Shown: positions 1 through 64,000 of the stretch, piece by piece | How positions within the stretch are numbered: position 1 is the stretch's first letter | How the letters are laid out: every line of letters begins with the position of its first letter | Assembly (NCBI GenBank): GCA_902601475.1 | Contig: CACKNK010000003.1 | Span: 1-64,000, forward strand | Source of the DNA: an uncultured SAR86 cluster bacterium | Lineage (GTDB): Bacteria > Pseudomonadota > Gammaproteobacteria > Magnimaribacterales > D2472 | Length of the DNA: 64,000 nucleotides | Reading direction: 5' to 3' | The notes under the pieces: model-generated | What the model was told of the DNA's origin: nothing | The model's database searches: none | Seen by the model: the letters and a program-made list of their open reading frames with translations, nothing else | Program-made: the position numbers and the translations under genes

Positions 1-736
1 TTCTTAGTCCTTGTCTTTGTCCAATGGTATATAAAAGAGAGCCATGATGCTCACCGATTATATTATTTGAATCATCTATGATTGGGCCTGGTTCAAAATC
101 AATAAATCTATTTAAAAAGTCTTTCATATTTCGTTCTCCAACGAAACATATCCCAACAGAATCTTTTTTGTTCCTATTAGGTAACTGTATTGATTTTGCA
201 ATTTCTCTTACTTCTGGCTTAGTTAAATTTGCCAGTGGAAATAAACAGTACTTAAATTCATTTGAACTAACCTCGTGTAGAAAGTAGGTTTGATCTTTGT
301 TTAAATCGATAGATCTCCTTAGGTATGCTTTTTCTTTTTTAAAGACTAAATCTGCATAGTGACCGGTTGCCATAAAGTCTGCTCCAATTTTTTTTGCATA
401 ATCTAAAAATGACTTAAATTTTATTTCACGATTACATAAGATATCAGGATTGGGAGTTCTGCCTTTTTTATGCTCATCTAAAAAATCATTAAATACTCTG
501 TCCCAATAATCATCACTGAAATTTGCTCGATGAAGTTTTATATCTAAGAGATCACATACTTTCGAAGCATCTTCAAAATCAATTTCAGATGTACAAACTT
601 CACCTGGTTCTGATTGCCAATTTTGCATAAATAGACCAACAACCTCATAACCTTGCTGTTTTAATAAGTAAGCCGCAACTGATGAATCAACACCACCTGA
701 TATTCCAACTACAACGGTTTCTTTGTTTTTAGTCAT
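1..736 (-). CDS. mnmA: tRNA-specific 2-thiouridylase MnmA (3' end cut off by window edge)
   Basis: MnmA transfers sulfur to U34 of Lys, Glu and Gln tRNAs in the cytoplasm. The ORF track misses this gene because its stop lies outside the window. Reading down from the ATG at 736 gives MTKNKETVVVGISGGVDSSV, with the SGGVDS PP-loop for ATP, then LFMQNW, the substrate-binding motif TPNPDILCN with the first catalytic cysteine, and ATGHYA. Further on come NKDQTYFLH and VGICFVGER, which carries the second catalytic cysteine, then TIGQRQG. About 245 of the usual roughly 360 residues are inside the window. It is divergent from icd across about 100 bp. Confidence 0.95.
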   Translation of the reverse strand, partial: MTKNKETVVVGISGGVDSSVAAYLLKQQGYEVVGLFMQNWQSEPGEVCTSEIDFEDASKVCDLLDIKLHRANFSDDYWDRVFNDFLDEHKKGRTPNPDILCNREIKFKSFLDYAKKIGADFMATGHYADLVFKKEKAYLRRSIDLNKDQTYFLHEVSSNEFKYCLFPLANLTKPEVREIAKSIQLPNRNKKDSVGICFVGERNMKDFLNRFIDFEPGPIIDDSNNIIGEHHGSLLYTIGQRQGLR

Positions 737-784
737 TTCAATAATTTAAGGCCATTAAAAGCTAATTATAGAGCTTATTTGGAG

Positions 785-790
785 TATAAT
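785..790 (+). promoter_or_regulatory. possible -10 box for the icd-clpS-clpA transcript
   Basis: A perfect TATAAT sits 48 bp before the icd start in the divergent mnmA/icd gap. No good -35 hexamer lies 16-18 bp upstream, so this is a weak prediction resting on one hexamer in AT-rich DNA. Confidence 0.3.
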
Positions 791-837
791 TTGCCAGCTT
801 AAATTAATAAATATTTCTTTAAATTATCGGGGTAGCA

Positions 838-2094
838 ATGGCTTATCAAAATATAAAAATTCCTGAAACTGGATCCAAAATTACATTAAATGACGATGGG
901 TCCTTGAACGTACCAAATGATCCGATTATTCCTTATATAGAGGGAGATGGTATTGGTATTGATATTACTCCTGCAATGCTAAATGTCGTTGACTCTGCAG
1001 TTGCAAAATCTTACGGAGGAGAAAAAAAAATCTCATGGATGGAGGTTTTTTGCGGAGAGAAATCTACGGAAGTATACGGTGATGATGTTTGGCTTCCTGA
1101 TGAAACAATTGAAGCACTTAAAGAGTATGTTGTAAGTATTAAAGGACCATTAACGACTCCAGTTGGGGGTGGTATTAGATCACTAAATGTTTCATTAAGG
1201 CAGATTCTTGATTTGTATGTTTGTTTAAGGCCAATAAGATATTTCTCAGGCGTGCCAAGCCCAGTTAAAAATCCATCACATGTTGATATGGTAATTTTTA
1301 GAGAAAACTCTGAAGATATATACGCCGGAGTTGAGTTTGAAGGTGGGTCAGATGAATCAAACAGATTGGTCAAGGTTCTTCATGAACAGTTTGATGTAAA
1401 TAAAATTAGATTCACAGAAGATGTTGGATTGGGTGTTAAACCAATATCCAAAAGTGGAACTGAACGTCTTGTTAAACAAGCCATTGATTATGCGATCAAA
1501 AATGATAGAGATTCTGTAACTCTAGTTCATAAGGGTAATATTATGAAGTTTACTGAAGGAGCTTTTAGGGATTGGGGTTATGAATTGAGTGTTAGTAATT
1601 ATGATGGAGAACCCCTAGATGGTGGTCCATGGCATGTAATTAAGAATCCAACTAATGGTAAAAATATAATCATTAAAGATGTGATCTGTGATGCATTTTT
1701 ACAACAGATTTTAACTAGGCCGAAAGAGTACGATGTAATAGCAACTATGAATCTTAACGGAGATTATATTTCTGATGCTCTTGCAGCATGTGTTGGAGGT
1801 ATAGGAATAGCTCCTGGCGCAAATATTGGTGATGATGCTGCTTTATTTGAAGCTACTCACGGAACTGCCCCAAAATATGCTGGTCAAGATAAAGTGAATC
1901 CAGGATCATTGATTTTGTCAGCTGAAATGATGCTCAGACATCTCGGTTGGGTAGAGGCAGCTGATCTTATTATTGAGTCAATGGAAAAAGCCATAGAAGC
2001 TAAGATGGTAACCTATGACTTTGAAAGACTCATGGAGAATGCCAATTTAGTATCTTGTTCAGGTTTCGCTGAAGAAATGATTAAACGAATGTGA
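838..2094 (+). CDS. icd: NADP-dependent isocitrate dehydrogenase
   Basis: This TCA-cycle enzyme oxidatively decarboxylates isocitrate to 2-oxoglutarate with NADP+. The 418 residues match the homodimeric E. coli-type enzyme in length. SLNVSLRQ (about 115-122) carries the substrate-binding and phosphorylatable Ser, followed by [13 protein letters not shown]. The C-terminal [17 protein letters not shown] contains the Lys-Tyr pair that gives NADP rather than NAD specificity. The ATG follows GGGGT about 6 nt upstream. The stop overlaps the GTG start of clpS, which points to co-transcription with clpS-clpA. Confidence 0.97.
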
Positions 2095-2426
2095 TTGTTT
2101 CGAGCAATGAAAATGAAACTGATGCAGGCTTGGGTGTCATAACTCTTGAAGATGAGCCCCAGTTAAAAGAACCGCCTTTATTTCAAGTTGTTTTATTAAA
2201 CGATGATTTTACGCCCATGGAATTTGTTGTTTATGCTATTCAAAAAGTTTTTGGTTATGAGCACGAAAGAGCAACGCAGATAATGCTATCAGTTCATACT
2301 AAAGGGAAGGGAGTATGTGGTATATTTCCAAAAGAGATTGCTGAGATGAAATGTGCCGAAATGAACAATCTAGCACAAATCAATGAGCATCCACTACTAA
2401 CTGAAATTGAACCCATGACAGATTAA
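2091..2426 (+). CDS. clpS: ATP-dependent Clp protease adaptor ClpS
   Basis: ClpS delivers N-degron substrates to ClpAP. The 111-residue protein has the family core [19 protein letters not shown], including the NDD and M residues that line the N-degron pocket, then [11 protein letters not shown]. The start is a GTG overlapping the icd stop by 4 bp; no in-frame ATG occurs before the conserved core. The stop overlaps the clpA start as TAATG, so clpS and clpA are probably translationally coupled. Confidence 0.95.
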
Positions 2427-4669
2427 TGTTTAGTAAAGAATTAGAACAATCGATATCAAGTTTATTTGACCAGGCGCAAAAGACAGATATCGAATATATA
2501 ACTATCGAACATTTGCTGCTAATGATACTCAGCGACTTCGATGTTAAAGATTTTCTAAAAAGTAATGGCATAAATGTAAATTCATTTAAAAGTTCTGTTG
2601 AGGATTATATTCAAGACACAACACCTAGAAAATCTGATCCAAACAAATCACCTCAACCCACGCTTGGTTTTCAAAGAGTCCTCCAGCGTGCTGTGTTTCA
2701 TGTTCAATCATCAGGCAAAGGTGTTGTAAAACCTATTAATATTCTTGTTGCCATTTTTTCTGAGAAAGAAAGTCATTCTGTTTACCTTTTAACTAAAGCA
2801 GGGATTTCCAGGCTAGATATCGTTTCATACATTTCTCATGGTAAGACAGCTTCAAAAAAAGAGTCAGACTCTGTTATAGATGGTGTTGATGAAGAAGAGG
2901 TCATAACTGAAAGTGGGGAGTCAAAATTTTTAATAAATCTCAATGAGCAAGCCTCTGAAGGAAAAATAGATGCCTTGATTGGAAGACAGGAAGAAATCAG
3001 TAGGCTTATACAAATTTTAGCCAGAAGAACAAAAAATAATCCGTTATTGGTAGGTGAGTCTGGTGTTGGTAAAACTGCAATTGTTGAAGGATTGGCACAC
3101 CTTGTGATCAATAAAAAAGTACCTGACTATTTACAAAACTACACAATATACTCCTTGGATATAGGTGCATTAATTGCTGGAACTAAATACAGAGGTGATT
3201 TTGAAAAAAGATTAAAAGAGGTTATTGAGTTTTTAGAAGGTCAGGATAAATCAATTTTATTTATAGATGAGATACATACAATTATTGGTGCTGGATCAGC
3301 ATCTGGGGGCTCTCTAGATGTATCAAATCTTCTCAAACCCGCGCTAGGTAAGGGTAGTCTTAGGTGTATTGGATCAACTACTTTTCAAGAATTTAGAGGT
3401 ATCTTTAATCAAAACCAAGCGTTATCAAGGAGATTCCAAAAGATAGATATTAATGAGCCTGATATAGATGACTCAATAGCAATTCTAAAAGGAATAAAAC
3501 CTTTGTATGAGCAGCATCACAACGTTAAATATCATGATGAATCAATTAAATCTGCCGTTGAGCTGTCTCAAAAATTTATTAGTGATAGATTTTTACCTGA
3601 TAAAGCTATTGATTTAATGGATGAAACGGGTGCATTGTTAAATGTGAACAGAAAAGATAATAAAAAAATTACCGTAAATCAGATAGATATTGAAAAAACC
3701 ATATCAAAAATAACTAAAATCCCTGAAAAATCGATATCAAAGGATGAGTCTAAATCTCTAAAAAATATTGAAAGAGATCTAAAAAGAGTTATTTTTGGGC
3801 AGGATAAGGCGATTGTTAGTCTGGGTAACGCAATAAAGCTCTCGAGAGCAGGGCTTAGAGATGATAATAAGACCATTGGATCGTTTCTATTTGCTGGGCC
3901 AACTGGTGTAGGTAAAACTGAAATAGCACGACAACTAGCTTCTATTTTAGGTATTGAATTAATAAGATTTGATATGTCTGAGTACATGGAACGCCATACC
4001 GTTTCTAGATTAATTGGTGCTCCTCCAGGCTATGTTGGCTTCGATCAGGGAGGACTCCTAACTGAAGCAATTGTTAAAAACCCACATGCGGTATTGCTTT
4101 TAGATGAAATTGAGAAGGCTAATCCAGATATATTTAATTTGTTACTTCAAGTAATGGATAGTGGGGTTCTCACTGATAATAATGGAAGAAAAGCTGATTT
4201 TAGGAATGTAATCTTAATCATGACTACAAATGCAGGAGCTGATTTACTTGAAAAATCATCCATTGGATTTAACTATCAATCCAATGAATCAGATGCATTA
4301 ATGTCTTTAAATAAGCTCTTTGCGCCTGAATTTAGAAACAGACTTGATGAAATAATTCAGTTTAATTACTTACCTAAAAAAGTTGTTTTATCTATTGTTG
4401 ATAAATTTTTAACAAAACTACAGGCTCAACTAGATGAGAGAGAAATTGAATTAATTTATTCAAAGAAAGTTGTAAACTGGATAGCTGACAAAGGTTATAA
4501 CAAGCATATGGGCGCAAGGCCTATGGAGAGGTTTATTACTGATCACATTAAAAAACCACTTGTAAACGACGTGCTTTTTGGGGCACTAAACAAGGGTGGT
4601 CAGATTAAAGTTGATTTAGTTGATGGACAGGTAAAATTTACTGAATTGACAAAAGAAAAGGTAACTTAG
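2426..4669 (+). CDS. clpA: ATP-dependent Clp protease ATP-binding subunit ClpA
   Basis: Hexameric AAA+ unfoldase that feeds proteins into ClpP. At 747 residues it matches the family. The N-terminal Clp repeat region (1-150) precedes two AAA+ modules. The first has Walker A GESGVGKTA and Walker B ILFIDEIHT; the second has Walker A GPTGVGKTE and Walker B VLLLDEIEKA. RLIGAPPGYVGFDQGG (pore loop region) and GARPMERFI mark the ClpA/ClpX-type C-terminal half. It directly follows clpS, the usual gammaproteobacterial arrangement. No clpP lies in this window. Confidence 0.96.
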   Translation: MFSKELEQSISSLFDQAQKTDIEYITIEHLLLMILSDFDVKDFLKSNGINVNSFKSSVEDYIQDTTPRKSDPNKSPQPTLGFQRVLQRAVFHVQSSGKGVVKPINILVAIFSEKESHSVYLLTKAGISRLDIVSYISHGKTASKKESDSVIDGVDEEEVITESGESKFLINLNEQASEGKIDALIGRQEEISRLIQILARRTKNNPLLVGESGVGKTAIVEGLAHLVINKKVPDYLQNYTIYSLDIGALIAGTKYRGDFEKRLKEVIEFLEGQDKSILFIDEIHTIIGAGSASGGSLDVSNLLKPALGKGSLRCIGSTTFQEFRGIFNQNQALSRRFQKIDINEPDIDDSIAILKGIKPLYEQHHNVKYHDESIKSAVELSQKFISDRFLPDKAIDLMDETGALLNVNRKDNKKITVNQIDIEKTISKITKIPEKSISKDESKSLKNIERDLKRVIFGQDKAIVSLGNAIKLSRAGLRDDNKTIGSFLFAGPTGVGKTEIARQLASILGIELIRFDMSEYMERHTVSRLIGAPPGYVGFDQGGLLTEAIVKNPHAVLLLDEIEKANPDIFNLLLQVMDSGVLTDNNGRKADFRNVILIMTTNAGADLLEKSSIGFNYQSNESDALMSLNKLFAPEFRNRLDEIIQFNYLPKKVVLSIVDKFLTKLQAQLDEREIELIYSKKVVNWIADKGYNKHMGARPMERFITDHIKKPLVNDVLFGALNKGGQIKVDLVDGQVKFTELTKEKVT

Positions 4670-4671
4670 AA

Positions 4672-4890
4672 CTATCTACCTCTAAAAGTTATTCTGCCTT
4701 TTGTTAGGTCATAGGGTGTCATTTCAACCTTAACCTTATCTCCGGTGAGTATTCTTATGTAATGTTTCCTCATTTTCCCAGAAATGTGAGCATCTATAAC
4801 ATGACCATTTTCTAATTTAACCTTGAATTGAGTATTTGGAAGAGTTTCGATTACCTCTCCCTCAAATTCAAGATTATCTTCTTTTGCCAT
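4672..4890 (-). CDS. infA: translation initiation factor IF-1
   Basis: IF-1 binds the ribosomal A site with IF-2 and IF-3 during initiation. The 72-residue length is exact for the family. [32 protein letters not shown] and [12 protein letters not shown] are signature segments of this S1-like OB fold. It is convergent with clpA with only 2 bp between stops. Linkage of clpA and infA is common in gammaproteobacteria. Confidence 0.97.
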
Positions 4891-4969
4891 AGATTGTATT
4901 TTACACTTTCTTTATACATAAATCCCGCCATTAGAGATACAATATGTTTATTTCTAATCACATTAAATA

Positions 4970-5875
4970 ATGATTTTTTCAAAGGATGGTAATGAAATTT
5001 CGTCTTGTTACCTTTGTGGCTCCAATAATTCAAGAGATCTTTACAAGAATAATAATTTAGTTAAATGTAATAACTGCGGATTTGTTTTTTATAAATATTT
5101 ACCAGATAAAAAAACTATTGATGATATATATTCTGGATATTCAAGAGACTCATACATAACAGATGAATCTCATAAAAAAATTACTTCTACTTTAAAAAAA
5201 ATCTTATCATTTCAAAAAATCCAGAAAGTTTTAGACATTGCTTGTGGTGAATGTTATTACCTTGATGCACTAAGGGAAATTGATCCATCAATAGAATTAT
5301 TTGCAAGTGAGCATATTTCAGCAAAAGAAAATGTAATATCTAAAGGGTACAGTTTTGTTGAGGGGGAGTTATTTCCAGTTTGTAATAATAAATATGATTT
5401 GATTATCTTCACAGAGGCAATAGAGCATATTAATACACCAATACAGTTTTTAAGTCATGCAAAAAAGTTATTAAACAATGATGGTTTAATTTACATAACA
5501 ACACCATGTTTTTCATCAATTGAAAGGTTGATAACTAAAGAAAATTGGTATCACATTATGCCGCCTGAACATTTAGGCTATTTCACCAAAAAAACCTTAA
5601 ATTCTGCCTTAGATGATACTGGTTTTAAAAAAATATATGTTAAATCTTTTGATATTAGCGTTGTAAGTATATTAGAGTCCTTAAAAACAAATAATTCAAT
5701 ACAAAACCTTAGCAATCAAGACCTTAATACAAAAAATATTCAGGAAACCTCAGATAAAATTCAATCCATTGTTTCAAATAATAAACTTCTATTTTTTTTA
5801 AAAAAGATTGTAAATCAATTTCTTAATATATTCGGTCTTGGAAGTAGTTTACAAGGGTTATATAGAGTCAAATAA
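4970..5875 (+). CDS. class I SAM-dependent methyltransferase with N-terminal zinc ribbon
   Basis: The substrate is unknown. The 301-residue protein starts with a four-cysteine zinc ribbon (CYLCGSN at 13-19 and CNNCGF at 33-38) followed by a Rossmann methyltransferase core with motif I VLDIACGECYYL (87-98) and the acidic strand LIIFTEAIEHI. This zinc-ribbon plus Methyltransf_23-like layout is typical of methyltransferases of sugars, polysaccharides or natural products. The ATG has no clear Shine-Dalgarno. It stands alone between infA and the next plus-strand gene, so context does not identify the substrate. Confidence 0.75.
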   Translation: MIFSKDGNEISSCYLCGSNNSRDLYKNNNLVKCNNCGFVFYKYLPDKKTIDDIYSGYSRDSYITDESHKKITSTLKKILSFQKIQKVLDIACGECYYLDALREIDPSIELFASEHISAKENVISKGYSFVEGELFPVCNNKYDLIIFTEAIEHINTPIQFLSHAKKLLNNDGLIYITTPCFSSIERLITKENWYHIMPPEHLGYFTKKTLNSALDDTGFKKIYVKSFDISVVSILESLKTNNSIQNLSNQDLNTKNIQETSDKIQSIVSNNKLLFFLKKIVNQFLNIFGLGSSLQGLYRVK

Positions 5876-5893
5876 TTGATTCCTATAATTTAA

Positions 5894-5909
5894 CATAATA
5901 TATATTATG
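5894..5909. repeat. perfect 16-bp AT-rich palindrome upstream of the 5976 gene
   Basis: CATAATATATATTATG is its own reverse complement and lies about 67 bp before the next start codon. It could be an operator or chance in AT-rich DNA; only the two outer G/C pairs are informative. Confidence 0.3.
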
Positions 5910-5975
5910 CGAAGTAATATATATAGGTTAATTGAAAGTTACGCCCCAACCTATTAATAGATTATTATTAAAAAC

Positions 5976-7244
5976 ATGAAGAAATCATTAATTTTAATTA
6001 TAGGTATGCTTATTGGTATTGGATTAACTGTTGGATGGCAGTTCAGAATATCAACTCCAGAATCATTTGGAACAAATGGAACAATTGAATCATCTTATGA
6101 TGCTTTTATTGAATCACTTATTAAATCAGGTGAGTTTGTTCAGTCTCATAAATATTATTCATCTGATCGAGAAAAAGCACAGGCTTACATACACATACTT
6201 AGTAGCTTGATAGGATCAACTAAACAAGAAGTTTTTATTGATAGTAATTTCCCCTACTTCAATAATATAAACACATTTACTAAAGCCGGTATGGATAATG
6301 CAGATCAAACATATCATCAAACTTTTTTAAATGGATCTGGTCTTTATAGAGTCTGGGGTAATCGCGGATCTTCAAGAACAATAACTTTTACTACTTATTT
6401 ACCTGATTCATTATCAAAATCATTGCATGTACTTGATAAGCTCGAATATGATGAAGAAGGGAATTACGAAATAATTTTAGGTGGCAGAAATAAGAACTCT
6501 ACTAATTGGATGCCTCTTGATAATACTTTAACAAGACTACTTGTAAGACAGACATATTCAGATTGGGATAATGAAATCCCAGCAACTGTTCATGTTGATA
6601 GGATTGATGAAGGAAGACCTTTTTACCCTACTATCGACTCTGAATCTGTTTCAGATAATCTTTTAAATTTAGCTAATAAGGTGCTCCTTAATACAACTCG
6701 TTGGCCAGAATTTCAATTAAAAAGAATAGAACAATTAATTGAAGTTAACACCATCTCGAAACCTAGAAAAACTGGTCAAACAGGTGGTTTGGTCGGTCGA
6801 TTGATGTCGCATGGGCATTTCAATTTAATGGATGATGAGGTTCTTATAATTAAAGCGTGGCCAACTAATGCTAAATATCAAGGAATTCAATTAGGTAATC
6901 CTTGGTGGCAATCACTAGATTATGCAAATAGAATTACTAGCCTGAGTGGTGATCAATCATTAGTTAGTTCTGATGGAGCTTACTATTATATTCTTTCAAA
7001 AAATGATCCTGGTTATGCTAATTGGTTGGATATAGAAAATTACAACAGAGGGGCAATCTTAATGAGATGGGATGGTTTGGAGGATTCATATCTTGACCCA
7101 AGCCGATACCCTACTGCTTATATTGCAAAGTTTGATGAACTTAAATCAATACTCCCTAGCGATGAAAAAATAATTTCTAAAAATGAAAGAATTAACCAAA
7201 TAGAAAAAAGAAGAAGACATGTACAAAAAAGATTTAATTATTAA
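5976..7244 (+). CDS. exported or membrane-anchored protein with DUF1214-like segments
   Basis: Function unknown. A hydrophobic N-terminus (KKSLILIIGMLIGIGLTVGW) looks like an uncleaved signal anchor or signal peptide. The segment DNADQTYHQTFLNGSGLYRVWGNRG resembles the conserved stretch of DUF1214/DUF1254-type proteins, and DNTLTRLLVRQTYSDWDNE resembles their C-terminal part. The C-terminal third has many aromatic residues (GNPWWQSLDYANR) and ends in a basic tail (EKRRRHVQKR). The DUF assignment is by eye. It sits next to, and convergent with, a haloalkane-dehalogenase-like gene; no operon partner is evident. Confidence 0.6.
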   Translation: MKKSLILIIGMLIGIGLTVGWQFRISTPESFGTNGTIESSYDAFIESLIKSGEFVQSHKYYSSDREKAQAYIHILSSLIGSTKQEVFIDSNFPYFNNINTFTKAGMDNADQTYHQTFLNGSGLYRVWGNRGSSRTITFTTYLPDSLSKSLHVLDKLEYDEEGNYEIILGGRNKNSTNWMPLDNTLTRLLVRQTYSDWDNEIPATVHVDRIDEGRPFYPTIDSESVSDNLLNLANKVLLNTTRWPEFQLKRIEQLIEVNTISKPRKTGQTGGLVGRLMSHGHFNLMDDEVLIIKAWPTNAKYQGIQLGNPWWQSLDYANRITSLSGDQSLVSSDGAYYYILSKNDPGYANWLDIENYNRGAILMRWDGLEDSYLDPSRYPTAYIAKFDELKSILPSDEKIISKNERINQIEKRRRHVQKRFNY

Positions 7245-7308
7245 AAAATTTAATTACTTCGAGAATTTCCATCTCCAACTATAAAATCCCTTTTTTTAAT
7301 TAAGATCA

Positions 7309-8433
7309 TTAGAGAATATCCTTATTTTTAGCAGAAATCGAATCTATTTCAAATGACTGTGGATTTCCGTTTATAAAGTCAATAATGAGTTGTGCATATT
7401 CCGGTCCAGCTTCTTCTTGAATGAAGTGTCCGGGTCCTTTTATTAGAATTTCTTTGGCAGTCGGAACTCTTTTTAACATTTCTGCTAATCTTGGATTATT
7501 ACTGGTAACAGGATCATTATCACTATTTGCAATTAAGAATGGCTTATTCCATTTTTCAAAAACTTCTCTATAGGCCATTTCATTTTTTCTTAATTCACTA
7601 GGTATTAAATAAGGGAAAATTTGTGCGCCGGCTTTATAGGTAGCATTTGGGTAAGGTGCTTCATACCCTGCTCTCTCCTCATCACTTACATTGCCAAGTG
7701 TTTGCATAATTCCACCAACATCAATGTTATCTGTATACCTTGAATATCTAATCCAGCCTGTAAAACCATCACCGCCAATAAATTCTTCCCAGGTGGCCGG
7801 GCCTTGAATCCAAATACCTAGCTTGAATAATGGATAACTAATATGACTTAGTAAATCTCTGAAAAAACCACGGCCAGGAGCTATGAGACTCGTATTTGAT
7901 GCTATTATTCGTGAAAACCTCTCTGGTTCTTCTGCAATAACTCTAAATCCAACTAATCCGCCCCAATCATGAAGATGCGCAGTGACGTCCTTAAGATCTA
8001 GCTCTCTAACTAATTGGACCATTTTATCAACATGCATTTGATGCGAGTAATCGTCAATTGAAATGTATTTATCAGATTTACCGAACCCAACCATATCGGG
8101 TGCTATGACCCTGTACCCTGCTGCTGTAAGCGTGGGTATCATTTTTCTAAATAAGTAACTCCATGCAGGTTCACCATGAAGAAGATAAATTATCTTTCCA
8201 TCTACCGGACCTTCATCAAGATAGTGAATTCTAGTATCGCCAATAGTTAAATAATTTGCAGAAAACGGATAATCTTTAATGCCATTAAATCTCTCATCAG
8301 GAGTCCTTAAAATACCAGGAGCAACTAAGTTAAACCTGTCATAATTAATTTCATTGTTAGAATTCCTTGAATATTGAAAGAATCCTATAAGAATTACAAA
8401 TGCAACAATAAAAACTAGAAAAAATCTTTTCAT
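7309..8433 (-). CDS. haloalkane dehalogenase-like alpha/beta hydrolase, membrane-anchored
   Basis: Haloalkane dehalogenases hydrolyse carbon-halogen bonds through an Asp nucleophile; this 374-residue protein has that family's hallmarks. HGEPAWSYLFRKM (about 86-98) is the oxyanion/halide-binding loop. HDWGG places the nucleophile Asp at 156 with the adjacent halide-binding Trp. A later Asp in SDNDPVT and the His in GPGHFIQEE complete the triad. The acid after strand 7 would fit subfamily HLD-I. The N-terminal 20 residues form a hydrophobic anchor, unlike the soluble cytoplasmic enzymes, suggesting a periplasmic or membrane location. The true substrate cannot be read from sequence; an ester or epoxide hydrolase role is possible. 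Confidence 0.8.
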   Translation of the reverse strand: MKRFFLVFIVAFVILIGFFQYSRNSNNEINYDRFNLVAPGILRTPDERFNGIKDYPFSANYLTIGDTRIHYLDEGPVDGKIIYLLHGEPAWSYLFRKMIPTLTAAGYRVIAPDMVGFGKSDKYISIDDYSHQMHVDKMVQLVRELDLKDVTAHLHDWGGLVGFRVIAEEPERFSRIIASNTSLIAPGRGFFRDLLSHISYPLFKLGIWIQGPATWEEFIGGDGFTGWIRYSRYTDNIDVGGIMQTLGNVSDEERAGYEAPYPNATYKAGAQIFPYLIPSELRKNEMAYREVFEKWNKPFLIANSDNDPVTSNNPRLAEMLKRVPTAKEILIKGPGHFIQEEAGPEYAQLIIDFINGNPQSFEIDSISAKNKDIL

Positions 8434-8488
8434 AAAAATTTCATTAATGTTAGGTATAAATTAATTTAATTAAAACATGAATTAACTA

Positions 8489-9202
8489 CTAAGATATTTT
8501 TTTTCGAGCCAGAGAATCATAGAACTTGGAAGATTTGCTAATAAGCTTGTTAATATGTTTATCAAACTTAGTTATCTTAATTTCTTCAGGAATAAAGCAA
8601 TTAGATGAATGAACTGAGTGATACCAGTGACTTGCCCAAACACCATCGTAATCATGTATTCCTTTCTGCCATTTAAGCATCTGACTATCCCATACTATGT
8701 CCAACTTTTTACATAAGAGTTTTAAGATTTTTTCTGGATCATTTCTAATATCTGTTGCATCAACAACAGGCGGTTCTTCATTGGTAATATCAGAAATATA
8801 TTTATAGAGCTCGTATTGTTGATAGAAACCCAAATCATTGATATCAGCATCAGGATATTTCAAACAAAAACTTGGGACAACGGATTCAGGTTTGCGGATC
8901 AAAAAAAAATTTTTTAAAGAAGACATCCAATCATTTGATTCATCAAAATTTACATGCTGCACCATATGTTTTTGAAAAGAGATCCCCGAGGATTCTTTTA
9001 AACAATTATTAATTGCTTCCTTATAGGATGTGGGTTGAGACTTTAAAATCTCGTCATGCATTGGATGCCTTTTAAGTGACCTAAACAAGTAACTTGCATA
9101 TAGAGGCTCATCCATGACATTCATTACATCACGCCTGTTAGCAAAACTTCTCATCATCGCAGTTGAAAGATTTCTTGGTCCGGACCACATAGCTAATATC
9201 AT
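8489..9202 (-). CDS. sulfotransferase-family protein paired with a class IV aminotransferase
   Basis: The N-terminus MILAMWSGPRNLSTAMMRSF is the 5'-phosphosulfate-binding loop of a sulfotransferase family often seen next to, or fused with, class IV aminotransferases. The later FLIRKPESVVPSF resembles the 3'-phosphate-binding region. Length is 237 residues. The start codon overlaps the upstream aminotransferase stop by 4 bp, so the two are almost certainly co-translated. The substrate is unknown; the pairing suggests they act on one small molecule. Confidence 0.75.
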   Translation of the reverse strand: MILAMWSGPRNLSTAMMRSFANRRDVMNVMDEPLYASYLFRSLKRHPMHDEILKSQPTSYKEAINNCLKESSGISFQKHMVQHVNFDESNDWMSSLKNFFLIRKPESVVPSFCLKYPDADINDLGFYQQYELYKYISDITNEEPPVVDATDIRNDPEKILKLLCKKLDIVWDSQMLKWQKGIHDYDGVWASHWYHSVHSSNCFIPEEIKITKFDKHINKLISKSSKFYDSLARKKIS

Positions 9203-10071
9203 GTAGATATAAGCTCGCTATAAAGTTGATTTAATTGGTTCATGATCACAAATGAATCCTTATTAAATTTCTTATGATCAAGCTCAAGAACAGGTGTTAA
9301 TGAGCCGAGAGTTCCAGTTATAAAGCATTCATTAGCTTCATATACATCCTCTAAATAAAAGTTCTTTTCAAAAATTGGGATATTGTTTTGCTTACAAAGC
9401 ATGATTACCTTTTTGCGGGTAATGCCATTCATGCAGTATTCACCTGTACTGGTCCAAACTTCATCATTTTTAACAATAAAAAAATTGCATGAATTTGTAG
9501 TATTCACATAGCCATTTATATCCATCATCAAAGCTTCATCAGCACCCGCCTTGTTAGCCTGAATGCATGCCAAAATACAGTTTAATTTCGAGTGGCTATT
9601 AAGTTTAGGATCTTGAGTTGTTGCAATGCCTCTAATCTGTGGAACACTGGCCATCTTAACGCCTTCTCTTTTTGCATTAGGATCAGAATGCTCCATGATA
9701 ATAACTAGGGTCGGATCTCCAATAACTAAACCAGGCTGCTGAAAAGGCTTGGATTTAATACCTCTTGTAACCATCAGTCGAGCATGAGCATTGTTACTCA
9801 TATTATTAGCTTCTTGTGTTTTTAAGATTTCTTCAATGAGCTCTTCTCTTGATAAATGAAGTTCAATATCAATATCTGCTAAGCCCTCAAATAATCGATC
9901 TAAATGCTCATCTAAAAAAATCCATTTATTATCTATAAGTCTAATACCCTCCCAAATACCGTCTCCCATCAAGTAACCACTTTCATACACAGTTATTGTT
10001 GCTTTTTCACGAGGTAATAACTCACCGTTAACGTTGATAAGTATTTGTTGATTTAATTTATTAATCTCCAT
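9199..10071 (-). CDS. class IV (branched-chain/D-amino-acid type) aminotransferase-like protein
   Basis: A fold-type IV PLP enzyme by overall pattern: GDGIWEGIRL near the N-terminus, then GADEALMMDINGYVNTTNSCNFF, GITRKKVIMLC and ECFITGTLGSLTPV. The 290-residue length is normal. In a gapless comparison with D-amino-acid aminotransferase the PLP-lysine position falls on an Asn of LNSHSKLN, with lysines two residues before and four after. Either the register shifts in this subfamily or the enzyme differs in chemistry. It is first in a two-gene unit with the sulfotransferase. Confidence 0.8.
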   Translation of the reverse strand: MEINKLNQQILINVNGELLPREKATITVYESGYLMGDGIWEGIRLIDNKWIFLDEHLDRLFEGLADIDIELHLSREELIEEILKTQEANNMSNNAHARLMVTRGIKSKPFQQPGLVIGDPTLVIIMEHSDPNAKREGVKMASVPQIRGIATTQDPKLNSHSKLNCILACIQANKAGADEALMMDINGYVNTTNSCNFFIVKNDEVWTSTGEYCMNGITRKKVIMLCKQNNIPIFEKNFYLEDVYEANECFITGTLGSLTPVLELDHKKFNKDSFVIMNQLNQLYSELIST

Positions 10072-10154
10072 TTAGAAGTCGCTAAATTTTCTTGCTAAAA
10101 ATATAAAAAATAAGTTAATTTAGTATATATCTAATAAACGTTAGTATTTTATAT

Positions 10155-11651
10155 ATGGATAAATTTAAAATTGCTGGTAGCTTTCTAAAAATTAAATTCC
10201 ACAACATTTTTAGTGTTATTGTAAAAGCTGCTACTGGATATATTGTTGGGTCTTTTGCTACCATTCAACTTTCCAGTATTGTTGTTGATAATGTTTCAAC
10301 TCAGGCAATTATTGGCATGCCTTCTGAAACTTTTATGCAATATCTTTTTATTGCCCTTCTTGTTCTATTTCCCGTTGTTTTGATAATTGCTTTCATAACA
10401 AAAAAGAAAAGCCTTAATGCAGATTCTTTGAGTAATTTTGATGAGATAAATTCAACTATTGATAATCAAAAACCAAAGATTGGGGTTATACCCTTTGAAA
10501 ATCTAAATGAAAATAGTGAAAGTGGTTACCTGGTTGACGGCATTGTTGAAGATCTAATTACAGAACTCTCAATGGTTAATGAAATATCAATTGCAACCAG
10601 AAAAACTTCATTCAGTCTAAGAGATAAAGACTATACATCTCAATCATTTAAGGACGAATGGGGATTTGATTACATTGTTTCGGGAAGCATTCGCTCTTCA
10701 GATGAAAGAATAAGAATTTCAGTTGAGCTCAGCGATATGACTGATGACAGGGTTGTTTGGAGTAATAAGTATGATCGAGTGAAAGCAGATATTTTTGAAG
10801 TTCAAGATGAAATAGTCACAAAAATTATAAATTCAATTATTGGAAATATTGAAATTGCTAGCTTGAAAAGAGCAAATAGAAAGCCAACAGAAAACATGAC
10901 TTCCTATGAGTTTATGCTTATGGGTAGAGCGCTTAATCAAAAATTTGATAAAGAAGCCAATAAAGAAGCAATCAAAATGTTGGATGCGGCTATTGAAGCA
11001 GATAAGACTAATCCACTCCCCTATTCTTGGAAAGCTTGTACTATTGGGCAAGCAATGTTTCTAGGATTTAGAGATCAGGATGAAAAAACTATGAGTGAAT
11101 TTTTAGGTGCTTTATCAAAAGCAAATGAAATGAATGACAACGACTGGAATACTAATAGAATTTTGGCTGAAGCACACATAACAATGCAGGACTACCCACA
11201 AGCAAAGGTATACGCCACAAGAGCATACAAAGCCAATCCAAATAATCCTCACGTTATGTCAGCGTATGGAGATGCATTGTTAAGGAACGATGATGTTGAT
11301 ACAGCAATAAAGGTATTTAAAAAAATGTATTCAGTTGAGCCAATTCCAGCTAGTGATAGCAATGAAGATAGACCCAAAAAAGCATTGATGTTTGCATATT
11401 ACTTAAATAATGATTTTGATAAAGCAATTAAAATGTTTAATGAGGTTGAAGAACCAGATTTTAGATCTTGGTTAATTTGCGCAGATATAAAAGCTAAGCA
11501 AGGCTTGAATTATCTTAAAGAGAAATGGTTTGAAGAAGGTTTGAAAACATTTAAAGAAACTGATTTTGATGCAGAAATTAGCCGATTCCATCTCCCAAGT
11601 AAGGATCATAAATCTCAATTAATAACTTTCTCTAAATCAGTTTTTTCCTGA
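10155..11651 (+). CDS. membrane protein with TolB-like (adenylate-cyclase-associated) domain and TPR repeats
   Basis: Residues 1-85 hold hydrophobic segments, the clearest at about 62-82. From about 108 the sequence IGVIPFENLNENSESGYLVD, then EDLITELSMVNEISIATRKT, is the TolB-like domain found in CadC-type and adenylate-cyclase-associated regulators, here without any DNA-binding or cyclase domain. The C-terminal half (about 250-470) is helical with TPR-like units (AKVYATRAYKANPNNPHVMS, GDALLRNDDVDTAIKVFKKM). It is probably a membrane-tethered scaffold or sensor. It stands alone between a minus-strand operon and the M14 peptidase. Confidence 0.7.
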   Translation: MDKFKIAGSFLKIKFHNIFSVIVKAATGYIVGSFATIQLSSIVVDNVSTQAIIGMPSETFMQYLFIALLVLFPVVLIIAFITKKKSLNADSLSNFDEINSTIDNQKPKIGVIPFENLNENSESGYLVDGIVEDLITELSMVNEISIATRKTSFSLRDKDYTSQSFKDEWGFDYIVSGSIRSSDERIRISVELSDMTDDRVVWSNKYDRVKADIFEVQDEIVTKIINSIIGNIEIASLKRANRKPTENMTSYEFMLMGRALNQKFDKEANKEAIKMLDAAIEADKTNPLPYSWKACTIGQAMFLGFRDQDEKTMSEFLGALSKANEMNDNDWNTNRILAEAHITMQDYPQAKVYATRAYKANPNNPHVMSAYGDALLRNDDVDTAIKVFKKMYSVEPIPASDSNEDRPKKALMFAYYLNNDFDKAIKMFNEVEEPDFRSWLICADIKAKQGLNYLKEKWFEEGLKTFKETDFDAEISRFHLPSKDHKSQLITFSKSVFS

Positions 11652-11718
11652 TTTTATTATCTTGCTGATTAACAAAAATTATTAGTATCAGCTGACTTTT
11701 GGAACTAAAATATTTTTT

Positions 11719-14577
11719 ATGAAAACAAAACTACTTAACATCACACTCTTATCAATTTTTTGCAGTTCTCTAGCAGCTGAAGTTCTCATGAAGCCCACAA
11801 GCTATTCAAGCGAACTTTATAAAGAAAAAATACTTGATGGTAACTACGTTACTTCTATTGATCATCCCAATACCTTTCTTGATTTTAATTATGGTGATCG
11901 TGTAGCCAATCATACCCAAATATCCAATGCAATATTACGATGGGCAAAACAATCGAATAAACTTAAAGTAATTGAGTATGCTAAATCTCATGAAGGCCGA
12001 CCATTGTATGTAGCTTTTATTTCGTCATCAGAAAATATAAACAATCTTGACGAAATCAAAAATAAAATTACAAAGCTTTCAGATCCAAGAACTACATCTA
12101 ATGCTGAAGCTAGATCCATAATTGAAAATATTCCTGCAGTTGCATGGATGGCATATTCAATTCATGGAAACGAAACATCAGGTGCAGATGCTGCACTTGG
12201 CATAATTTATCATTTAATTTCTAGTAATGATCTTGAAATAACGATGATGCTTGAGGACATGGTGGTGGTAATTGATCCAATGATGAATCCAGATGGTAGA
12301 GATAGGTTTGCAAAATCATTGGAACAGTATCGAGGTACTGCCCCAAACTATGATGATCAGTCTTTGCTACATACTGGTGATTGGCCTTACGGAAGAACTA
12401 ATCACTATTATTTTGATTTAAATAGAGACTGGTTTTATTTAACACAACCTGAAACACAAGGACGTGTAAAACTTATTAATCAATGGAGGCCACAAATCTT
12501 GGTAGATGGTCACGAGATGGGTGCGCAAGATACATTTATGACAGGTCCTCCTAGAGAGCCAATAAATAAGAATATTGATTATGATCTCATTAAATGGGGA
12601 AATATATTTGCCCAAGACCAAGCTGAAGCATTTGATAAAAAAAATTGGAGATTTTATACAGGTGAATGGCATGAAGATCTTTATCCAGGATATTCATTCT
12701 ATGTTCAATTTAGAGGTAGCCTGGGTATTCTCTATGAGCAATCTCGAATGGCTGAAGATGGTGTAAGGAGGCCTGAAGGCACAATTCAATCCTATAAAGA
12801 ATCAGTTCATCATCAGTTTGTAAGTACATTGGCAAACCTCAAAACACTAAGAAATAACTCTAAAGCCATGTATCAAGATTACTGGGATGGAAGAAAATAC
12901 AATGTTTCTAAAGACAGTAAGTATGCAAATCAAACATTTGTCATATTACCTACTAAAAATCATGGAAGGTTAAATGCACTAGCAGAGAAACTTGAGGCGC
13001 AAGATATAGAATTATTCACTAATGAAAGATCAATCGCAGTTAAATCAGCAACTACGCAGTCAGGTAAAAATTTAACTAATTATGTAGTACCAAAAGGTAG
13101 TTTAGTTATTCCTAATCAGCAACCTGAAGCTCCATTAATAGCTGCAATACTAGAGTTTGATGCTGATATTGATAAATCAGTTCTAATAGAGGAAAGACAA
13201 GAAAGCTTGAGAGATGGATCATCAATAATGTATGACACAACAGCTTTTAATTTCACAATGATGTTTGGACTAGAGGCAATAACAGTTGATGAAAAAATTT
13301 CTAATAACCTCAATAAATGGGTTGCAGAATCAAATCAATTAGAAATAAACAAAAATTCAATAATATGGGCGACAGATGGCGAAGATGATCGATCAGTTGC
13401 ATTTGCGGCTAGGCTAATGGAAGAAAATATTCAGGTTCGTATTATTGATAAAGAATCTATCCTTTCAGATCACAAGCTCTCTAGAGGAAGTGTAGCTGTT
13501 CTGCAAATGGATAATCCTAATTTCCAAGATCTAAGTTCAAGAATATCGCAAATTGGATCTGATTTAGGAATTTCAATTGTTTCCATAGAATCAGGTTTTG
13601 GTCCAGAGTTATTACCTGATTGGGGTGGAAGGCACTTTCGACTCCTCGATAAACCACAGGTGGCAATTTTGGGACATTCTAGCTTCAACTCTTATGATGT
13701 TGGTGTTAGCTGGTGGTCATTGGATCATCATTTAGGTATTAGACACTCTTTACTTAACGGCTCTTTTACAGGATATGCGGATTTAAGACGTTATAACGTG
13801 ATTATCATGCCTAGTGGTTACTTAGAAATGAGTGATTATGAAGTTAATGCTTTAAATGATTGGATAAAACAAGGTGGAACATTAATTGCTCATAATAGAA
13901 GTTCTAGATTTATAGCTTCCAACGAAACCCTAGGGGATGTAAAGCAACTTCAAGATGTCCTAGATAAAAGCATAGACTATAACTTTGATCTTTTAAGAGA
14001 AATATACGCACTTGAAGATAACCTTGATCAAGAGGCTGCTTTAAAACATATAGTAGATTTAGAAACTACTTATCCATGGGAATTAAATGAGACTAATTAT
14101 TCTGAAGATGAGTTAAAGAATCGCGATAAATGGCAGTCAATTTTCATGCCATCTGGTGCTTTTGTTGCTGGAAGAACTGATCAAAAGCATTGGCTAACTT
14201 TTGGAACACCTAAAACTTTGCCATTACTTTATGGAAATTATCCTGTATTAATGACTGGAAATAATGCAGAAGCACCCATAAGAATTGGTGAGCTTGTAGA
14301 AAATTCTGATGTTAACGAATTCAGAACGATTAATTGGTCCACCCTACCTGCTGGCAAAGATATAAAGGTGAGAATGAGTGGATTAGTCTGGCCTGAAGCT
14401 GCTCAAAGAATTGCAAACTCTGCTTACCTAACTAGAGAACAAGTTGGTAAAGGACAAATCATCCTCTTTGCAGGAGAACCTAATTTTAGAGGATCAACTA
14501 GAGGAACTAACCGGGTTTGGTTAAATGCGATTGTATATGGTCCAGGATTAGGTACAAGCCCTAGAATTCAGTTATAG
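11719..14577 (+). CDS. large secreted M14-family zinc carboxypeptidase-like protein
   Basis: A metallopeptidase of the carboxypeptidase A clan, exported by a signal peptide (MKTKLLNITLLSIFCSSLAA, cleavage near 20). The first two zinc ligands are H149 and E152 in HGNE; DPMMNPDGRDRF and the His of LVDGHEMG (265) supply the substrate-binding region and third ligand, and ILYEQSRM is a candidate for the catalytic Glu. At 952 residues it far exceeds a single M14 domain. The C-terminal 450 residues include a glutamine-amidotransferase-like segment (YNVIIMPSGYLEMSDYE, WIKQGGTLIAHNR). Peptide scavenging in the periplasm is the likely role. Confidence 0.88.
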   Translation: MKTKLLNITLLSIFCSSLAAEVLMKPTSYSSELYKEKILDGNYVTSIDHPNTFLDFNYGDRVANHTQISNAILRWAKQSNKLKVIEYAKSHEGRPLYVAFISSSENINNLDEIKNKITKLSDPRTTSNAEARSIIENIPAVAWMAYSIHGNETSGADAALGIIYHLISSNDLEITMMLEDMVVVIDPMMNPDGRDRFAKSLEQYRGTAPNYDDQSLLHTGDWPYGRTNHYYFDLNRDWFYLTQPETQGRVKLINQWRPQILVDGHEMGAQDTFMTGPPREPINKNIDYDLIKWGNIFAQDQAEAFDKKNWRFYTGEWHEDLYPGYSFYVQFRGSLGILYEQSRMAEDGVRRPEGTIQSYKESVHHQFVSTLANLKTLRNNSKAMYQDYWDGRKYNVSKDSKYANQTFVILPTKNHGRLNALAEKLEAQDIELFTNERSIAVKSATTQSGKNLTNYVVPKGSLVIPNQQPEAPLIAAILEFDADIDKSVLIEERQESLRDGSSIMYDTTAFNFTMMFGLEAITVDEKISNNLNKWVAESNQLEINKNSIIWATDGEDDRSVAFAARLMEENIQVRIIDKESILSDHKLSRGSVAVLQMDNPNFQDLSSRISQIGSDLGISIVSIESGFGPELLPDWGGRHFRLLDKPQVAILGHSSFNSYDVGVSWWSLDHHLGIRHSLLNGSFTGYADLRRYNVIIMPSGYLEMSDYEVNALNDWIKQGGTLIAHNRSSRFIASNETLGDVKQLQDVLDKSIDYNFDLLREIYALEDNLDQEAALKHIVDLETTYPWELNETNYSEDELKNRDKWQSIFMPSGAFVAGRTDQKHWLTFGTPKTLPLLYGNYPVLMTGNNAEAPIRIGELVENSDVNEFRTINWSTLPAGKDIKVRMSGLVWPEAAQRIANSAYLTREQVGKGQIILFAGEPNFRGSTRGTNRVWLNAIVYGPGLGTSPRIQL

Positions 14578-14587
14578 AATAGTATTT

Positions 14588-15610
14588 TTAGGCAGCTTTT
14601 CCAATCGCAACTGGTCGAATTGGCGATCCTGCACTACCTTTTGATTTTAATGGCAAAATCATTGTGCATGATTCATATACAGACTCATTAGCTAATTTTT
14701 TAAGGTTTAAATTTTCTAAGGTATGAATTCCAACTTTAGTTAAGAAGTAATCATGAACTGGAAAGGTCTGATTTTGTGGTGTGCCCTTAGGTTGTTTAAA
14801 TGATTTTGGATCGTTTGGATCGGGTCTTGCATCAACACAACATGTATCTAAACCCACTGCGACTACTTCTTTTGAAGCAAGAAATTTAGCAGCATCATAA
14901 GATATACCTGGAGCAGTTGAATAATATATTTTGGTTGTATCAGGATCTTGATAAAAATCACTCCACCCCGAATAAATCATTATTACATCACCCTTAAGAA
15001 TGCCTCTTTTATCTAAACCTGATTTTCTAAGAGTTACCTCAAGATCTTCCTTAGTAATAAATTCTCCTGCGAGATATTTTTTTCCGTCATTAGCATACTT
15101 CCTTACATCCAAAAGCAACCCACTTGTTATTATTGGTGGAACATTTTCAATACCAAGTTTAAGTAATGGTGATTCACCAGTAGGTTTTACTTCATTTTGG
15201 TTAAAGCCTCCAAAATATTTAATTTTTTCATTGGGTATTTGAGATTTTCCATCCCATACTTCATCTGTATAAGCGAAATGTCCAAATGCATCCATTTGAG
15301 TTCCCTGATTAGCTGTATTTACATCTTCATTAAGAACATCCATATTTGCTAATTGAACTTCATTTTTTGTTGGTCCTGTAGGTAAAAATTTTGGGATAAA
15401 TTTACCAGCAAATGGAGATAATGGCATGGACCCACTTCTTTCATAAGAAAGTTCATAAACTTTAGCCTGATTATTCTGCATTAGTAGAGCACATCTACCC
15501 CAAGTTTCATTACCAAGGTGCTTCGCCATACCCAGTTGATCAGTTTTGTTATCAGCAAACAAAGATAGTGGTGAAAGTAAAAATAAAATTAATAAGAAAA
15601 AATTTTTCAT
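14588..15610 (-). CDS. secreted cyclase-family (kynurenine-formamidase-like) hydrolase
   Basis: The 340-residue protein has a signal peptide (FFLLILFLLSPLSLFADN) and the cyclase-family metal motif in the variant form GTQMDAFGHF, where the usual GTHxDxPxH has Gln for the first His. VVAVGLDTCCVDARPDPND and PVHDYFLTKVGIHTLENLNL are conserved later blocks, as is SPIRPVA at the end. The family includes amide and lactone hydrolases; the substrate is not predictable. It lies 53 bp downstream of an unknown secreted protein on the same strand, with a strong hairpin between them. Confidence 0.75.
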   Translation of the reverse strand: MKNFFLLILFLLSPLSLFADNKTDQLGMAKHLGNETWGRCALLMQNNQAKVYELSYERSGSMPLSPFAGKFIPKFLPTGPTKNEVQLANMDVLNEDVNTANQGTQMDAFGHFAYTDEVWDGKSQIPNEKIKYFGGFNQNEVKPTGESPLLKLGIENVPPIITSGLLLDVRKYANDGKKYLAGEFITKEDLEVTLRKSGLDKRGILKGDVIMIYSGWSDFYQDPDTTKIYYSTAPGISYDAAKFLASKEVVAVGLDTCCVDARPDPNDPKSFKQPKGTPQNQTFPVHDYFLTKVGIHTLENLNLKKLANESVYESCTMILPLKSKGSAGSPIRPVAIGKAA

Positions 15611-15624
15611 TTATAACTCCAAAC

Positions 15625-15655
15625 AATGCTCAGTGATAAATTATCTCTGAGCATT
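15625..15655 (+). terminator. strong intercistronic hairpin followed by a T-run
   Basis: AATGCTCAG (15625-15633) pairs perfectly with CTGAGCATT (15647-15655); inside, GATA pairs with TATC after one T-T mismatch. A run of seven T follows on the plus strand, so it reads as an intrinsic terminator for plus-strand transcription, though the flanking genes are both on the minus strand. On the minus strand it ends in TTGTTT and lies just before the cyclase-gene ribosome-binding site, so it could also attenuate or protect that message. Confidence 0.6.
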
Positions 15656-15663
15656 TTTTTAAA

Positions 15664-16344
15664 TTAATTTTTTGTATAAATAATTTCGCACTCTTCGACT
15701 GTCTCACTGACAATCTCATCAACATATTGAAATGAAGAATCCCAAATTTTTCCATAGGATGCGCCAGCAAAGTAGTCATCAGCCACTTTACCTGATTGTG
15801 ATGCAGTGTCTGTTACTGCGCGCAGATGGAAGACTTCAGTACCACCACCTAATGGATAAAAAACACCGATACGCATGTCATGACCTGCGGCTTTTAATGC
15901 ACTTTCCAGTTCTTCCATTTTTTTTGCGAATGCTCTCCAGTCATTCAGTTTTAATCTCCAAAGTCTTTCATACCCAGGTCTTAATTCAAATTCTTTTACA
16001 GGCTTCCATGTTGCTGCGTATTTAACTTTTCTAAGTTTTTCAAATTGTTTATTTGGAGTCATCGGATCATATTTTTGCGAAGCTATAAAAGCATCCTCAA
16101 TACTTCCAAAAGCATTCCATACAAACATTTCGCCAGGGTATTGATTACCTGATCGTGTTACACAAACACCAGCAACATCTGATCCAATTGCCTTAAAGGG
16201 ACCAGTATTTTTTTTCATATAATCAACATACTTCGCCACGTCCATTGCTTTAACATGCAGTGTAGTAAAAGAACCCTCAGGCGCTGAATTTATTGGAACT
16301 AATAAAAATGCTGATAAAAAGAATAAAAATTTGTTTAATTTCAT
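15664..16344 (-). CDS. secreted protein of unknown function
   Basis: I do not recognise the family. The 226-residue product has a signal peptide (FLFFLSAFLLVPINSAPEG, cleavage around 21). The mature part looks like two related halves: SFTTLHVKAMDVAKYVDYMK near the start and RLWRLKLNDWRAFAKKMEEL near the middle, each a strand followed by a helix. That pattern is reminiscent of a dimeric alpha/beta barrel duplicated in one chain; this is inference. GTEVFHLRAVTDTASQ is a candidate conserved block. It is upstream of, and probably partly co-transcribed with, the secreted cyclase-family gene. Confidence 0.55.
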   Translation of the reverse strand: MKLNKFLFFLSAFLLVPINSAPEGSFTTLHVKAMDVAKYVDYMKKNTGPFKAIGSDVAGVCVTRSGNQYPGEMFVWNAFGSIEDAFIASQKYDPMTPNKQFEKLRKVKYAATWKPVKEFELRPGYERLWRLKLNDWRAFAKKMEELESALKAAGHDMRIGVFYPLGGGTEVFHLRAVTDTASQSGKVADDYFAGASYGKIWDSSFQYVDEIVSETVEECEIIYTKN

Positions 16345-16424
16345 GATTTTTCTCCGGAATATTCATTTTATATAAACATTAAATTTATAAAAAATCTAAT
16401 TTTTAACCTTTTTGGTTAAATTAT

Positions 16425-17009
16425 TTACTGAATTTTTTTACCTGAATATAAATTGAAATAATTTTGGACATATTGCAAATCATCATTTAAATCGCCTGAA
16501 GGAATAAAGAACCTATCAAGATTTATAAATTTTTTTTGAAAATCAATTCCTGCGAGAAGTATTTTGCTATTAGTTTGGTTAGCAATTCTAATAAATCCAG
16601 ACTTCAATTTATTTACCTTTTTCCGAGTTCCCTCAGGCGCCATCGCAATTAAATATCCATTAGATTTTTCAGTTAATTTATTAATTTTTTTAAACAGTTC
16701 AGAAGGATTATCTCGATTAACAGGTATTCCTCCTAACTTAACTAAAAAGTTTTTAAATCCATTTTTAAATATTGTGTGTTTACCAATCCAGTTTATTCTC
16801 GCATCTAAGCTTAAAATTACCAGAACACCAATAATAAAATCCCAATTTGATGTATGAGGACCTACAACTACAACAACTCTTTTATCACTTGGTATAGCTC
16901 CTCGAATACTCCAATTAAAATACTTCAGTATCCATGAGGCAATTTTAACAATCGATTTGGAGCGATTTGCTTGTAAATGCTTAGGAACAGATATTGTTTT
17001 ATTAGGCAC
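16425..17009 (-). CDS. 1-acylglycerol-3-phosphate acyltransferase-family (PlsC-like) protein
   Basis: Contains the acyltransferase HX4D motif as HTSNWD within VVVGPHTSNWDFIIG, and the second block MAPEGTRKK that binds the phosphate group. GGIPVNRDNP is the third family block. At 194 residues it is the short form that acylates lysophospholipids or related lipids at the inner membrane. It lies 9 bp downstream of an acyl-CoA synthetase gene, so activated fatty acids could be passed to it. Acceptor specificity is unknown. Confidence 0.8.
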   Translation of the reverse strand: MPNKTISVPKHLQANRSKSIVKIASWILKYFNWSIRGAIPSDKRVVVVVGPHTSNWDFIIGVLVILSLDARINWIGKHTIFKNGFKNFLVKLGGIPVNRDNPSELFKKINKLTEKSNGYLIAMAPEGTRKKVNKLKSGFIRIANQTNSKILLAGIDFQKKFINLDRFFIPSGDLNDDLQYVQNYFNLYSGKKIQ

Positions 17010-17018
17010 AATATATTA

Positions 17019-18824
17019 TCAATAGCCAGCTTGGCCAGAGTTTATGCGGTCATTCCATTCAAGATCAAGTTTTTTGTATTGATCCGTATTTGGCATCATG
17101 AAATAAATCTCATCATTGTGCTTATTAATGTCATAGCCCTCATCTCTAAGCTCATTTTTTTTAAGCTTAAACGTTCCAGTGGTATCAACTTCACTGATAA
17201 TTCTTATAAAAACTGGCCTAGCGTATTTAGGTAGATTTTTATTAACAAAATCTGATAAATCGCCCCAGTCAATAGATTGGTTATTTTCAATAGTGAAGGC
17301 TGCCATACCTGCCCTGCCCTCAGCATTGGGAACCTTAACCCCATAAACATTTGCCATATTGATTGAAATATGACCATTTAAAATTTCAGCTACCTCGTTC
17401 GTAGAAACATTTTCAGATTTCCATCTAAAGGTATCACCAATTCTATCTACAAATTGGAAATGTCTTCGTCCAAGAGCATACCCAACGTCAATTTCTTGAA
17501 TTAAATCGCCAGTGTTAAACCAAGCATCGCCATCTTCAAATACATTTCTTAAAACTTTCTTTTCACTTTCTTTTGGATCTGTATAACCATTAAAAATTGA
17601 ATTATCAGAAATTTTATTTATTAATAAACCTGGTTTTCCAAATTCAACTTTTTGATATTTGTTATTTGAATCTTTAAAGATACTATCCTCGGCAACATCA
17701 TATTTAATTAATTCAACATCAACATTAGTCATACCAATGGTTTTTTCTTTGTTAAGTAAATTCATAAAAAGAGCATTCCCTTCACTAGCTCCATAAATTT
17801 CACAAATCATTTCGACGTTAAATCTATTTCTAAAAGCATCCCATAAATCAGGGCGTAATCCATTGCCAACCATTGCTCTAATTGGATTATTTTCTTCAAA
17901 TTCATTTGGCTCTTGATTTGCAAGATATCTACAGAGCTCACCCACATAAACAAATAAAGTGGTATTAAACTCTGATGCTTCTCTCCAAAATGAGGAAGCT
18001 GAAAATTTTCGTTTTATTAGGGTTGAGGCGCCTACTTTTACGCAAGCACATAGGCCAAGCATTAACCCTGTAGAATGATATAAAGGTAAGCAGTTATACA
18101 TGCAATCAGTATGATCCATGCGATAGCCACCGGTTGAGATATTGGTTGAAGCTGCAACGATCTTTACGTTGGGAAAGATGGCTGCTTTAGGAACACCGGT
18201 TGTTCCAGAAGTAAATATATAAAAAGCAGTATCTTTTGCTTTAACGTAATTGGTTTCTTCTAAATTTGTATCATCAGACGTATCAATAGCAGAGCGAAGG
18301 TTTATACACCAATCAGGTTTTGTATATGAATCGCCGTCACTGACCCAAAGGAATTTATCATTTCCTTGAACGTTTAACTCATTAAGCACCTCTTCAATAG
18401 CGGGAGAAAGCTCAGCTCCAACTATGCATAAACTAGATTCTGATGAATTAACACAATGAATTAATGGGTCGCCTGTTAAGGAGGAATTAATAAGAACACC
18501 AATAGCTCCAATCTTATTCAAGGCTAAAAGAGTAACAATATAATCCGGTCTATTCTGCATGAACAACACAACCCTATCACTATGATTAACCCCCCGTGAC
18601 AAAAGATATTTAGCAAGGGTATTTGCGGCTTTATTAGTTCTTTCATAACTCCAGATTTCATCATCAAAATACATAAAAGGTCTGGAACTGTGTTGATCAA
18701 CAGCTTCCTCGAACATATGCGCTAAAGAAGCGTTAGATTCAGGGTCAGGCCACTTATACCTCATAAGAGGTATTAGATATTTTAGTTGAGTTAATACTCT
18801 AAAAAATTCAATGACTTTTTTCAT
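17019..18824 (-). CDS. long/very-long-chain acyl-CoA synthetase (FadD6/FATP-like)
   Basis: An ANL-superfamily enzyme that activates fatty acids to acyl-CoA via an acyl-adenylate. The ATP-binding motif FIFTSGTTGVPKAAIFP and the later EIYGASEGN and WFNTGDLIQ are visible; the C-terminal hinge lies near DRIGDTFRWKSENVSTNEVA, which matches the FATP/FadD6 branch. Length is 601 residues, as expected. It sits 7 bp downstream of a thiamine-diphosphate enzyme and 9 bp upstream of a PlsC-like acyltransferase, so all three probably form one operon. Confidence 0.88.
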   Translation of the reverse strand: MKKVIEFFRVLTQLKYLIPLMRYKWPDPESNASLAHMFEEAVDQHSSRPFMYFDDEIWSYERTNKAANTLAKYLLSRGVNHSDRVVLFMQNRPDYIVTLLALNKIGAIGVLINSSLTGDPLIHCVNSSESSLCIVGAELSPAIEEVLNELNVQGNDKFLWVSDGDSYTKPDWCINLRSAIDTSDDTNLEETNYVKAKDTAFYIFTSGTTGVPKAAIFPNVKIVAASTNISTGGYRMDHTDCMYNCLPLYHSTGLMLGLCACVKVGASTLIKRKFSASSFWREASEFNTTLFVYVGELCRYLANQEPNEFEENNPIRAMVGNGLRPDLWDAFRNRFNVEMICEIYGASEGNALFMNLLNKEKTIGMTNVDVELIKYDVAEDSIFKDSNNKYQKVEFGKPGLLINKISDNSIFNGYTDPKESEKKVLRNVFEDGDAWFNTGDLIQEIDVGYALGRRHFQFVDRIGDTFRWKSENVSTNEVAEILNGHISINMANVYGVKVPNAEGRAGMAAFTIENNQSIDWGDLSDFVNKNLPKYARPVFIRIISEVDTTGTFKLKKNELRDEGYDINKHNDEIYFMMPNTDQYKKLDLEWNDRINSGQAGY

Positions 18825-18831
18825 TTATTAA

Positions 18832-20379
18832 TTATATTTCAATTTCAATAAGTGATGGGCCTGAATCATTAACAGATTTACTAAATACGTCTTTAAACTC
18901 TTTTACGGTTTTTGGTTTATAACCCTGTACACCCATTGATTCACCAAGATTAACCCAATCAATAGGAGGATTATCCATTGAAAACATTGAGGCTGCTCGT
19001 TCTCCAGTTTCTATAGCTTGAACTCGATCGAGTTCGATTTTTAAGATTTCGTATGATCGATTTGAAAAAATAATATTTGTTATGTTCAAATTTTCTCTTG
19101 CTTGAGTCCATAGAGCTTGGACGGTGTACATCGCCCCTCCATCCCCATGCAAAGTTATAACTGGTCGATCAGGTTTAGCAATAGATGCACCAATTGCTAG
19201 AGGCAGTCCCTGACCAATCGATCCACCAGTAAGAGCTAACCAGTCATGCGGTTTAGCTTGAAGAACATGAGGAGTAACAATAAGGCTAGAGGTTGCTGAC
19301 TCATCCGATACGATAGATTCTTCTGGCATTATGTCCGCTATAAGGGGTCCTAGAGTTATGATATCTAGATCACCCGATGTGGGAACATCAGCTATATATG
19401 GTTGAATTAATTCGTGAGCTATTTTAGGTGAGCCCGATAGCTCACTTAATAATGCTAATGCTTCATAACCATTTTCCTCAACTGAACACAATTCAAACAA
19501 TTCAGCTTCATCAGGAGATAGAAAGCTTTTTTTATCAGGATAAGCAAAAAAAGAAACTGGTGGCTTTGTACCAATAAAAACGATTGATTCAGTTCCTTGA
19601 AGGAAATCTTCAGCCATTTCTGAAAAATAAGGAACTTGTTGAACGATTGGTAATCCTGCACCTCTTCTAATACGAGAAACAAATGTATCAGTTACAAGTC
19701 TGCAGCCTGTTTTAGTTGCAATTTGTCCGGCAAATTTTAAACATTCTTCATCAAGAAATTTACCACCGAGATAAAGCATAGAATTAGGCTTCAAAAGCAG
19801 TTTATATGCAGCTTCAATTAATTTTTTATCAACTGATTTACGGTTATTTAATTCAACTTTTTTTGGTAAATCTGGCTCTATATCACTCCATGCATAGTCT
19901 GCTGGAACAATTAATGTTGCAATATTACCTGGAGCTTCATTAGCTGCTTTCCATGCATCGGTGGCACACTGAGTAATTTGTTCAGGGCTACTGACTCTTT
20001 TAACCCAATCTGATGAAGATTTAGCTAAGCCATCAAGATCGGATGTTAATGGGGCATTATGTTTAAGGTGATAAGACGCATGATCACCAACAATGTTTAT
20101 CATTGGTGAAAACGCTTTTTTGGCATTATGAATGTTAGCAAATGCATTGCCTAATCCGGGGCCAAGATGTAGAAGGTTAGCAGCTGATTTTCCTGACATT
20201 CGTGCATATCCATCAGCAGCACCACTTACCACCCCTTCAAATAAGCCTAAAATAGGTCTAACCGTAGGGTTACGATCTATTGCAGCTACTAGATGCATCT
20301 CAGAGGTACCAGGATTAGCAAAAACAACCTCTAATCCATTGTTTATAAGCGTCTTAATTAAGGCATCAGAAGCATTCAT
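18832..20379 (-). CDS. thiamine-diphosphate-dependent enzyme (acetolactate synthase/benzoylformate decarboxylase-like)
   Basis: A 515-residue ThDP enzyme. The N-terminal Pyr domain has NPGTSEMHLVAAI with the cofactor-activating Glu. The C-terminal PP domain has the ThDP/Mg signature from GDGGAMYTVQALWTQ to IIFSNRSYEIL (GDG to N). The order and length match IlvB-like and MdlC-like proteins annotated loosely as acetolactate synthase, but no small regulatory subunit follows. The neighbouring acyl-CoA synthetase hints at a 2-oxo or 2-hydroxy acid substrate linked to acyl-CoA metabolism; this is inference. Confidence 0.8.
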   Translation of the reverse strand: MNASDALIKTLINNGLEVVFANPGTSEMHLVAAIDRNPTVRPILGLFEGVVSGAADGYARMSGKSAANLLHLGPGLGNAFANIHNAKKAFSPMINIVGDHASYHLKHNAPLTSDLDGLAKSSSDWVKRVSSPEQITQCATDAWKAANEAPGNIATLIVPADYAWSDIEPDLPKKVELNNRKSVDKKLIEAAYKLLLKPNSMLYLGGKFLDEECLKFAGQIATKTGCRLVTDTFVSRIRRGAGLPIVQQVPYFSEMAEDFLQGTESIVFIGTKPPVSFFAYPDKKSFLSPDEAELFELCSVEENGYEALALLSELSGSPKIAHELIQPYIADVPTSGDLDIITLGPLIADIMPEESIVSDESATSSLIVTPHVLQAKPHDWLALTGGSIGQGLPLAIGASIAKPDRPVITLHGDGGAMYTVQALWTQARENLNITNIIFSNRSYEILKIELDRVQAIETGERAASMFSMDNPPIDWVNLGESMGVQGYKPKTVKEFKDVFSKSVNDSGPSLIEIEI

Positions 20380-20432
20380 AGTTATATTTTAAACATTTAT
20401 GTATTTTTAAAAATAAGAAATCAAATTATTAA

Positions 20433-20675
20433 TCACTTATATTTCTTATTCTTGTAATAACCATTAAAAGCTATATAAGTTTGAATTAAATTAGCAATTA
20501 CAAAAGCAAATAAATCTACAAATATAAATATTAAAGCACCAGAAAATCTTGATAGACCCGTTAATATATAGCCGTTTAATCTTGTTTCATGGTTAACTGA
20601 ACTCACCAGGTATAAACTCAAGATACTTAGAATCAATATCACCCACTGTCCGTATAATAAAAAATTTTCAATCAT
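20433..20675 (-). CDS. small membrane protein of unknown function
   Basis: An 80-residue protein with two hydrophobic segments (LYGQWVILILSILSLYLVSS and GALIFIFVDLFAFVIANLIQ) and a basic tail (YYKNKKYK). It belongs to no family I can name. It lies 53 bp upstream of the ThDP-enzyme gene on the same strand. Coding status is supported by clean membrane segmentation and its position on the strand of its neighbours. Confidence 0.55.
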   Translation of the reverse strand: MIENFLLYGQWVILILSILSLYLVSSVNHETRLNGYILTGLSRFSGALIFIFVDLFAFVIANLIQTYIAFNGYYKNKKYK

Positions 20676-20798
20676 TTAATGTACCTCATATTGGAAATGA
20701 CGAACTTTAAATTAATACGATTGAAAAATCTAAATATTTAAATTTTTACTATTAAGTAAATTTAGTTATTATTTCTATACATATACATAGGAGAAATT

Positions 20799-21200
20799 AT
20801 GGAAAGTGAAATATGGATGAGTTTCCAAACATCAAGAGGTGCTAATGCAACGTTGTTTTTGGGTGTTGTAATAGCTGTATGGGTAGCTGCTAGGTTTGCT
20901 AGTGTATCAATGGATAAAGGTGCAAATACTGTTGGCAAGGTAATTGTTTCATTGTTTGCCTTATCGGTTTTTGCAGCTGGTTGGAATATGTTTACTTATA
21001 TTGGTAATCAATTTGTTGGTCACGCTGTAGCATTTCAGGGACTAAAAAATTCTGGTGTTGAAATTTCACCATTAGCGCAAGGATTTATTGATACATACGG
21101 TACCGAAGCATTAACAATGCCCAATATGATTGGAGCTGCATTCTTGATAGCTGGATTATTAATAGCGGTTCTTCCAATGTGGGTTAAGACAACTGACTAG
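20799..21200 (+). CDS. small three-TM membrane protein, first of a tandem paralogous pair
   Basis: Unknown function. The 133 residues begin MESEIW and hold three membrane segments (about 15-36, 45-68 and 108-128). It is clearly homologous along its full length to the next gene; shared blocks include VWVAARF.SV, GK.I.SLFAL.VFA, GHA.AF, GVE.SP and GTEA. A strong ribosome-binding site (AGGAGA) precedes the ATG and an intrinsic terminator follows, so it appears to be its own transcription unit. There is no cysteine or obvious metal-binding cluster. Confidence 0.7.
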   Translation: MESEIWMSFQTSRGANATLFLGVVIAVWVAARFASVSMDKGANTVGKVIVSLFALSVFAAGWNMFTYIGNQFVGHAVAFQGLKNSGVEISPLAQGFIDTYGTEALTMPNMIGAAFLIAGLLIAVLPMWVKTTD

Positions 21201-21213
21201 TTAATACAAATGC

Positions 21214-21255
21214 TTAATAAAGAGCCTTTTAAGTTGAGGCTCTTTATTAATTTTT
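21214..21255 (+). terminator. intrinsic terminator after the first paralogue
   Basis: TTAATAAAGAGCC (21214-21226) pairs perfectly over 13 bp with GGCTCTTTATTAA (21238-21250), with an 11-nt loop and a T-run after it. It separates the two tandem paralogues. Confidence 0.85.
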
Positions 21256-21280
21256 ACTTATAGGTAAGAATCTGTATGAT
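21253..21280 (+). promoter_or_regulatory. possible sigma70 promoter for the second paralogue
   Basis: TTTACT and TATGAT are 16 bp apart, just after the upstream terminator and 26 bp before the ATG. Because a terminator precedes it, the second gene needs its own promoter, which supports a modest motif match. Confidence 0.4.
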
Positions 21281-21305
21281 AATTAATTATTTATAGGAGG
21301 AGAAT

Positions 21306-21704
21306 ATGGAATCAGAAATCTGGTCAACCCTTCATACTGCAAGAATTGCAAATGCTGGGTTCTTTATATTTACAATGTTTTCTATTTGGGTTGCTGCAAG
21401 GTTTTCTTCAGTAGCGGCTGAAAAAGGTCTCAATATGGTAGGTAAAATTATTTGCTCATTATTTGCATTAGGTGTTTTTGCAGGTAACTTTACTATTGGA
21501 GGTACAATCATGAACTCTTATACAGGTCATGCAAAAGCATTTGCTATGTTGCAAGAAACTGGTGTTGAGTTATCACCTATGGCTATTGATTTTATTGCTT
21601 ATTTTGGAACGGAAGCCTCTGGACCTAACCCAATTATGTTGCTAGTTGGTGTTTGCGGTTTATTAATTGCTCTAGCGCCACTTTGGTTTAATCCAAATAA
21701 CTAG
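21306..21704 (+). CDS. small three-TM membrane protein, second of a tandem paralogous pair
   Basis: Unknown function. The 132-residue protein shares the MESEIW start, membrane topology and most conserved positions with the preceding gene; I estimate somewhat under half identical by eye. The TM2-TM3 loop again has GHAKAF, TGVELSP and FGTEA. A near-perfect GGAGGAG ribosome-binding site precedes the ATG by a few bases. A terminator follows. The pair looks like an old tandem duplication kept under separate control. Confidence 0.7.
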   Translation: MESEIWSTLHTARIANAGFFIFTMFSIWVAARFSSVAAEKGLNMVGKIICSLFALGVFAGNFTIGGTIMNSYTGHAKAFAMLQETGVELSPMAIDFIAYFGTEASGPNPIMLLVGVCGLLIALAPLWFNPNN

Positions 21705-21720
21705 AAACTAGTTTTTATAA

Positions 21721-21748
21721 AAAGAGCCTGCTATGCAGGCTTTTTTTA
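21721..21748. terminator. bidirectional intrinsic terminator between convergent genes
   Basis: AGCCTGC and GCAGGCT form a 7-bp stem with a 3-nt loop, flanked by A-rich sequence on the left and seven T on the right. It can terminate the second paralogue on the plus strand and the oxidoreductase gene on the minus strand, whose stop lies inside the T-run side. Confidence 0.85.
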
Positions 21749-22618
21749 TTTTAAAAGCTTAATGAGCGATGAAGTGTCATAGTTCCCATATCCGTCATCA
21801 GATAGTTTCTTATATCTATTAAGAACGTCTTTAGTTACTTTTAGGTTTAGATCTAAAGATTTAGCCTCTAATAGTGCAATCTTTAAATCCTTGATCATTA
21901 AATCAACTGCGAATCCAAAATTAAATTTGTTGTTCAGCATAGTTTCTGCTCTGTTTTCCATTTGCCATGAGTGCGCTGCACCATGAGAAATTGCATCTAA
22001 AACTTTATCCATATTTAATTTTTGTTGACTGCCAAATGAGAGTGCCTCTGATAGCCCTTGCAGTAGACCAGCAATACAGATCTGATTTATCATTTTAGTA
22101 AGCTGACCATGACCGTTTGGACCAACGTGAACTATATTGTTTGCAAATGTTTTTATAAGTTTGCGGACAATACGAATATTTTTATTGCCACCACCTATCA
22201 TAACTGAGAGAGCTCCATTAATTGCTCCGACCTCGCCTCCAGAAATTGGAGCATCAAAAAAAGTAATTTTCTTTGAAGCAATTTGATTATCTGAAATAAT
22301 CCGATTTACCAGCTTTAAAGAGGTTGTTGAGTGATCAACTATAAAGGCACCAACTTTTATCGATTCAATCAGTTTTGAATTAAATAAAATGTCCAATATT
22401 GCATCATCATCTTTTAAACAAAGAAAGACACCATCATAAGAATAACTTAGATCATTAAGTGATTGTATGACCAGACCTTTATGAGTCTTAGTCCATCTTT
22501 TTGCTTTCACTTGAGACCTATTAAAAACATGAATTTCATGCTTTGATCGCGTAAGGTGGCCTGCCATATGAAAGCCCATGGTGCCAAGACCAATAAAAAG
22601 ATACTTCTTGTTACTCAA
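21746..22618 (-). CDS. beta-hydroxyacid dehydrogenase family (3-hydroxyisobutyrate dehydrogenase-like)
   Basis: An NAD(P)-dependent oxidoreductase of the HIBADH/tartronate semialdehyde reductase family. FIGLGTMGFHMAGHL is the Rossmann dinucleotide motif, DAPISGGEVGA the substrate-binding block, and GHGQLTKMINQ carries the catalytic Lys. The 290 residues are the usual length. The start directly abuts the peroxiredoxin stop on the same strand, so the two are probably co-transcribed. Which hydroxyacid it uses cannot be told from these motifs. Confidence 0.85.
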   Translation of the reverse strand: MSNKKYLFIGLGTMGFHMAGHLTRSKHEIHVFNRSQVKAKRWTKTHKGLVIQSLNDLSYSYDGVFLCLKDDDAILDILFNSKLIESIKVGAFIVDHSTTSLKLVNRIISDNQIASKKITFFDAPISGGEVGAINGALSVMIGGGNKNIRIVRKLIKTFANNIVHVGPNGHGQLTKMINQICIAGLLQGLSEALSFGSQQKLNMDKVLDAISHGAAHSWQMENRAETMLNNKFNFGFAVDLMIKDLKIALLEAKSLDLNLKVTKDVLNRYKKLSDDGYGNYDTSSLIKLLK

Positions 22619-23092
22619 TTAGATTAATTGAAGAATTGATTCAGCTGATGATTTATCTAGCCCTGGACCATCTTCAGTATTAATTGTTGTAATTTCGCCG
22701 TTTTGGATAATCATTGCAAACCTTTGGCATCTTTTACCCAAGGAGAATGCACTTCCATCCATTACTAAATCTAATGCAAGTGCAAGCTGACCGTTACCAT
22801 CTGCAATCATAGTGATATCTTTTGAATTAGAATTCTCTTCCCATGCCTTCATTACAAATGGATCATTCACTGACATAAATATTACTGAGTAACCTTTTTG
22901 AGTAAATTCATCTATATTTTTTATATAACCAGGAAGATGTTGTGCATGGCATGTTGGTGTAAAAGCACCTGGAACACCAACAAGAATAACATTCTTATCT
23001 TTAACTAATTCTTCTGTAGATGTTTGAGATATATCTCCGTTTAAAACAATTGAAACATCCAGTACTGGAAAAGCATCACTAATTTTTGCCAT
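22619..23092 (-). CDS. peroxiredoxin (Prx5-type)
   Basis: Reduces peroxides with a peroxidatic Cys in VPGAFTPTCHAQHLPGY, preceded by the Prx fold and followed by FMSVNDPFVMKAW. A second Cys occurs in LGKRCQRFAMI. I chose the ATG at 23092 (MAKISDAF) rather than the track's upstream ATG because AAGGGG lies 7 nt before it; this gives about 157 residues. It is divergent from the histidine operon. The electron donor is probably glutaredoxin or thioredoxin. Confidence 0.9.
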   Translation of the reverse strand: MAKISDAFPVLDVSIVLNGDISQTSTEELVKDKNVILVGVPGAFTPTCHAQHLPGYIKNIDEFTQKGYSVIFMSVNDPFVMKAWEENSNSKDITMIADGNGQLALALDLVMDGSAFSLGKRCQRFAMIIQNGEITTINTEDGPGLDKSSAESILQLI

Positions 23093-23162
23093 ATTTTTAC
23101 CCCTTAAAGACATGATATTAACCTATAAATCAACTGATTTCATAAATTTTATTATGTTCTAT

Positions 23163-23182
23163 TGTTTTAGCATGCTAAAACA
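23163..23182. promoter_or_regulatory. perfect 20-bp palindrome, candidate operator for the his-operon regulator
   Basis: TGTTTTAGCATGCTAAAACA is exactly its own reverse complement and ends 15 bp before the start of the TrpR/YerC-type gene that opens the his operon. Its symmetry and position fit an operator bound by a dimeric helix-turn-helix protein, plausibly the product of the next gene. As RNA it would form a short hairpin near the ribosome-binding site. Confidence 0.55.
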
Positions 23183-23197
23183 GATATATTACGCGGC

Positions 23198-23464
23198 ATG
23201 AAATTAACAAAAGCAATAAATAAACTTGAAAATGAGAAAGAAATTGAGAAGTTTCTAAAAGATCTTTGTACTCCATCTGAGCTAAATGCATTTGAAGAAA
23301 GATGGGAGGTTGCCAAGTTACTTTATAAAAAAGATATGTCGTATAGGGATATTGCTAAAACCTTGAAGACCTCAACTGCTACGGTTACTCGGGTTGCACG
23401 ATTTTTATTCAATGAAACAAACAAAGGCTATCAGATAGCCTTAAGGAAATTAATTAATGACTAA
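23198..23464 (+). CDS. TrpR/YerC-family transcriptional regulator at the head of the his operon
   Basis: The 88-residue protein matches the YerC/YecD branch of TrpR-like regulators: FLKDLCTPSELNAFEERWEV followed by the helix-turn-helix segment MSYRDIAKTLKTSTATVTRV. Relatives in other bacteria sit near trp or his genes. It overlaps hisG by 8 bp and is transcribed with the operon, so it is likely the local regulator of histidine synthesis. Its ligand is unknown. Confidence 0.85.
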   Translation: MKLTKAINKLENEKEIEKFLKDLCTPSELNAFEERWEVAKLLYKKDMSYRDIAKTLKTSTATVTRVARFLFNETNKGYQIALRKLIND

Positions 23465-24323
23465 GCGACTAACTATAGCCATTCAAAAAAAAGGCAGGCT
23501 TAATCAAGACAGTGTTGATTTAATAACCAAAAGTGGGATTTCATTTTCTACAAACGGCGAGAGACTGCTAGCAAAATCATCAAACTTTGATATAGATATA
23601 TTGTTAGTTCGTGATGACGATATTCCATCATTGGTTGAGAAAAAGGTAGCTGATCTTGGTATTGTTGGGGAAAACGTACTGCTGGAATATAAATCGGTAA
23701 GAAAATCCAGTAAAACAGTTAATGTTTTAGATCTTGGTTTTTCTAAATGCAAGTTAGCTTTTGCTAAGCCTGAAGGCAAAAAAATAAAATCATTAAATAA
23801 TAAAAAAATAGCTACTTCATATCCTGGATTAGTAAAAAAATATTTAAAAGAAAATTCATTGAAAGCAGATGTAATTAAAATTAATGGCTCAGTTGAATTA
23901 ACCCCCTATGTTGGCATAGCAGACTGTATCTGTGATTTAGTGTCATCTGGAGCTACATTGGAGGCAAATAATCTCGTTGAATTCAAAGAATTATTAACCT
24001 CTCAGGCAGTCCTTATAGCAAACTCAACATCATCCAAACTTAAGCAAAAAAGAATTTCGCAACTCAAAGAGAGATTTAAAGGTGTTATTGATGCAAGAGA
24101 AAGTAAATATGTAATGCTGAATTGCGATCTATCAAATTCAGAAAAAATTTGTAATTTGTTACCGGGGGCTGATGCTCCAACAATTCTTCCCTTAAAAGAT
24201 AAAAATAAAGTTGCAATTCATGCCTTATGTCAAGAGCCTGTGTTTTGGGAAACCATGGAAAATTTAAAAAAGACTGGTGCTTCTTCCATCTTAGTGATGC
24301 CAGTTGAAAAGGTGTTGAATTGA
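23457..24323 (+). CDS. hisG: ATP phosphoribosyltransferase, long form
   Basis: First and committed step of histidine synthesis, joining PRPP and ATP. IAIQKKGRLNQDSVDLI opens the protein; DIPSLVEKKVADLGIVGENV and ADCICDLVSSGATLEAN (PRPP loop) are conserved. The 288 residues include the C-terminal regulatory domain (GADAPTILPL, AIHALCQEPVFWETM), so this is the long, histidine-inhibitable form that works without HisZ. It overlaps both the upstream regulator and the downstream hisD-hisB fusion. Confidence 0.96.
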   Translation: MTKRLTIAIQKKGRLNQDSVDLITKSGISFSTNGERLLAKSSNFDIDILLVRDDDIPSLVEKKVADLGIVGENVLLEYKSVRKSSKTVNVLDLGFSKCKLAFAKPEGKKIKSLNNKKIATSYPGLVKKYLKENSLKADVIKINGSVELTPYVGIADCICDLVSSGATLEANNLVEFKELLTSQAVLIANSTSSKLKQKRISQLKERFKGVIDARESKYVMLNCDLSNSEKICNLLPGADAPTILPLKDKNKVAIHALCQEPVFWETMENLKKTGASSILVMPVEKVLN

Positions 24324-26191
24324 TGAAATATATTAATACCAATGATCTCAAAGAACCTATTGATTGGAATAGAAAAATCTCCAGCAATAAAGCGCTCACT
24401 AATAAAGTTAAATCCATTGGTTTGAAAGTTAAAGAATTTGGTGACGATGGCATTAAGCAGATAAATCAAGAACTTAAAATAAAGTCTCCTAAATCATTTT
24501 TAGTTAAAAATCAGGAAATATTTAAGGCCTCAGCACTTCTTTCAGACGAAGATAAAAAATCTATTTTAGTGGCCATCACAAATATTAAATCTCACCATGA
24601 GAAACAGCTTGATCATTACAGGAAGGCTCCTCAAAAAAATATGAATGGAATTGAAATTTGGCAGGAATTTAGACCCATTAGAACAATTGGCATATATGTC
24701 CCTGGTGGCACTGCCCCACTCGTTTCTTCCTTATTAATGCAGTTGATACCTGCAACACTTGCCGGTTGTAAGAATATTAATATTTGTAATCCTCCACAGG
24801 CTAATGGAAAAATTCATCCAGCTATTCTCTGGGCTGCTAAACAAATTAATCCAAAAGTAAAAATTTATAAAATAGGTGGTGCCCAAGCTATATTTGCTAT
24901 GTCCAACGGAACAAAATCAATTCCTCAAGTTGAAAAAATATTTGGGCCAGGTAATGAATATGTAAATGAAGCAAAAAAACAAATTTCAAGCATCACTGAC
25001 ATAGACTTACCCGCTGGGCCAAGTGAAGTTATGGTTGTTGCAAATGACTATAATGATCCTGGAGTTATTGCTCTAGATCTATTGTCTCAGCTTGAGCATG
25101 GCACTAGCTCAAAAGCATACGTGCTATCAAAATCGAAAAAAATCTTAGATTTAATTAAAGATGAACTTCCGCTTGCTGTAAAAGATCTGCCAAGAAACGA
25201 AGTCTTATCTAAGTCTATAAAAAATGTTTTACTCATTAAAACAAGATCTATTAAAGAACAAATTAAACTCATTAATGATTGTGCTCCAGAGCATTTAATT
25301 TTGTTGGATAATAATTTTTCATCATATATTCCAGAAGTTTTAAATGCGGGGAGTATATTCTGCGGCCCATTAACGCCTGTATCATTTGGCGATTATGCTT
25401 CTGGAACAAATCATGTTTTACCAACAAATGGCATGGCAAAAACAAGATCTGGTCTAGGATTGATTGATTTTGGAAAAGTTATTTCATTTCAATATGCAAA
25501 TCAAGAAGGATTTAATTCACTTGCTCCAGTTGTTACTAGTATGGCTAACTTGGAAGGGCTAACCGCTCATGCAGAAACAGTAACAGTAAGAAAAAATCAA
25601 TCACAATTAGCTAATAGAGAGTCGTTTGTGATTAGAAGATCCAAAGAAACCGAAATACTTATTAATTTAAATCTTGATGGAAACGGGCTTTATTCAATCG
25701 GTACAGGAATAAATTTTCTTGATCATATGCTTGAACAACTTTCAAAACATTCTGGTATTAACCTTAGCGTTAAGTGCATTGGAGATACTCATATTGATGA
25801 ACATCATACAATTGAAGATATTGCTATAGCCTTAGGATCATCGATTAATGAAGCTCTAGGTGATCGAAAAAATATTAATCGATACTCAAGTAACTTTTCT
25901 GTTGTGATGGATGAATGCCAATCAGATTGTCTTATAGATTTATCATCAAGATCTTATTTAAAGTATCAAACCTCAAAATTAAGGGAGTTTGTTGGAGACT
26001 TACCTACTGAAATGGTTGAACACTTTTTTAAATCTTTGGTTGAAAATGCAAAATTTACATGTCATCTAAAAACTAAAGGCGAAAATACACATCATATTGT
26101 TGAATCATCATTTAAATCTTTTGCAAAAGCTTTTGGTGAAGCGATTAAATTAAATAGTTCTGGTTCATCTTCTACAAAAGGATTCTTATAG
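24320..26191 (+). CDS. hisDB: HisD-HisB fusion: histidinol dehydrogenase and imidazoleglycerol-phosphate dehydratase
   Basis: One 623-residue reading frame encodes two enzymes. Residues 1-425 are histidinol dehydrogenase: FGPGNEYVNEAK, LPAGPSEV, zinc ligands matching Q257, H260, D358 and H417, and the catalytic Glu-His pair in CAPEHL (324-325). From about 432 (NRESFVIRRSKETEI) runs a full imidazoleglycerol-phosphate dehydratase with FLDHM, DEHHTIED and THHIVES metal motifs. hisC, normally between hisD and hisB, is absent, and there is no HAD phosphatase domain. The junction linker is only a few residues. HisD acts last and HisB at step six, so direct channelling is not obvious. Confidence 0.93.
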   Translation: MMKYINTNDLKEPIDWNRKISSNKALTNKVKSIGLKVKEFGDDGIKQINQELKIKSPKSFLVKNQEIFKASALLSDEDKKSILVAITNIKSHHEKQLDHYRKAPQKNMNGIEIWQEFRPIRTIGIYVPGGTAPLVSSLLMQLIPATLAGCKNINICNPPQANGKIHPAILWAAKQINPKVKIYKIGGAQAIFAMSNGTKSIPQVEKIFGPGNEYVNEAKKQISSITDIDLPAGPSEVMVVANDYNDPGVIALDLLSQLEHGTSSKAYVLSKSKKILDLIKDELPLAVKDLPRNEVLSKSIKNVLLIKTRSIKEQIKLINDCAPEHLILLDNNFSSYIPEVLNAGSIFCGPLTPVSFGDYASGTNHVLPTNGMAKTRSGLGLIDFGKVISFQYANQEGFNSLAPVVTSMANLEGLTAHAETVTVRKNQSQLANRESFVIRRSKETEILINLNLDGNGLYSIGTGINFLDHMLEQLSKHSGINLSVKCIGDTHIDEHHTIEDIAIALGSSINEALGDRKNINRYSSNFSVVMDECQSDCLIDLSSRSYLKYQTSKLREFVGDLPTEMVEHFFKSLVENAKFTCHLKTKGENTHHIVESSFKSFAKAFGEAIKLNSSGSSSTKGFL

Positions 26192-26763
26192 TGATCGGTG
26201 TTGTTGATTATGGTGGAGCCAATCACGCTTCTGTTGTTAATGCAGTGGATAATTTAGGTTTTGATTATTTCATTAGTGATAATAAAAAATCACTTGATGA
26301 TGCTGAGAAAATTATATTACCTGGAGTAGGCGCTGCTCCAAACGTTATGCAGCAGCTCCAAAACAAAGGCTTAGACACATATCTAAAACTTTCAGAAAAG
26401 CCAATACTTGGCATTTGTATTGGCATGCAAATCATGTATGAAACATCAAGCGAAGGAAATACAGATGGTTTATCTATATTTGATGGGAAAGTAAAAAAAT
26501 TTGTACCTCGAACCAATAAACCTGTTCCCCACATGGGGTGGAATGAAGTTCGATTTGATAAGACTTATTCTGATTTAAATGGATATTACTATTTTGCAAA
26601 TAGCTATTATGCAGATGTTAGCGAACAAACAACTGCGATTAGCAGCTACGGAGATAAATTTTCTGCAATGACATCGATCAAAAACTTTACTGGCGTTCAG
26701 TTCCATCCTGAAAAATCAGGATCTCTTGGATATCAATTCTTACAGAGATTTTTAAGCTCATGA
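26191..26763 (+). CDS. hisH: imidazole glycerol phosphate synthase, glutaminase subunit
   Basis: Supplies ammonia from glutamine to HisF. The class I glutaminase nucleophile is in ILGICIGMQIMYE, with the His-Glu pair in GVQFHPEKSG. PGVGAAPNVMQ is the oxyanion region. The 190 residues match the family. The start is a GTG overlapping the preceding TAG by one base; the C-terminus overlaps hisA by 4 bp. Confidence 0.95.
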   Translation: MIGVVDYGGANHASVVNAVDNLGFDYFISDNKKSLDDAEKIILPGVGAAPNVMQQLQNKGLDTYLKLSEKPILGICIGMQIMYETSSEGNTDGLSIFDGKVKKFVPRTNKPVPHMGWNEVRFDKTYSDLNGYYYFANSYYADVSEQTTAISSYGDKFSAMTSIKNFTGVQFHPEKSGSLGYQFLQRFLSS

Positions 26764-27476
26764 AATGTTTACCTGCTATAGACATACTTGATGGAAAATG
26801 CGTAAGACTAACCAAAGGAGATTTTGATAAATCTATAATTTATAATGAATCACCTTTGGATCAGGCAAAGATTTTTGAAGATGCTGGATTCAAAGAAATC
26901 CACATTGTTGATTTAAATGGGGCAAAATCTGGCAATCCTTTAAATCTCCCTATTATCTCTAAAATTGCATCTAATACTGATCTTAAAATCCAGTTGGGGG
27001 GTGGCATTCGGTCCGTTGATTCAATAACAGAAATTTTTGATCTAGGGATCAATAAAATTATTCTAGGGACTTCAATACTTAATAAAGATTTTGCAAGAGA
27101 AGTCATGCAAAGATTTGATCTAAATAAAATCGTATTTGGACTAGATGTTGAATTAAAAAATAATATTTTTTGCCTAGCGTCTCATGGATGGAATGAGGTT
27201 TCAGATATAGATATTTTTGATTTCGTTGATGAGATTAATCCCATTCATGTGCTGGTTACAGATATCTCAAAAGATGGAATGATGACCGGTCCAAATTATG
27301 ACTTATATTCGTTTTTAAAAAGTAAATTTCCCCATCTTAAAATTATTGCATCAGGTGGAATAAGGGATATTAATGATATTCAAAAGTTAATATCTATAAA
27401 GATTGAAAATGCTGTTATTGGTAAGGCAATCTATGAAGAAAAAATCAAATTGATGGAATTATTAAATGTTAACTAA
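26760..27476 (+). CDS. hisA: ProFAR isomerase HisA
   Basis: Isomerises the aminoaldose ProFAR to [22 protein letters not shown] gives the first catalytic Asp; LQLGGGIRS and [12 protein letters not shown] are the two phosphate-binding loops of this beta/alpha barrel. The second catalytic Asp is in [14 protein letters not shown]. Length 238 is typical. It overlaps hisH by 4 bp and hisF by 11 bp. Confidence 0.96.
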
Positions 27477-28233
27477 AAGAATAATTCCCTGTCTTGATGT
27501 AAAAGATGGAAAGGTGGTCAAGGGAGTTCAGTTTGATAATCATGAAGATGTAGGTGAAATTACTGATCTTGCTTACAAATATTCAAAAGATAATGCTGAT
27601 GAATTAGTGTTTTATGACATCAGTGCTAGTACCAAAAATGAGGTTGTTGAAACTACTTGGGTTAAAAAAGTAGCAGATAAGATCAATATTCCATTCTGCG
27701 TAGCTGGAGGTATAAAAAATATAAGAGTGGCTGAAGCTATATTAAATTTGGGTGCTGATAAAATCTCAATTAACACTCCAGCAATTGAAAATCCAGAATT
27801 AATTACAGAACTTGCAAAAGAATTTGGATCTCAATGTGTGGTTGTTGGTATTGATAGTTACTTTCAAGATCAACAATATAATGTTTACTCAAGAACTGGA
27901 GACCCGACTACTCGTACCAAATCAAATAGACTTACCTACTCTTGGATTAAAGAAGTTCAAGATCGTGGTGCCGGTGAAATTGTTTTAAATTGCATGAATC
28001 AAGACGGTATCAGAAATGGGTATGACGTAAAGCAATTACTTGATGCCAGAAAGATAGCACGAGTTCCACTAATTGCTTCTGGTGGAGCTGGTAATATGGA
28101 CCATTTTTATGATGTTTTTAAATCGTGCAATGTAGATGGAGCCCTAGCTGCAAGTGTTTTTCATAAGAATGAAGTCAAAATTGAAGCGCTTAAAAATAAT
28201 TTATTAAATCGAGGAATAAGGGTACGAACATGA
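27466..28233 (+). CDS. hisF: imidazole glycerol phosphate synthase, cyclase subunit
   Basis: Forms IGP and AICAR from PRFAR using ammonia from His[20 protein letters not shown] has the first catalytic Asp; [30 protein letters not shown] (second Asp) and IASGGAGN complete the barrel motifs. Length 255 matches the family. It overlaps hisA and hisIE by 11 and 4 bp. Confidence 0.97.
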
Positions 28234-28817
28234 ATTTAGATAATATTGATTGGGATAAGGTTAATGGTCTTGTCCCTGCTATTGTTCAAGATTTTAAATC
28301 TTCTCAAGTCTTAATGTTGGGTTACATGAACAAAGAAGCACTTGAAAATACCATCAATACAAATTTTGTTCATTTTTATAGTCGTACAAAAAAACGTTTA
28401 TGGAAAAAAGGTGAAACTTCTGGCAATGTTTTATTACTCAATGACATTCAATTAGACTGCGATAGAGATACTTTATTGATAAAAGCTTCCAATGAAGGAC
28501 CCACCTGTCATCTAGGCCAATACTCATGTTTTGGTGAAGAAGAATTTAATATTTCTAAACTAGAAAAAATCATTGAAAATCGATTGGATAATCCATCTGA
28601 AGAATCATATACATCTAGCCTATTTAATAAAGGTATTAAAGAGATTGCAAAAAAAGTTACTGAGGAAGCAGGTGAGGTTTCAATCTCTGCAGTTTCAAAT
28701 GATGGAAGAGTAATCGAAGAATCAGCTGACCTTTTATTCCACCTACTGGTGCTACTCAAAAATCAGAATATTGGTTTTGAAAATATAATTGGAGAATTAG
28801 AAAAAAGGTCTGGTTAA
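28230..28817 (+). CDS. hisI: bifunctional phosphoribosyl-AMP cyclohydrolase / phosphoribosyl-ATP pyrophosphatase
   Basis: Catalyses steps two and three of histidine synthesis. The N-terminal HisI domain has [30 protein letters not shown] and zinc/metal motifs DCDRDTLL and [12 protein letters not shown]. The C-terminal HisE domain (from about 110) has [14 protein letters not shown] and [13 protein letters not shown]. The 195 residues match HisIE fusions of enterobacteria. Its end overlaps the convergent symporter gene by 4 bp. Confidence 0.95.
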
Positions 28818-30457
28818 TTAAGCTTGTAGTTATCCACGTCCTCTTTCATTTCTCTTCTTAATACAAATATAGCTATCAAGTTCGGAATACTAACCAAAGC
28901 AACCACCACATAAGCAATATTCCAAACAACTTCCGTATCTATCACTGCAGCTAAAATAAAACATAGAACATAGAAATTCCTGTACCAAAAGACTCCTTTT
29001 TCTCCAAAGATATATGCGGTGGATCTATCCCCGTAATAACACCAGGCAATTGCAGTAGAAAATGCAAATAGTAGTAAAGCTATTGCCACTAAATAACCAC
29101 CGTATTCATTCATAGAGCTTTGTGAAAAAGCTTTAGCAGTCAATTCAGCAGAATCAATTAATGATTTACCACGAATGTTAAGTCCCCTTTCAACAAACGA
29201 ACCATTGGTGATCTCTAAATCTCCGGTAACTAAATTACCATCTCTTGAAATAATGACATCCTCACCCACGGATCTTTTGTGAATGATGGTTGCGTTATTT
29301 GAAACAATTGAACCAGCCTCTAAAGAAATTACTCCATTGAAGTTTGTGATCTCTGAAGGCATGTTTTGAACGTATTTAGAGAGCTCAATTACATCATCTT
29401 CATTTGCATCAGAATAGACTCCGCTAATAACTGTCATCGAAGTTCTATCGAATGAATTTTCAAATTTTTCAGTCCAAACTCCACTGGAAAGGATAACCAT
29501 TGCAGTGACACTGCATACAACGATGGTATCAATAAAAGGTTCAAGGATTGACACCATACCTTGTTCTATAGACTTTTCAGTCTTAGAGGATGCGTGTGCA
29601 ATTGGGGATGATCCCTGCCCTGCCTCATTTGAATATAGGCCCCTTGCAACTCCATATTTTAAGCTCATGGCAAAGCTAGCTCCTAAAAAGCCACCAACAG
29701 CGGCAGAGCCTGTAAAGACCTGTGAAAATATTGCATTGAAGGATGGAATGATATTTTCATAATTGTTTACAAGGACAATTAATGCTCCTCCAAAATAAAT
29801 AACACCCATGATTGGAATGATCTTACTAGCAACTGCTGCAATTCTAGTGATCCCACCAATAATGATGATCCATAAAAGTCCTCCCAAAACCAAGCCTGTC
29901 ATCAGCTTGGGAACAGAGAATTCTGTTTCCATGACATTTGCAATGTTATTAATCTGGGGCATATTTCCGGATCCTATTGCACAAATCATCATCAAAGCAG
30001 AAAAAAGTATTGCAACCCATTTCATATTCAGGCCTTTTTCAATGTAGTACATTGGTCCGCCTGAAATTGAACCATCACTTAATGTTGTTCTGAATTTATG
30101 TGCAAGAGTGACCTCAACAAACTTTGTAGTCATTCCAAAAATTGCTGTAATCCACATCCAAAATATTGCAGCGGGCCCACCGGTCCATATAGCTAAAGCA
30201 ACACCACCTATATTCCCAGTCCCTACCGCACCCGACATTGCAGTCGTGAGAGCTTCAAATGGAGTTGTTTCACCTTTTGAACCTTCACCCCCATGTTTTC
30301 CAGTAACTATTCTCCATCCCTGTCCAAAGAAACGAAATTGCGGAAAACCTAGGTAAATTGTAAAGAATATCCCTGTGCCTATTAGAAGCGCAGGAAACCA
30401 CCAAGAGCCACTAAGTTGACTATCAAGTAATTTTAAAAAATCATTAAATGCGACCAT
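28814..30457 (-). CDS. alanine/glycine:sodium symporter (AGCS family) with a large inserted segment
   Basis: A membrane carrier importing small neutral amino acids with Na+. AGCS motifs are clear: GEGSKGETTPFEALTTAMSGAVGTGNIGGVA (short excerpts), FWMWITAIFGMTTKFVEV, and GLYSNEAGQGSSPIAHA. At 547 residues it exceeds the usual 450-490 because about 110-120 residues (roughly 326-445) are inserted between VILSSGVW and ELTAKAFS. The insert is hydrophilic and beta-rich by eye (GVISLEAGSIVSNNATIIHK) and would lie in an external or loop region. Only the 8-bp gap to the glutaredoxin gene suggests co-transcription. Confidence 0.88.
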   Translation of the reverse strand: MVAFNDFLKLLDSQLSGSWWFPALLIGTGIFFTIYLGFPQFRFFGQGWRIVTGKHGGEGSKGETTPFEALTTAMSGAVGTGNIGGVALAIWTGGPAAIFWMWITAIFGMTTKFVEVTLAHKFRTTLSDGSISGGPMYYIEKGLNMKWVAILFSALMMICAIGSGNMPQINNIANVMETEFSVPKLMTGLVLGGLLWIIIIGGITRIAAVASKIIPIMGVIYFGGALIVLVNNYENIIPSFNAIFSQVFTGSAAVGGFLGASFAMSLKYGVARGLYSNEAGQGSSPIAHASSKTEKSIEQGMVSILEPFIDTIVVCSVTAMVILSSGVWTEKFENSFDRTSMTVISGVYSDANEDDVIELSKYVQNMPSEITNFNGVISLEAGSIVSNNATIIHKRSVGEDVIISRDGNLVTGDLEITNGSFVERGLNIRGKSLIDSAELTAKAFSQSSMNEYGGYLVAIALLLFAFSTAIAWCYYGDRSTAYIFGEKGVFWYRNFYVLCFILAAVIDTEVVWNIAYVVVALVSIPNLIAIFVLRREMKEDVDNYKLN

Positions 30458-30465
30458 GGAAAATC

Positions 30466-30702
30466 CTAATTATTATTTTCTAACCAGGCCTCAAGGTCAG
30501 TAAACCCACCGATAAGTTGGTTATTGATAAAAATTTGAGGCATTGTTCTTGCAGCAGGGTTACGTTCCATCAATTCAGTAAACGTAGCTTGATCTTCAGC
30601 ATTATGTTCTACATACTCAATGTTCTTTGAATTAAAGAGATGTTTAGCCTTATCACAAAAGATACAATTTGATTTGGAATATATTTCTACTTTTTCAAAC
30701 AT
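30466..30702 (-). CDS. grxC: glutaredoxin (GrxC type)
   Basis: A dithiol-disulfide oxidoreductase of 78 residues. The redox site is CIFC in SKSNCIFCDKAKHLF. ARTMPQIFINNQLIGGFTDL has the cis-Pro and the glutathione-binding GGF.DL. It is divergent from the SDR gene by 27 bp and upstream of the symporter gene. It may serve the Prx5-type peroxiredoxin elsewhere in the window; that link is inference. Confidence 0.9.
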   Translation of the reverse strand: MFEKVEIYSKSNCIFCDKAKHLFNSKNIEYVEHNAEDQATFTELMERNPAARTMPQIFINNQLIGGFTDLEAWLENNN

Positions 30703-30729
30703 TTAAGAATTATAAAGGATATAAGAGCT

Positions 30730-31500
30730 ATGGAACTATTTGAACTCAAAAATAAAAGTGTTTTAATCACTGGTTCTTCCAGAGGAATTGGTAAATCAAT
30801 TGCATGGCAATGTGCCAAGGCAGGAGCCAAGGTAATAATTTCTAGCAGAAAGTATGATGTTTGTGAGGCAACTGCTAAAGAAATTAATGATGATATTGGC
30901 GGAGATGTAGCCTTTCCTATTGCATGCAATATCAGTGATAAAGATCAATTAGCAAATCTGGTAATTCAATCTAAGGAATTGATTGGCCAAATAGATGTTT
31001 TGGTTTGTAATGCCGCATCAAATCCACATATGGGAAGTTCATTAGAAATCTCAGAAGAAGCATTTGATAAGATTATTAATAACAACATTAAATCAAATCA
31101 CTTACTGTGTAATCTTGTATTACCTGAAATGATAGAACGAAAAGATGGAGTCATTATTATCATTTCGAGCATCGGTGGGTTTAGAGGAAATTCAATTATT
31201 GGAACCTATGCAATGACCAAAGCAGCAGATATGGCCCTTGCAAGGAACCTGGCAGTAGAATTTGGACAACATAATATTAGGGCTAATACTATTGCACCAG
31301 GTTTAATAAAAACAGATATGGCAAAAGCCTTATGGGAAAATCCTGATATATTAAAATCAGTGACCGCAACCAATCCAATGCGACGAATTGGTGAGCCTGA
31401 TGAAATTGGAGGTATAGCTGTAATGTTAGCCTCCAAAGCAGGAAGCTATATTAACGGTCAAACAATTGTAGCTGACGGTGGATCAACAATATCAGGATAA
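30730..31500 (+). CDS. SDR-family NAD(P)-dependent oxidoreductase
   Basis: A classical short-chain dehydrogenase: ITGSSRGIGKSIAWQ cofactor loop, LVCNAASNPHMG in place of the usual NNAG, catalytic Ser in IIISSIGG and Tyr-Lys in TYAMTKAADMAL. It ends SYINGQTIVADGGSTISG, the common C-terminal block. The 256 residues are typical. The substrate is unknown; neighbours give no pathway clue. Confidence 0.85.
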   Translation: MELFELKNKSVLITGSSRGIGKSIAWQCAKAGAKVIISSRKYDVCEATAKEINDDIGGDVAFPIACNISDKDQLANLVIQSKELIGQIDVLVCNAASNPHMGSSLEISEEAFDKIINNNIKSNHLLCNLVLPEMIERKDGVIIIISSIGGFRGNSIIGTYAMTKAADMALARNLAVEFGQHNIRANTIAPGLIKTDMAKALWENPDILKSVTATNPMRRIGEPDEIGGIAVMLASKAGSYINGQTIVADGGSTISG

Positions 31501-31504
31501 GTAT

Positions 31505-32434
31505 TTAATTATAAATAGAGTGGACTTTAGATAAAAAATAATTCATCCCAACTTGCTCATTAAGACCTTTTACTTTTGATAAATCAAAAATCTGCTGCGT
31601 CAACTCGTCAATTAAGTTAGATAAATTGAAAATTTCTTCCTCAGACAATTCTTTTGTATTCTCAGTTTTTGGATAGAAATTTAGATTTTTACCTAGCTGA
31701 ATCTTTAAGCAGTCATTTAAAAAAACTAATTTTTCATTAAACGTTAAAGATAAGTCCTTGAAATGCTTAATAAATTTTTCATAACCACTACTTTTTATTA
31801 AAAGATTCTGAAAACCAGAATACATTTCGCGGTACATTGCCGTTTCATCAGACTTAATCGCCTCCAATATATCTAAAGGCGAAAAATAGCTTGGAAAATT
31901 AAAGACTGTTTCATCATGATATCCCAGGCTTTTTATCCATGAATCAATATCTATGCGCGAGGGTTCTTTAATTAAAAGTCTGTGAGAGCGACTATAAATT
32001 GTTGGAAGCAAAGATCTGACTTGGTCTGAAACTAGAATTAATGAACTTTTCTCATTTAGATCCTCAGCAATTTTAAGTAATGCGTTTTGTGCCTGAATGG
32101 TCATCAAATTGCAGGTTTTTATAATTGCAACTTTATGTTGGGATGTTGCTGAAAGATTCATAAATTCAATTAATTCTCTAACTTGATCAACTTTAATTGA
32201 TTCGTTTTCAGGATTATTAAGAATAAAAAAATCTGGATGGGTAGCAGCAACGAACGTCTTGCAAGCATTGCAATCACCGCACGCATTATTTGAAGAGCAT
32301 AGTTTCTGCTTGGCAATTTCATGAGCAATTTCTTTTTTACCCAGACCTTTTGGACCCTCAAGAATAAGAACTTTTGAACTCAATAGTTGGTCTAATTTTT
32401 GATTGAGTTCTTCAAGCCATGGATAATTAATCAT
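31505..32434 (-). CDS. holB: DNA polymerase III delta' subunit
   Basis: Clamp-loader subunit. P-loop-like LEGPKGLGKKEIAHE is followed by the zinc module CSSNNACGDCNACK and then VDQVRELIEFMNLSATSQHKV and AQNALLKIAEDLNEKSSLIL, all typical of HolB/DnaX-like AAA+ proteins. I chose the ATG at 32434 (MINYPWLEEL) over the track's TTG at 32452; AAGAG lies upstream and it overlaps tmk by 8 bp. This gives about 309 residues. The order tmk-holB after mltG is conserved in gammaproteobacteria. Confidence 0.9.
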   Translation of the reverse strand: MINYPWLEELNQKLDQLLSSKVLILEGPKGLGKKEIAHEIAKQKLCSSNNACGDCNACKTFVAATHPDFFILNNPENESIKVDQVRELIEFMNLSATSQHKVAIIKTCNLMTIQAQNALLKIAEDLNEKSSLILVSDQVRSLLPTIYSRSHRLLIKEPSRIDIDSWIKSLGYHDETVFNFPSYFSPLDILEAIKSDETAMYREMYSGFQNLLIKSSGYEKFIKHFKDLSLTFNEKLVFLNDCLKIQLGKNLNFYPKTENTKELSEEEIFNLSNLIDELTQQIFDLSKVKGLNEQVGMNYFLSKVHSIYN

Positions 32435-33026
32435 GATTAATCTCTTCAACAAGTGAAATAATTTTTTGATGAATTACTTCAGGATCATCATCGGCATCAA
32501 CTACCTTAATATAGTCATGGTCTTTTGCGATTTCTAAGTACCCTGTCCTGACCTTCTCAAAAAAGTCATCACCTGCACTTTCAATCCTATCCTTTTTATC
32601 AGCAGCTTTTCTTTTAAATCCAGTTTCAACATCAATATCAAGAATTATTGTTAATGATGGGGTTGGGCATTCTGTTATCTCGATTAGCTGATAAATGCTA
32701 TCGAGATAAATTCCTCTTCCATAACCTTGATATGCAACTGAGGCATGAAAATATCTATCTAGGATTACAAATTCAGCTGAAGAATTATTAATTTTTTGAT
32801 TAATAAGTTCACTGCGAGCTGCAAACATCAGTAATAATTCTGTAGATGAGCTTAACTGCAAAGATTTATCTAAAAGGAGTTCTCTGATTTTTTCACCAGC
32901 ATCAGACGAACCAGGCTCTCTGAATTGCTCATATGAAATTCCAGTTGATTGAAAGTAGTTTGTTAAGAGTTTAATTTGAGTTGATTTTCCAACCCCTTCA
33001 ATTCCCTCGAAACTTATTATCTTCAT
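32427..33026 (-). CDS. tmk: thymidylate kinase
   Basis: Phosphorylates dTMP to dTDP. SFEGIEGVGKSTQIKLL is the P-loop, REPGSSDAGEKIRELLL the DR/E-P-G motif and ILDRYFHASVAYQGYGRG the substrate block. The 199 residues are typical. It lies 2 bp downstream of mltG and overlaps holB, as part of the fab-mltG-tmk-holB unit. Confidence 0.96.
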   Translation of the reverse strand: MKIISFEGIEGVGKSTQIKLLTNYFQSTGISYEQFREPGSSDAGEKIRELLLDKSLQLSSSTELLLMFAARSELINQKINNSSAEFVILDRYFHASVAYQGYGRGIYLDSIYQLIEITECPTPSLTIILDIDVETGFKRKAADKKDRIESAGDDFFEKVRTGYLEIAKDHDYIKVVDADDDPEVIHQKIISLVEEINHD

Positions 33027-33028
33027 AA

Positions 33029-34018
33029 TTAATTTAACTGATACTTTTCTACAGCCTCTAGATGCTCTTCATACGTGACTGAAAATTTATGTGTGCCATT
33101 TCCTTTTGAGACAAAATAAATATAACTGCTTTCGATGGGATTTGCAGCAGCTTTAAGCGAACTAATGCTAGGAATAGCTATAGGTGTTGGAGGTAAACCG
33201 GAAATTTGATACGTGTTGTAAGGGTTAGATTTATCTCTTAGATTTCTTCTAGTAATGTCGCCATTAAAATTTGGCAACAATCCATAAATAATTGTTGGAT
33301 CTGTTTGGAGTTTCATCTTTAATTTAAGTCGATTATGAAAGACACTAGAAATTAGAGCTTTTTCTTCCTCATTACCTGCCTCTTTTTCAATAATTGAAGC
33401 AAGGATTAAGAGTTCTGATTTAGAATTTAAATTATCCTCATTCTTGTTAATCCAAACTTCATCAAGAGCCTGAGCCATTCTAAGCTCCGCATTGATTAAA
33501 ATTTCGGCTAATGAGTCTTCACTACTGTAAAAATACGTATCGGGATATAAGATTCCTTCGTTGAATCCTAAATCTTTTTTTAGGCACTCTAGATTAATGC
33601 AATTATTAGCTAAATCTAATGAATTAAATAAGTTTTTAATATCAAAAACTGTCATCCCTTCAATCAAAGTAAATGACTTTACGATCACATTCCCAGAATT
33701 CATGTCTTGGATTAACTTGGAGAAAGCTTTATTTTGTAAGTCGTAATTACCAAACTTTATTTCTTCAAAGTTATACAGGTAAGCATAAATTTTTAAGAAA
33801 AATTTCTGAAATTCAGAATCTGCTAGATCTTCAATGACAAGATTTAAATTTTGTCCTTTTTGAACTGAATAAGTTGCAAAAGATGAGGAGATCCTTTTAT
33901 CTGATATAGCGTGCGTTACCCCAATGAGTGAGAAAGCCAAAAATACAAAGACAGCTAGTGCAAGAATTATGTTAGATCTTTTTAAATACAAGAGTTGAAT
34001 TAGTTCCTCCAAAGCCAA
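33029..34018 (-). CDS. mltG: endolytic murein transglycosylase MltG
   Basis: Cleaves nascent peptidoglycan strands at the inner membrane. An N-terminal membrane anchor (ILALAVFVFLAFSLIGVTHA) precedes the YceG-like domain. The catalytic Glu is in LASIIEKEAGNEEE; LKLKMKLQTDPTIIYGL and YNTYQISGLPPTPIAIPS are signature blocks. Length 329 fits. The ATG chosen overlaps the end of fabF by 47 bp; a later start would also leave the anchor intact. pabC, which usually sits between fabF and mltG, is absent. Confidence 0.93.
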   Translation of the reverse strand: MALEELIQLLYLKRSNIILALAVFVFLAFSLIGVTHAISDKRISSSFATYSVQKGQNLNLVIEDLADSEFQKFFLKIYAYLYNFEEIKFGNYDLQNKAFSKLIQDMNSGNVIVKSFTLIEGMTVFDIKNLFNSLDLANNCINLECLKKDLGFNEGILYPDTYFYSSEDSLAEILINAELRMAQALDEVWINKNEDNLNSKSELLILASIIEKEAGNEEEKALISSVFHNRLKLKMKLQTDPTIIYGLLPNFNGDITRRNLRDKSNPYNTYQISGLPPTPIAIPSISSLKAAANPIESSYIYFVSKGNGTHKFSVTYEEHLEAVEKYQLN

Positions 34019-35198
34019 AGGAATTATTCATCACCACATTAACTTCTTTATCTCTGGCTTGATTAGCATTGTAATCTAGATCACATTCAGGATCTTGATT
34101 GTGGAGATTAATTGTTGGAGGAATGATTTGATCTTGAAGCGCTAGTATTGAAAAAATAGACTCTAATGCACCTGCAGCTCCAAGGGTATGCCCAGTCATT
34201 GATTTGGTTGAAGAAATAACTGGCGGGTTTAAAAAAACTTTTTTAATTGCTTTGGTTTCTGCAATATCACCAAGCGGTGTTGAAGTTCCATGTGCATTTA
34301 TATAATCAACCTCATCTGGATTTAGCTTTGAATCACTCAAGGCATTGGACATGGCCAAAGCTGCTCCATCACCAGATTCTGGTGGCGCGGTCATATGATA
34401 AGCATCTGAACTCATTCCAAAACCTACTAGCTCTGCATATATATTGGCATTTCTTGACTTTGCATGCTCCAACTCCTCAAGGACTAATGCACCAGCACCA
34501 TCCGACAATACAAAGCCATCTCGGTCCTGGTCCCAAGGTCTTGAAGCCTCTTCAGGGTTATCATTAGTTGAAAGAGCTCTTGATGAAACAAAACCCGCAA
34601 TTCCTAATGGGGTTGATGCCATTTCTGCACCTCCAGCAATCATAATATCTGCCTCACCGTAAGCTACAGATCTTGCAGCAATTCCAATGCAATGACTGCC
34701 AGTAGAACAAGCTGTAACCACTGAATGATTGGGCCCCTTAAATTGATGCTCAATCGAAACAAGTCCAGATATCATATTGACAATTGATCCTGGAACAAAG
34801 AAAGGTGATACCTTTCGAATGCCAGAATTATTCAAAATATGATGATTTTTTTCTATGGAATGCAGGCCGCCAATCCCTGAGCCAAATGAAACACCAACTC
34901 TCTCAGGAATATAGTCATTATCACTTAAACCTGAGTCTTTTATTGCTTGGTTAGCAGCTATAACTCCATACTGAATAAATGGATCTATACGCCTGGACTC
35001 CTTAGCCGGTAAATATTCATTTACATCAAAATTCTTGAGCTTTCCACCAATAGAAACAGGACAATCGGGTATTTCAAAATCGATCTTTTGAATACCGCTG
35101 GTACCCTTCAAGCAGGCATCCCAGGAAATTTGTGCAGAATTACCTAATGGAGAAAGTGCTCCAAGACCCGTTATGACAACACGTCTCTCCAAATGCAT
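33972..35198 (-). CDS. fabF: beta-ketoacyl-ACP synthase II
   Basis: Condensing enzyme for fatty-acid elongation. RRVVITGLGALSPLG opens the protein; the catalytic Cys is in VVTACSTGSHCIG, and the two His are in INAHGTSTPLGD and KSMTGHTLGAAGA. NNSFGFGGTNSTLVFK closes it. The 408 residues match FabF. It follows acpP by 9 bp. Confidence 0.97.
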   Translation of the reverse strand: MHLERRVVITGLGALSPLGNSAQISWDACLKGTSGIQKIDFEIPDCPVSIGGKLKNFDVNEYLPAKESRRIDPFIQYGVIAANQAIKDSGLSDNDYIPERVGVSFGSGIGGLHSIEKNHHILNNSGIRKVSPFFVPGSIVNMISGLVSIEHQFKGPNHSVVTACSTGSHCIGIAARSVAYGEADIMIAGGAEMASTPLGIAGFVSSRALSTNDNPEEASRPWDQDRDGFVLSDGAGALVLEELEHAKSRNANIYAELVGFGMSSDAYHMTAPPESGDGAALAMSNALSDSKLNPDEVDYINAHGTSTPLGDIAETKAIKKVFLNPPVISSTKSMTGHTLGAAGALESIFSILALQDQIIPPTINLHNQDPECDLDYNANQARDKEVNVVMNNSFGFGGTNSTLVFKKI

Positions 35199-35207
35199 GG
35201 AGGTAGT

Positions 35208-35438
35208 TTAGCTATTAGAATTTATATAGTTAACTGCTTCTTGGACAGTTGAAATCTTTTCTGCTTCTTCATCAGCAATTTCGAGATCAAACTCTTCCTC
35301 AAGTGCCATAACCAACTCGACAGTGTCAAGAGAATCAGCACCTAGATCATCAACAAAAGATGAATCAGTATTTACTTCGTCCTCTCCAACACCAAGCTGT
35401 TCACAAACTATCTTTTTTACTCTTTCTTCTACGCTCAC
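35208..35438 (-). CDS. acpP: acyl carrier protein
   Basis: Carries acyl chains on phosphopantetheine attached to the Ser of [20 protein letters not shown]. The 76 acidic residues match AcpP closely. The start is a GTG preceded by a perfect GGAGG about 7 nt upstream, which probably offsets the weaker start for this abundant protein. It lies between fabG and fabF as usual. Confidence 0.97.
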
Positions 35439-35503
35439 TGAAAAACCTCCAGATAAATGAGATGTGTATTCTACCCCAATAATCTCAAAATTAGTAAATA
35501 TGT

Positions 35504-36217
35504 TTACATATACATTCCACCATCAACGCTAATACTTTGTCCTGTAATGTACTTAGCATTGTCAGATGATAAAAATAGGGTTAATTTTGCAATATCAGTG
35601 TCAGAACCAAAGTTACCCAGGGGAATTAGGCTTAATGCTTGATCTCGCTGATCACTAGTAAGCTCATTAGTCATATCGCTTTCAATAAAACCTGGACATA
35701 TGCAATTGACGTTAATACCTCTTGGAGCAAGCTCTTTGGCTAAGGATTTTGTGAATCCTAACAGCGCAGACTTTGATGATGAATAATTAACTTGGCCAGC
35801 ATTTCCCATCAACCCAGAAACGCTTGAAATATTAATTATTGAACCGCTTTTTTGCTTTAACATCATCTTACTAACAGGTTTAGTTATATTAAAGATACCT
35901 GTTAAATTTGTATTAATAACATCGTCCCATTCAGAGTCTTTCATACGTATAAATAACTGATCTGCGGTTATTCCTGCATTATTTACTAAACAATCCAATG
36001 TATTATTTTCACCCGGAATATCCTTCATGAGAGACGCAATAGAATCTCTGTCATTCACGTCAACGATAAGATGCTTACAATTATTTGATTCTAAGGCTTT
36101 AGATAGGTCAAATTTTGATCTCGAGGTACCAAATACAAAATAATCATTTTGAATAAATTCTTTTGCGATTCCTAGTCCAATACCCCTTGAAACACCTGTG
36201 ATTAATACTGATTTCAT
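35504..36217 (-). CDS. fabG: 3-oxoacyl-ACP reductase FabG
   Basis: NADPH-dependent SDR that reduces beta-ketoacyl-ACP. [17 protein letters not shown] is the cofactor loop, [16 protein letters not shown] the NNAG block, and [18 protein letters not shown] the YxxxK site. [14 protein letters not shown] ends it. The 237 residues are slightly shorter than E. coli FabG. It overlaps fabD by 4 bp. A separation of 65 bp from acpP leaves room for the strong acpP ribosome-binding site. Confidence 0.94.
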
Positions 36218-37146
36218 GATTCTAAAAATAACTCTGAATAATTACTGACACTAGTATAACTAAATTCTTTTACTCCATTAGCTTTGCATAGACCTGCTAG
36301 TACTTTTGAGGGGCCAACCTCAATTAAATAATGGTCATTTGTGACATGCTGCATAATTGATAACCACTTTACAGGCATGTAAAGCTGCTTAACTAGATTA
36401 TCCTTAATTAAATTATGATCTGTATTGGCGATAGCATCAGCATTTTGATAGATTTTGAACTGTGGACTGCATATATCAACCTCTTCAAGGATTGAACAAA
36501 ATAAATTTGCTGGTTCTCGCATCAATTCAGAGTGCGATGCAACACTGACGTTAAGCCTTATAGCTCTTTTTGCTCCATGATCTTTGCAAGTCTCTTCTGC
36601 TAATTCAATTTCAGCGGTATTGCCAGATATAACAGTCTGTAGTGGCGAATTAAGATTTGCTGCATTCACCACCCCAGCACTCTCACTGGTAATATTCTTA
36701 CAAATATTAATTACATCTTGGGTATCCATTCCCAATATTGCTGACATTGAGCCATTTTCAGCCTTTTCCATTAGCTCTCCTCGGATTCGAACAAGCTTTA
36801 GAGCATCGCATATATCTATGGCAGAGGCGCAGACTAGAGCAGTATATTCGCCAAGGGAATGTCCAGACATGCTATCTATTTCAATATTTGGGTGCACTTC
36901 CAATAATTTTTGATAATGAAGATAGGAAACAAATAATAATATAGGTTGAGTGATCGAGGTTTGATTTATACGACCATCATCTGATTCGATCAGGCTTAAT
37001 GCATCTTCGGAAATCAAGTCTGACAAGCAGTCTAATGCTATCTTATTTGTTGAACTCTCAGCATATGATAGAAGGTCATTCTTACTCAACATAAAGGAAT
37101 GCTGAGAACCCTGTCCAGGGAACACAAGGAAAAGTTTTTTGTGCAT
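36214..37146 (-). CDS. fabD: malonyl-CoA:ACP transacylase
   Basis: Loads malonate onto ACP. LVFPGQGSQHSFML opens the protein, the nucleophile is in SMSGHSLGEYTALV (GHSLG), and SVASHSELM carries the catalytic His. The 310 residues are typical. It starts only 2 bp from rpmF; plsX and fabH, which normally lie between rpmF and fabD, are missing here. Confidence 0.95.
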   Translation of the reverse strand: MHKKLFLVFPGQGSQHSFMLSKNDLLSYAESSTNKIALDCLSDLISEDALSLIESDDGRINQTSITQPILLFVSYLHYQKLLEVHPNIEIDSMSGHSLGEYTALVCASAIDICDALKLVRIRGELMEKAENGSMSAILGMDTQDVINICKNITSESAGVVNAANLNSPLQTVISGNTAEIELAEETCKDHGAKRAIRLNVSVASHSELMREPANLFCSILEEVDICSPQFKIYQNADAIANTDHNLIKDNLVKQLYMPVKWLSIMQHVTNDHYLIEVGPSKVLAGLCKANGVKEFSYTSVSNYSELFLES

Positions 37147-37148
37147 GA

Positions 37149-37358
37149 TTATGCTTCGATTTCTTCTGATTCTTCTTTTTCAGGCTTTCTTAGGTCTTTA
37201 ATCAATCTACCTTTATAAAAGCCATCAGCTGTCATTTGGTGGCGTAAATGACGTTCACCAGATACTGGATCAGTAGAAAGTGTTAGAGATGAAAGTGCAT
37301 CGTGAGAGCGACGCATTCCAATTCGAGATCTAGTTTTTTTACTTTTCTGTACAGCCAT
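37149..37358 (-). CDS. rpmF: 50S ribosomal protein L32
   Basis: A 69-residue basic protein with [21 protein letters not shown] at its start, the signature of bacterial L32, and [17 protein letters not shown] following. No zinc-binding cysteines are present, as in the C-minus form. It heads the fatty-acid unit; the gene usually before it (yceD) is not present in the 50 bp upstream. Confidence 0.95.
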
Positions 37359-37410
37359 AATCTAAAAAAAACGTATCCTAACAGAAAATATTGATATTGA
37401 GTATAAAAAA

Positions 37411-38337
37411 TTAACTAAATATCTTTGTAACTCTTTGGAAATCATCACTAAGATCAGCTACAAATAAATGCTGTTGATCATCAATGTTCAAAAAAGCAAT
37501 GGATTGGGAATGTAACGCCAATCTTTTAAATGTTGGATGTAATCTATAAAACTCTTTAAAAAGGTTAATGTTGCCGTATTTAAAATCTCCCAATACAGGA
37601 TGTTTAATTGATTCTGCATGGGCTCTGATTTGATGCAATTTACCAGTAAGTATCTCAATTTTAACCAAAGTATAGTTTTTATAAATCTTTATAGGGTTAA
37701 AGATGGAAAGTGCTTCTTTTCCTGAATCGTCAACCATTGATGTTTTGATATTATTTCTTCTTATTGCTATTAATTTATCTGTTACGGTCATTGATTTTTT
37801 AAGCTTCCCACAAATAATTGCAAGGTATGTCTTTGTAATTTTCTTGGTTCTTAATAAACCATTAAAGTGTTTTAAAAATAGCTTATTTTTCGACAAGACG
37901 ATACATCCGGATGTTTCCTTATCAAGCCTATGACATAAATCTATGTCATTAGAGGAATATATACTCCTGACCCCATCAATTAAACTAAATTTTTGTCCAG
38001 ATCCTCCATGAACACTCATACCTTCGGGTTTATTAATAACTATAAAATCATCGTCATCAAAAATAATTGCATTTTTAATAAGTTTTTCAATTTTTGCTGG
38101 TAAGTTCTTGAAATTATTATCTCTTTTTTCTGATTCAAGATATGGAGGTAATCTAATCTCATCTCCTAAACTTATTTTTGTTTGTGCTTTGCACCTCTTT
38201 GAATTAATCCTAATCTCACCCTTCCTAATCATGCTATAAATCTTAGATTTAGGTAAACTTGGAAATTTGTATATCAAAAAATTATCTAGCCTTCTCTGAT
38301 CATTGTTTGCGTCTACTTTTAGGTTTTTTTTGCTCAT
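37411..38337 (-). CDS. rluC: 23S rRNA pseudouridine synthase RluC
   Basis: Modifies uridines of 23S rRNA. An S4 RNA-binding domain (RRLDNFLIYKF, SKIYSMIRKGEIRINSKR) precedes the RluA-type catalytic domain, with the catalytic Asp in LCHRLDKETSGCIVLSKN and LHQIRAHAESIKHPVLGD near the end. I took the ATG at 38337; an upstream GTG at 38355 (track start) is equally free of a Shine-Dalgarno. It is divergent from rne, as in E. coli. Confidence 0.92.
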   Translation of the reverse strand: MSKKNLKVDANNDQRRLDNFLIYKFPSLPKSKIYSMIRKGEIRINSKRCKAQTKISLGDEIRLPPYLESEKRDNNFKNLPAKIEKLIKNAIIFDDDDFIVINKPEGMSVHGGSGQKFSLIDGVRSIYSSNDIDLCHRLDKETSGCIVLSKNKLFLKHFNGLLRTKKITKTYLAIICGKLKKSMTVTDKLIAIRRNNIKTSMVDDSGKEALSIFNPIKIYKNYTLVKIEILTGKLHQIRAHAESIKHPVLGDFKYGNINLFKEFYRLHPTFKRLALHSQSIAFLNIDDQQHLFVADLSDDFQRVTKIFS

Positions 38338-38391
38338 TGGTGTATTATCTACCACATTAGATAAAGCTAAGGCTTAATTAACTTAGCAAAA

Positions 38392-38529
38392 GCCTTCTTT
38401 AAAAGGCATTAAAATTAGGGTTAATTATAGAGTTAACCGAGATAAATTAAGAGAAGAAAGAACAGTTTTAATTCAAGCTACTAAGGTAGCCCAATTAGAG
38501 AGCAACCATCCCGATAAGACTCTCTAATT
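38392..38529 (+). promoter_or_regulatory. structured leader of rne with three hairpins
   Basis: Three inverted repeats lie between rluC and the rne start: GCCTT/AAGGC (38392-38407), GCTAC/GTAGC around a TAAG loop (38477-38490), and AATTAGAGAG/CTCTCTAATT with a 17-nt loop (38493-38529). The long untranslated leader of E. coli rne forms hairpins through which RNase E degrades its own mRNA. Position and structure suggest the same feedback here; the sequence homology itself was not tested. Confidence 0.55.
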
Positions 38530-38572
38530 CAACAGCATGGAATGCTTGTTCTTCTCTGTTACTGGAGAAAAA

Positions 38573-40597
38573 ATGAAAAGAATATTAATTAATAAGTCAT
38601 TGACTGATGAAATTCGTGTGGCATTAGTGGAAGGGGCCAAGTTGTATGACTTGGATAACGAAACTAGTGATAAAAACCTACTCAAAGGAAGCATTTTTAA
38701 GGCTAGGGTTTCTAGGGTTGAAACTAGCTTAGACGCAGCATTTGTATATTTTGGATCAGAGAGACATGGATTCCTTCCACTTAAAGAACTAACCTCAGAA
38801 TATTTTGAAAAAGACAATGAAGGTAAAAGAAAATGCACTCTTAAAGAAAACGATGAAATTATTGTTCAGGTTCTTAAGGAAGAACGAGGCACCAAAGGAG
38901 CTGCATTATCTACTCAACTATCTTTAGCAGGAAGATTCTTAGTTTTAATACCAAATTCTACAAAAGGTGGAGGTGTATCAAGGAGAATATCAGGCGAAGA
39001 AAGAGACCAAGTTAAGGACATAATTAAAAATCTTCCAATTCCTGAAGGTATGAGCGTTATTGTAAGAACAGCTGGTCTGGGGCGCAATCAAGAGGAGCTT
39101 CAATGGGATCTTGATTATCTTTTATCTCTTTGGAAGCAAATAAGTGGTAATTTAGATGAATCTGAGTGCCCTTCTCTTATCTACAAAGATGACAAGTTAA
39201 TACTTAGAGTCTTTAGAGATTATTTTAAAGAGGACATAGAAGAAATACTTATAGACGATAAAAATGTATTCGAAGAAGCATCAATGTTCGCTCAATCAGT
39301 AATACCTGATCATGCCACCAAGGTGCAGTTCTATAATGAAGAAATACCCTTATTTAATCGCTATCAAGTCGAATCTCAGATTGAGTCTGCTTTTCAAAGA
39401 GAGATAAGCCTCCCATCTGGTGGATCTATAGTTATAGATCCAACCGAAGCTATGGTAACAATTGATGTAAATTCATCTAGAGCCACAAAAGGTAAGGATA
39501 TTGAAGAAACAGCCTTAGCAACAAACATGGAAGCTGCAGTTGAAGTTGCTCGTCAACTAAGACTAAGAGATCTTGGAGGTCTAGTGGTCATCGACTTCAT
39601 AGACATGCAAGATGAAACAAATCAGTCAAAAGTTCTTAATGCAGTAAGAAGAGCTGTTCATGGTGATAGAGCAAGAATCCAAATTAGTGAGATATCTAGG
39701 TTTGGCTTGCTTGAACTTTCAAGACAAAGATTAAGACCATCGTTAAATGAAACATATGACATTGAGCATGTTCTCGTGAGAGGACCAAAATCATTGGGCC
39801 AGTCTATTCTTAGAATTGTTGGTGAAGACGCAGCCAAAGAAAATACTGCTGAAATTCATGTTTTTGTGCCCGCAGATGTAGCCAGTTATCTACTTAATGA
39901 AAAAAGAAGAGAAATTATCACCATAGAAAATATGAATAAGGTTGCAGTAATTGTTGTAGCTGATCCATACAAGTCACGTCCTTACTATAAAGTTGCTAGA
40001 GTTAAATCAAGTGACGTTAAAGGAAAAACTTCTTATCAAATGACACCTCAGAGTCCTGAGCCAGATATGTCATGGCGAGATGCTGATCAAACCTTAACAA
40101 ATAAAAAGCCTTTGGTTGAAGTAACAGCACCTCCAAAAATGCCAAAAAGAAAGAAATCAGCTTTAAAAGGTATCTTTTCATTTTTATTTAATAACGACAG
40201 CAAGAATAAGAAAAAGAAAAAATCTAATAACAAAAGAAAGCCACGCATAAAATCACAACATACTAGGAAAAATAAACAACATGGTAATAAAAATTCTAGA
40301 AGAGATAACAGGCGAACTCCGCAAAAAAATAATCGCAATAGAAGACCTCAAAATAGAAATAATAAAACTTCAAATGATAGAAAATCACTAAATGAAAACA
40401 AAAATAATTCTAACAACCGGCGAGAGAATCAGCAGAAAGATACTGCTAAGAAACCAGCGCCAGTAAAAAAGGAAACAGTTCAAACTGAATCTTCTAAGGT
40501 AAAAAGTAAGATTACTGAAGTTGCCCAACCTATATCTCAGGAAGTTAAAGATGCTCCAAAAAGAGCTAAGAATGATCCTCGATATAAGAGCGAATAA
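38573..40597 (+). CDS. rne: ribonuclease E (short form, atypical zinc link)
   Basis: Endonuclease that starts mRNA decay and rRNA/tRNA processing. I chose the ATG at 38573 (MKRILINKSL), with GGAG 7 nt upstream, over the track's 38537. The S1 domain is followed by the DNase-I-like catalytic region with Asp residues in VTIDVNSSRATKG and VIDFIDMQDETN. The expected zinc-link CPxC motif after RLRPSLNET is missing; the segment reads HVLVRGPKSLGQS with no cysteine. The last 150 residues are a low-complexity Lys/Asn/Arg-rich tail, much shorter than the E. coli scaffold. The 674 residues fall between RNase G and E. coli RNase E. Its end overlaps the convergent nudC by 32 bp. Confidence 0.93.
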   Translation: MKRILINKSLTDEIRVALVEGAKLYDLDNETSDKNLLKGSIFKARVSRVETSLDAAFVYFGSERHGFLPLKELTSEYFEKDNEGKRKCTLKENDEIIVQVLKEERGTKGAALSTQLSLAGRFLVLIPNSTKGGGVSRRISGEERDQVKDIIKNLPIPEGMSVIVRTAGLGRNQEELQWDLDYLLSLWKQISGNLDESECPSLIYKDDKLILRVFRDYFKEDIEEILIDDKNVFEEASMFAQSVIPDHATKVQFYNEEIPLFNRYQVESQIESAFQREISLPSGGSIVIDPTEAMVTIDVNSSRATKGKDIEETALATNMEAAVEVARQLRLRDLGGLVVIDFIDMQDETNQSKVLNAVRRAVHGDRARIQISEISRFGLLELSRQRLRPSLNETYDIEHVLVRGPKSLGQSILRIVGEDAAKENTAEIHVFVPADVASYLLNEKRREIITIENMNKVAVIVVADPYKSRPYYKVARVKSSDVKGKTSYQMTPQSPEPDMSWRDADQTLTNKKPLVEVTAPPKMPKRKKSALKGIFSFLFNNDSKNKKKKKSNNKRKPRIKSQHTRKNKQHGNKNSRRDNRRTPQKNNRNRRPQNRNNKTSNDRKSLNENKNNSNNRRENQQKDTAKKPAPVKKETVQTESSKVKSKITEVAQPISQEVKDAPKRAKNDPRYKSE

Positions 40598-41372
40598 GTA
40601 GACCTGAAATTGAGCCTTCAGGAGGAATTGAAGGGAGTTTATTTAAATTAAACCAATAAGCTTCTTCAATTTCTTCATCTTCAAGAATTATTTCTCCTGA
40701 ATCGTATTCTGCAAAATAACCTATCATGAGTTGACTGGGAAATGGCCAATTTTGGCTTGAAAAATATTTAATATTTTTTACATTGATGCCAACTTCTTCC
40801 TTAACTTCACGAACTAGAGCCTCTTCACAACTCTCACCAGGCTCTATGAACCCTGCTAATGTGCTAAACATACCTTTTGGAAAATGTTTACTTCTTCCAA
40901 GCAAAATCTCATCGCCTCTATGGATCAAAGTAATGATACAAGGAGATATTTTTGGATAAATAAATTCGTTATTACATGAGCACTGGAAAGCCTCTTCTGA
41001 TGAAATGAAATCTGTTTTCTTTCCACATGCACCACAGTACTTACTATTACGTCGCCAGTAATTTATCATTTTAGATCGTCCAATTAACGAAAAGCTCTCT
41101 TGATCAAGTGAGCCCAATATCATTCTTAAATCAACAAAATCATAGTCGTCTAAATCTAAAAATAAGTTTTCAGCTATGTCTACAGTGCATAGTGTTTTGT
41201 TATCTTTTAAAGCAATAGCAATTAGATCATTTATATCAAAAAATAAGTTAAATTCTTTGCAGGGATGTATAAATGTCTGGTTTTTATTATTGATTAATAA
41301 TTTATCCTGATAAAATACTATTACCTCAGCATCATCACTGAGTTTAGGTTTAAGTTGCCTAACAAATTTCAT
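40566..41372 (-). CDS. nudC: NAD-capped RNA hydrolase / NADH pyrophosphatase NudC
   Basis: Hydrolyses NADH and removes NAD caps from RNA. A four-Cys zinc ribbon (CGACGKK and CSC region) precedes a perfect Nudix box, [20 protein letters not shown] followed by [20 protein letters not shown] is the NudC-specific block (SQPWPFPxS). The 268 residues match. The gene is convergent with rne over 32 bp, so the two mRNAs are antisense at their ends, an odd pairing of two RNA-decay enzymes. Confidence 0.94.
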
Positions 41373-41382
41373 AGGTGTAATT

Positions 41383-42897
41383 ATGGCATTGATTAATAAT
41401 TTATATAGTTCATTTTTAGGTCATTCTCCAGAGTGGTATAAAAAAACAATTATTGGCTTTTTAATAGTAAATCCATTCCTGCTGTGGCTTCTCGATCAAT
41501 TAAATTTTGATGGTGGTTTCATCATGGGTTGGGTGTTGTTAATTCAGTTTATCTTTACCCTTGCTCTAGCCTTAAAGTGCTATCCCCTTCAACCAGGTGG
41601 ATTGATTGCAATTCAATCGCTATTCATGGGTTTGACTACTCCATACACCTTAATGCATGAAGTTGAAAATAACTTAGAAGTGATTCTGTTGCTGGTATTT
41701 ATGGTTGCAGGTATATATTTCATGAAAAACTTAATGCTTACAATCTTTACAAGATTGTTCTTACAAGTTAAATCAAAAACGTTGCTTTCATTGTTATTTT
41801 GTTTTGTAGCTGCATTCTTATCTGCTTTTCTTGATGCATTAACTGTTACAGCAGTTTTAATAGGTGTTGGTATTGGTTTCTATCGAATCTTTCACTTAGC
41901 CACATCAGGTAAAAGTTTTGGCGAGGACCACAATTATCTTGATGACTCATCCTTAAATTCATTAGGCCAAGAAGAACAAGAAAATTTCAAAGCTTTTCTG
42001 CGAAATCTTTTAATGCATGGCGTGGTAGGTACTGCGCTAGGTGGAGTTTGCACTATTGTGGGTGAGCCTCAAAACTTATTAATTGCAAATGTTGCCGATT
42101 GGGAGTTTATTGAGTTCATTATAATAATGGCCCCTATTACCATGCCTGTATTTGCAGCTGGCATGATTACTTGCTTTGCAGTTGAAAAATTTAAAATTGC
42201 AGGCTTTGGAACTCAATTACCCAATGAAATCAAAAACATATTTGAAAATTACAGCGACTATCAAAAGAGCAATCTAACTGAACAAGATAAAACGAATCTT
42301 TTAATCGAATCTTTTGTTGGGATTCTGTTGATTATTGCTTTGGCTCTTCATGTTGCTGAGGTAGGTATTATTGGTCTTGGCGTTATAGTTTTGCTGACTG
42401 CTTTTAAAGGTGTTACAGAAGAGCATGATCTTGGGCCTGCCTTTAATGAAGCGCTGCCATTTACTGCATTATTAGTTGTATTCTTTTGCATCGTTGGTGT
42501 TATTCATGATCAAAACTTATTTGATCCAATAATTGTTTATGTTTTGGCCCAAAGTGCTGATATTCAGGCACCATTATTTTTTGTTGCAAACGGTGTCCTT
42601 TCAATGATCAGTGACAATGTTTTTGTGGCAACAGTCTATATTAACGAAATTAAAGCGGCTCTTGATTCAGGCATGATCACTCGTGATCAATTTGATAAAT
42701 TGGCAGTAGCAGTAAATACGGGCACCAATATTCCTTCAATTGCTACACCGAATGGACAAGCAGCCTTTTTATTTTTATTGACCTCGTCATTAGCGCCACT
42801 AATTAACCTTTCTTATATGCGAATGGTGATTATGGCTTTGCCTTACACGCTTGTTTTGAGTACCGTAGGGCTTTTTTCAGTAATTTATTTTCTATAA
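41383..42897 (+). CDS. nhaB: sodium/proton antiporter NhaB
   Basis: Inner-membrane Na+/H+ antiporter of the NhaB family. The 504 residues match E. coli NhaB in length, and the order of blocks is the same: [19 protein letters not shown] at the start, [39 protein letters not shown], and [16 protein letters not shown] with [20 protein letters not shown] near the end. About a dozen membrane segments are visible. It starts divergently 10 bp from nudC. A role in Na+ homeostasis fits a marine bacterium. Confidence 0.95.
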
Positions 42898-42901
42898 AAA
42901 A

Positions 42902-43870
42902 TTGCGAGAGTTGAATCATAAATTCTGCATTGCTCCTATGATGCAGTGCACCGATATTCATGATCGTTACTTAATGCGTTTGATCACTAAAAAATCATTT
43001 TTATATACGGAAATGGTTACCACAGGTGCAATTATCCATGGAAATGCAACGCATCAATTAGACTTTAATAAATCCATCGAATCTCCGGTTGCTTTACAAT
43101 TGGGGGGATCAAATCCAGATGAATTAGCAAAATGTTCTGAGATAGCAGAAAACATGGGCTATGATGAAATTAATCTTAATCTTGGGTGCCCTTCTGAGAG
43201 AGTTCAAAAAGGTTCCTTTGGAGCATGCCTAATGATTGAACCGAAGCTTGTGCAGAGATGTTTAAATGCAATGAAGCAATCAGTATCAATTCCAGTGACT
43301 GCAAAATGTAGGACCGGCATTGATAAAATTGAAGATTATGATTTTTTGAGATCTTTTGTTGAAGGAATAGCTAATCAAAACATAGCCACTATCATTATTC
43401 ATGCCAGAAATGCAATTCTTAAAGGTCTATCTCCAAGACAAAACAGAACTATACCTCCACTTAAATATGATTATGTATATCGAATAAAAGAGGATTTCCC
43501 AGGGATTGAAATTATTATCAATGGCGGCATTGACTCATTAATTGAGGCTAAAGATCATCTTCAAAAAGTTGATGGCGTTATGCTTGGCAGAGCTCCCTAT
43601 GATAATCCCATGATGCTAGAGGATGTGGATAGTGAAATTTTTGGAGAGCCTAAAAAACGGATATCAAGACTTGATATTTTAAAAGAATATCTCAACTATC
43701 TTGAGGACCTAGATGATCCTAAGATTCGATTAAATCAAGTTTTAAAGCATATTTATGGTTTAAATAAAGGTCTTAAAAATGCAAGAAAATATAGGTATGA
43801 AATAAACCAGATCATGAAAGAGGGAGATTTATCAGGATCTTTTGAGAGATTATCATCTTACTTAGCCTGA
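42902..43870 (+). CDS. dusA: tRNA-dihydrouridine(20/20a) synthase DusA
   Basis: FMN enzyme that reduces U20/U20a in the tRNA D-loop. IAPMMQCTDIHDRYLMRLI, INLNLGCPSERVQKGSFGACLM (with the catalytic Cys after NLG), IIHARNAILKGLSPRQNR and PPLKYDYVYRIKEDFPGIEI followed by INGGI are DusA-type rather than DusB/DusC blocks. The only upstream start is TTG at 42902 (another TTG lies at 42911); the first in-frame ATG is inside the FMN-binding core. It is 4 bp behind nhaB. Confidence 0.92.
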   Translation: MRELNHKFCIAPMMQCTDIHDRYLMRLITKKSFLYTEMVTTGAIIHGNATHQLDFNKSIESPVALQLGGSNPDELAKCSEIAENMGYDEINLNLGCPSERVQKGSFGACLMIEPKLVQRCLNAMKQSVSIPVTAKCRTGIDKIEDYDFLRSFVEGIANQNIATIIIHARNAILKGLSPRQNRTIPPLKYDYVYRIKEDFPGIEIIINGGIDSLIEAKDHLQKVDGVMLGRAPYDNPMMLEDVDSEIFGEPKKRISRLDILKEYLNYLEDLDDPKIRLNQVLKHIYGLNKGLKNARKYRYEINQIMKEGDLSGSFERLSSYLA

Positions 43871-43871
43871 T

Positions 43872-44576
43872 TTAATCATCAAGCAGGAAATCATCCATAT
43901 CATCAGTAAAGTCGTCTTCAATTTCTTCACCATCTTGAACTTCAAATTCTGAATACTGAAGATAGGAATTCCTAATAAAGGTATATTTATCTCCTACGAT
44001 CAAGCTTTCCACATCCAGCAATCTAGCTCGTGTTTCAAGAGCATCTAGTGCGGTAATTGATAATCTAACATCGCTCTCTTCTATTGAAAAAGTGCCTGAT
44101 AAAACTCCTGAAATGGGTCTACCGACCAAGTCTCGAGGACTACTTGGTCCATAAAACGGGAGCATTAAATAAGGGCCAGTTGGAACACCCCAAACACCTA
44201 ATGTTTGACCAAAATCTTCATCATGTTCCTCAAGACCCATAATTGAGGCAACATCAAAAAAGCCTAAAAATCCAAATGTAGTATTTACTAAAAATCTTGC
44301 AAAATCATTCCCAGCAGCAACAGGCTTACCTTGAAGCAATTGATTAATTGAATTATCAATTTCATCTAAATTACTAAAAAAATTTGTTATTGAGGATTGA
44401 ATCGATTTAGGTACCACATCGTCATAAAATTCAGCAACTGGCCTAGCAATTCTGTTGTCAACACCCTCATTAAATGTCCAGACCTCTCTATTAATTTCTT
44501 CAAATGGATCATTTGCATAACCAATAACAGGAATTAGAAAAAGTATTCTTAGTAAAACATTATGCATTAGTAACAT
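43872..44576 (-). CDS. mlaA: MlaA/VacJ-family protein without a lipobox
   Basis: MlaA removes phospholipids from the outer leaflet of the outer membrane with MlaC. NDPFEEINREVWTFNEGVD, NDFARFLVNTTFGFLGFFDVA, DFGQTLGVWGVPTGPYLMLP and GPSSPRDLVG are clear family blocks. The signal sequence (RILFLIPVIGYAND) has no cysteine near its end, so it would be cleaved by signal peptidase I rather than lipidated. The C-terminus is very acidic (DDFTDDMDDFLLDD). It overlaps mrp by 17 bp. Confidence 0.9.
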   Translation of the reverse strand: MLLMHNVLLRILFLIPVIGYANDPFEEINREVWTFNEGVDNRIARPVAEFYDDVVPKSIQSSITNFFSNLDEIDNSINQLLQGKPVAAGNDFARFLVNTTFGFLGFFDVASIMGLEEHDEDFGQTLGVWGVPTGPYLMLPFYGPSSPRDLVGRPISGVLSGTFSIEESDVRLSITALDALETRARLLDVESLIVGDKYTFIRNSYLQYSEFEVQDGEEIEDDFTDDMDDFLLDD

Positions 44577-45258
44577 TATCTATAATCCCAAATAAAGAAT
44601 CATCAATACTATCAAAATTAAAGTTTTTTATTTCATCATTTAAAGGAATACTTCCAAGAAATTTAGTACCAAGCATCTTCTCAACTTCATCTGCAGAAAG
44701 AATAAATCTTCCTTCTGAGTCATCAACCATATTCAAGACAAATCCCATAATAGGTAAATTTAATTTTTTAAAGACCTGAACAGACTTTAATGTATCACTT
44801 GCTGCTAATTTACTATTACTGGTAACAAGAATAACTCCATCAGGCTTAATCTCACTCGCAACAGTTAAATATGCATCGCCAGTTCCAGGTGGCATATCAA
44901 TAAACAGGTAATCCAAATCTCCCCACTTAGTTAACTCACTTAGTTGTTTTATTGCACCACTAAGCATGGGGCCTCTCCAAATTGCAGCTTTTTCGTTACC
45001 CAAGATAAATCCCATTGAATTTAATCTAATGCCCTCTATATTTAATGGGATAAATCTTTTTTTATGATCCTCCTCAATTATTTCAGGTTTAGCTGAAGCA
45101 ACATCAAAAATAATGTGTTGATTAGGCCCATAAATATCAGCGTCAAGGATGCCAATTGAAAAATCTCCAGAAAGTTTTTTTGCTAAAAGAGAAGCAAATG
45201 AAGACTTGCCTACTCCGCCCTTAGCTGAGGCTATGGCAATAGTTTTCTTGATGCTCAT
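44560..45258 (-). CDS. mrp: Mrp/ApbC-type P-loop ATPase lacking the Fe-S cysteines
   Basis: Deviant Walker [44 protein letters not shown] and [15 protein letters not shown] are the defining Mrp/NBP35 blocks. It is divergent from metG, exactly as in E. coli. However the 232 residues lack the N-terminal DUF59 domain and contain no cysteine at all; the usual CPxC after ENMSYF is replaced by [11 protein letters not shown]. It therefore cannot bind a bridging Fe-S cluster in the known way. Cluster carriage may be lost while ATPase or another role is kept. Confidence 0.88.
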
Positions 45259-45303
45259 AAAGGAAAATTTCTAATATATAATAACTCAATATTTCATTAC
45301 ATT

Positions 45304-47274
45304 GTGGCCAATTCAAAACAAAAAAATTTATTAGTTACTACTGCGCTACCCTATGGTAATGGCGCGTTGCACATAGGTCACCTCCTTGAGCATACTCAAA
45401 CTGATATTTGGGTAAGAACTAACAAAATGGAGGGCAATAATGTTCTTAATTTTTGTGCTGATGATGCTCATGGCGCTCCAATTATGATTAAGGCAAAGGA
45501 GGAAAATCAGGATCCTGAACTATTTACTAAAGGGATTCAAATTGAACATCTTAAAACTCTTAAATCATTTGGTATTGAGCATGATCATTATCACTCAACT
45601 CACACTGTAGAAAATGAGCAACTAGTTAATGAAATTTACAATGACTTGGTGGAAGCCGATTTGGTGTATGAGAAAGAAATATTTCAACTCTATGATGATC
45701 AAGAAAAAATGTTTCTTGCTGATCGATACATTAAAGGAACTTGCCCATCATGTGGAGCTGAAGATCAATACGGTGATGGTTGTGAGGTATGCGGTATCAC
45801 CTATGATGCAATTGATATTAAGAATCCAATATCTGCTTTATCAGGAACTGAACCAAGTAAGAAAAAAACTAATCAGATTTTTTTTAATTTAAATAAATGT
45901 AAAAATTTCTTGAGTAGCTACTTGGATGATTTGAGCATTCAAGAATCAGTAAAAAATAAATTATTAGAATGGCTTGGTGATGATCTTCAGGATTGGAATA
46001 TTTCAAGAGATAAGCCCTATTTTGGTTTTAAAATTCCTCAACATGATGATAAGTATTTCTATGTATGGGTCGATGCGCCTATTGGATACATAGCTGCAAC
46101 AAAATATTATTGTGATGAGAACAAAATAGATTATTTAAATTTATGGGAAAAAGATTCAAACTATGAGATTCACCATTTCATTGGTAAAGATATTATCTAT
46201 TTTCATGGTCTTTTCTGGCCTGCAATGCTAAATGCATCAAAATATAAGCTTCCTAGTTCAATCCATGCTCATGGATTTTTATCTTTGAATGGCGAAAAAA
46301 TGTCTAAGTCAAAAGGTACTTTAATTTCAGCAGATGAATTTGCTGAAGTCTATGAACCAGATCTTTTACGTTTTTACTTTGCCAGTAAGTTAAATGCAAA
46401 GATAGATGATATAGATCTTGATCTAAAAGATTTTGTAAAAAAAATTAATTCATCGTTGGTAGGTAAATTATTTAACATTGCAAGTAGATTGAATGGTTTT
46501 CTTGGTAAAAACAGCTATCAAACTTCAAAAAATATAGATGATACTTTTTTAGATGAGTGTTCTTCTAAATATGCATTAATAAGAAAAGATTTAAATAATA
46601 AAGAATTTTCAAAAGCAGTAAGCAGAATTTTAAAAGTTGCCGACGATACGAATAGCTACATCAACAATAAAACACCTTGGAAGCTAAATGATGATGATGC
46701 TCTGGAAGTTGCAACTACTGGCATATCCATATACAAAGATTTATGTATATTAATGATGCCAATCATGCCTAGCCTTGCATCTAAAGCACTTGCACAAGTG
46801 AAGATAAAGGATCCATCATTTGATGATCTTAATAATGACTTAACCAACGTAGAGATTAATGCTTATAATCCATTACTAAATCGATTAGAAGATAAAGATC
46901 TCACAACTCCTTCAAAGGAAATGAAGATGACTGATATTGATAATAATGAAATAACTATTGATGATTTTGCAAAGATTGATCTTAGGGTAGCTGAAGTTAT
47001 TGAAGCAAATCATATTGATGGTGCTGACAAACTAATCCAGTTAACACTTGATGTTGGTGAGCTAGGACAAAGAAATGTTTTTGCAGGGATTAAATCAAAG
47101 TACTCTCCTGAAGATCTTCAGGGAAAATTTGTTGCATTAGTTGCAAATCTAAAACCAAGAAAAATGAAATTTGGTACATCTGAAGGTATGGTCCTCGCTG
47201 CCTCGAATGATGAAGGTGGAATTTTTATCATGAGCCCTGCTTCAGGTGCAAAAGCTGGAGATAAAATAAAATGA
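45304..47274 (+). CDS. metG: methionyl-tRNA synthetase
   Basis: Charges initiator and elongator tRNA-Met. [17 protein letters not shown] holds the HIGH motif, [18 protein letters not shown] the zinc knuckle, and [12 protein letters not shown] the KMSKS loop. A C-terminal EMAP-like tRNA-binding domain ([47 protein letters not shown]) completes 656 residues. The start is GTG; no nearby in-frame ATG precedes the catalytic core. It overlaps the reductase downstream by 4 bp. Confidence 0.96.
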
Positions 47275-48314
47275 CAAAAGATGTAGATATCCTTGTAGTC
47301 GGAGCTGGTCCTGTTGGTCTTTTTACTGTTTTTGAAGCAGGACTACTGGGACTCAAATGTCACCTGATTGATAATTTAGATAAGATTGGTGGACAATGCG
47401 CTGAACTTTATCCAGAGAAACCAATTTACGATATTCCAGGAGTTCCCTTTCAAACTGCTCAACAACATGTTGACGCACTTATTGAGCAAATCAAACCCTT
47501 TGAATATGAAATAAGTCTTAATGAAAGAGTTGATTCAATCTCTGAAGACTCACATGAGAACAATATTACTCAGTGGAGAGTTGCCACCTCAGATGGACAA
47601 GAGTTTACAACTAAAAATATTTTTATTGCTGCAGGTGCTGGATCATTTGAACCAAGAAGACCTCCCAATATTGAAAATCCAGATGCTCTGATGGAAAACG
47701 GAGTTTCTTATGCAGTGCAATCCAAAAAAAGGTACGAGAATAAAAATGTAGTTATTTTTGGTGGTGGTGATTCGGCACTAGATTGGACGGTTGAGCTTGC
47801 TGATATTGCAAAGAGTATCTCTTTGGTTCACCGACGAGATGCCTTTCGTGGTGCCCAGCATACTGAAGCTCAAATGAGAGAACTTGTTAAACAAGGAAAA
47901 GTGAACTTGTTAACACCCTATCAAATTCACTCCATTATTGGTGAGGATAAGGTAACCGGTGCTGAATTAAAGAATTTCGATACCAAAGAAATAGAAGAAG
48001 TTATGGCAGATGAGCTGTTATTTTTGTTTGGATTAAACAAAAAGCTTGGCCCGATACTCGATTGGGAATTAGAACTGAATGAAAAAAAGATTAATGTGAA
48101 TACAGAAAATTTTCAAACTAATAAAGATGGAATTTTCGCTGTAGGCGATATAAATGACTACCCAGGAAAATTAGATTTAATTTTATGCGGATTTCATGAG
48201 ACCACTCTTGCGGTTCAAGAAGCTTATCGAAGAATTCATCCTGGAGAAAGAGTTCCTTTTGGTTATACAACCTCAAATACTAAATTACAGAGAAAACTTG
48301 GAGTTGCCGAATAG
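47271..48314 (+). CDS. type 2 ferredoxin/flavodoxin-NADP+ reductase (thioredoxin-reductase-like fold)
   Basis: A two-domain FAD/NAD(P) flavoprotein: [19 protein letters not shown] at the N-terminus, [20 protein letters not shown], then [18 protein letters not shown] for NADPH, and [20 protein letters not shown] near the end. There is no CxxC redox pair, so it is a ferredoxin-NADP reductase of the YumC/FNR2 type rather than thioredoxin reductase. The 347 residues fit. It is translationally coupled to metG (ATGA) and directly precedes an RnfB-like iron-sulfur protein, a plausible electron partner. Confidence 0.9.
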
Positions 48315-48991
48315 AAAACCAAATCAAAATTAAAGAGATTCATGATTCTCTGCCCCACTACCAATGCGGTAGATGCGGGACGCCTGGATGTCTCCCTTAT
48401 GCAGAAGCAATTATTAATGAGGGTATTCCGATCAATAGGTGTGTACCTGGTGGAGAGGACTCACTAAAAAAGCTGATTGAGATTACAAATCATCCAGATG
48501 ATATCTCTATGGATATGGATTTTGGACCTAACATTGCCAACCAAAAAGCATTCATTATTGAAGATGAGTGTATAGGTTGTAAAAAGTGCATCGATGCATG
48601 TCCTGTTGATGCAATCCATGGAGCCTCGAATTTAATGCACAGTGTAATTGATGATTTATGTACAGGATGTGAGTTATGCGTACCGCCTTGTCCGGTTGAT
48701 TGCATTGAATTAGTACAGGTAAATGAGAATGCCTCACTGGCCGCAAGAAATAATTCAGAAGAGTGGTTTCAAAATACCATTAAGCTAAGACAAAGAAGAA
48801 TTAAAGAAAGATCTATTGTTGATCAGGACAATAATTTAAAAATAGGCAAAGAAATAAACAAACAACTTAACTATAGGTCCTTAGATAAAGAAAAAAACAT
48901 TAAGAATCTTCAAAGAAAAATCTTAATGGGCAGAATTGATGAAGACAAAGATGATGTTGAGTTTATAAATAATTTAATCGACAAGCTATAA
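48311..48991 (+). CDS. RnfB-like iron-sulfur protein with a non-standard start codon
   Basis: The track starts at the ATG at 48509, but the same frame is open from 48284 and encodes the RnfB N-terminal cluster domain: IHDSLPHYQCGRCGTPGCLP, then YAEAI and CVPGGEDSLKKLI. No ATG, GTG or TTG lies upstream of this domain. ATA at 48311 overlaps the reductase stop and has GGAG 7 nt upstream; ATT at 48329 is an alternative. From 48509 follow two 4Fe-4S ferredoxin motifs (CIGCKKCIDACPVDAI, CTGCELCVPPCPVDCI). The full product is about 226 residues and lacks the RnfB membrane helix. No other rnf gene is nearby; the reductase upstream is a likely partner. The start is uncertain, the product is not. Confidence 0.8.
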   Translation: MENQIKIKEIHDSLPHYQCGRCGTPGCLPYAEAIINEGIPINRCVPGGEDSLKKLIEITNHPDDISMDMDFGPNIANQKAFIIEDECIGCKKCIDACPVDAIHGASNLMHSVIDDLCTGCELCVPPCPVDCIELVQVNENASLAARNNSEEWFQNTIKLRQRRIKERSIVDQDNNLKIGKEINKQLNYRSLDKEKNIKNLQRKILMGRIDEDKDDVEFINNLIDKL

Positions 48992-49996
48992 GAATGTATT
49001 TTTAACAAACTCTAACGGAATTGTATTTTTTATATGAAATTCATCAATAATACTTTTTACAACTTCTCCAATTTTAGCTAGAGCCTGATCTGTCATTTCA
49101 TGATCGCGCTCTAAAACATTCTTTGTTAAGCCTATCACGCCGCCTGCATTTACAAGAAAATCAGGGATATAAAGCATTCCATGAGAATGAATTGCATTGT
49201 AAAGGTTATCATTAAGCAATTGATTATTTGCACCGCCGCATATTACTTTAAATGTTGAGTTTTCAATAAACTCTTTGTTTAAAATTCCTCCAATCGCACA
49301 TGGAGAAAAAATTGATGCGCTTGTTTTAAAAATTGATTTACAAGGATGGCAGCCAAGCTTTACAGCTGTATTAAGCTTCATTTCATCAGTCTCATCAACA
49401 TAAACTTTTGTACCTTCATCGAGGAGATGAGATGCAAGATTTGAACCAACACTGCCAAATCCCTGAATAAGAATATCTTCTTTATTTCCATTAAAGTAAT
49501 AATTTTTAACTGATCTAAGCGCATAGTAGATTCCTTTGGCTGTGTAAGGACCTGGATCAACGTTATCTAACACATGCTCAGATAATTGAGAAACAATTCT
49601 TATGTCGGTCAGAGATATACCTATATCTTGTGCACTTAGATATGCTCCATCCAAATGATTAATAAATGTAGCAAACAATTCCAAATGCTCTTTATTATTT
49701 TGTTTATTCTTGATGATGACTGCTTTGCCGCCACCAAATGGAACTCCAGCGACCCTATTTTTTAAAGTCATTGCTTTTGAGAGCTTTAATACATCCTCAA
49801 TAGCATGAATTTCGGATTCATATTCTTTAAATCTACAACCTCCGATTGCTGGACCCTCTTTAGTAGAATGGATTGCAATAAATGCCTTGAAATTCTTATC
49901 ATCATCTTCAAAAACAAATAAATGCTCATGATCAAAAAGCTCATGTTCTTGTATTTCAATTCCAAGATAATTTTCAGCTGATATTTCTTTAATCAT
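48986..49996 (-). CDS. leucine dehydrogenase-type Glu/Leu/Phe/Val dehydrogenase
   Basis: NAD-dependent oxidative deaminase of branched-chain amino acids by family. KEGPAIGGCRFKEYES and NRVAGVPFGGGKAVII carry the substrate-binding Gly-rich region and catalytic Lys; GLxxDIG-like AQDIGISLTDIRIVS has the catalytic Asp; ILIQGFGSVGSNLASHLLDE is the Rossmann motif. ICGGANNQLLND follows. The 336 residues are near the usual 340-370. It converges on the RnfB-like gene with a 6-bp overlap. Valine or phenylalanine dehydrogenase activity cannot be excluded. Confidence 0.88.
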   Translation of the reverse strand: MIKEISAENYLGIEIQEHELFDHEHLFVFEDDDKNFKAFIAIHSTKEGPAIGGCRFKEYESEIHAIEDVLKLSKAMTLKNRVAGVPFGGGKAVIIKNKQNNKEHLELFATFINHLDGAYLSAQDIGISLTDIRIVSQLSEHVLDNVDPGPYTAKGIYYALRSVKNYYFNGNKEDILIQGFGSVGSNLASHLLDEGTKVYVDETDEMKLNTAVKLGCHPCKSIFKTSASIFSPCAIGGILNKEFIENSTFKVICGGANNQLLNDNLYNAIHSHGMLYIPDFLVNAGGVIGLTKNVLERDHEMTDQALAKIGEVVKSIIDEFHIKNTIPLEFVKNTFL

Positions 49997-50038
49997 AATA
50001 AGAATAAGATTAATGAAAGAGTTATTATATAGCTCTAA

Positions 50039-50620
50039 ATGCTTAAAGATAGAATAAGAAAATACCTACCCGTTGTTCTAGACCTTGAAACCGGTGGATT
50101 AGATAATAAAAAAAATCCCATCTTAGAAATAGCAATTCAACTTTTGGAATATAGGGATAATAACTTTGAATTAGGTGAATTGATTAGATATCACATCGAG
50201 CCATTTAAAGATCTTGAAATTGATCCCGAGTCATTGGAATTTACAAAAATTGATTTATCGCATCCTTTACGAAATGCAGTTGAAGAAAATGTTGCTCTAA
50301 AAAATATCTCGAAGGCTATAAATCAACAACGGAGTAAATACGAATGTTCTAGAGTTATATTGGTTGCCCATAATGCGCACTTTGATTTGGGTTTCTTGGT
50401 AGAAGCCTTCAAAAGAAATAAAATTAAAAATCTACCTTTTCACCCATTTTCAGTCCTTGATACTGTTTCTTTAGGCGCGCTTGCTACTGGACAAACTGTT
50501 CTAGCAAGGATCTGTAAAGAATTAAATATAGATTATGTCAATGAATTAGCTCACTCAGCAGCGTATGATGCAGAGGTTACAGCTAAGGTCTTTTGCAAAA
50601 TATTCAATGACTTTAACTAG
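50039..50620 (+). CDS. rnt: ribonuclease T
   Basis: 3'-5' exonuclease that trims tRNA and other stable RNA ends. The DEDD motifs are in VVLDLETGGLDNKKNPILEIA, ILVAHNAHFDLGFLVEAF and LAHSAAYDAEVTAKVF. LDTVSLGALATGQTVLARIC is a typical RNase T block. The 193 residues are slightly shorter than in E. coli. It converges on the MFS gene with an 8-bp overlap. Confidence 0.93.
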   Translation: MLKDRIRKYLPVVLDLETGGLDNKKNPILEIAIQLLEYRDNNFELGELIRYHIEPFKDLEIDPESLEFTKIDLSHPLRNAVEENVALKNISKAINQQRSKYECSRVILVAHNAHFDLGFLVEAFKRNKIKNLPFHPFSVLDTVSLGALATGQTVLARICKELNIDYVNELAHSAAYDAEVTAKVFCKIFNDFN

Positions 50621-51914
50621 CTTGAGCTAAATTTCTTTCTTCGGCCGCTTTCCAATCTTTAGGAAGAAATTTTGAAACTAGCAGAAAACTTATCACCGAG
50701 GGAATAAATACACAAGTTGTGACAGTTAATGAATATCGTATTGACTCAATTTCATTATAGTTATTACCAAATACATCCATTAACCATCCAGCAAAAGTTG
50801 GACCGCCACCCAATGCGATCATGTTTAGGATAAAGAAAAAAAGTGCCGTTGACATAGCACGCATATGAATTGGTGCTAACGTTTGTGCAATTGCAAAACT
50901 TGGGCCTAAATAAATGCCAAGAAGCAAAAGTGCAAAGGTAGCAAAAACTAAGTGCATTTCTACAGAGTCTACCCACCAACCAATAATGCCAACCGGCAGA
51001 CATAATAGCATTGCTATTGCTGGTAACCAGCCATACGCTCTAATATCTTTTTTACCCCATCTATCTGCCAATCTTGCTCCAAAGAAAGCACCCCCAGCAT
51101 AAGTTGTTCCATTCATAATTCCGAGGATAATGACAAGGGTTTGAAAATCAAATGATGGATCAAGTGTTACGAGATACTTTGTTTGAAATGCTGATTTTGC
51201 ATATGAAACAAATGACCCAAATGCTATTCCAAAACACATTGCCCACCATGCCGGTATACGCATAAGTACCTTTAATGACTCTAAAAATGGAGGTTTAGAA
51301 ATTGTGGTGCCTGAGGATAATTCCATTGCACCACGAACCGGTTCTTTTAATACTAATTTAACAACCACAGCTAAAGCTATGCCGGTTAAACCTAAAAAAA
51401 TAAAAATCTGCCTCCAGTTTACCTGATCCTCTGAAACATCCATTAAAGAGGCTGTTACAAAATAGGCAGCCATAATACCCAAAGGTATTCCCATTGAATA
51501 AACGCCTAAAGCACTTGCTCTTTCTTCTTTAGGATACATATCAGATATTATTGAATGAGATGGAGGACTGCCACCCGCTTCTCCAATTCCAACACCCATT
51601 CTTGCAAGAGCAACTTGCACAAAGTTATTTGCTAATCCTGTTAAAGCAGTAAATGCACTCCAGGTAGCCAAAGCAATCGATAGGATATTAACTCTATTAA
51701 AGCGATCTGCTAGCCATGCAATTGGTATTGCCACAAATGTATAAAAGACTGCAAAAGCCAAACCTATCAACAAACCAAGCTCAGTATTTGTTAGACCTAA
51801 ATCTTTCTGAATAAACGGGGCGAGGATTCCCATAATCTGTCGATCAATGAAATTGAATCCATAAACAAGTGTGAGCAGTAGTAGAGCAAACGTTCTATAT
51901 TGTTTGGTATGCAT
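50613..51914 (-). CDS. MFS transporter (spinster-like)
   Basis: A 433-residue major facilitator with about 12 membrane segments. The first helix FALLLLTLVYGFNFIDRQIM and the loop GLLIGLAFAVFYTFVAIPIAWLADRF match the spinster-like branch; ARMGVGIGEAGGSPPSHSII is the family's conserved motif in TM4-5. The family exports or imports organic acids, lipids or degradation intermediates; the substrate is unknown. A TTT-rich 5-bp gap separates it from the UlaG-like hydrolase upstream, so the two may be co-transcribed. Confidence 0.85.
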   Translation of the reverse strand: MHTKQYRTFALLLLTLVYGFNFIDRQIMGILAPFIQKDLGLTNTELGLLIGLAFAVFYTFVAIPIAWLADRFNRVNILSIALATWSAFTALTGLANNFVQVALARMGVGIGEAGGSPPSHSIISDMYPKEERASALGVYSMGIPLGIMAAYFVTASLMDVSEDQVNWRQIFIFLGLTGIALAVVVKLVLKEPVRGAMELSSGTTISKPPFLESLKVLMRIPAWWAMCFGIAFGSFVSYAKSAFQTKYLVTLDPSFDFQTLVIILGIMNGTTYAGGAFFGARLADRWGKKDIRAYGWLPAIAMLLCLPVGIIGWWVDSVEMHLVFATFALLLLGIYLGPSFAIAQTLAPIHMRAMSTALFFFILNMIALGGGPTFAGWLMDVFGNNYNEIESIRYSLTVTTCVFIPSVISFLLVSKFLPKDWKAAEERNLAQAS

Positions 51915-51919
51915 TTTTT

Positions 51920-52651
51920 TTAGATTACAAAACTGTCGTATGAATTAGAGCAAACTCTACTATCATCAATTACATCGTTTTGATTTTCTTCTTTTATATA
52001 TAAAACCCGCGAAAGAAGACCTTTTGAATCAGATGGCTTGGATCCTGTTGAAGCCATGTATTCAACATGGTTATTATCAATTATTTTCTTAAGTCTATTG
52101 TAGCTCATAGAAACCATAACCATACCAAATACTTTAACCAGATCAGTTGTAGAAATTAGCACTTCGATTGGATATTTTGATACGAAATTTTTATTGATAG
52201 TATGTGGTTCATGAAAAACTGTTTTACCATTTGAATGAAGATAGTATGCGAAGCTAGTGGTATTGTAAGGTTTTCCGGCTTCCTCAATCTCTAATTTCAT
52301 TTCGTTGATATCAAACCTATCTCCTGTTTTAACCACAGTAATATTTGTGAAACCTAACTTTGAAAGAGCATGTGACGCATGTTTAGTTGTAAAAATTGTT
52401 ATATCTTTATCAAAATATTTTAATGACTCTAGATCAAGATGATCTGAAAAATGCGCTGTTATGACAAGATGAGTAACTTTATCAATTAAGTTATAACGTA
52501 AAAAATAATGATCAGAAGTCTTTTCTCTATAAAGAAGCCACCTAGCGCTTGGAATCTCTTGCAATTCTGACAACCATGGATCAACTAATATGCATGCTTC
52601 ATCGCTTTTATAAGCCCAAGACTGATAATTATTGCATTTAATCAATTGCAT
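51920..52651 (-). CDS. UlaG-like metallo-beta-lactamase-fold hydrolase
   Basis: VTHLVITAHFSDHLDLESL carries the HxSDHxD zinc motif, and CILVDPWLSE opens the fold as in the UlaG/L-ascorbate-lactonase branch. HEPHTINKNF is a candidate for the later ligand His. The 243 residues are typical. The promoter region faces a Fur-type palindrome shared with the divergent ferritin-like gene, so iron control is possible. The substrate is unknown. Confidence 0.72.
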   Translation of the reverse strand: MQLIKCNNYQSWAYKSDEACILVDPWLSELQEIPSARWLLYREKTSDHYFLRYNLIDKVTHLVITAHFSDHLDLESLKYFDKDITIFTTKHASHALSKLGFTNITVVKTGDRFDINEMKLEIEEAGKPYNTTSFAYYLHSNGKTVFHEPHTINKNFVSKYPIEVLISTTDLVKVFGMVMVSMSYNRLKKIIDNNHVEYMASTGSKPSDSKGLLSRVLYIKEENQNDVIDDSRVCSNSYDSFVI

Positions 52652-52686
52652 TTTCTAATCATGTCATAACTGAGAATAAAAACCAA

Positions 52687-52705
52687 AATGATAATAATTA
52701 TCATT
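52687..52705. promoter_or_regulatory. Fur-type operator (perfect 7-1-7 inverted repeat)
   Basis: AATGATAATAATTATCATT contains TGATAAT-A-ATTATCA, an exact match to the Fur 7-1-7 consensus as I know it, and is a perfect 9-1-9 palindrome. It lies in the divergent gap, 36 bp from the UlaG-like start and upstream of the promoter of the ferritin-like gene. The match supports iron-responsive control of one or both genes. Confidence 0.65.
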
Positions 52706-52728
52706 AAAAAAATACCTTATATCAGTAT

Positions 52729-52757
52729 TTTACAAAATATTATTAACCATATACAAT
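52729..52757 (+). promoter_or_regulatory. sigma70-type promoter of the ferritin-like gene
   Basis: TTTACA (52729-52734) and TACAAT (52752-52757) are separated by exactly 17 bp, giving a predicted start near 52764 and a short leader to the ATG at 52790. The Fur-type site lies about 24 bp upstream of the -35, a position compatible with activation or with repression of the divergent gene. Confidence 0.6.
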
Positions 52758-52789
52758 CATGTAAATGCGAACATTTATGGAGTAAAAAA

Positions 52790-53224
52790 ATGAAAGAACT
52801 TAATACAAAAGAAGTTTGCGAAATCTTAAATGAAATAATGGAGTATGAATTAGGCGGAGTAGTTAGATATACACATTCATCTTTAATGATAACAGGGCCT
52901 TACAGAATTCCAATTGTCGCGTTTTTAAAGGAACAAGCAGCCGAATCTCTGTTACATGCTCAGCAAGCTGGTGAGTTACTAGTTGGTTTGGATGGCCACC
53001 CAAGTCAAAGGATAGCAAAGATTGAGGAAACACACCGCCACTCTATAAAAGACATATTAGAAGAATCACTTGAACACGAGCTACATGCGCTAAGTCTATA
53101 TAAGAAACTTCTTAAAAAAGTTGAGAATAGATCTGTTTACCTTGAAGAATACACTAGAGGCAAGATAGGAGAAGAGGAACAACATTCGCTTGAGCTAAAA
53201 GCAATGTTAAAAGATTTTGGTTAA
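52790..53224 (+). CDS. bacterioferritin/ferritin-like iron-binding protein
   Basis: A four-helix ferritin-like protein of about 144 residues. Candidate di-iron ligands occur in IMEYELGGVVRYTH, AAESLLHAQQAGELL (E..H) and SLEHELHALSLYKKL, with GEEEQHSLELKAML (E..H) in the last helix. I chose the ATG at 52790, with GGAG 7 nt upstream, over the track's start at 52688, which begins inside the Fur-type palindrome. It is shorter than Bfr (about 158) and may be a Bfr relative or other DUF ferritin. The monothiol glutaredoxin gene beside it fits iron handling. Confidence 0.78.
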   Translation: MKELNTKEVCEILNEIMEYELGGVVRYTHSSLMITGPYRIPIVAFLKEQAAESLLHAQQAGELLVGLDGHPSQRIAKIEETHRHSIKDILEESLEHELHALSLYKKLLKKVENRSVYLEEYTRGKIGEEEQHSLELKAMLKDFG

Positions 53225-53225
53225 T

Positions 53226-53537
53226 CTATTTTAATTCATCTATAGCTGATTGGAGTTCACCCGCTGCATGCATTTCAGTTACTATGTCACAGCCTCCAAT
53301 TAATTCGCCATTTAGAAATACCTGAGGAAAAGTTGGCCAATCAGTTATGTTGGGTAATGTCTGTCTAACTTCAGGATTAGCTAGGATATCAACGTAAGAG
53401 AACTCTGCTCCACATTCAATGAGTGCTTGAACAGTTCTTGCTGAGAAGCCACATTGAGGTTCGTAAGGTGAACCCTTCATGTAGATCAAAATATCATTTT
53501 CTTCAATTTGTTCTTTTATTTTCTTTTCGATGTCCAT
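53226..53537 (-). CDS. grxD: monothiol glutaredoxin Grx4 (CGFS type)
   Basis: CGFS glutaredoxins carry [2Fe-2S] clusters for Fe-S assembly and iron sensing. The active site is EPQCGFSARTVQALIE, with WPTFPQVFLNGELIGGCDIV for glutathione. The 103 residues match. It converges on the ferritin-like gene with 1 bp between, and pdxJ lies 1 bp upstream on the same strand. Confidence 0.95.
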   Translation of the reverse strand: MDIEKKIKEQIEENDILIYMKGSPYEPQCGFSARTVQALIECGAEFSYVDILANPEVRQTLPNITDWPTFPQVFLNGELIGGCDIVTEMHAAGELQSAIDELK

Positions 53538-53538
53538 A

Positions 53539-54291
53539 CTATTTTTTTATTGTTTCTATATACATATTTATAGTGTCTTTAAAGCCATATTTCAATGAAT
53601 CAACGATAATAGCGTGCCCTATTGATACCTCATCAATATCTCCGCATTCTTTTAGATAAGGTAAATTATTTAAGTTTAGATCATGACCTGCATTAACTTT
53701 TAAATTATTTAATTTAGCTGATTCAACAATTTTGCTGATCTTATTTTGAGCATTATGAATTTCATGTTTCTTACCGTCATGAATAACTTCTGCAAATGGG
53801 CCTGTATAAATTTCAACACTATTAATTCCTATGTCATTTAATTTATCAAAATTAATAAAATCATCATCTATAAAGATGCTTACATGGTTAATATTTTTTT
53901 TAAATTTGGAAACCTCAGATTTAAAGATGCTATCAAGTTGTTCAATTTTCCATCCATGATCTGACGTAATTTGCCCATCTGCATCGGGTACTAATGTAAC
54001 TTGGTGTGGATGATGATCATTCACAAGTGAAATAAATCCAGGATAATCTTTCGAACTAGTTGAAAAAAGATTCCCTTCAATATTAAATTCCTTATTAGCT
54101 TTTAGGCAAATCTCATCAAACATACTAATATCACTGGGTTTGGCATGTCTTAAATCAGGTCTTGGATGAAGCGTTAAGCCATCAACTCCTAAATCAATGG
54201 ATTGTAGAGCATAATCTTTAATACTTGGATTGTCTGATCCTCTAGAATCGCGCAACAATGCAATCTTATTAAGATTGATACTAAAATTCAT
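53539..54291 (-). CDS. pdxJ: pyridoxine 5'-phosphate synthase
   Basis: Final ring-closing step of de novo vitamin B6 synthesis from 1-deoxyxylulose 5-phosphate and aminoacetone phosphate. NLNKIALLRDSRGSDNPSI, GLTLHPRPDLRHAKPSDI, QVTLVPDADGQITSDHGW and VNAGHDLNLNNLPYL are family blocks; GHAIIVDSLKYGF ends it. The 250 residues fit. It sits between grxD and a SnoaL-like gene, 9 bp from the latter. Confidence 0.95.
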   Translation of the reverse strand: MNFSINLNKIALLRDSRGSDNPSIKDYALQSIDLGVDGLTLHPRPDLRHAKPSDISMFDEICLKANKEFNIEGNLFSTSSKDYPGFISLVNDHHPHQVTLVPDADGQITSDHGWKIEQLDSIFKSEVSKFKKNINHVSIFIDDDFINFDKLNDIGINSVEIYTGPFAEVIHDGKKHEIHNAQNKISKIVESAKLNNLKVNAGHDLNLNNLPYLKECGDIDEVSIGHAIIVDSLKYGFKDTINMYIETIKK

Positions 54292-54300
54292 AAAAAATAT

Positions 54301-54678
54301 CTAATTTGAGGAAATAGAATTCTGGTCCCAAAATGCTCTGCCAGAAATAATTTTTCCGGAGTCATTAATAACAAAGTGATCTACTATTGAAATATCCATT
54401 GAAGTTCCGTTCGATTCATTCCTTACTTTCATAATAGCTTTTAATATACCCTCATTCCCACAAACAACGTAACTAACATCTGAAGGAGTGATTGTCATTC
54501 CCTCTGCATGAGCAAAATCCCAAAAATTACCAATGGCGTCAATTCCCTTGCATGGATCTGTTCCAACGGGATCTTCAAATATGGCATTTGAATCCCATAG
54601 CTCTATGAACAAATTTTTTTCATTTTTTGTGTACGCTTCAACATAACCTTCCATTGCTGCTCTTGTTTTATCTTCCAT
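54301..54678 (-). CDS. NTF2/SnoaL-like protein A
   Basis: A small (125-residue) cone-shaped NTF2-fold protein: YVEAYTKNEKNLFIELWDSNAIFEDPVGTDPCKG (first half) matches the SnoaL/ketosteroid-isomerase superfamily, and SIVDHFVINDSGKIISGRAFWD the last strands. Members are isomerases, dehydratases or lyases. It is 2 bp behind a second NTF2-like gene and the SDR/KstD-like genes, so it may act on a cyclic or steroid-like ketone; this is inference. Confidence 0.75.
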   Translation of the reverse strand: MEDKTRAAMEGYVEAYTKNEKNLFIELWDSNAIFEDPVGTDPCKGIDAIGNFWDFAHAEGMTITPSDVSYVVCGNEGILKAIMKVRNESNGTSMDISIVDHFVINDSGKIISGRAFWDQNSISSN

Positions 54679-54680
54679 AA

Positions 54681-55175
54681 TTATTTATCCAGTTTCATGC
54701 CATGTTTGGCTAAATGATTTAAAGTAAATTTTTGATCCTTATCTATAGGGGTCACTGATTCAATAATTCTATCGTATTCAGAAAAATTTATTCGCCACCC
54801 CTCCTCTGTCTTAACATACTTATCTTTATATAAAGCCGTTCCTTGAGTTAAAGCATTTTCATTAAAGTTATAAAAAATATCCTGGAGATACCAAATTCCA
54901 CTTGCATTTACATCATCATGAATTGAAATTTCAGGATGGTGACCAGTATGCATGGCTGCGGTTTCACTATGAAATGAGTATTTTAAAGATTGAATAATCT
55001 CTTTTTTACCACTGGCCTCCCATACATATGTTCCTCCGCGATAATCAACCGTAATATCATCAGTAAATACGCTGTCTAATAAACCATGATCAGCCATATC
55101 AATAGCTCTAAAATATCTATGTTTTAACTGTTTAATCATCTCGATATCGTGAAGCTCTTGGATTAGTTCATTCAT
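54681..55175 (-). CDS. NTF2/SnoaL-like protein B
   Basis: A 164-residue NTF2-fold protein: HDIEMIKQLKHRYFRAIDMADHGLLDSVFTDD followed by VDYRGG is typical of the SnoaL_4 / bile-acid dehydratase-like branch, with HTGHHPEISIHDD and SGIWYLQDIFYN after it. The His in GHHPEI could be catalytic. It lies between NTF2-like A and the SDR, with gaps of a few bases, in an apparent catabolic operon. Confidence 0.75.
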   Translation of the reverse strand: MNELIQELHDIEMIKQLKHRYFRAIDMADHGLLDSVFTDDITVDYRGGTYVWEASGKKEIIQSLKYSFHSETAAMHTGHHPEISIHDDVNASGIWYLQDIFYNFNENALTQGTALYKDKYVKTEEGWRINFSEYDRIIESVTPIDKDQKFTLNHLAKHGMKLDK

Positions 55176-55182
55176 TTATTAT

Positions 55183-55938
55183 TTACCTCAAATAAGCTTG
55201 GCCGCCATCTAACATAATAGTTGATCCTGTGATGTAATTCATTCCATCTGAGACAAGCTGACAAACTGACTCTCCAATATCATTTTCACAATCACCAATT
55301 CTCTTAAGAGGAATCGTTTCAATGAATTCATTAGCTTCTTCAGGCCTCTCATCAACCCACCACTGCATGCCAACAGAGTTTGCTAAAGGCATGATGGTGT
55401 TCACCCTTATATTATCTTTGCCCCATTCTACAGCTGCAGCCCTAGTTAGCGATCGAATCGCTTCTTTAACTGCTGCATAAGCACCATATCCCGATGAGTC
55501 AGGTCTTAGAGCTGAAGAGCTCGCGAGATTAATAATAGCTCCATCACCTTTTAAATCTTCATAAAATAGTTTCATTAATCTAAATGTAGCAAGAGGACCT
55601 GATTCCCAACCTGCATTAATTGCTTCATCAGTTACATCTAAAATGCTACCCAAAGGTACCTCTTGCGCGTTATTAATCAAAACATTAATTGAACCAAAAT
55701 TATTTTTTATTTCTACTTGTGCGTGACTAATTGAATTAGAATCTTTAACGTCGCATTCTAATGGTAAGGTTACGAAACCAGCTTCGTTAAGCTTTGAAGA
55801 TTCATTCTTAACTTTTGAAAATGTTCGCCCAAGCATTGCAACCTTCGCACCTTTTTTGGCCATTGCTGTTGCTATCCCCAAACCGACACCTTGTCCTGCG
55901 CCAGTAACAACTGCAGTCTTTGAAGATAAATCTATCAA
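55183..55938 (-). CDS. SDR-family oxidoreductase
   Basis: Classical SDR with cofactor loop AVVTGAGQGVGLGIATAM, NVLINNAQEVPLGSILD and catalytic YAAVK in GYGAYAAVKEAIRSLTRA, ending NYITGSTIMLDGGQAY. The track start at 56052 runs into the upstream flavoprotein gene; I prefer TTG at 55938 (reads MIDLSSKTAVV), which overlaps that gene's stop as TTGA and gives a normal 251 residues. It is probably coupled to the KstD-like gene. The substrate is probably a hydroxy or keto group on a cyclic compound. Confidence 0.82.
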   Translation of the reverse strand: MIDLSSKTAVVTGAGQGVGLGIATAMAKKGAKVAMLGRTFSKVKNESSKLNEAGFVTLPLECDVKDSNSISHAQVEIKNNFGSINVLINNAQEVPLGSILDVTDEAINAGWESGPLATFRLMKLFYEDLKGDGAIINLASSSALRPDSSGYGAYAAVKEAIRSLTRAAAVEWGKDNIRVNTIMPLANSVGMQWWVDERPEEANEFIETIPLKRIGDCENDIGESVCQLVSDGMNYITGSTIMLDGGQAYLR

Positions 55939-57650
55939 AAGTTTGCGCCCGTAATATCTTTTGCAGCTAAGTATCCAAATGTCATCGCAGGCCCAAGTGT
56001 TGAGCCAGGACCAGGATATTTTGGCAGCAATGCTGTAGTGCAGTTGCCGCATGCGTATAGACCTTTTATGGGTTGATTAAAGGTATCTAGAACTCTTGCA
56101 TGAGTATCTATCACTAAGCCTCCTGCAGTTCCCATTTCTCCTGGATATAAAACCATACAATAGAATGGACCTTCGCTTAAGGGTGCCAAGCATGGATTGG
56201 GTTTAACTGAAGGATCGCCGTAATATCTGTCGTAGGCATCATCACCTCTTTGGAAATCTAAATCCTTGCCAGTCTTACTGTATTCATTTACTTTGACTTG
56301 AGTTTCGAGGAGTCCTTTTGCATCAATGCCAACTATTTCAGCAAGCTCTTCTAGAGTATCAGCTTTAGATAGAAAAGATGGATCCCACCACTCTTTTGGT
56401 ACTCTGGAATCAGGCTGCATTGAAGCTTGGAGTAAAGGACCACAGGGTCTATTTTTTCTGAAATTACTATCAAAAATCATATAGCAAGGAGCACAAGGAT
56501 TACCTTTTTCATACTCATCAAACATATCTGTTACAAAACTTACATAATTCTGGGATTCGTTTGAAAATCGATGGCCGTTTTTATTAACTGTATAGTTTCC
56601 GGGAACAGATTTATCTACTATTGATAGCCATCCTTTCTCGTGGCCAGGTATATTCATGGTTGTAGTCCACCACCCAGCATCCATCTGATGAAGAGCTACA
56701 TTCAGACCTTTGGTTGCTGAAATTGCGTCACCAGTATTGTGAATATTTGCTGCGCTCCAGGCTGTATCTGTTGGTTTAGGTAAATATTTTTCTCTAAGTG
56801 TTTGGTTTTTTTCAAAACCACCAGATGCAAGAATCACTCCTTTATTGGCTTTAATTTTAATTGTTTCATTATTTTGAAGAGCAATAATTCCTTCCACCTT
56901 ACCATTCTCATGTATCAAATCAGTCATAGAGGTATTACGCCAAATTGGAATATCGCGATCCTTGCATGAAAGGAGCAACCTAGCTATGCCTGCATTTCCC
57001 ATAGTTAATCGTCTATCCCTCCAACCATGAATAAAGCGCATTGGAATATCTAAAATATACTTGGTGAAAAGTTTTGCGAAAAGTGTTTTCCATCCGGGTA
57101 ATGCCCCAAGTAATAATTGACCTTCTACTTGGGTAAAGTTCATATTTATTGGACCCATGGTGAATGCTGTTTGTGGGTGTTGCCCTCTTAAATATTTAAA
57201 GTCATCTCCTAATTCTGTTCCCTTAATGGGTTCAGGCTCCATTGATCTATTGCCCTCCTTGCCACCAGGATTATCTGGAAAGTAGTCGGGATAATGGGGA
57301 AGGTTCCTGTATTTAACTCTCGAGTTCTCATGAAGATAGTCAACCATTCTTGGGCCTTGTTCAATGTATGTCTCAATTAAGTCATTATTAATCTTCCCCT
57401 CAGGTGAAACGCTTTGAATGTAATTTCTAGCATCTTCAACAGAATCATCTACATTTTCTGCTTTAGCATATCTATTATTGGGTATCCAAACTCCCCCACC
57501 AGAAGTAGCGCTTGTCCCACCAAATTGATTTGATTTTTCAATGACCAAAACCTTTGCTCCTCCATCATGCGAGCAAATTGCAGAAGTTAGCGCACCATTG
57601 CCAGAGCCTACAACAATTACGTCATACTCGTGATCATAGTTCGTTGACAT
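55935..57650 (-). CDS. FAD-dependent 3-oxosteroid 1-dehydrogenase-like flavoprotein
   Basis: A 571-residue flavoprotein of the fumarate-reductase/KstD superfamily. VIVVGSGNGALTSAICSHDG binds FAD, with KSNQFGGTSATSGGGVWIPN after it; near the end, LYACGNCTTALLPKYPGPGS and TLGPAMTFGYLAAKDITG match KstD-type C-termini. KstD introduces double bonds in the A ring of 3-ketosteroids. It is followed by SDR and two NTF2-like genes, a mix common in steroid and cyclic-ketone degradation. The true substrate may be a simpler cyclic enone precursor. Confidence 0.82.
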   Translation of the reverse strand: MSTNYDHEYDVIVVGSGNGALTSAICSHDGGAKVLVIEKSNQFGGTSATSGGGVWIPNNRYAKAENVDDSVEDARNYIQSVSPEGKINNDLIETYIEQGPRMVDYLHENSRVKYRNLPHYPDYFPDNPGGKEGNRSMEPEPIKGTELGDDFKYLRGQHPQTAFTMGPINMNFTQVEGQLLLGALPGWKTLFAKLFTKYILDIPMRFIHGWRDRRLTMGNAGIARLLLSCKDRDIPIWRNTSMTDLIHENGKVEGIIALQNNETIKIKANKGVILASGGFEKNQTLREKYLPKPTDTAWSAANIHNTGDAISATKGLNVALHQMDAGWWTTTMNIPGHEKGWLSIVDKSVPGNYTVNKNGHRFSNESQNYVSFVTDMFDEYEKGNPCAPCYMIFDSNFRKNRPCGPLLQASMQPDSRVPKEWWDPSFLSKADTLEELAEIVGIDAKGLLETQVKVNEYSKTGKDLDFQRGDDAYDRYYGDPSVKPNPCLAPLSEGPFYCMVLYPGEMGTAGGLVIDTHARVLDTFNQPIKGLYACGNCTTALLPKYPGPGSTLGPAMTFGYLAAKDITGANF

Positions 57651-57673
57651 ATTTTTAAATCCTTTTAGCCTAT

Positions 57674-57692
57674 AATAATAACAATTATTATT
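57674..57692. promoter_or_regulatory. near-palindrome in the divergent KstD-like/NMO promoter region
   Basis: AATAATAACAATTATTATT is a 9-1-9 inverted repeat with one mismatch, centred between the two divergent starts (57650 and 57700). It could be an operator controlling both. It resembles a degenerate Fur box, but AT-rich sequence makes chance matches likely. Confidence 0.3.
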
Positions 57693-57699
57693 TTAGCCC

Positions 57700-58833
57700 A
57701 TGAAAACTAAATTAGCCGAGAAATTAGGTATTGAATATCCAATTTTCGCTTTTACGCATTGTAGAGATGTAGTAGTCGCCGTAAGCAAAGCCGGAGGAAT
57801 TGGCGTCCTTGGAGCCGTTGGTTTTTCTCCAGAACAACTAAAGGAGGAGCTCGACTGGATTGATGCACATATTGGTGACTATCCTTACGGTGTTGATACC
57901 GTGATTCCGCAAAAATATGAGGGCATGGATAATAAAGACCCTGAAGAACTTCTTGAGCAACTCAAAGCCTTAGTTCCTGATGAACATAAGCAATTTGCTG
58001 AAAACCTTTTACAAGAAGCGGGTGTTCCTGAAGCAGATGTATCAAATGGTCCAGATGGTGGATTGCTTGGATGGACAGAGGCTACAGCTGGGCCACAAAT
58101 AGAAGAAGCACTAAAAAGAAAAAACGTAAAGCTTATCGCCAATGCACTGGGGACACCACCAGCAGACATTATTAAAAAGATTCAAGATAAAGGAATCCTT
58201 ATCGGAGCTTTGTGTGGAAAAATTAAGCAGGCTAAAGCTCATAAAGAAGCTGGATTAGATTTTATTATTGCTCAAGGTGGTGAAGGTGGGGGTCACACAG
58301 GAGAGATAGGAAGTATTGTTTTGTGGCCTCAAATAATAGATGCGGTGGGTGATTTACCTGTTCTTGCAGCTGGAGGTATTGGTAACGGAAGACAAATGGC
58401 GGCTGCTTTAGCAATGGGGGCACAGGGAGTTTGGGCAGGATCGCTATGGTTGACTGTTGAGGAAGCGATGACTCAACCGGCACAAAAAGATTCGTATCTG
58501 AATGCTAGTAGTGAGGATACTATTCGAAGCAGAGCATGGACTGGAAAACCAGCAAGAATGCTTAAAAATAAATGGACTGAGGCTTGGGAAAGTGATGACA
58601 CTCCTGATCCCCTACCCATGCCATTGCAAGGAATGGTAACTTTTGATGCCATTAGAAGGACCGCCATGTATGCAGATAAAGGAAGTGCTCAAGATGTATC
58701 ATTTAATGCAGCTGGCCAAGTAATTGGTCAAATAAATGAGGTTGAATCTGTAAAAAACGTTATTTTTAGATTAGTTAATGAGTACGTCGATACCCTCGAC
58801 AACCTTAACAGCACTATGCCAAAAATAGACTAA
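57700..58833 (+). CDS. nitronate monooxygenase (2-nitropropane dioxygenase family)
   Basis: FMN-dependent TIM-barrel enzyme. KLGIEYPIFAFTHCRDVVVAVSKAGGIGVLG opens it, FIIAQGGEGGGHTGEIGSIV carries the catalytic-region His, and VLAAGGIGNGRQMAAALAMGAQGVWAGSLW binds the FMN phosphate. The 377 residues are typical. Members oxidise nitronates, but many homologues act in fatty-acid or ring-ketone metabolism. It is divergent from the KstD-like gene, so it may belong to the same catabolic module. Confidence 0.85.
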   Translation: MKTKLAEKLGIEYPIFAFTHCRDVVVAVSKAGGIGVLGAVGFSPEQLKEELDWIDAHIGDYPYGVDTVIPQKYEGMDNKDPEELLEQLKALVPDEHKQFAENLLQEAGVPEADVSNGPDGGLLGWTEATAGPQIEEALKRKNVKLIANALGTPPADIIKKIQDKGILIGALCGKIKQAKAHKEAGLDFIIAQGGEGGGHTGEIGSIVLWPQIIDAVGDLPVLAAGGIGNGRQMAAALAMGAQGVWAGSLWLTVEEAMTQPAQKDSYLNASSEDTIRSRAWTGKPARMLKNKWTEAWESDDTPDPLPMPLQGMVTFDAIRRTAMYADKGSAQDVSFNAAGQVIGQINEVESVKNVIFRLVNEYVDTLDNLNSTMPKID

Positions 58834-60122
58834 TTATTGTAAATTTCGGAATAGTCTTGGACTAAATGAACAAAAGATTTTACTCCTGCATCTAAAGCAT
58901 CATCATCGACATAAAAATATGGTGAGTGATTTGTGAATGGGCTATCTTGATTTTCTGGATTGACACCAATAAAGAAATATAAACCAGGCACTTGTTGAGC
59001 AAAAAATGAGAAGTCCTCAGCTCCAGTTCTTGGAACAGGCATTTCAAAAAATTTTCCATTTGATGCGTTAGCCAGTGAAGGCATTAACTGCTTAGTTAAT
59101 TCAGGATCATTAATTGTCACAGGATAGCTTCCATAAGGAGCAAACTGTATTTCAACTTCTGCATTATGAGCTGATGCTACATTGGTGGCTACGGTTGTTA
59201 TCTCCTCATGAATTTTATCTCTATAGGATTCATCAAATGTTCTTATAGTCCCCTCCATAAAAACTTCATCAGGAATAATATTATTCCTTGTGCCTCCTTG
59301 AATAATACCAACAGTGATGACAGCCTGACTGTCTAAAATATTTAATCTTCTGCTAACAATTGTTTGCAATGTCGTTACTATGTCTGCGGCTGCAACCACC
59401 GGATCAATCCCTCCCCATGGTCGCGATCCATGTGTTTGTTTACCAAGGACTTTGATTCTAAATGCTTCGGATGAGGCCATCATTGGGCCTGGTTTTGTAA
59501 CAACTATTCCATGTGGAGCATTCGTGACATGCATGCCAAATATTACATCTGGTTTTTCTTCATCAAAAATACCCTCTTTAAGCATTAATTCAGCGCCACC
59601 CTCTTCACCCTCAGGTGATCCTTCCTCAGCAGGCTGAAATATGAGCATTATGTCGCCGTTAAGTTTGTCAGTGTTTTTCGATAGAAATTCAGCAACACCC
59701 AGTAAGACAGCCATGTGAGCATCATGACCACATGCATGCATCACTCCAACTTCTCTTCCTTGATAGGTTGTAACTTGTTTTGATGAAAAAGGTAAATTAA
59801 GTTTTTCCGTAACTGGCAATGCATCCATGTCAGCTCTTAAAGCAATTAATGGCCCTGGATTATCTCCTCTTATAAATGCTGTAAGCCCGGTAAAGGCAAT
59901 TCCAGAATTAACTTCCAAGCCTAATCCTTCTAACTTCTCTTTAATATACTCAGCTGTCTGGTATTCCCTATTTGATAGTTCAGGATATTCATGAAGATGA
60001 TGTCTCCATTCAACAACTTTTGTCATAACGCCTTGAATATCTTCATCGATTTGAGATTTAAGATCGTTGGCTACCAGATTAAAGGAAAGTAAACAAAATA
60101 TAAAAAGGAAGACATTTTTCAT
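58830..60122 (-). CDS. exported M20-family amidohydrolase
   Basis: A zinc-dependent aminoacylase/hippurate-hydrolase-type enzyme. A signal peptide (FLFIFCLLSFNLVAND) indicates export. MHACGHDAHMAVLLG and IFQPAEEGSPEGEEGG hold metal ligands, and RTGAEDFSFFAQQVPGLYFFIG the late His/Glu/Asp block; WRHHLHEYPELSNREYQTA is the usual start. The 430 residues match the family. It overlaps the end of the nitronate monooxygenase gene by 4 bp on the opposite strand. It likely cleaves N-acyl amino acids in the periplasm. Confidence 0.9.
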   Translation of the reverse strand: MKNVFLFIFCLLSFNLVANDLKSQIDEDIQGVMTKVVEWRHHLHEYPELSNREYQTAEYIKEKLEGLGLEVNSGIAFTGLTAFIRGDNPGPLIALRADMDALPVTEKLNLPFSSKQVTTYQGREVGVMHACGHDAHMAVLLGVAEFLSKNTDKLNGDIMLIFQPAEEGSPEGEEGGAELMLKEGIFDEEKPDVIFGMHVTNAPHGIVVTKPGPMMASSEAFRIKVLGKQTHGSRPWGGIDPVVAAADIVTTLQTIVSRRLNILDSQAVITVGIIQGGTRNNIIPDEVFMEGTIRTFDESYRDKIHEEITTVATNVASAHNAEVEIQFAPYGSYPVTINDPELTKQLMPSLANASNGKFFEMPVPRTGAEDFSFFAQQVPGLYFFIGVNPENQDSPFTNHSPYFYVDDDALDAGVKSFVHLVQDYSEIYNN

Positions 60123-60124
60123 TA

Positions 60125-61003
60125 TTAACTCCTACTAACAAATCTTGGAAATAGCCTTGGGGTAGAAGATTCGTAATCAATAAAGTCACTTCTTCTTTCA
60201 CGAGACCTCTTATCCATCATATCTATTGAGGTAATTCCTATAAGTATATACATAACAAGGGTACCTATTATTGACCATAAAAAATCAAATGAGTTCCCAA
60301 GGGCAAAAATAAAACCACCAAACCAAAATAGTATTTCACCCAAATAATTTGGATGTCGGGAATAACTCCACAACCCTTTAGTCATTGTTTTACCCTGATT
60401 GGATGGATTTTGTCTAAAGTTATACATCTGCTGATCAGAGATAATCTGCAATAAAACAGCACCAAAGATTATGATTGCGGCAGCAATATCGAAATTATTA
60501 ATTTCTCCTGAGCTGTAATAGACAACAAAACAAAATGGTAATGTGGCAACGAATACGCATAAAGTTGGGACTAAATGTATAAAAAGAAAATCTACCAGAG
60601 CATACTGAACAGAGGAATTAGTCCTACCCTTCATCATGACATATCGCCAGTCTTCATGAGAAAACCCATCCCATGATCTTACCCAGTTGTAAGTTAAACG
60701 AATTGCCCAGAACAGAACGCAAACAAACATTAAAAATGCTCTTGATAAGCTTGGGTCAGCATCCACGTCCATCCAAACTAAAAGTATTAAGAACGGGGGA
60801 ATTACAGACCAATATGCATCATACCAACTGGAGTTTCTAAAAATATTGCTGCATATGTAAATAAAAATTGTTCCCACAAAATCAACAATCAGTAGTCTGA
60901 GCCAAATATTTGTTTCCTGGAAAAGAGACCACGACAAATCCATCAAATAAAAGCAGATGATGTAGCCAACCAATACAACCATTAAATCTCTAAACTTGAT
61001 CAT
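60125..61003 (-). CDS. DUF1295 / steroid 5-alpha-reductase-like membrane protein
   Basis: A 292-residue polytopic membrane protein with about eight hydrophobic segments. The C-terminal block MTKGLWSYSRHPNYLGEILFWFGGF (short excerpt SYSRHPNYLGE) is the cofactor-binding motif of the DUF1295/steroid-5-alpha-reductase superfamily; NWVRSWDGFSHEDWRY is also characteristic. Known relatives reduce lipid or sterol double bonds with NADPH. Its start overlaps the fbiC stop by one base, so it is in the F420 operon; a deazaflavin link is possible but unproven. Confidence 0.8.
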   Translation of the reverse strand: MIKFRDLMVVLVGYIICFYLMDLSWSLFQETNIWLRLLIVDFVGTIFIYICSNIFRNSSWYDAYWSVIPPFLILLVWMDVDADPSLSRAFLMFVCVLFWAIRLTYNWVRSWDGFSHEDWRYVMMKGRTNSSVQYALVDFLFIHLVPTLCVFVATLPFCFVVYYSSGEINNFDIAAAIIIFGAVLLQIISDQQMYNFRQNPSNQGKTMTKGLWSYSRHPNYLGEILFWFGGFIFALGNSFDFLWSIIGTLVMYILIGITSIDMMDKRSRERRSDFIDYESSTPRLFPRFVSRS

Positions 61004-63387
61004 TAAATTCTTGCCTCATTATGAAAATCATTAATTGATTTCATAGGTATTTCATTTTGATTATTTAAGTTCGATCTCTTAGAAGATGAAATTGTTTCAT
61101 AATTTGTATTTCTCCTCACAAGCTTTAAATTAAGTTCCTCTGTTAATAATTGGATTTTTCCTAAATCGAGTTCCTGTCCATGATTTGCCCCTGCAGATCT
61201 CGTGATTGTCTCATCCATTAATATCCCGCCAACATCATTAATTCCTGAAGAGAGAAGTTTTCTTAAACCCTCGTATCCCATCTTAACCCATGACCCCTGA
61301 ATGTTAGGTATATGGTCTTGAAAAAATATTCTTGAAATGGAGTGCATGAGAATTGCTTCTCTGAAAGTTGGTCCTGATCTTGATTGCCCCCTCAAACTCA
61401 TTGGGGCTTCATGTGCAACAAATGGTAAAGGAACAAATTCTGTAAACCCTCCAGATTTAATTTGCTGATTTTTGATATTTATTAAATGTTCGGCAATATG
61501 ATCATAGGTTTCAACATGACCGAACATAATTGTAGCTGTAGAATTGAGTCCACATGAGTGTGCTGCATCCATAACAGAAAGCCACTCCGCTGTATTTAAC
61601 TTGTCTGGACAAATAATATTCCTTACATCATCATGCAAAATCTCAGCTGCGGTTCCGGGAAGAGAGTTTAGACCAGCCTCTTTAAGAATGGGCAGATATT
61701 CTTCAAGAGTTAAGCCAAGAGTTTGAGCGCCTTGGAATATTTCCAAGGGACTGAATGCATGTATGTGAATATCAGGAGATACTTTACGAATAGCCTTAAT
61801 AACATCTAGATAATAGTTGCCATCAAACTTTGGATGAATGCCACCCTGAAGGCATACCTCTGTTGCCCCCCTTCTGATTGCCTCCCTAACCCTGTTTTGA
61901 ATTTCCTCAAGCTCAAGCAAGTATGAAGCTCCTCGTAACTTTTTTGCACCAGTGCTCTTAGAAAAGGCACAGAACGAGCAACTGTAAACACAAATATTTG
62001 TATAGTTAATATTTCTATTAACAACATAAGTAATGTTATTTCCATTTAGTTGAGAACGTATTTCGTCTGCAGCTTTTGTAATATATTCAAAGCTTTTACC
62101 CCGAGCATTGAAAAGCTGAGGAATTGAAGAATGTGGATTATCTGCAATTTTATTAATTAGCTTTCTAGTTTGTCCAACTTCACCGGTTGGAAGAATATCT
62201 GGTACCTCAGTAGATCTTCCACTCTCCCAGCCATCATCTCTAAGCAAACCGCTACCATCAGTTATTTTTTGTATTTTTGATCTAATTTTTTTGGCCATAA
62301 ATAAGTTATTTGCTTTGAGAACTTTTGGCGCAATAGTTGATCTTGGAAGCAAGATTTGTTCAGAATTATTAGAAATTTTTTCTAGTTTCTCAATTTCTGG
62401 CCATGGAGCCTCTGGATTAACGTGGTCGATAGTAACTGGTGATATTCCACCAAAATCATCAATGCCAGATTTTGTAAGACAAGATAAATGCTTTTGATTT
62501 AAATTTGGAGGAACTTGAATTGATATTTGATTACTCAAAATCTTCCTAGCCATCACGATTGTCCACTGCAGCTCTTCAAAACTAGGTTCAGGGAAATCAG
62601 ACATTAAGGTATTTTTTTTTGGCTTAAAGTTCTGAATGATAACTTCTTGTATATTTCCATATCTATTGTGAATTTCATTTATGACCATTAAGGATTGGAT
62701 TCTCTCCTCTCTTGATTCACCTATCCCAATCAAAAGTCCAGTAGTAAATGGAATTTGCTGCTCGCCTGCATTGATAAACGTTTGTAATCTATATTCGGGA
62801 TCTTTATCAGGCGATCCAAAATGCGGCATACCTTTTTCTGATAACCTAGCTGAATGAGTTTCTAACATTAGACCCATAGACCCTGAAACATCTTTTAGCT
62901 CCAAAATATCCTCTTGAGTAAGAGTGCCGACATTTAAGTGAGGAATTAATGAGCTATTATCAAGAATATGCTCTGCGGTCTTTTTGACATAATCCAAGGT
63001 AGTTTTAAAGCCATTAGCAGATAAATAGTCCCTTGCTGTTTTATACCTTAATTCAGGTTTATCACCGAGCGTAATAAGTGCTTCTTTGCATCCTTTCTCT
63101 TCACCATCCGTAACAACTTCTAAAACTTCATCCAGTGGCATGTATGGATTTACAATTTTTTTAGGAGTTTTGGCGAATGTGCAGTAATGACAAACATCTC
63201 TGCAAAGGAATGTTAATGGAAGAAAAACTTTTGGAGAGTAAGTAATAATATCTCCAAAAGCATCTTTTTTAGTTCTAAAAGATTTTTGTATTAAAGCATT
63301 GGATAATGGTGCTTTAGATAATTCTTTTGCTTCATCAAAGTTTATTAGGTCGTTAATTTTAAGATTTGATTTTTTATTAATTATCAT
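61003..63387 (-). CDS. fbiC: FbiC: fused CofG-CofH, 7,8-didemethyl-8-hydroxy-5-deazariboflavin (Fo) synthase
   Basis: Makes the deazaflavin Fo, the chromophore of coenzyme F420, from tyrosine and a ribityl-diaminouracil using two radical-SAM domains. The N-terminal half has the cluster motif C62-x3-C66-x2-C69 in LCRDVCHYCTFAKTP (CofG type); the C-terminal half has C466-x3-C470-x2-C473 in CVYSCSFCAFSKS (CofH type). FVPLPFVAHEAPM and SWVKMGYEGLRKLLSSGIND are later CofH blocks. The 794 residues are slightly shorter than mycobacterial FbiC. It overlaps cofC by 11 bp and the DUF1295 gene by one base. F420 genes are unusual in gammaproteobacteria. Confidence 0.93.
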   Translation of the reverse strand: MIINKKSNLKINDLINFDEAKELSKAPLSNALIQKSFRTKKDAFGDIITYSPKVFLPLTFLCRDVCHYCTFAKTPKKIVNPYMPLDEVLEVVTDGEEKGCKEALITLGDKPELRYKTARDYLSANGFKTTLDYVKKTAEHILDNSSLIPHLNVGTLTQEDILELKDVSGSMGLMLETHSARLSEKGMPHFGSPDKDPEYRLQTFINAGEQQIPFTTGLLIGIGESREERIQSLMVINEIHNRYGNIQEVIIQNFKPKKNTLMSDFPEPSFEELQWTIVMARKILSNQISIQVPPNLNQKHLSCLTKSGIDDFGGISPVTIDHVNPEAPWPEIEKLEKISNNSEQILLPRSTIAPKVLKANNLFMAKKIRSKIQKITDGSGLLRDDGWESGRSTEVPDILPTGEVGQTRKLINKIADNPHSSIPQLFNARGKSFEYITKAADEIRSQLNGNNITYVVNRNINYTNICVYSCSFCAFSKSTGAKKLRGASYLLELEEIQNRVREAIRRGATEVCLQGGIHPKFDGNYYLDVIKAIRKVSPDIHIHAFSPLEIFQGAQTLGLTLEEYLPILKEAGLNSLPGTAAEILHDDVRNIICPDKLNTAEWLSVMDAAHSCGLNSTATIMFGHVETYDHIAEHLINIKNQQIKSGGFTEFVPLPFVAHEAPMSLRGQSRSGPTFREAILMHSISRIFFQDHIPNIQGSWVKMGYEGLRKLLSSGINDVGGILMDETITRSAGANHGQELDLGKIQLLTEELNLKLVRRNTNYETISSSKRSNLNNQNEIPMKSINDFHNEARI

Positions 63388-63970
63388 TGTCTTTGAAAAG
63401 CTTATTTCTTTGTTCCAATGTTAACAAATCTAAGTCCTCAGATGTATCTAGATCAAAAGCAATATTTGAATTTTTAATAACAGTTAATTCTTGGTTAATA
63501 TTGGAGAAGTAATCAGTAAATTTTTTAAAACTATCTTTCCCAAAAAATAAATCATCTATTTTTTTAATAGGGAGGCCTAATGCATTGGTACCGGAGATAT
63601 GTCTATCCGGCACAATAAAAGGAATATTTTTATCAGCAAGTGAAATTAGCTCAGTTAAATCTGTACTAACAACAAGTGGTAAATCAGCATGCATGATGAT
63701 TACAAAATTCGCTTGGTGAGAGATCGAATTTATAGCCTCTCCCAATGCATCATTTAAAGCTGATTCAGTAAAGAATATTTCTGTGTTTTTAATTTTTAAG
63801 TCTTTGTCATCAGTAACGATAATTACCTTTTGATCTAGCTTTATAAAGTTCTGACTAAGGCTATTAATAAGGTTTTTAGAAGCGGTAATTCTTTGATTAT
63901 TTGAAAGTGAATTAGATAAACGATTTTTAGAGTTTTTAAATGCTTTAACTGGAATGAGAATGTTGATCAT
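63377..63970 (-). CDS. cofC: 2-phospho-L-lactate / phosphoenolpyruvate guanylyltransferase (CofC/FbiD)
   Basis: Activates a three-carbon phosphoacid with GTP for attachment to Fo in F420 synthesis. ILIPVKAFKNSKNRLSNSL is the nucleotidyltransferase start, with a basic loop; VIIMHADLPLVVSTDLTELI (HADLP in place of the frequent xxDLP) binds the metal, and SGTNALGLP and AFDLDTSEDLDLL are CofC blocks. The 197 residues match. Whether it uses 2-phospholactate, PEP or 3-phosphoglycerate cannot be read here. Its start codon overlaps the stop of another minus-strand gene at the window edge. Confidence 0.9.
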   Translation of the reverse strand: MINILIPVKAFKNSKNRLSNSLSNNQRITASKNLINSLSQNFIKLDQKVIIVTDDKDLKIKNTEIFFTESALNDALGEAINSISHQANFVIIMHADLPLVVSTDLTELISLADKNIPFIVPDRHISGTNALGLPIKKIDDLFFGKDSFKKFTDYFSNINQELTVIKNSNIAFDLDTSEDLDLLTLEQRNKLFKDNDN

Positions 63971-64000
63971 CTACTTAGATATTCAACTATTGACTTTGCT
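63967..64000 (-). CDS. C-terminal end of an upstream gene (cut by window edge)
   Basis: Read on the minus strand, the last 34 bases give ...AKSIVEYLSR and a TGA that overlaps the cofC ATG as ATGA. This is the usual spacing of operon neighbours, so the F420 unit continues beyond the window. A CofD- or CofE-type gene is a reasonable guess but ten residues are too few to tell. Confidence 0.55.
   Translation of the reverse strand, partial: AKSIVEYLSR

Follow-up and report, generated by a model that had tools for sequence, protein, structure and literature searches.

A complete coenzyme F420 operon in SAR86 bacteria, with luciferase-like oxidoreductases as its probable clients

The analyzed window is a stretch of 64,000 nt (contig C3, positions 1-64000) of a SAR86 draft genome that comprises 1.35 Mb on 22 contigs and is 81% complete. 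The genome had been described as gammaproteobacterial-looking, which was right. The four genes that had been described at the end of the window are all real and have the coordinates originally given. The window ends within an operon, and reading of the contig past position 64,000 revealed the full order npdG-cofE-cofD-cofC-fbiC-DUF1295. The operon and its neighbors are:

54301-55175, minus strand: two SnoaL/NTF2-like proteins of 125 aa and 164 aa, located downstream of the SDR gene (PF12680 and PF13577, over cut-off)
55183-56052, minus strand: SDR oxidoreductase, overlapping the FAD enzyme; the true start is probably internal, giving about 251 aa as in AH-324-F14
55935-57650, minus strand: 3-ketosteroid-delta1-dehydrogenase-like (KstD-like) FAD enzyme, 571 aa (NF005882, 528 bits, below the cut-off of 788)
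57700-58833, plus strand: nitronate-monooxygenase-family flavoprotein, 377 aa (PF03060, 167.6 bits), a syntenic neighbor in SAR86 family f1
58830-60122, minus strand: M20 amidohydrolase, 430 aa (PF01546, 144 bits), a syntenic neighbor in f1
60125-61003, minus strand: DUF1295 membrane protein, 292 aa (PF06966, 156.9 bits), with which the operon ends in f1 genomes
61003-63387, minus strand: fbiC, fused CofG-CofH FO synthase, 794 aa (TIGR03550 and TIGR03551 over cut-off, CX3CX2C motifs, tree)
63377-63970, minus strand: cofC, phospho-C3-acid guanylyltransferase, 197 aa (PF01983 over cut-off, residue comparison)
63967-64000, minus strand: 3' end of cofD; the whole gene is C3:63967-64890, 307 aa (TIGR01819)
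C3:64891-65709, minus strand, past the window: cofE, 272 aa (TIGR01916, 277 versus a cut-off of 181)
C3:65651-66283, minus strand, past the window: npdG (TIGR01915, 188 versus a cut-off of 150)

The genes from npdG to fbiC represent the full F420 set plus an NADPH-dependent reductase in a single operon. The gene that had been noticed as coupled to the cofC start is cofD, which is interrupted by the window end. The original prediction would have failed had the genome lacked cofD or cofE, and both are there. In support of the predicted synthesis of a deazaflavin cofactor by the organism, this complete set and npdG lie together in one operon.

The identities of the proteins were analyzed using profile cut-offs and residue comparisons. 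The fused FbiC contains one CX3CX2C motif at residue 62 and a second at residue 466, and passed the cut-offs for CofG (473.9 versus 213) and CofH (509 versus 374). It remained below those for MqnC (381 versus 428) and MqnE (312 versus 435), so that it was sorted with CofG/CofH and not with the menaquinone enzymes, with which a grouping would have contradicted the prediction. With the bifunctional full-length model NF006687 it scored 975, slightly below the cut-off of 1018. CofD (275.5 versus 257), CofE, and NpdG/Fno passed their equivalog cut-offs. CofE consists of the F420_ligase domain alone, and the C-terminal nitroreductase domain that would mark an FbiB is missing. CofC exceeded the Pfam cut-off (62 versus 22) and scored slightly below the TIGR03552 equivalog cut-off (99.3 versus 105 bits); therefore, its assignment is based on the operon context and on conserved residues. 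The ligand residues K9/K15, D96, T128, S147, D173, and D175 are invariant in nine aligned SAR86 CofCs, and this set of metal- and substrate-binding residues (three Asp, Lys, Thr, and Ser) aligns with that in solved structures of CofC; in the comparison with FbiD, the alignment ends ahead of D173/D175. Gly144 is likewise invariant in the nine proteins, at the position (162 in Mycetohabitans) where Ser or Thr would indicate 3PG-F420; S162 is diagnostic of 3-PG use in Mycetohabitans (PMC8764529). Because Gly replaces the diagnostic Ser, the product is predicted to be ordinary F420 rather than 3PG-F420. A second CofD-family match, at C1:291629, was not assigned as CofD, and PF01933 also matched 10 of 14 control genomes, including E. 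coli. A nitroreductase as a dedicated dehydro-F420 reductase was rejected as a marker, as nitroreductases are present in 184 of 199 SAR86-order genomes regardless of FbiC.

In the proposed pathway, FbiC would form FO from tyrosine and a ribityl-uracil precursor, CofC would guanylate a phospho-C3 acid (2-phospholactate or PEP), CofD would couple the guanylated acid to FO, and CofE would add glutamate. NpdG would then reduce F420 with NADPH, and the resulting F420H2 would be passed to luciferase-like hydride transferases (LLHTs), whose genes lie in other parts of the genome. The original prediction had given the client enzymes as unknown. However, six luciferase-like oxidoreductases of this type are encoded in the source genome outside the window, and five of them passed cut-offs of F420-specific LLM subfamilies (two TIGR03617, three TIGR03619), the sixth being below every one. 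These six LLHTs are probably the F420 clients, although an LLHT fold search returned F420 and FMN enzymes alike. Within the PNPOx family, an FDOR-type client was rejected: the single match in the source genome is PdxH-like.

The LLHT number followed the presence of FbiC. Among the 199 SAR86-order genomes, 34 contain FbiC and 165 do not, and the mean numbers of LLHTs per genome are 5.2 and 0.36, respectively. All 34 FbiC-containing genomes have at least two LLHTs, whereas 158 of the 165 others have none or one. Five of the seven exceptions are incomplete members of the FbiC-containing genera g1 or g6. Running counter to this pattern, genome G021 (93% complete) has ten LLHTs and no CofG match. 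In genera g11 and g21 of family f2, an LLHT gene is located between cofC and fbiC, and its product has 55% identity to one LLHT of the source genome. These sequence data make a working F420 pathway that serves LLHTs very probable. The DUF1295 protein, for which use of F420 or a lipid-reductase role had been suggested, is probably not F420-dependent and was rejected as a client or marker: homologs are widespread, occurring in 115 of the 199 genomes with or without FbiC, and the fold of its model weakly resembles delta14-sterol reductase (4quv, E 0.006) and steroid 5-alpha-reductase (7c83, E 0.03). A clean empty site for the operon was not found, the DUF1295 homologs of FbiC-lacking genomes being in different neighborhoods.

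The process most likely served by the LLHTs would be the breakdown of polycyclic, steroid-like compounds, since both the operon and the LLHTs are found in genera with KstD/Hsa-type ring-degradation genes. A KstD-like gene is present in 34 of the 199 genomes, all in FbiC-containing genera, and is conserved near the operon; close HsaA-like genes are confined to FbiC-containing genera. The labels KstD-like and HsaA-like were chosen because the proteins fell below the equivalog cut-offs, which for HsaA (NF045629) was 385.7 versus 450. To our knowledge, an F420-dependent step has not been characterized in any proteobacterial steroid pathway, and a literature search also found none. The proposal that, in SAR86, LLHTs use F420H2 to carry out reductions during the catabolism of polycyclic, steroid-like rings is put forward tentatively, with chances clearly below even.

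About equal odds can be given to F420 being made and used for detoxification or another redox task, with the KstD/Hsa co-occurrence reflecting common descent of a small number of genera. The FbiC-containing genomes represent only six genera of two families, and therefore few independent events, and many xenobiotics are substrates of F420 reductases (PMC8498797). Furthermore, fbiC and many LLHTs are present in genus g17, where a close KstD is lacking, so the link to steroids does not hold everywhere and the two gene sets share most rather than all genera. Against a use unrelated to steroid-like rings, the KstD-like gene is linked to the operon both in f1 and in genus g21 of f2; in the source genome, an hsaD/E/F/G-like meta-cleavage operon includes an aldolase gene with which one LLHT gene overlaps; and sphingomonad plasmids show a parallel arrangement.

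FO or F420 might also serve mainly as a photolyase antenna chromophore instead of a redox cofactor. A chromophore function of FO is known (review, PMC8498797), and a photolyase-related DPRP protein is encoded at C11:1241-2764 of the source genome. FbiC would suffice for FO, yet cofC, cofD, cofE, and npdG have been kept in one operon in six genera, and LLHT numbers follow FbiC. This explanation is improbable, and a redox cofactor used by LLHTs remains the preferred reading.

Concerning its origin, the operon is long-established in SAR86. Six genera from two families, with the single-contig genome G030 among their members, share its gene order, which also appears in the named records of the SAR86 isolates AG-447-K20 and AH-324-F14. 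F420 is best known in Actinomycetota and archaea, and FbiC was scarce in the sampled Pseudomonadota (4 of 399 over cut-off) and Gammaproteobacteria (15 of 369), which could point to a recent transfer. However, in the FbiC tree, from which MqnC/MqnE were left out, the SAR86 sequences form one clade spanning the two families (100/98), adjoin another gammaproteobacterial family (95/89), and lie within a proteobacterial fused-FbiC clade (99/96), apart from the included actinobacterial and archaeal sequences. In addition, the GC content of the operon (0.349) equals that of the window (0.345). An actinobacterial or archaeal FbiC donor is not needed, and a recent transfer is very unlikely. FbiC was not found in viral contigs. 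Contamination or misbinning, conceivable for an 81% complete draft, is unlikely to the point of being negligible, because the operon is syntenic, with the same neighbors, in G030, the named records, and many more SAR86 genomes.

The known pathway has a new occurrence in SAR86. Earlier discussion of F420 concerned archaea, soil actinobacteria, and some alpha- and betaproteobacteria; the word Gammaproteobacteria is absent from the main text of a 2021 review. SAR86 is among the most abundant bacterial groups of the surface ocean, with a share of the community there that is estimated at 2-6% (PMC11582366), and retention of the pathway in part of these streamlined genomes implies a real use. If the proposal about ring catabolism is true, F420 would take an active part, as a cofactor, in the breakdown of lipid rings by abundant bacteria of the surface ocean. 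That the F420 genes co-occur sharply with both LLHTs and ring-degradation genes yields named candidate enzymes and substrates, making the role of F420 outside actinobacteria testable.

The SAR86 pathway shares features with several known systems. Like the mycobacterial pathway (FbiA, FbiB, FbiC, FbiD), it has a fused FbiC, and Gly and Leu are found at the FbiD-type positions of CofC. In contrast to FbiB, its 272-aa CofE is separate from any nitroreductase, a family that in SAR86 is independent of FbiC. The Mycetohabitans 3PG-F420 pathway similarly has separate CofC, CofD, and CofE in a proteobacterium, but differs in having Ser instead of Gly at the diagnostic CofC position (PMC8764529). For a few SAR86 genera, catabolism of steroid rings has been published without mention of F420 (PMC11582366; earlier PMC4810484): Ramfelt et al. 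2024 (PMC11582366), with zero occurrences of F420, found kstD, kshA, and hsa genes limited to few genera of one family, much like the KstD/HsaA-like genes here, its family names being unmatched to f1/f2. Further parallels are on plasmids. That of Paraburkholderia sp. PGU19 carries npdG-cofE-cofD-cofC-fbiC in the SAR86 order, with a fused FbiC. Croceicoccus marinus pCME4A9I carries all F420 genes with a TIGR03619 LLM, a KstD-like enzyme, and paired NTF2-family genes that flank the cluster, comparable to the two SnoaL/NTF2-like genes here; Novosphingobium plasmids likewise have F420 genes beside a TIGR03619 LLM and a KstD-like enzyme. FbiC identity between SAR86 and PGU19/Croceicoccus is about 51-52%. 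While the latter operons are plasmid-borne, that of SAR86 is chromosomal, resides in a streamlined genome of 1.3-1.5 Mb, and has DUF1295 as an additional gene.

The source genome is a SAR86 draft of 1.35 Mb in 22 contigs and is 81% complete. On its contig C3, of which the window covers C3:1-64000, the following features were assigned:

Right end of the window, minus strand: DUF1295 gene, fbiC, cofC, and the final few codons of cofD
C3:63967-64890, minus strand: whole cofD gene, continuing past the window
C3:64891-65709, minus strand: cofE, beyond the window
C3:65651-66283, minus strand: npdG, beyond the window
C3:73.7 kb: KshA-type Rieske protein

The adjoining genes cofD, cofE, and npdG overlap or abut without a gap. 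The start codon of cofE is uncertain: with the listed TTG there is a 59-base overlap with npdG, and the first ATG is residue 33. In profile comparisons, CofG, CofH, CofD, CofE, and NpdG all exceeded the NCBIfam cut-offs, while CofC scored slightly below the TIGR03552 cut-off, yet above that of Pfam CofC. FbiC contains two CX3CX2C motifs. The original prediction of deazaflavin synthesis was to fall if the genome lacked cofD and cofE, or if FbiC belonged with MqnC/MqnE rather than CofG/CofH. Neither test refutes it, because both genes were found just past the window when the contig was extended, and FbiC scored above the CofG/CofH cut-offs and below those of MqnC and MqnE. The SAR86 F420 operon is real and complete; the pathway is known, its occurrence here is new, and production and use of F420 are predicted from the sequence.

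Within the order, CofG was above the cut-off in 31 of 199 genomes and matched in 34. The FbiC-containing genera are g1, g6, and g8 of SAR86 family f1 and g11, g17, and g21 of family f2. The order npdG-cofE-cofD-cofC-fbiC was conserved at each of the loci read from these genera, interrupted by additional genes in f2, and was also present in the single-contig genome G030, which speaks against misbinning. In g17 and g21, a hydrolase-like protein (judged by eye) separates cofC from fbiC (L060:9772-10701 and L061:11018-11947, both minus strand). Across f1 genera, an aldehyde dehydrogenase and APH-family kinase pair adjoins the operon (L003:17151-19733, equal to C3:67150-69732, minus strand); an ecdysteroid-kinase-like gene is present in the Croceicoccus F420 cluster.

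In a scan of named genomes, FbiC was 98, 95, and 93% identical to homologues from SAR86 AG-447-K20, SAR86 AH-324-F14, and Gammaproteobacteria bacterium TMED104, followed by an Acidimicrobiales genome (46%). In a tree of 46 sequences, SAR86 FbiC formed one clade (100/98) with two branches, the families f1 and f2. It joined two genomes of the gammaproteobacterial family f238 (95/89) inside a proteobacterial clade (99/96), separate from actinobacterial and archaeal sequences. The operon and the window have equal GC contents. In a cross-family sample of 369 Gammaproteobacteria, CofG exceeded the cut-off in 15, source genome included, and F420 synthesis is therefore patchy in this class and not unique to SAR86. 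Its restriction to some SAR86 genera may stem from loss in most of them or from exchange between some. Two gammaproteobacterial loci (L150, genome G356; L182, G873) have separate cofG and cofH genes and grouped with Leisingera and Variovorax in another FbiC clade; therefore, Gammaproteobacteria hold at least two F420 lineages. The Sphingobium plasmids L123 and L132 carry fbiC, and cofC, cofD, cofE, and npdG were not found within the fetched stretch; in L123, fbiC adjoins citryl-CoA lyase and CoA-transferase genes.

The original prediction had left the client enzymes unnamed. Specific candidates are now available, namely six luciferase-like (PF00296) proteins of the source genome, of which two exceeded the TIGR03617 cut-off, three that of TIGR03619, and the sixth none of the F420 subfamily cut-offs. 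Because their predicted fold resembles F420 and FMN enzymes alike, the cofactor proposed for them is based on family membership and co-occurrence. Each of the 34 FbiC-containing genomes encodes two or more of these proteins (mean 5.2), versus a mean of 0.36 in the FbiC-lacking genomes, 158 of 165 of which have none or one. Genome-level Fisher p-values are inflated by kinship; counted by genus, the signal amounts to 6 FbiC-containing genera out of 22. Five of the seven FbiC-lacking exceptions are incomplete (59-81%) members of FbiC-containing genera. The others are G053, with two luciferase-like proteins, and G021 (f2, g17), which is 93% complete and has ten, but no CofG match, perhaps through loss or an assembly gap, although other g17 genomes contain FbiC. 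In g11 and g21, cofC and fbiC are separated by a luciferase-like gene that shares 55% identity with L011 of the source genome. Contig C11 encodes, about 5 kb from one luciferase-like gene, a photolyase-related protein of 507 aa (L147:1241-2764, equal to C11:1241-2764, minus strand; PF04244 DPRP, 180 bits), for which a deazaflavin antenna is possible in principle.

The DUF1295 gene is linked to the operon in f1 and in g11 and g21, but its homologues are present in 115 of the 199 genomes. Its predicted model is weakly similar to delta14-sterol reductase and steroid 5-alpha-reductase, and the activity of the protein may be NADPH-dependent and directed at sterol-like substrates.

Downstream of the operon, at a distance of about 2.5 kb, lies the gene of a KstD-like FAD enzyme, which scored below the equivalog cut-off. 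Close homologues were found in 34 of 199 genomes and an HsaA-like gene in 28, every one in FbiC-containing genera. The association of F420 with KstD is strong but not universal, because the homologue search of the 199 genomes revealed no close KstD in g17, although this genus contains FbiC. In addition, a cluster encoding an HsaD-like hydrolase, a hydratase, an acetaldehyde dehydrogenase, and a P450 includes an aldolase gene that overlaps one of the luciferase-like genes. Steroid pathways in SAR86 were described in an earlier comparative study (PMC4810484), and Ramfelt et al. 2024 documented kstD, kshA, and hsa genes from a few genera within a single SAR86 family (PMC11582366); F420 is unmentioned in the texts of both. 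A link between the operon, with its candidate clients, and steroid-like ring catabolism is plausible.

Structure-guided comparison with the 3-PG-using CofC of Mycetohabitans (PMC8764529) revealed Gly instead of Ser162 in 9 of 9 SAR86 CofCs, and Leu instead of M91 and C95 in the source-genome protein. Therefore, 2-phospholactate or PEP is the predicted substrate. Use of PEP would require a dehydro-F420 reductase; the Pfam domains of the source-genome CofE include no nitroreductase domain, and nitroreductase occurrence does not follow FbiC in SAR86-order genomes. The association of F420 with steroid-ring genes has a parallel on sphingomonad plasmids (Croceicoccus, Novosphingobium), in which the F420 genes have an oxidoreductase of TIGR03619 and a KstD-like enzyme as neighbors.
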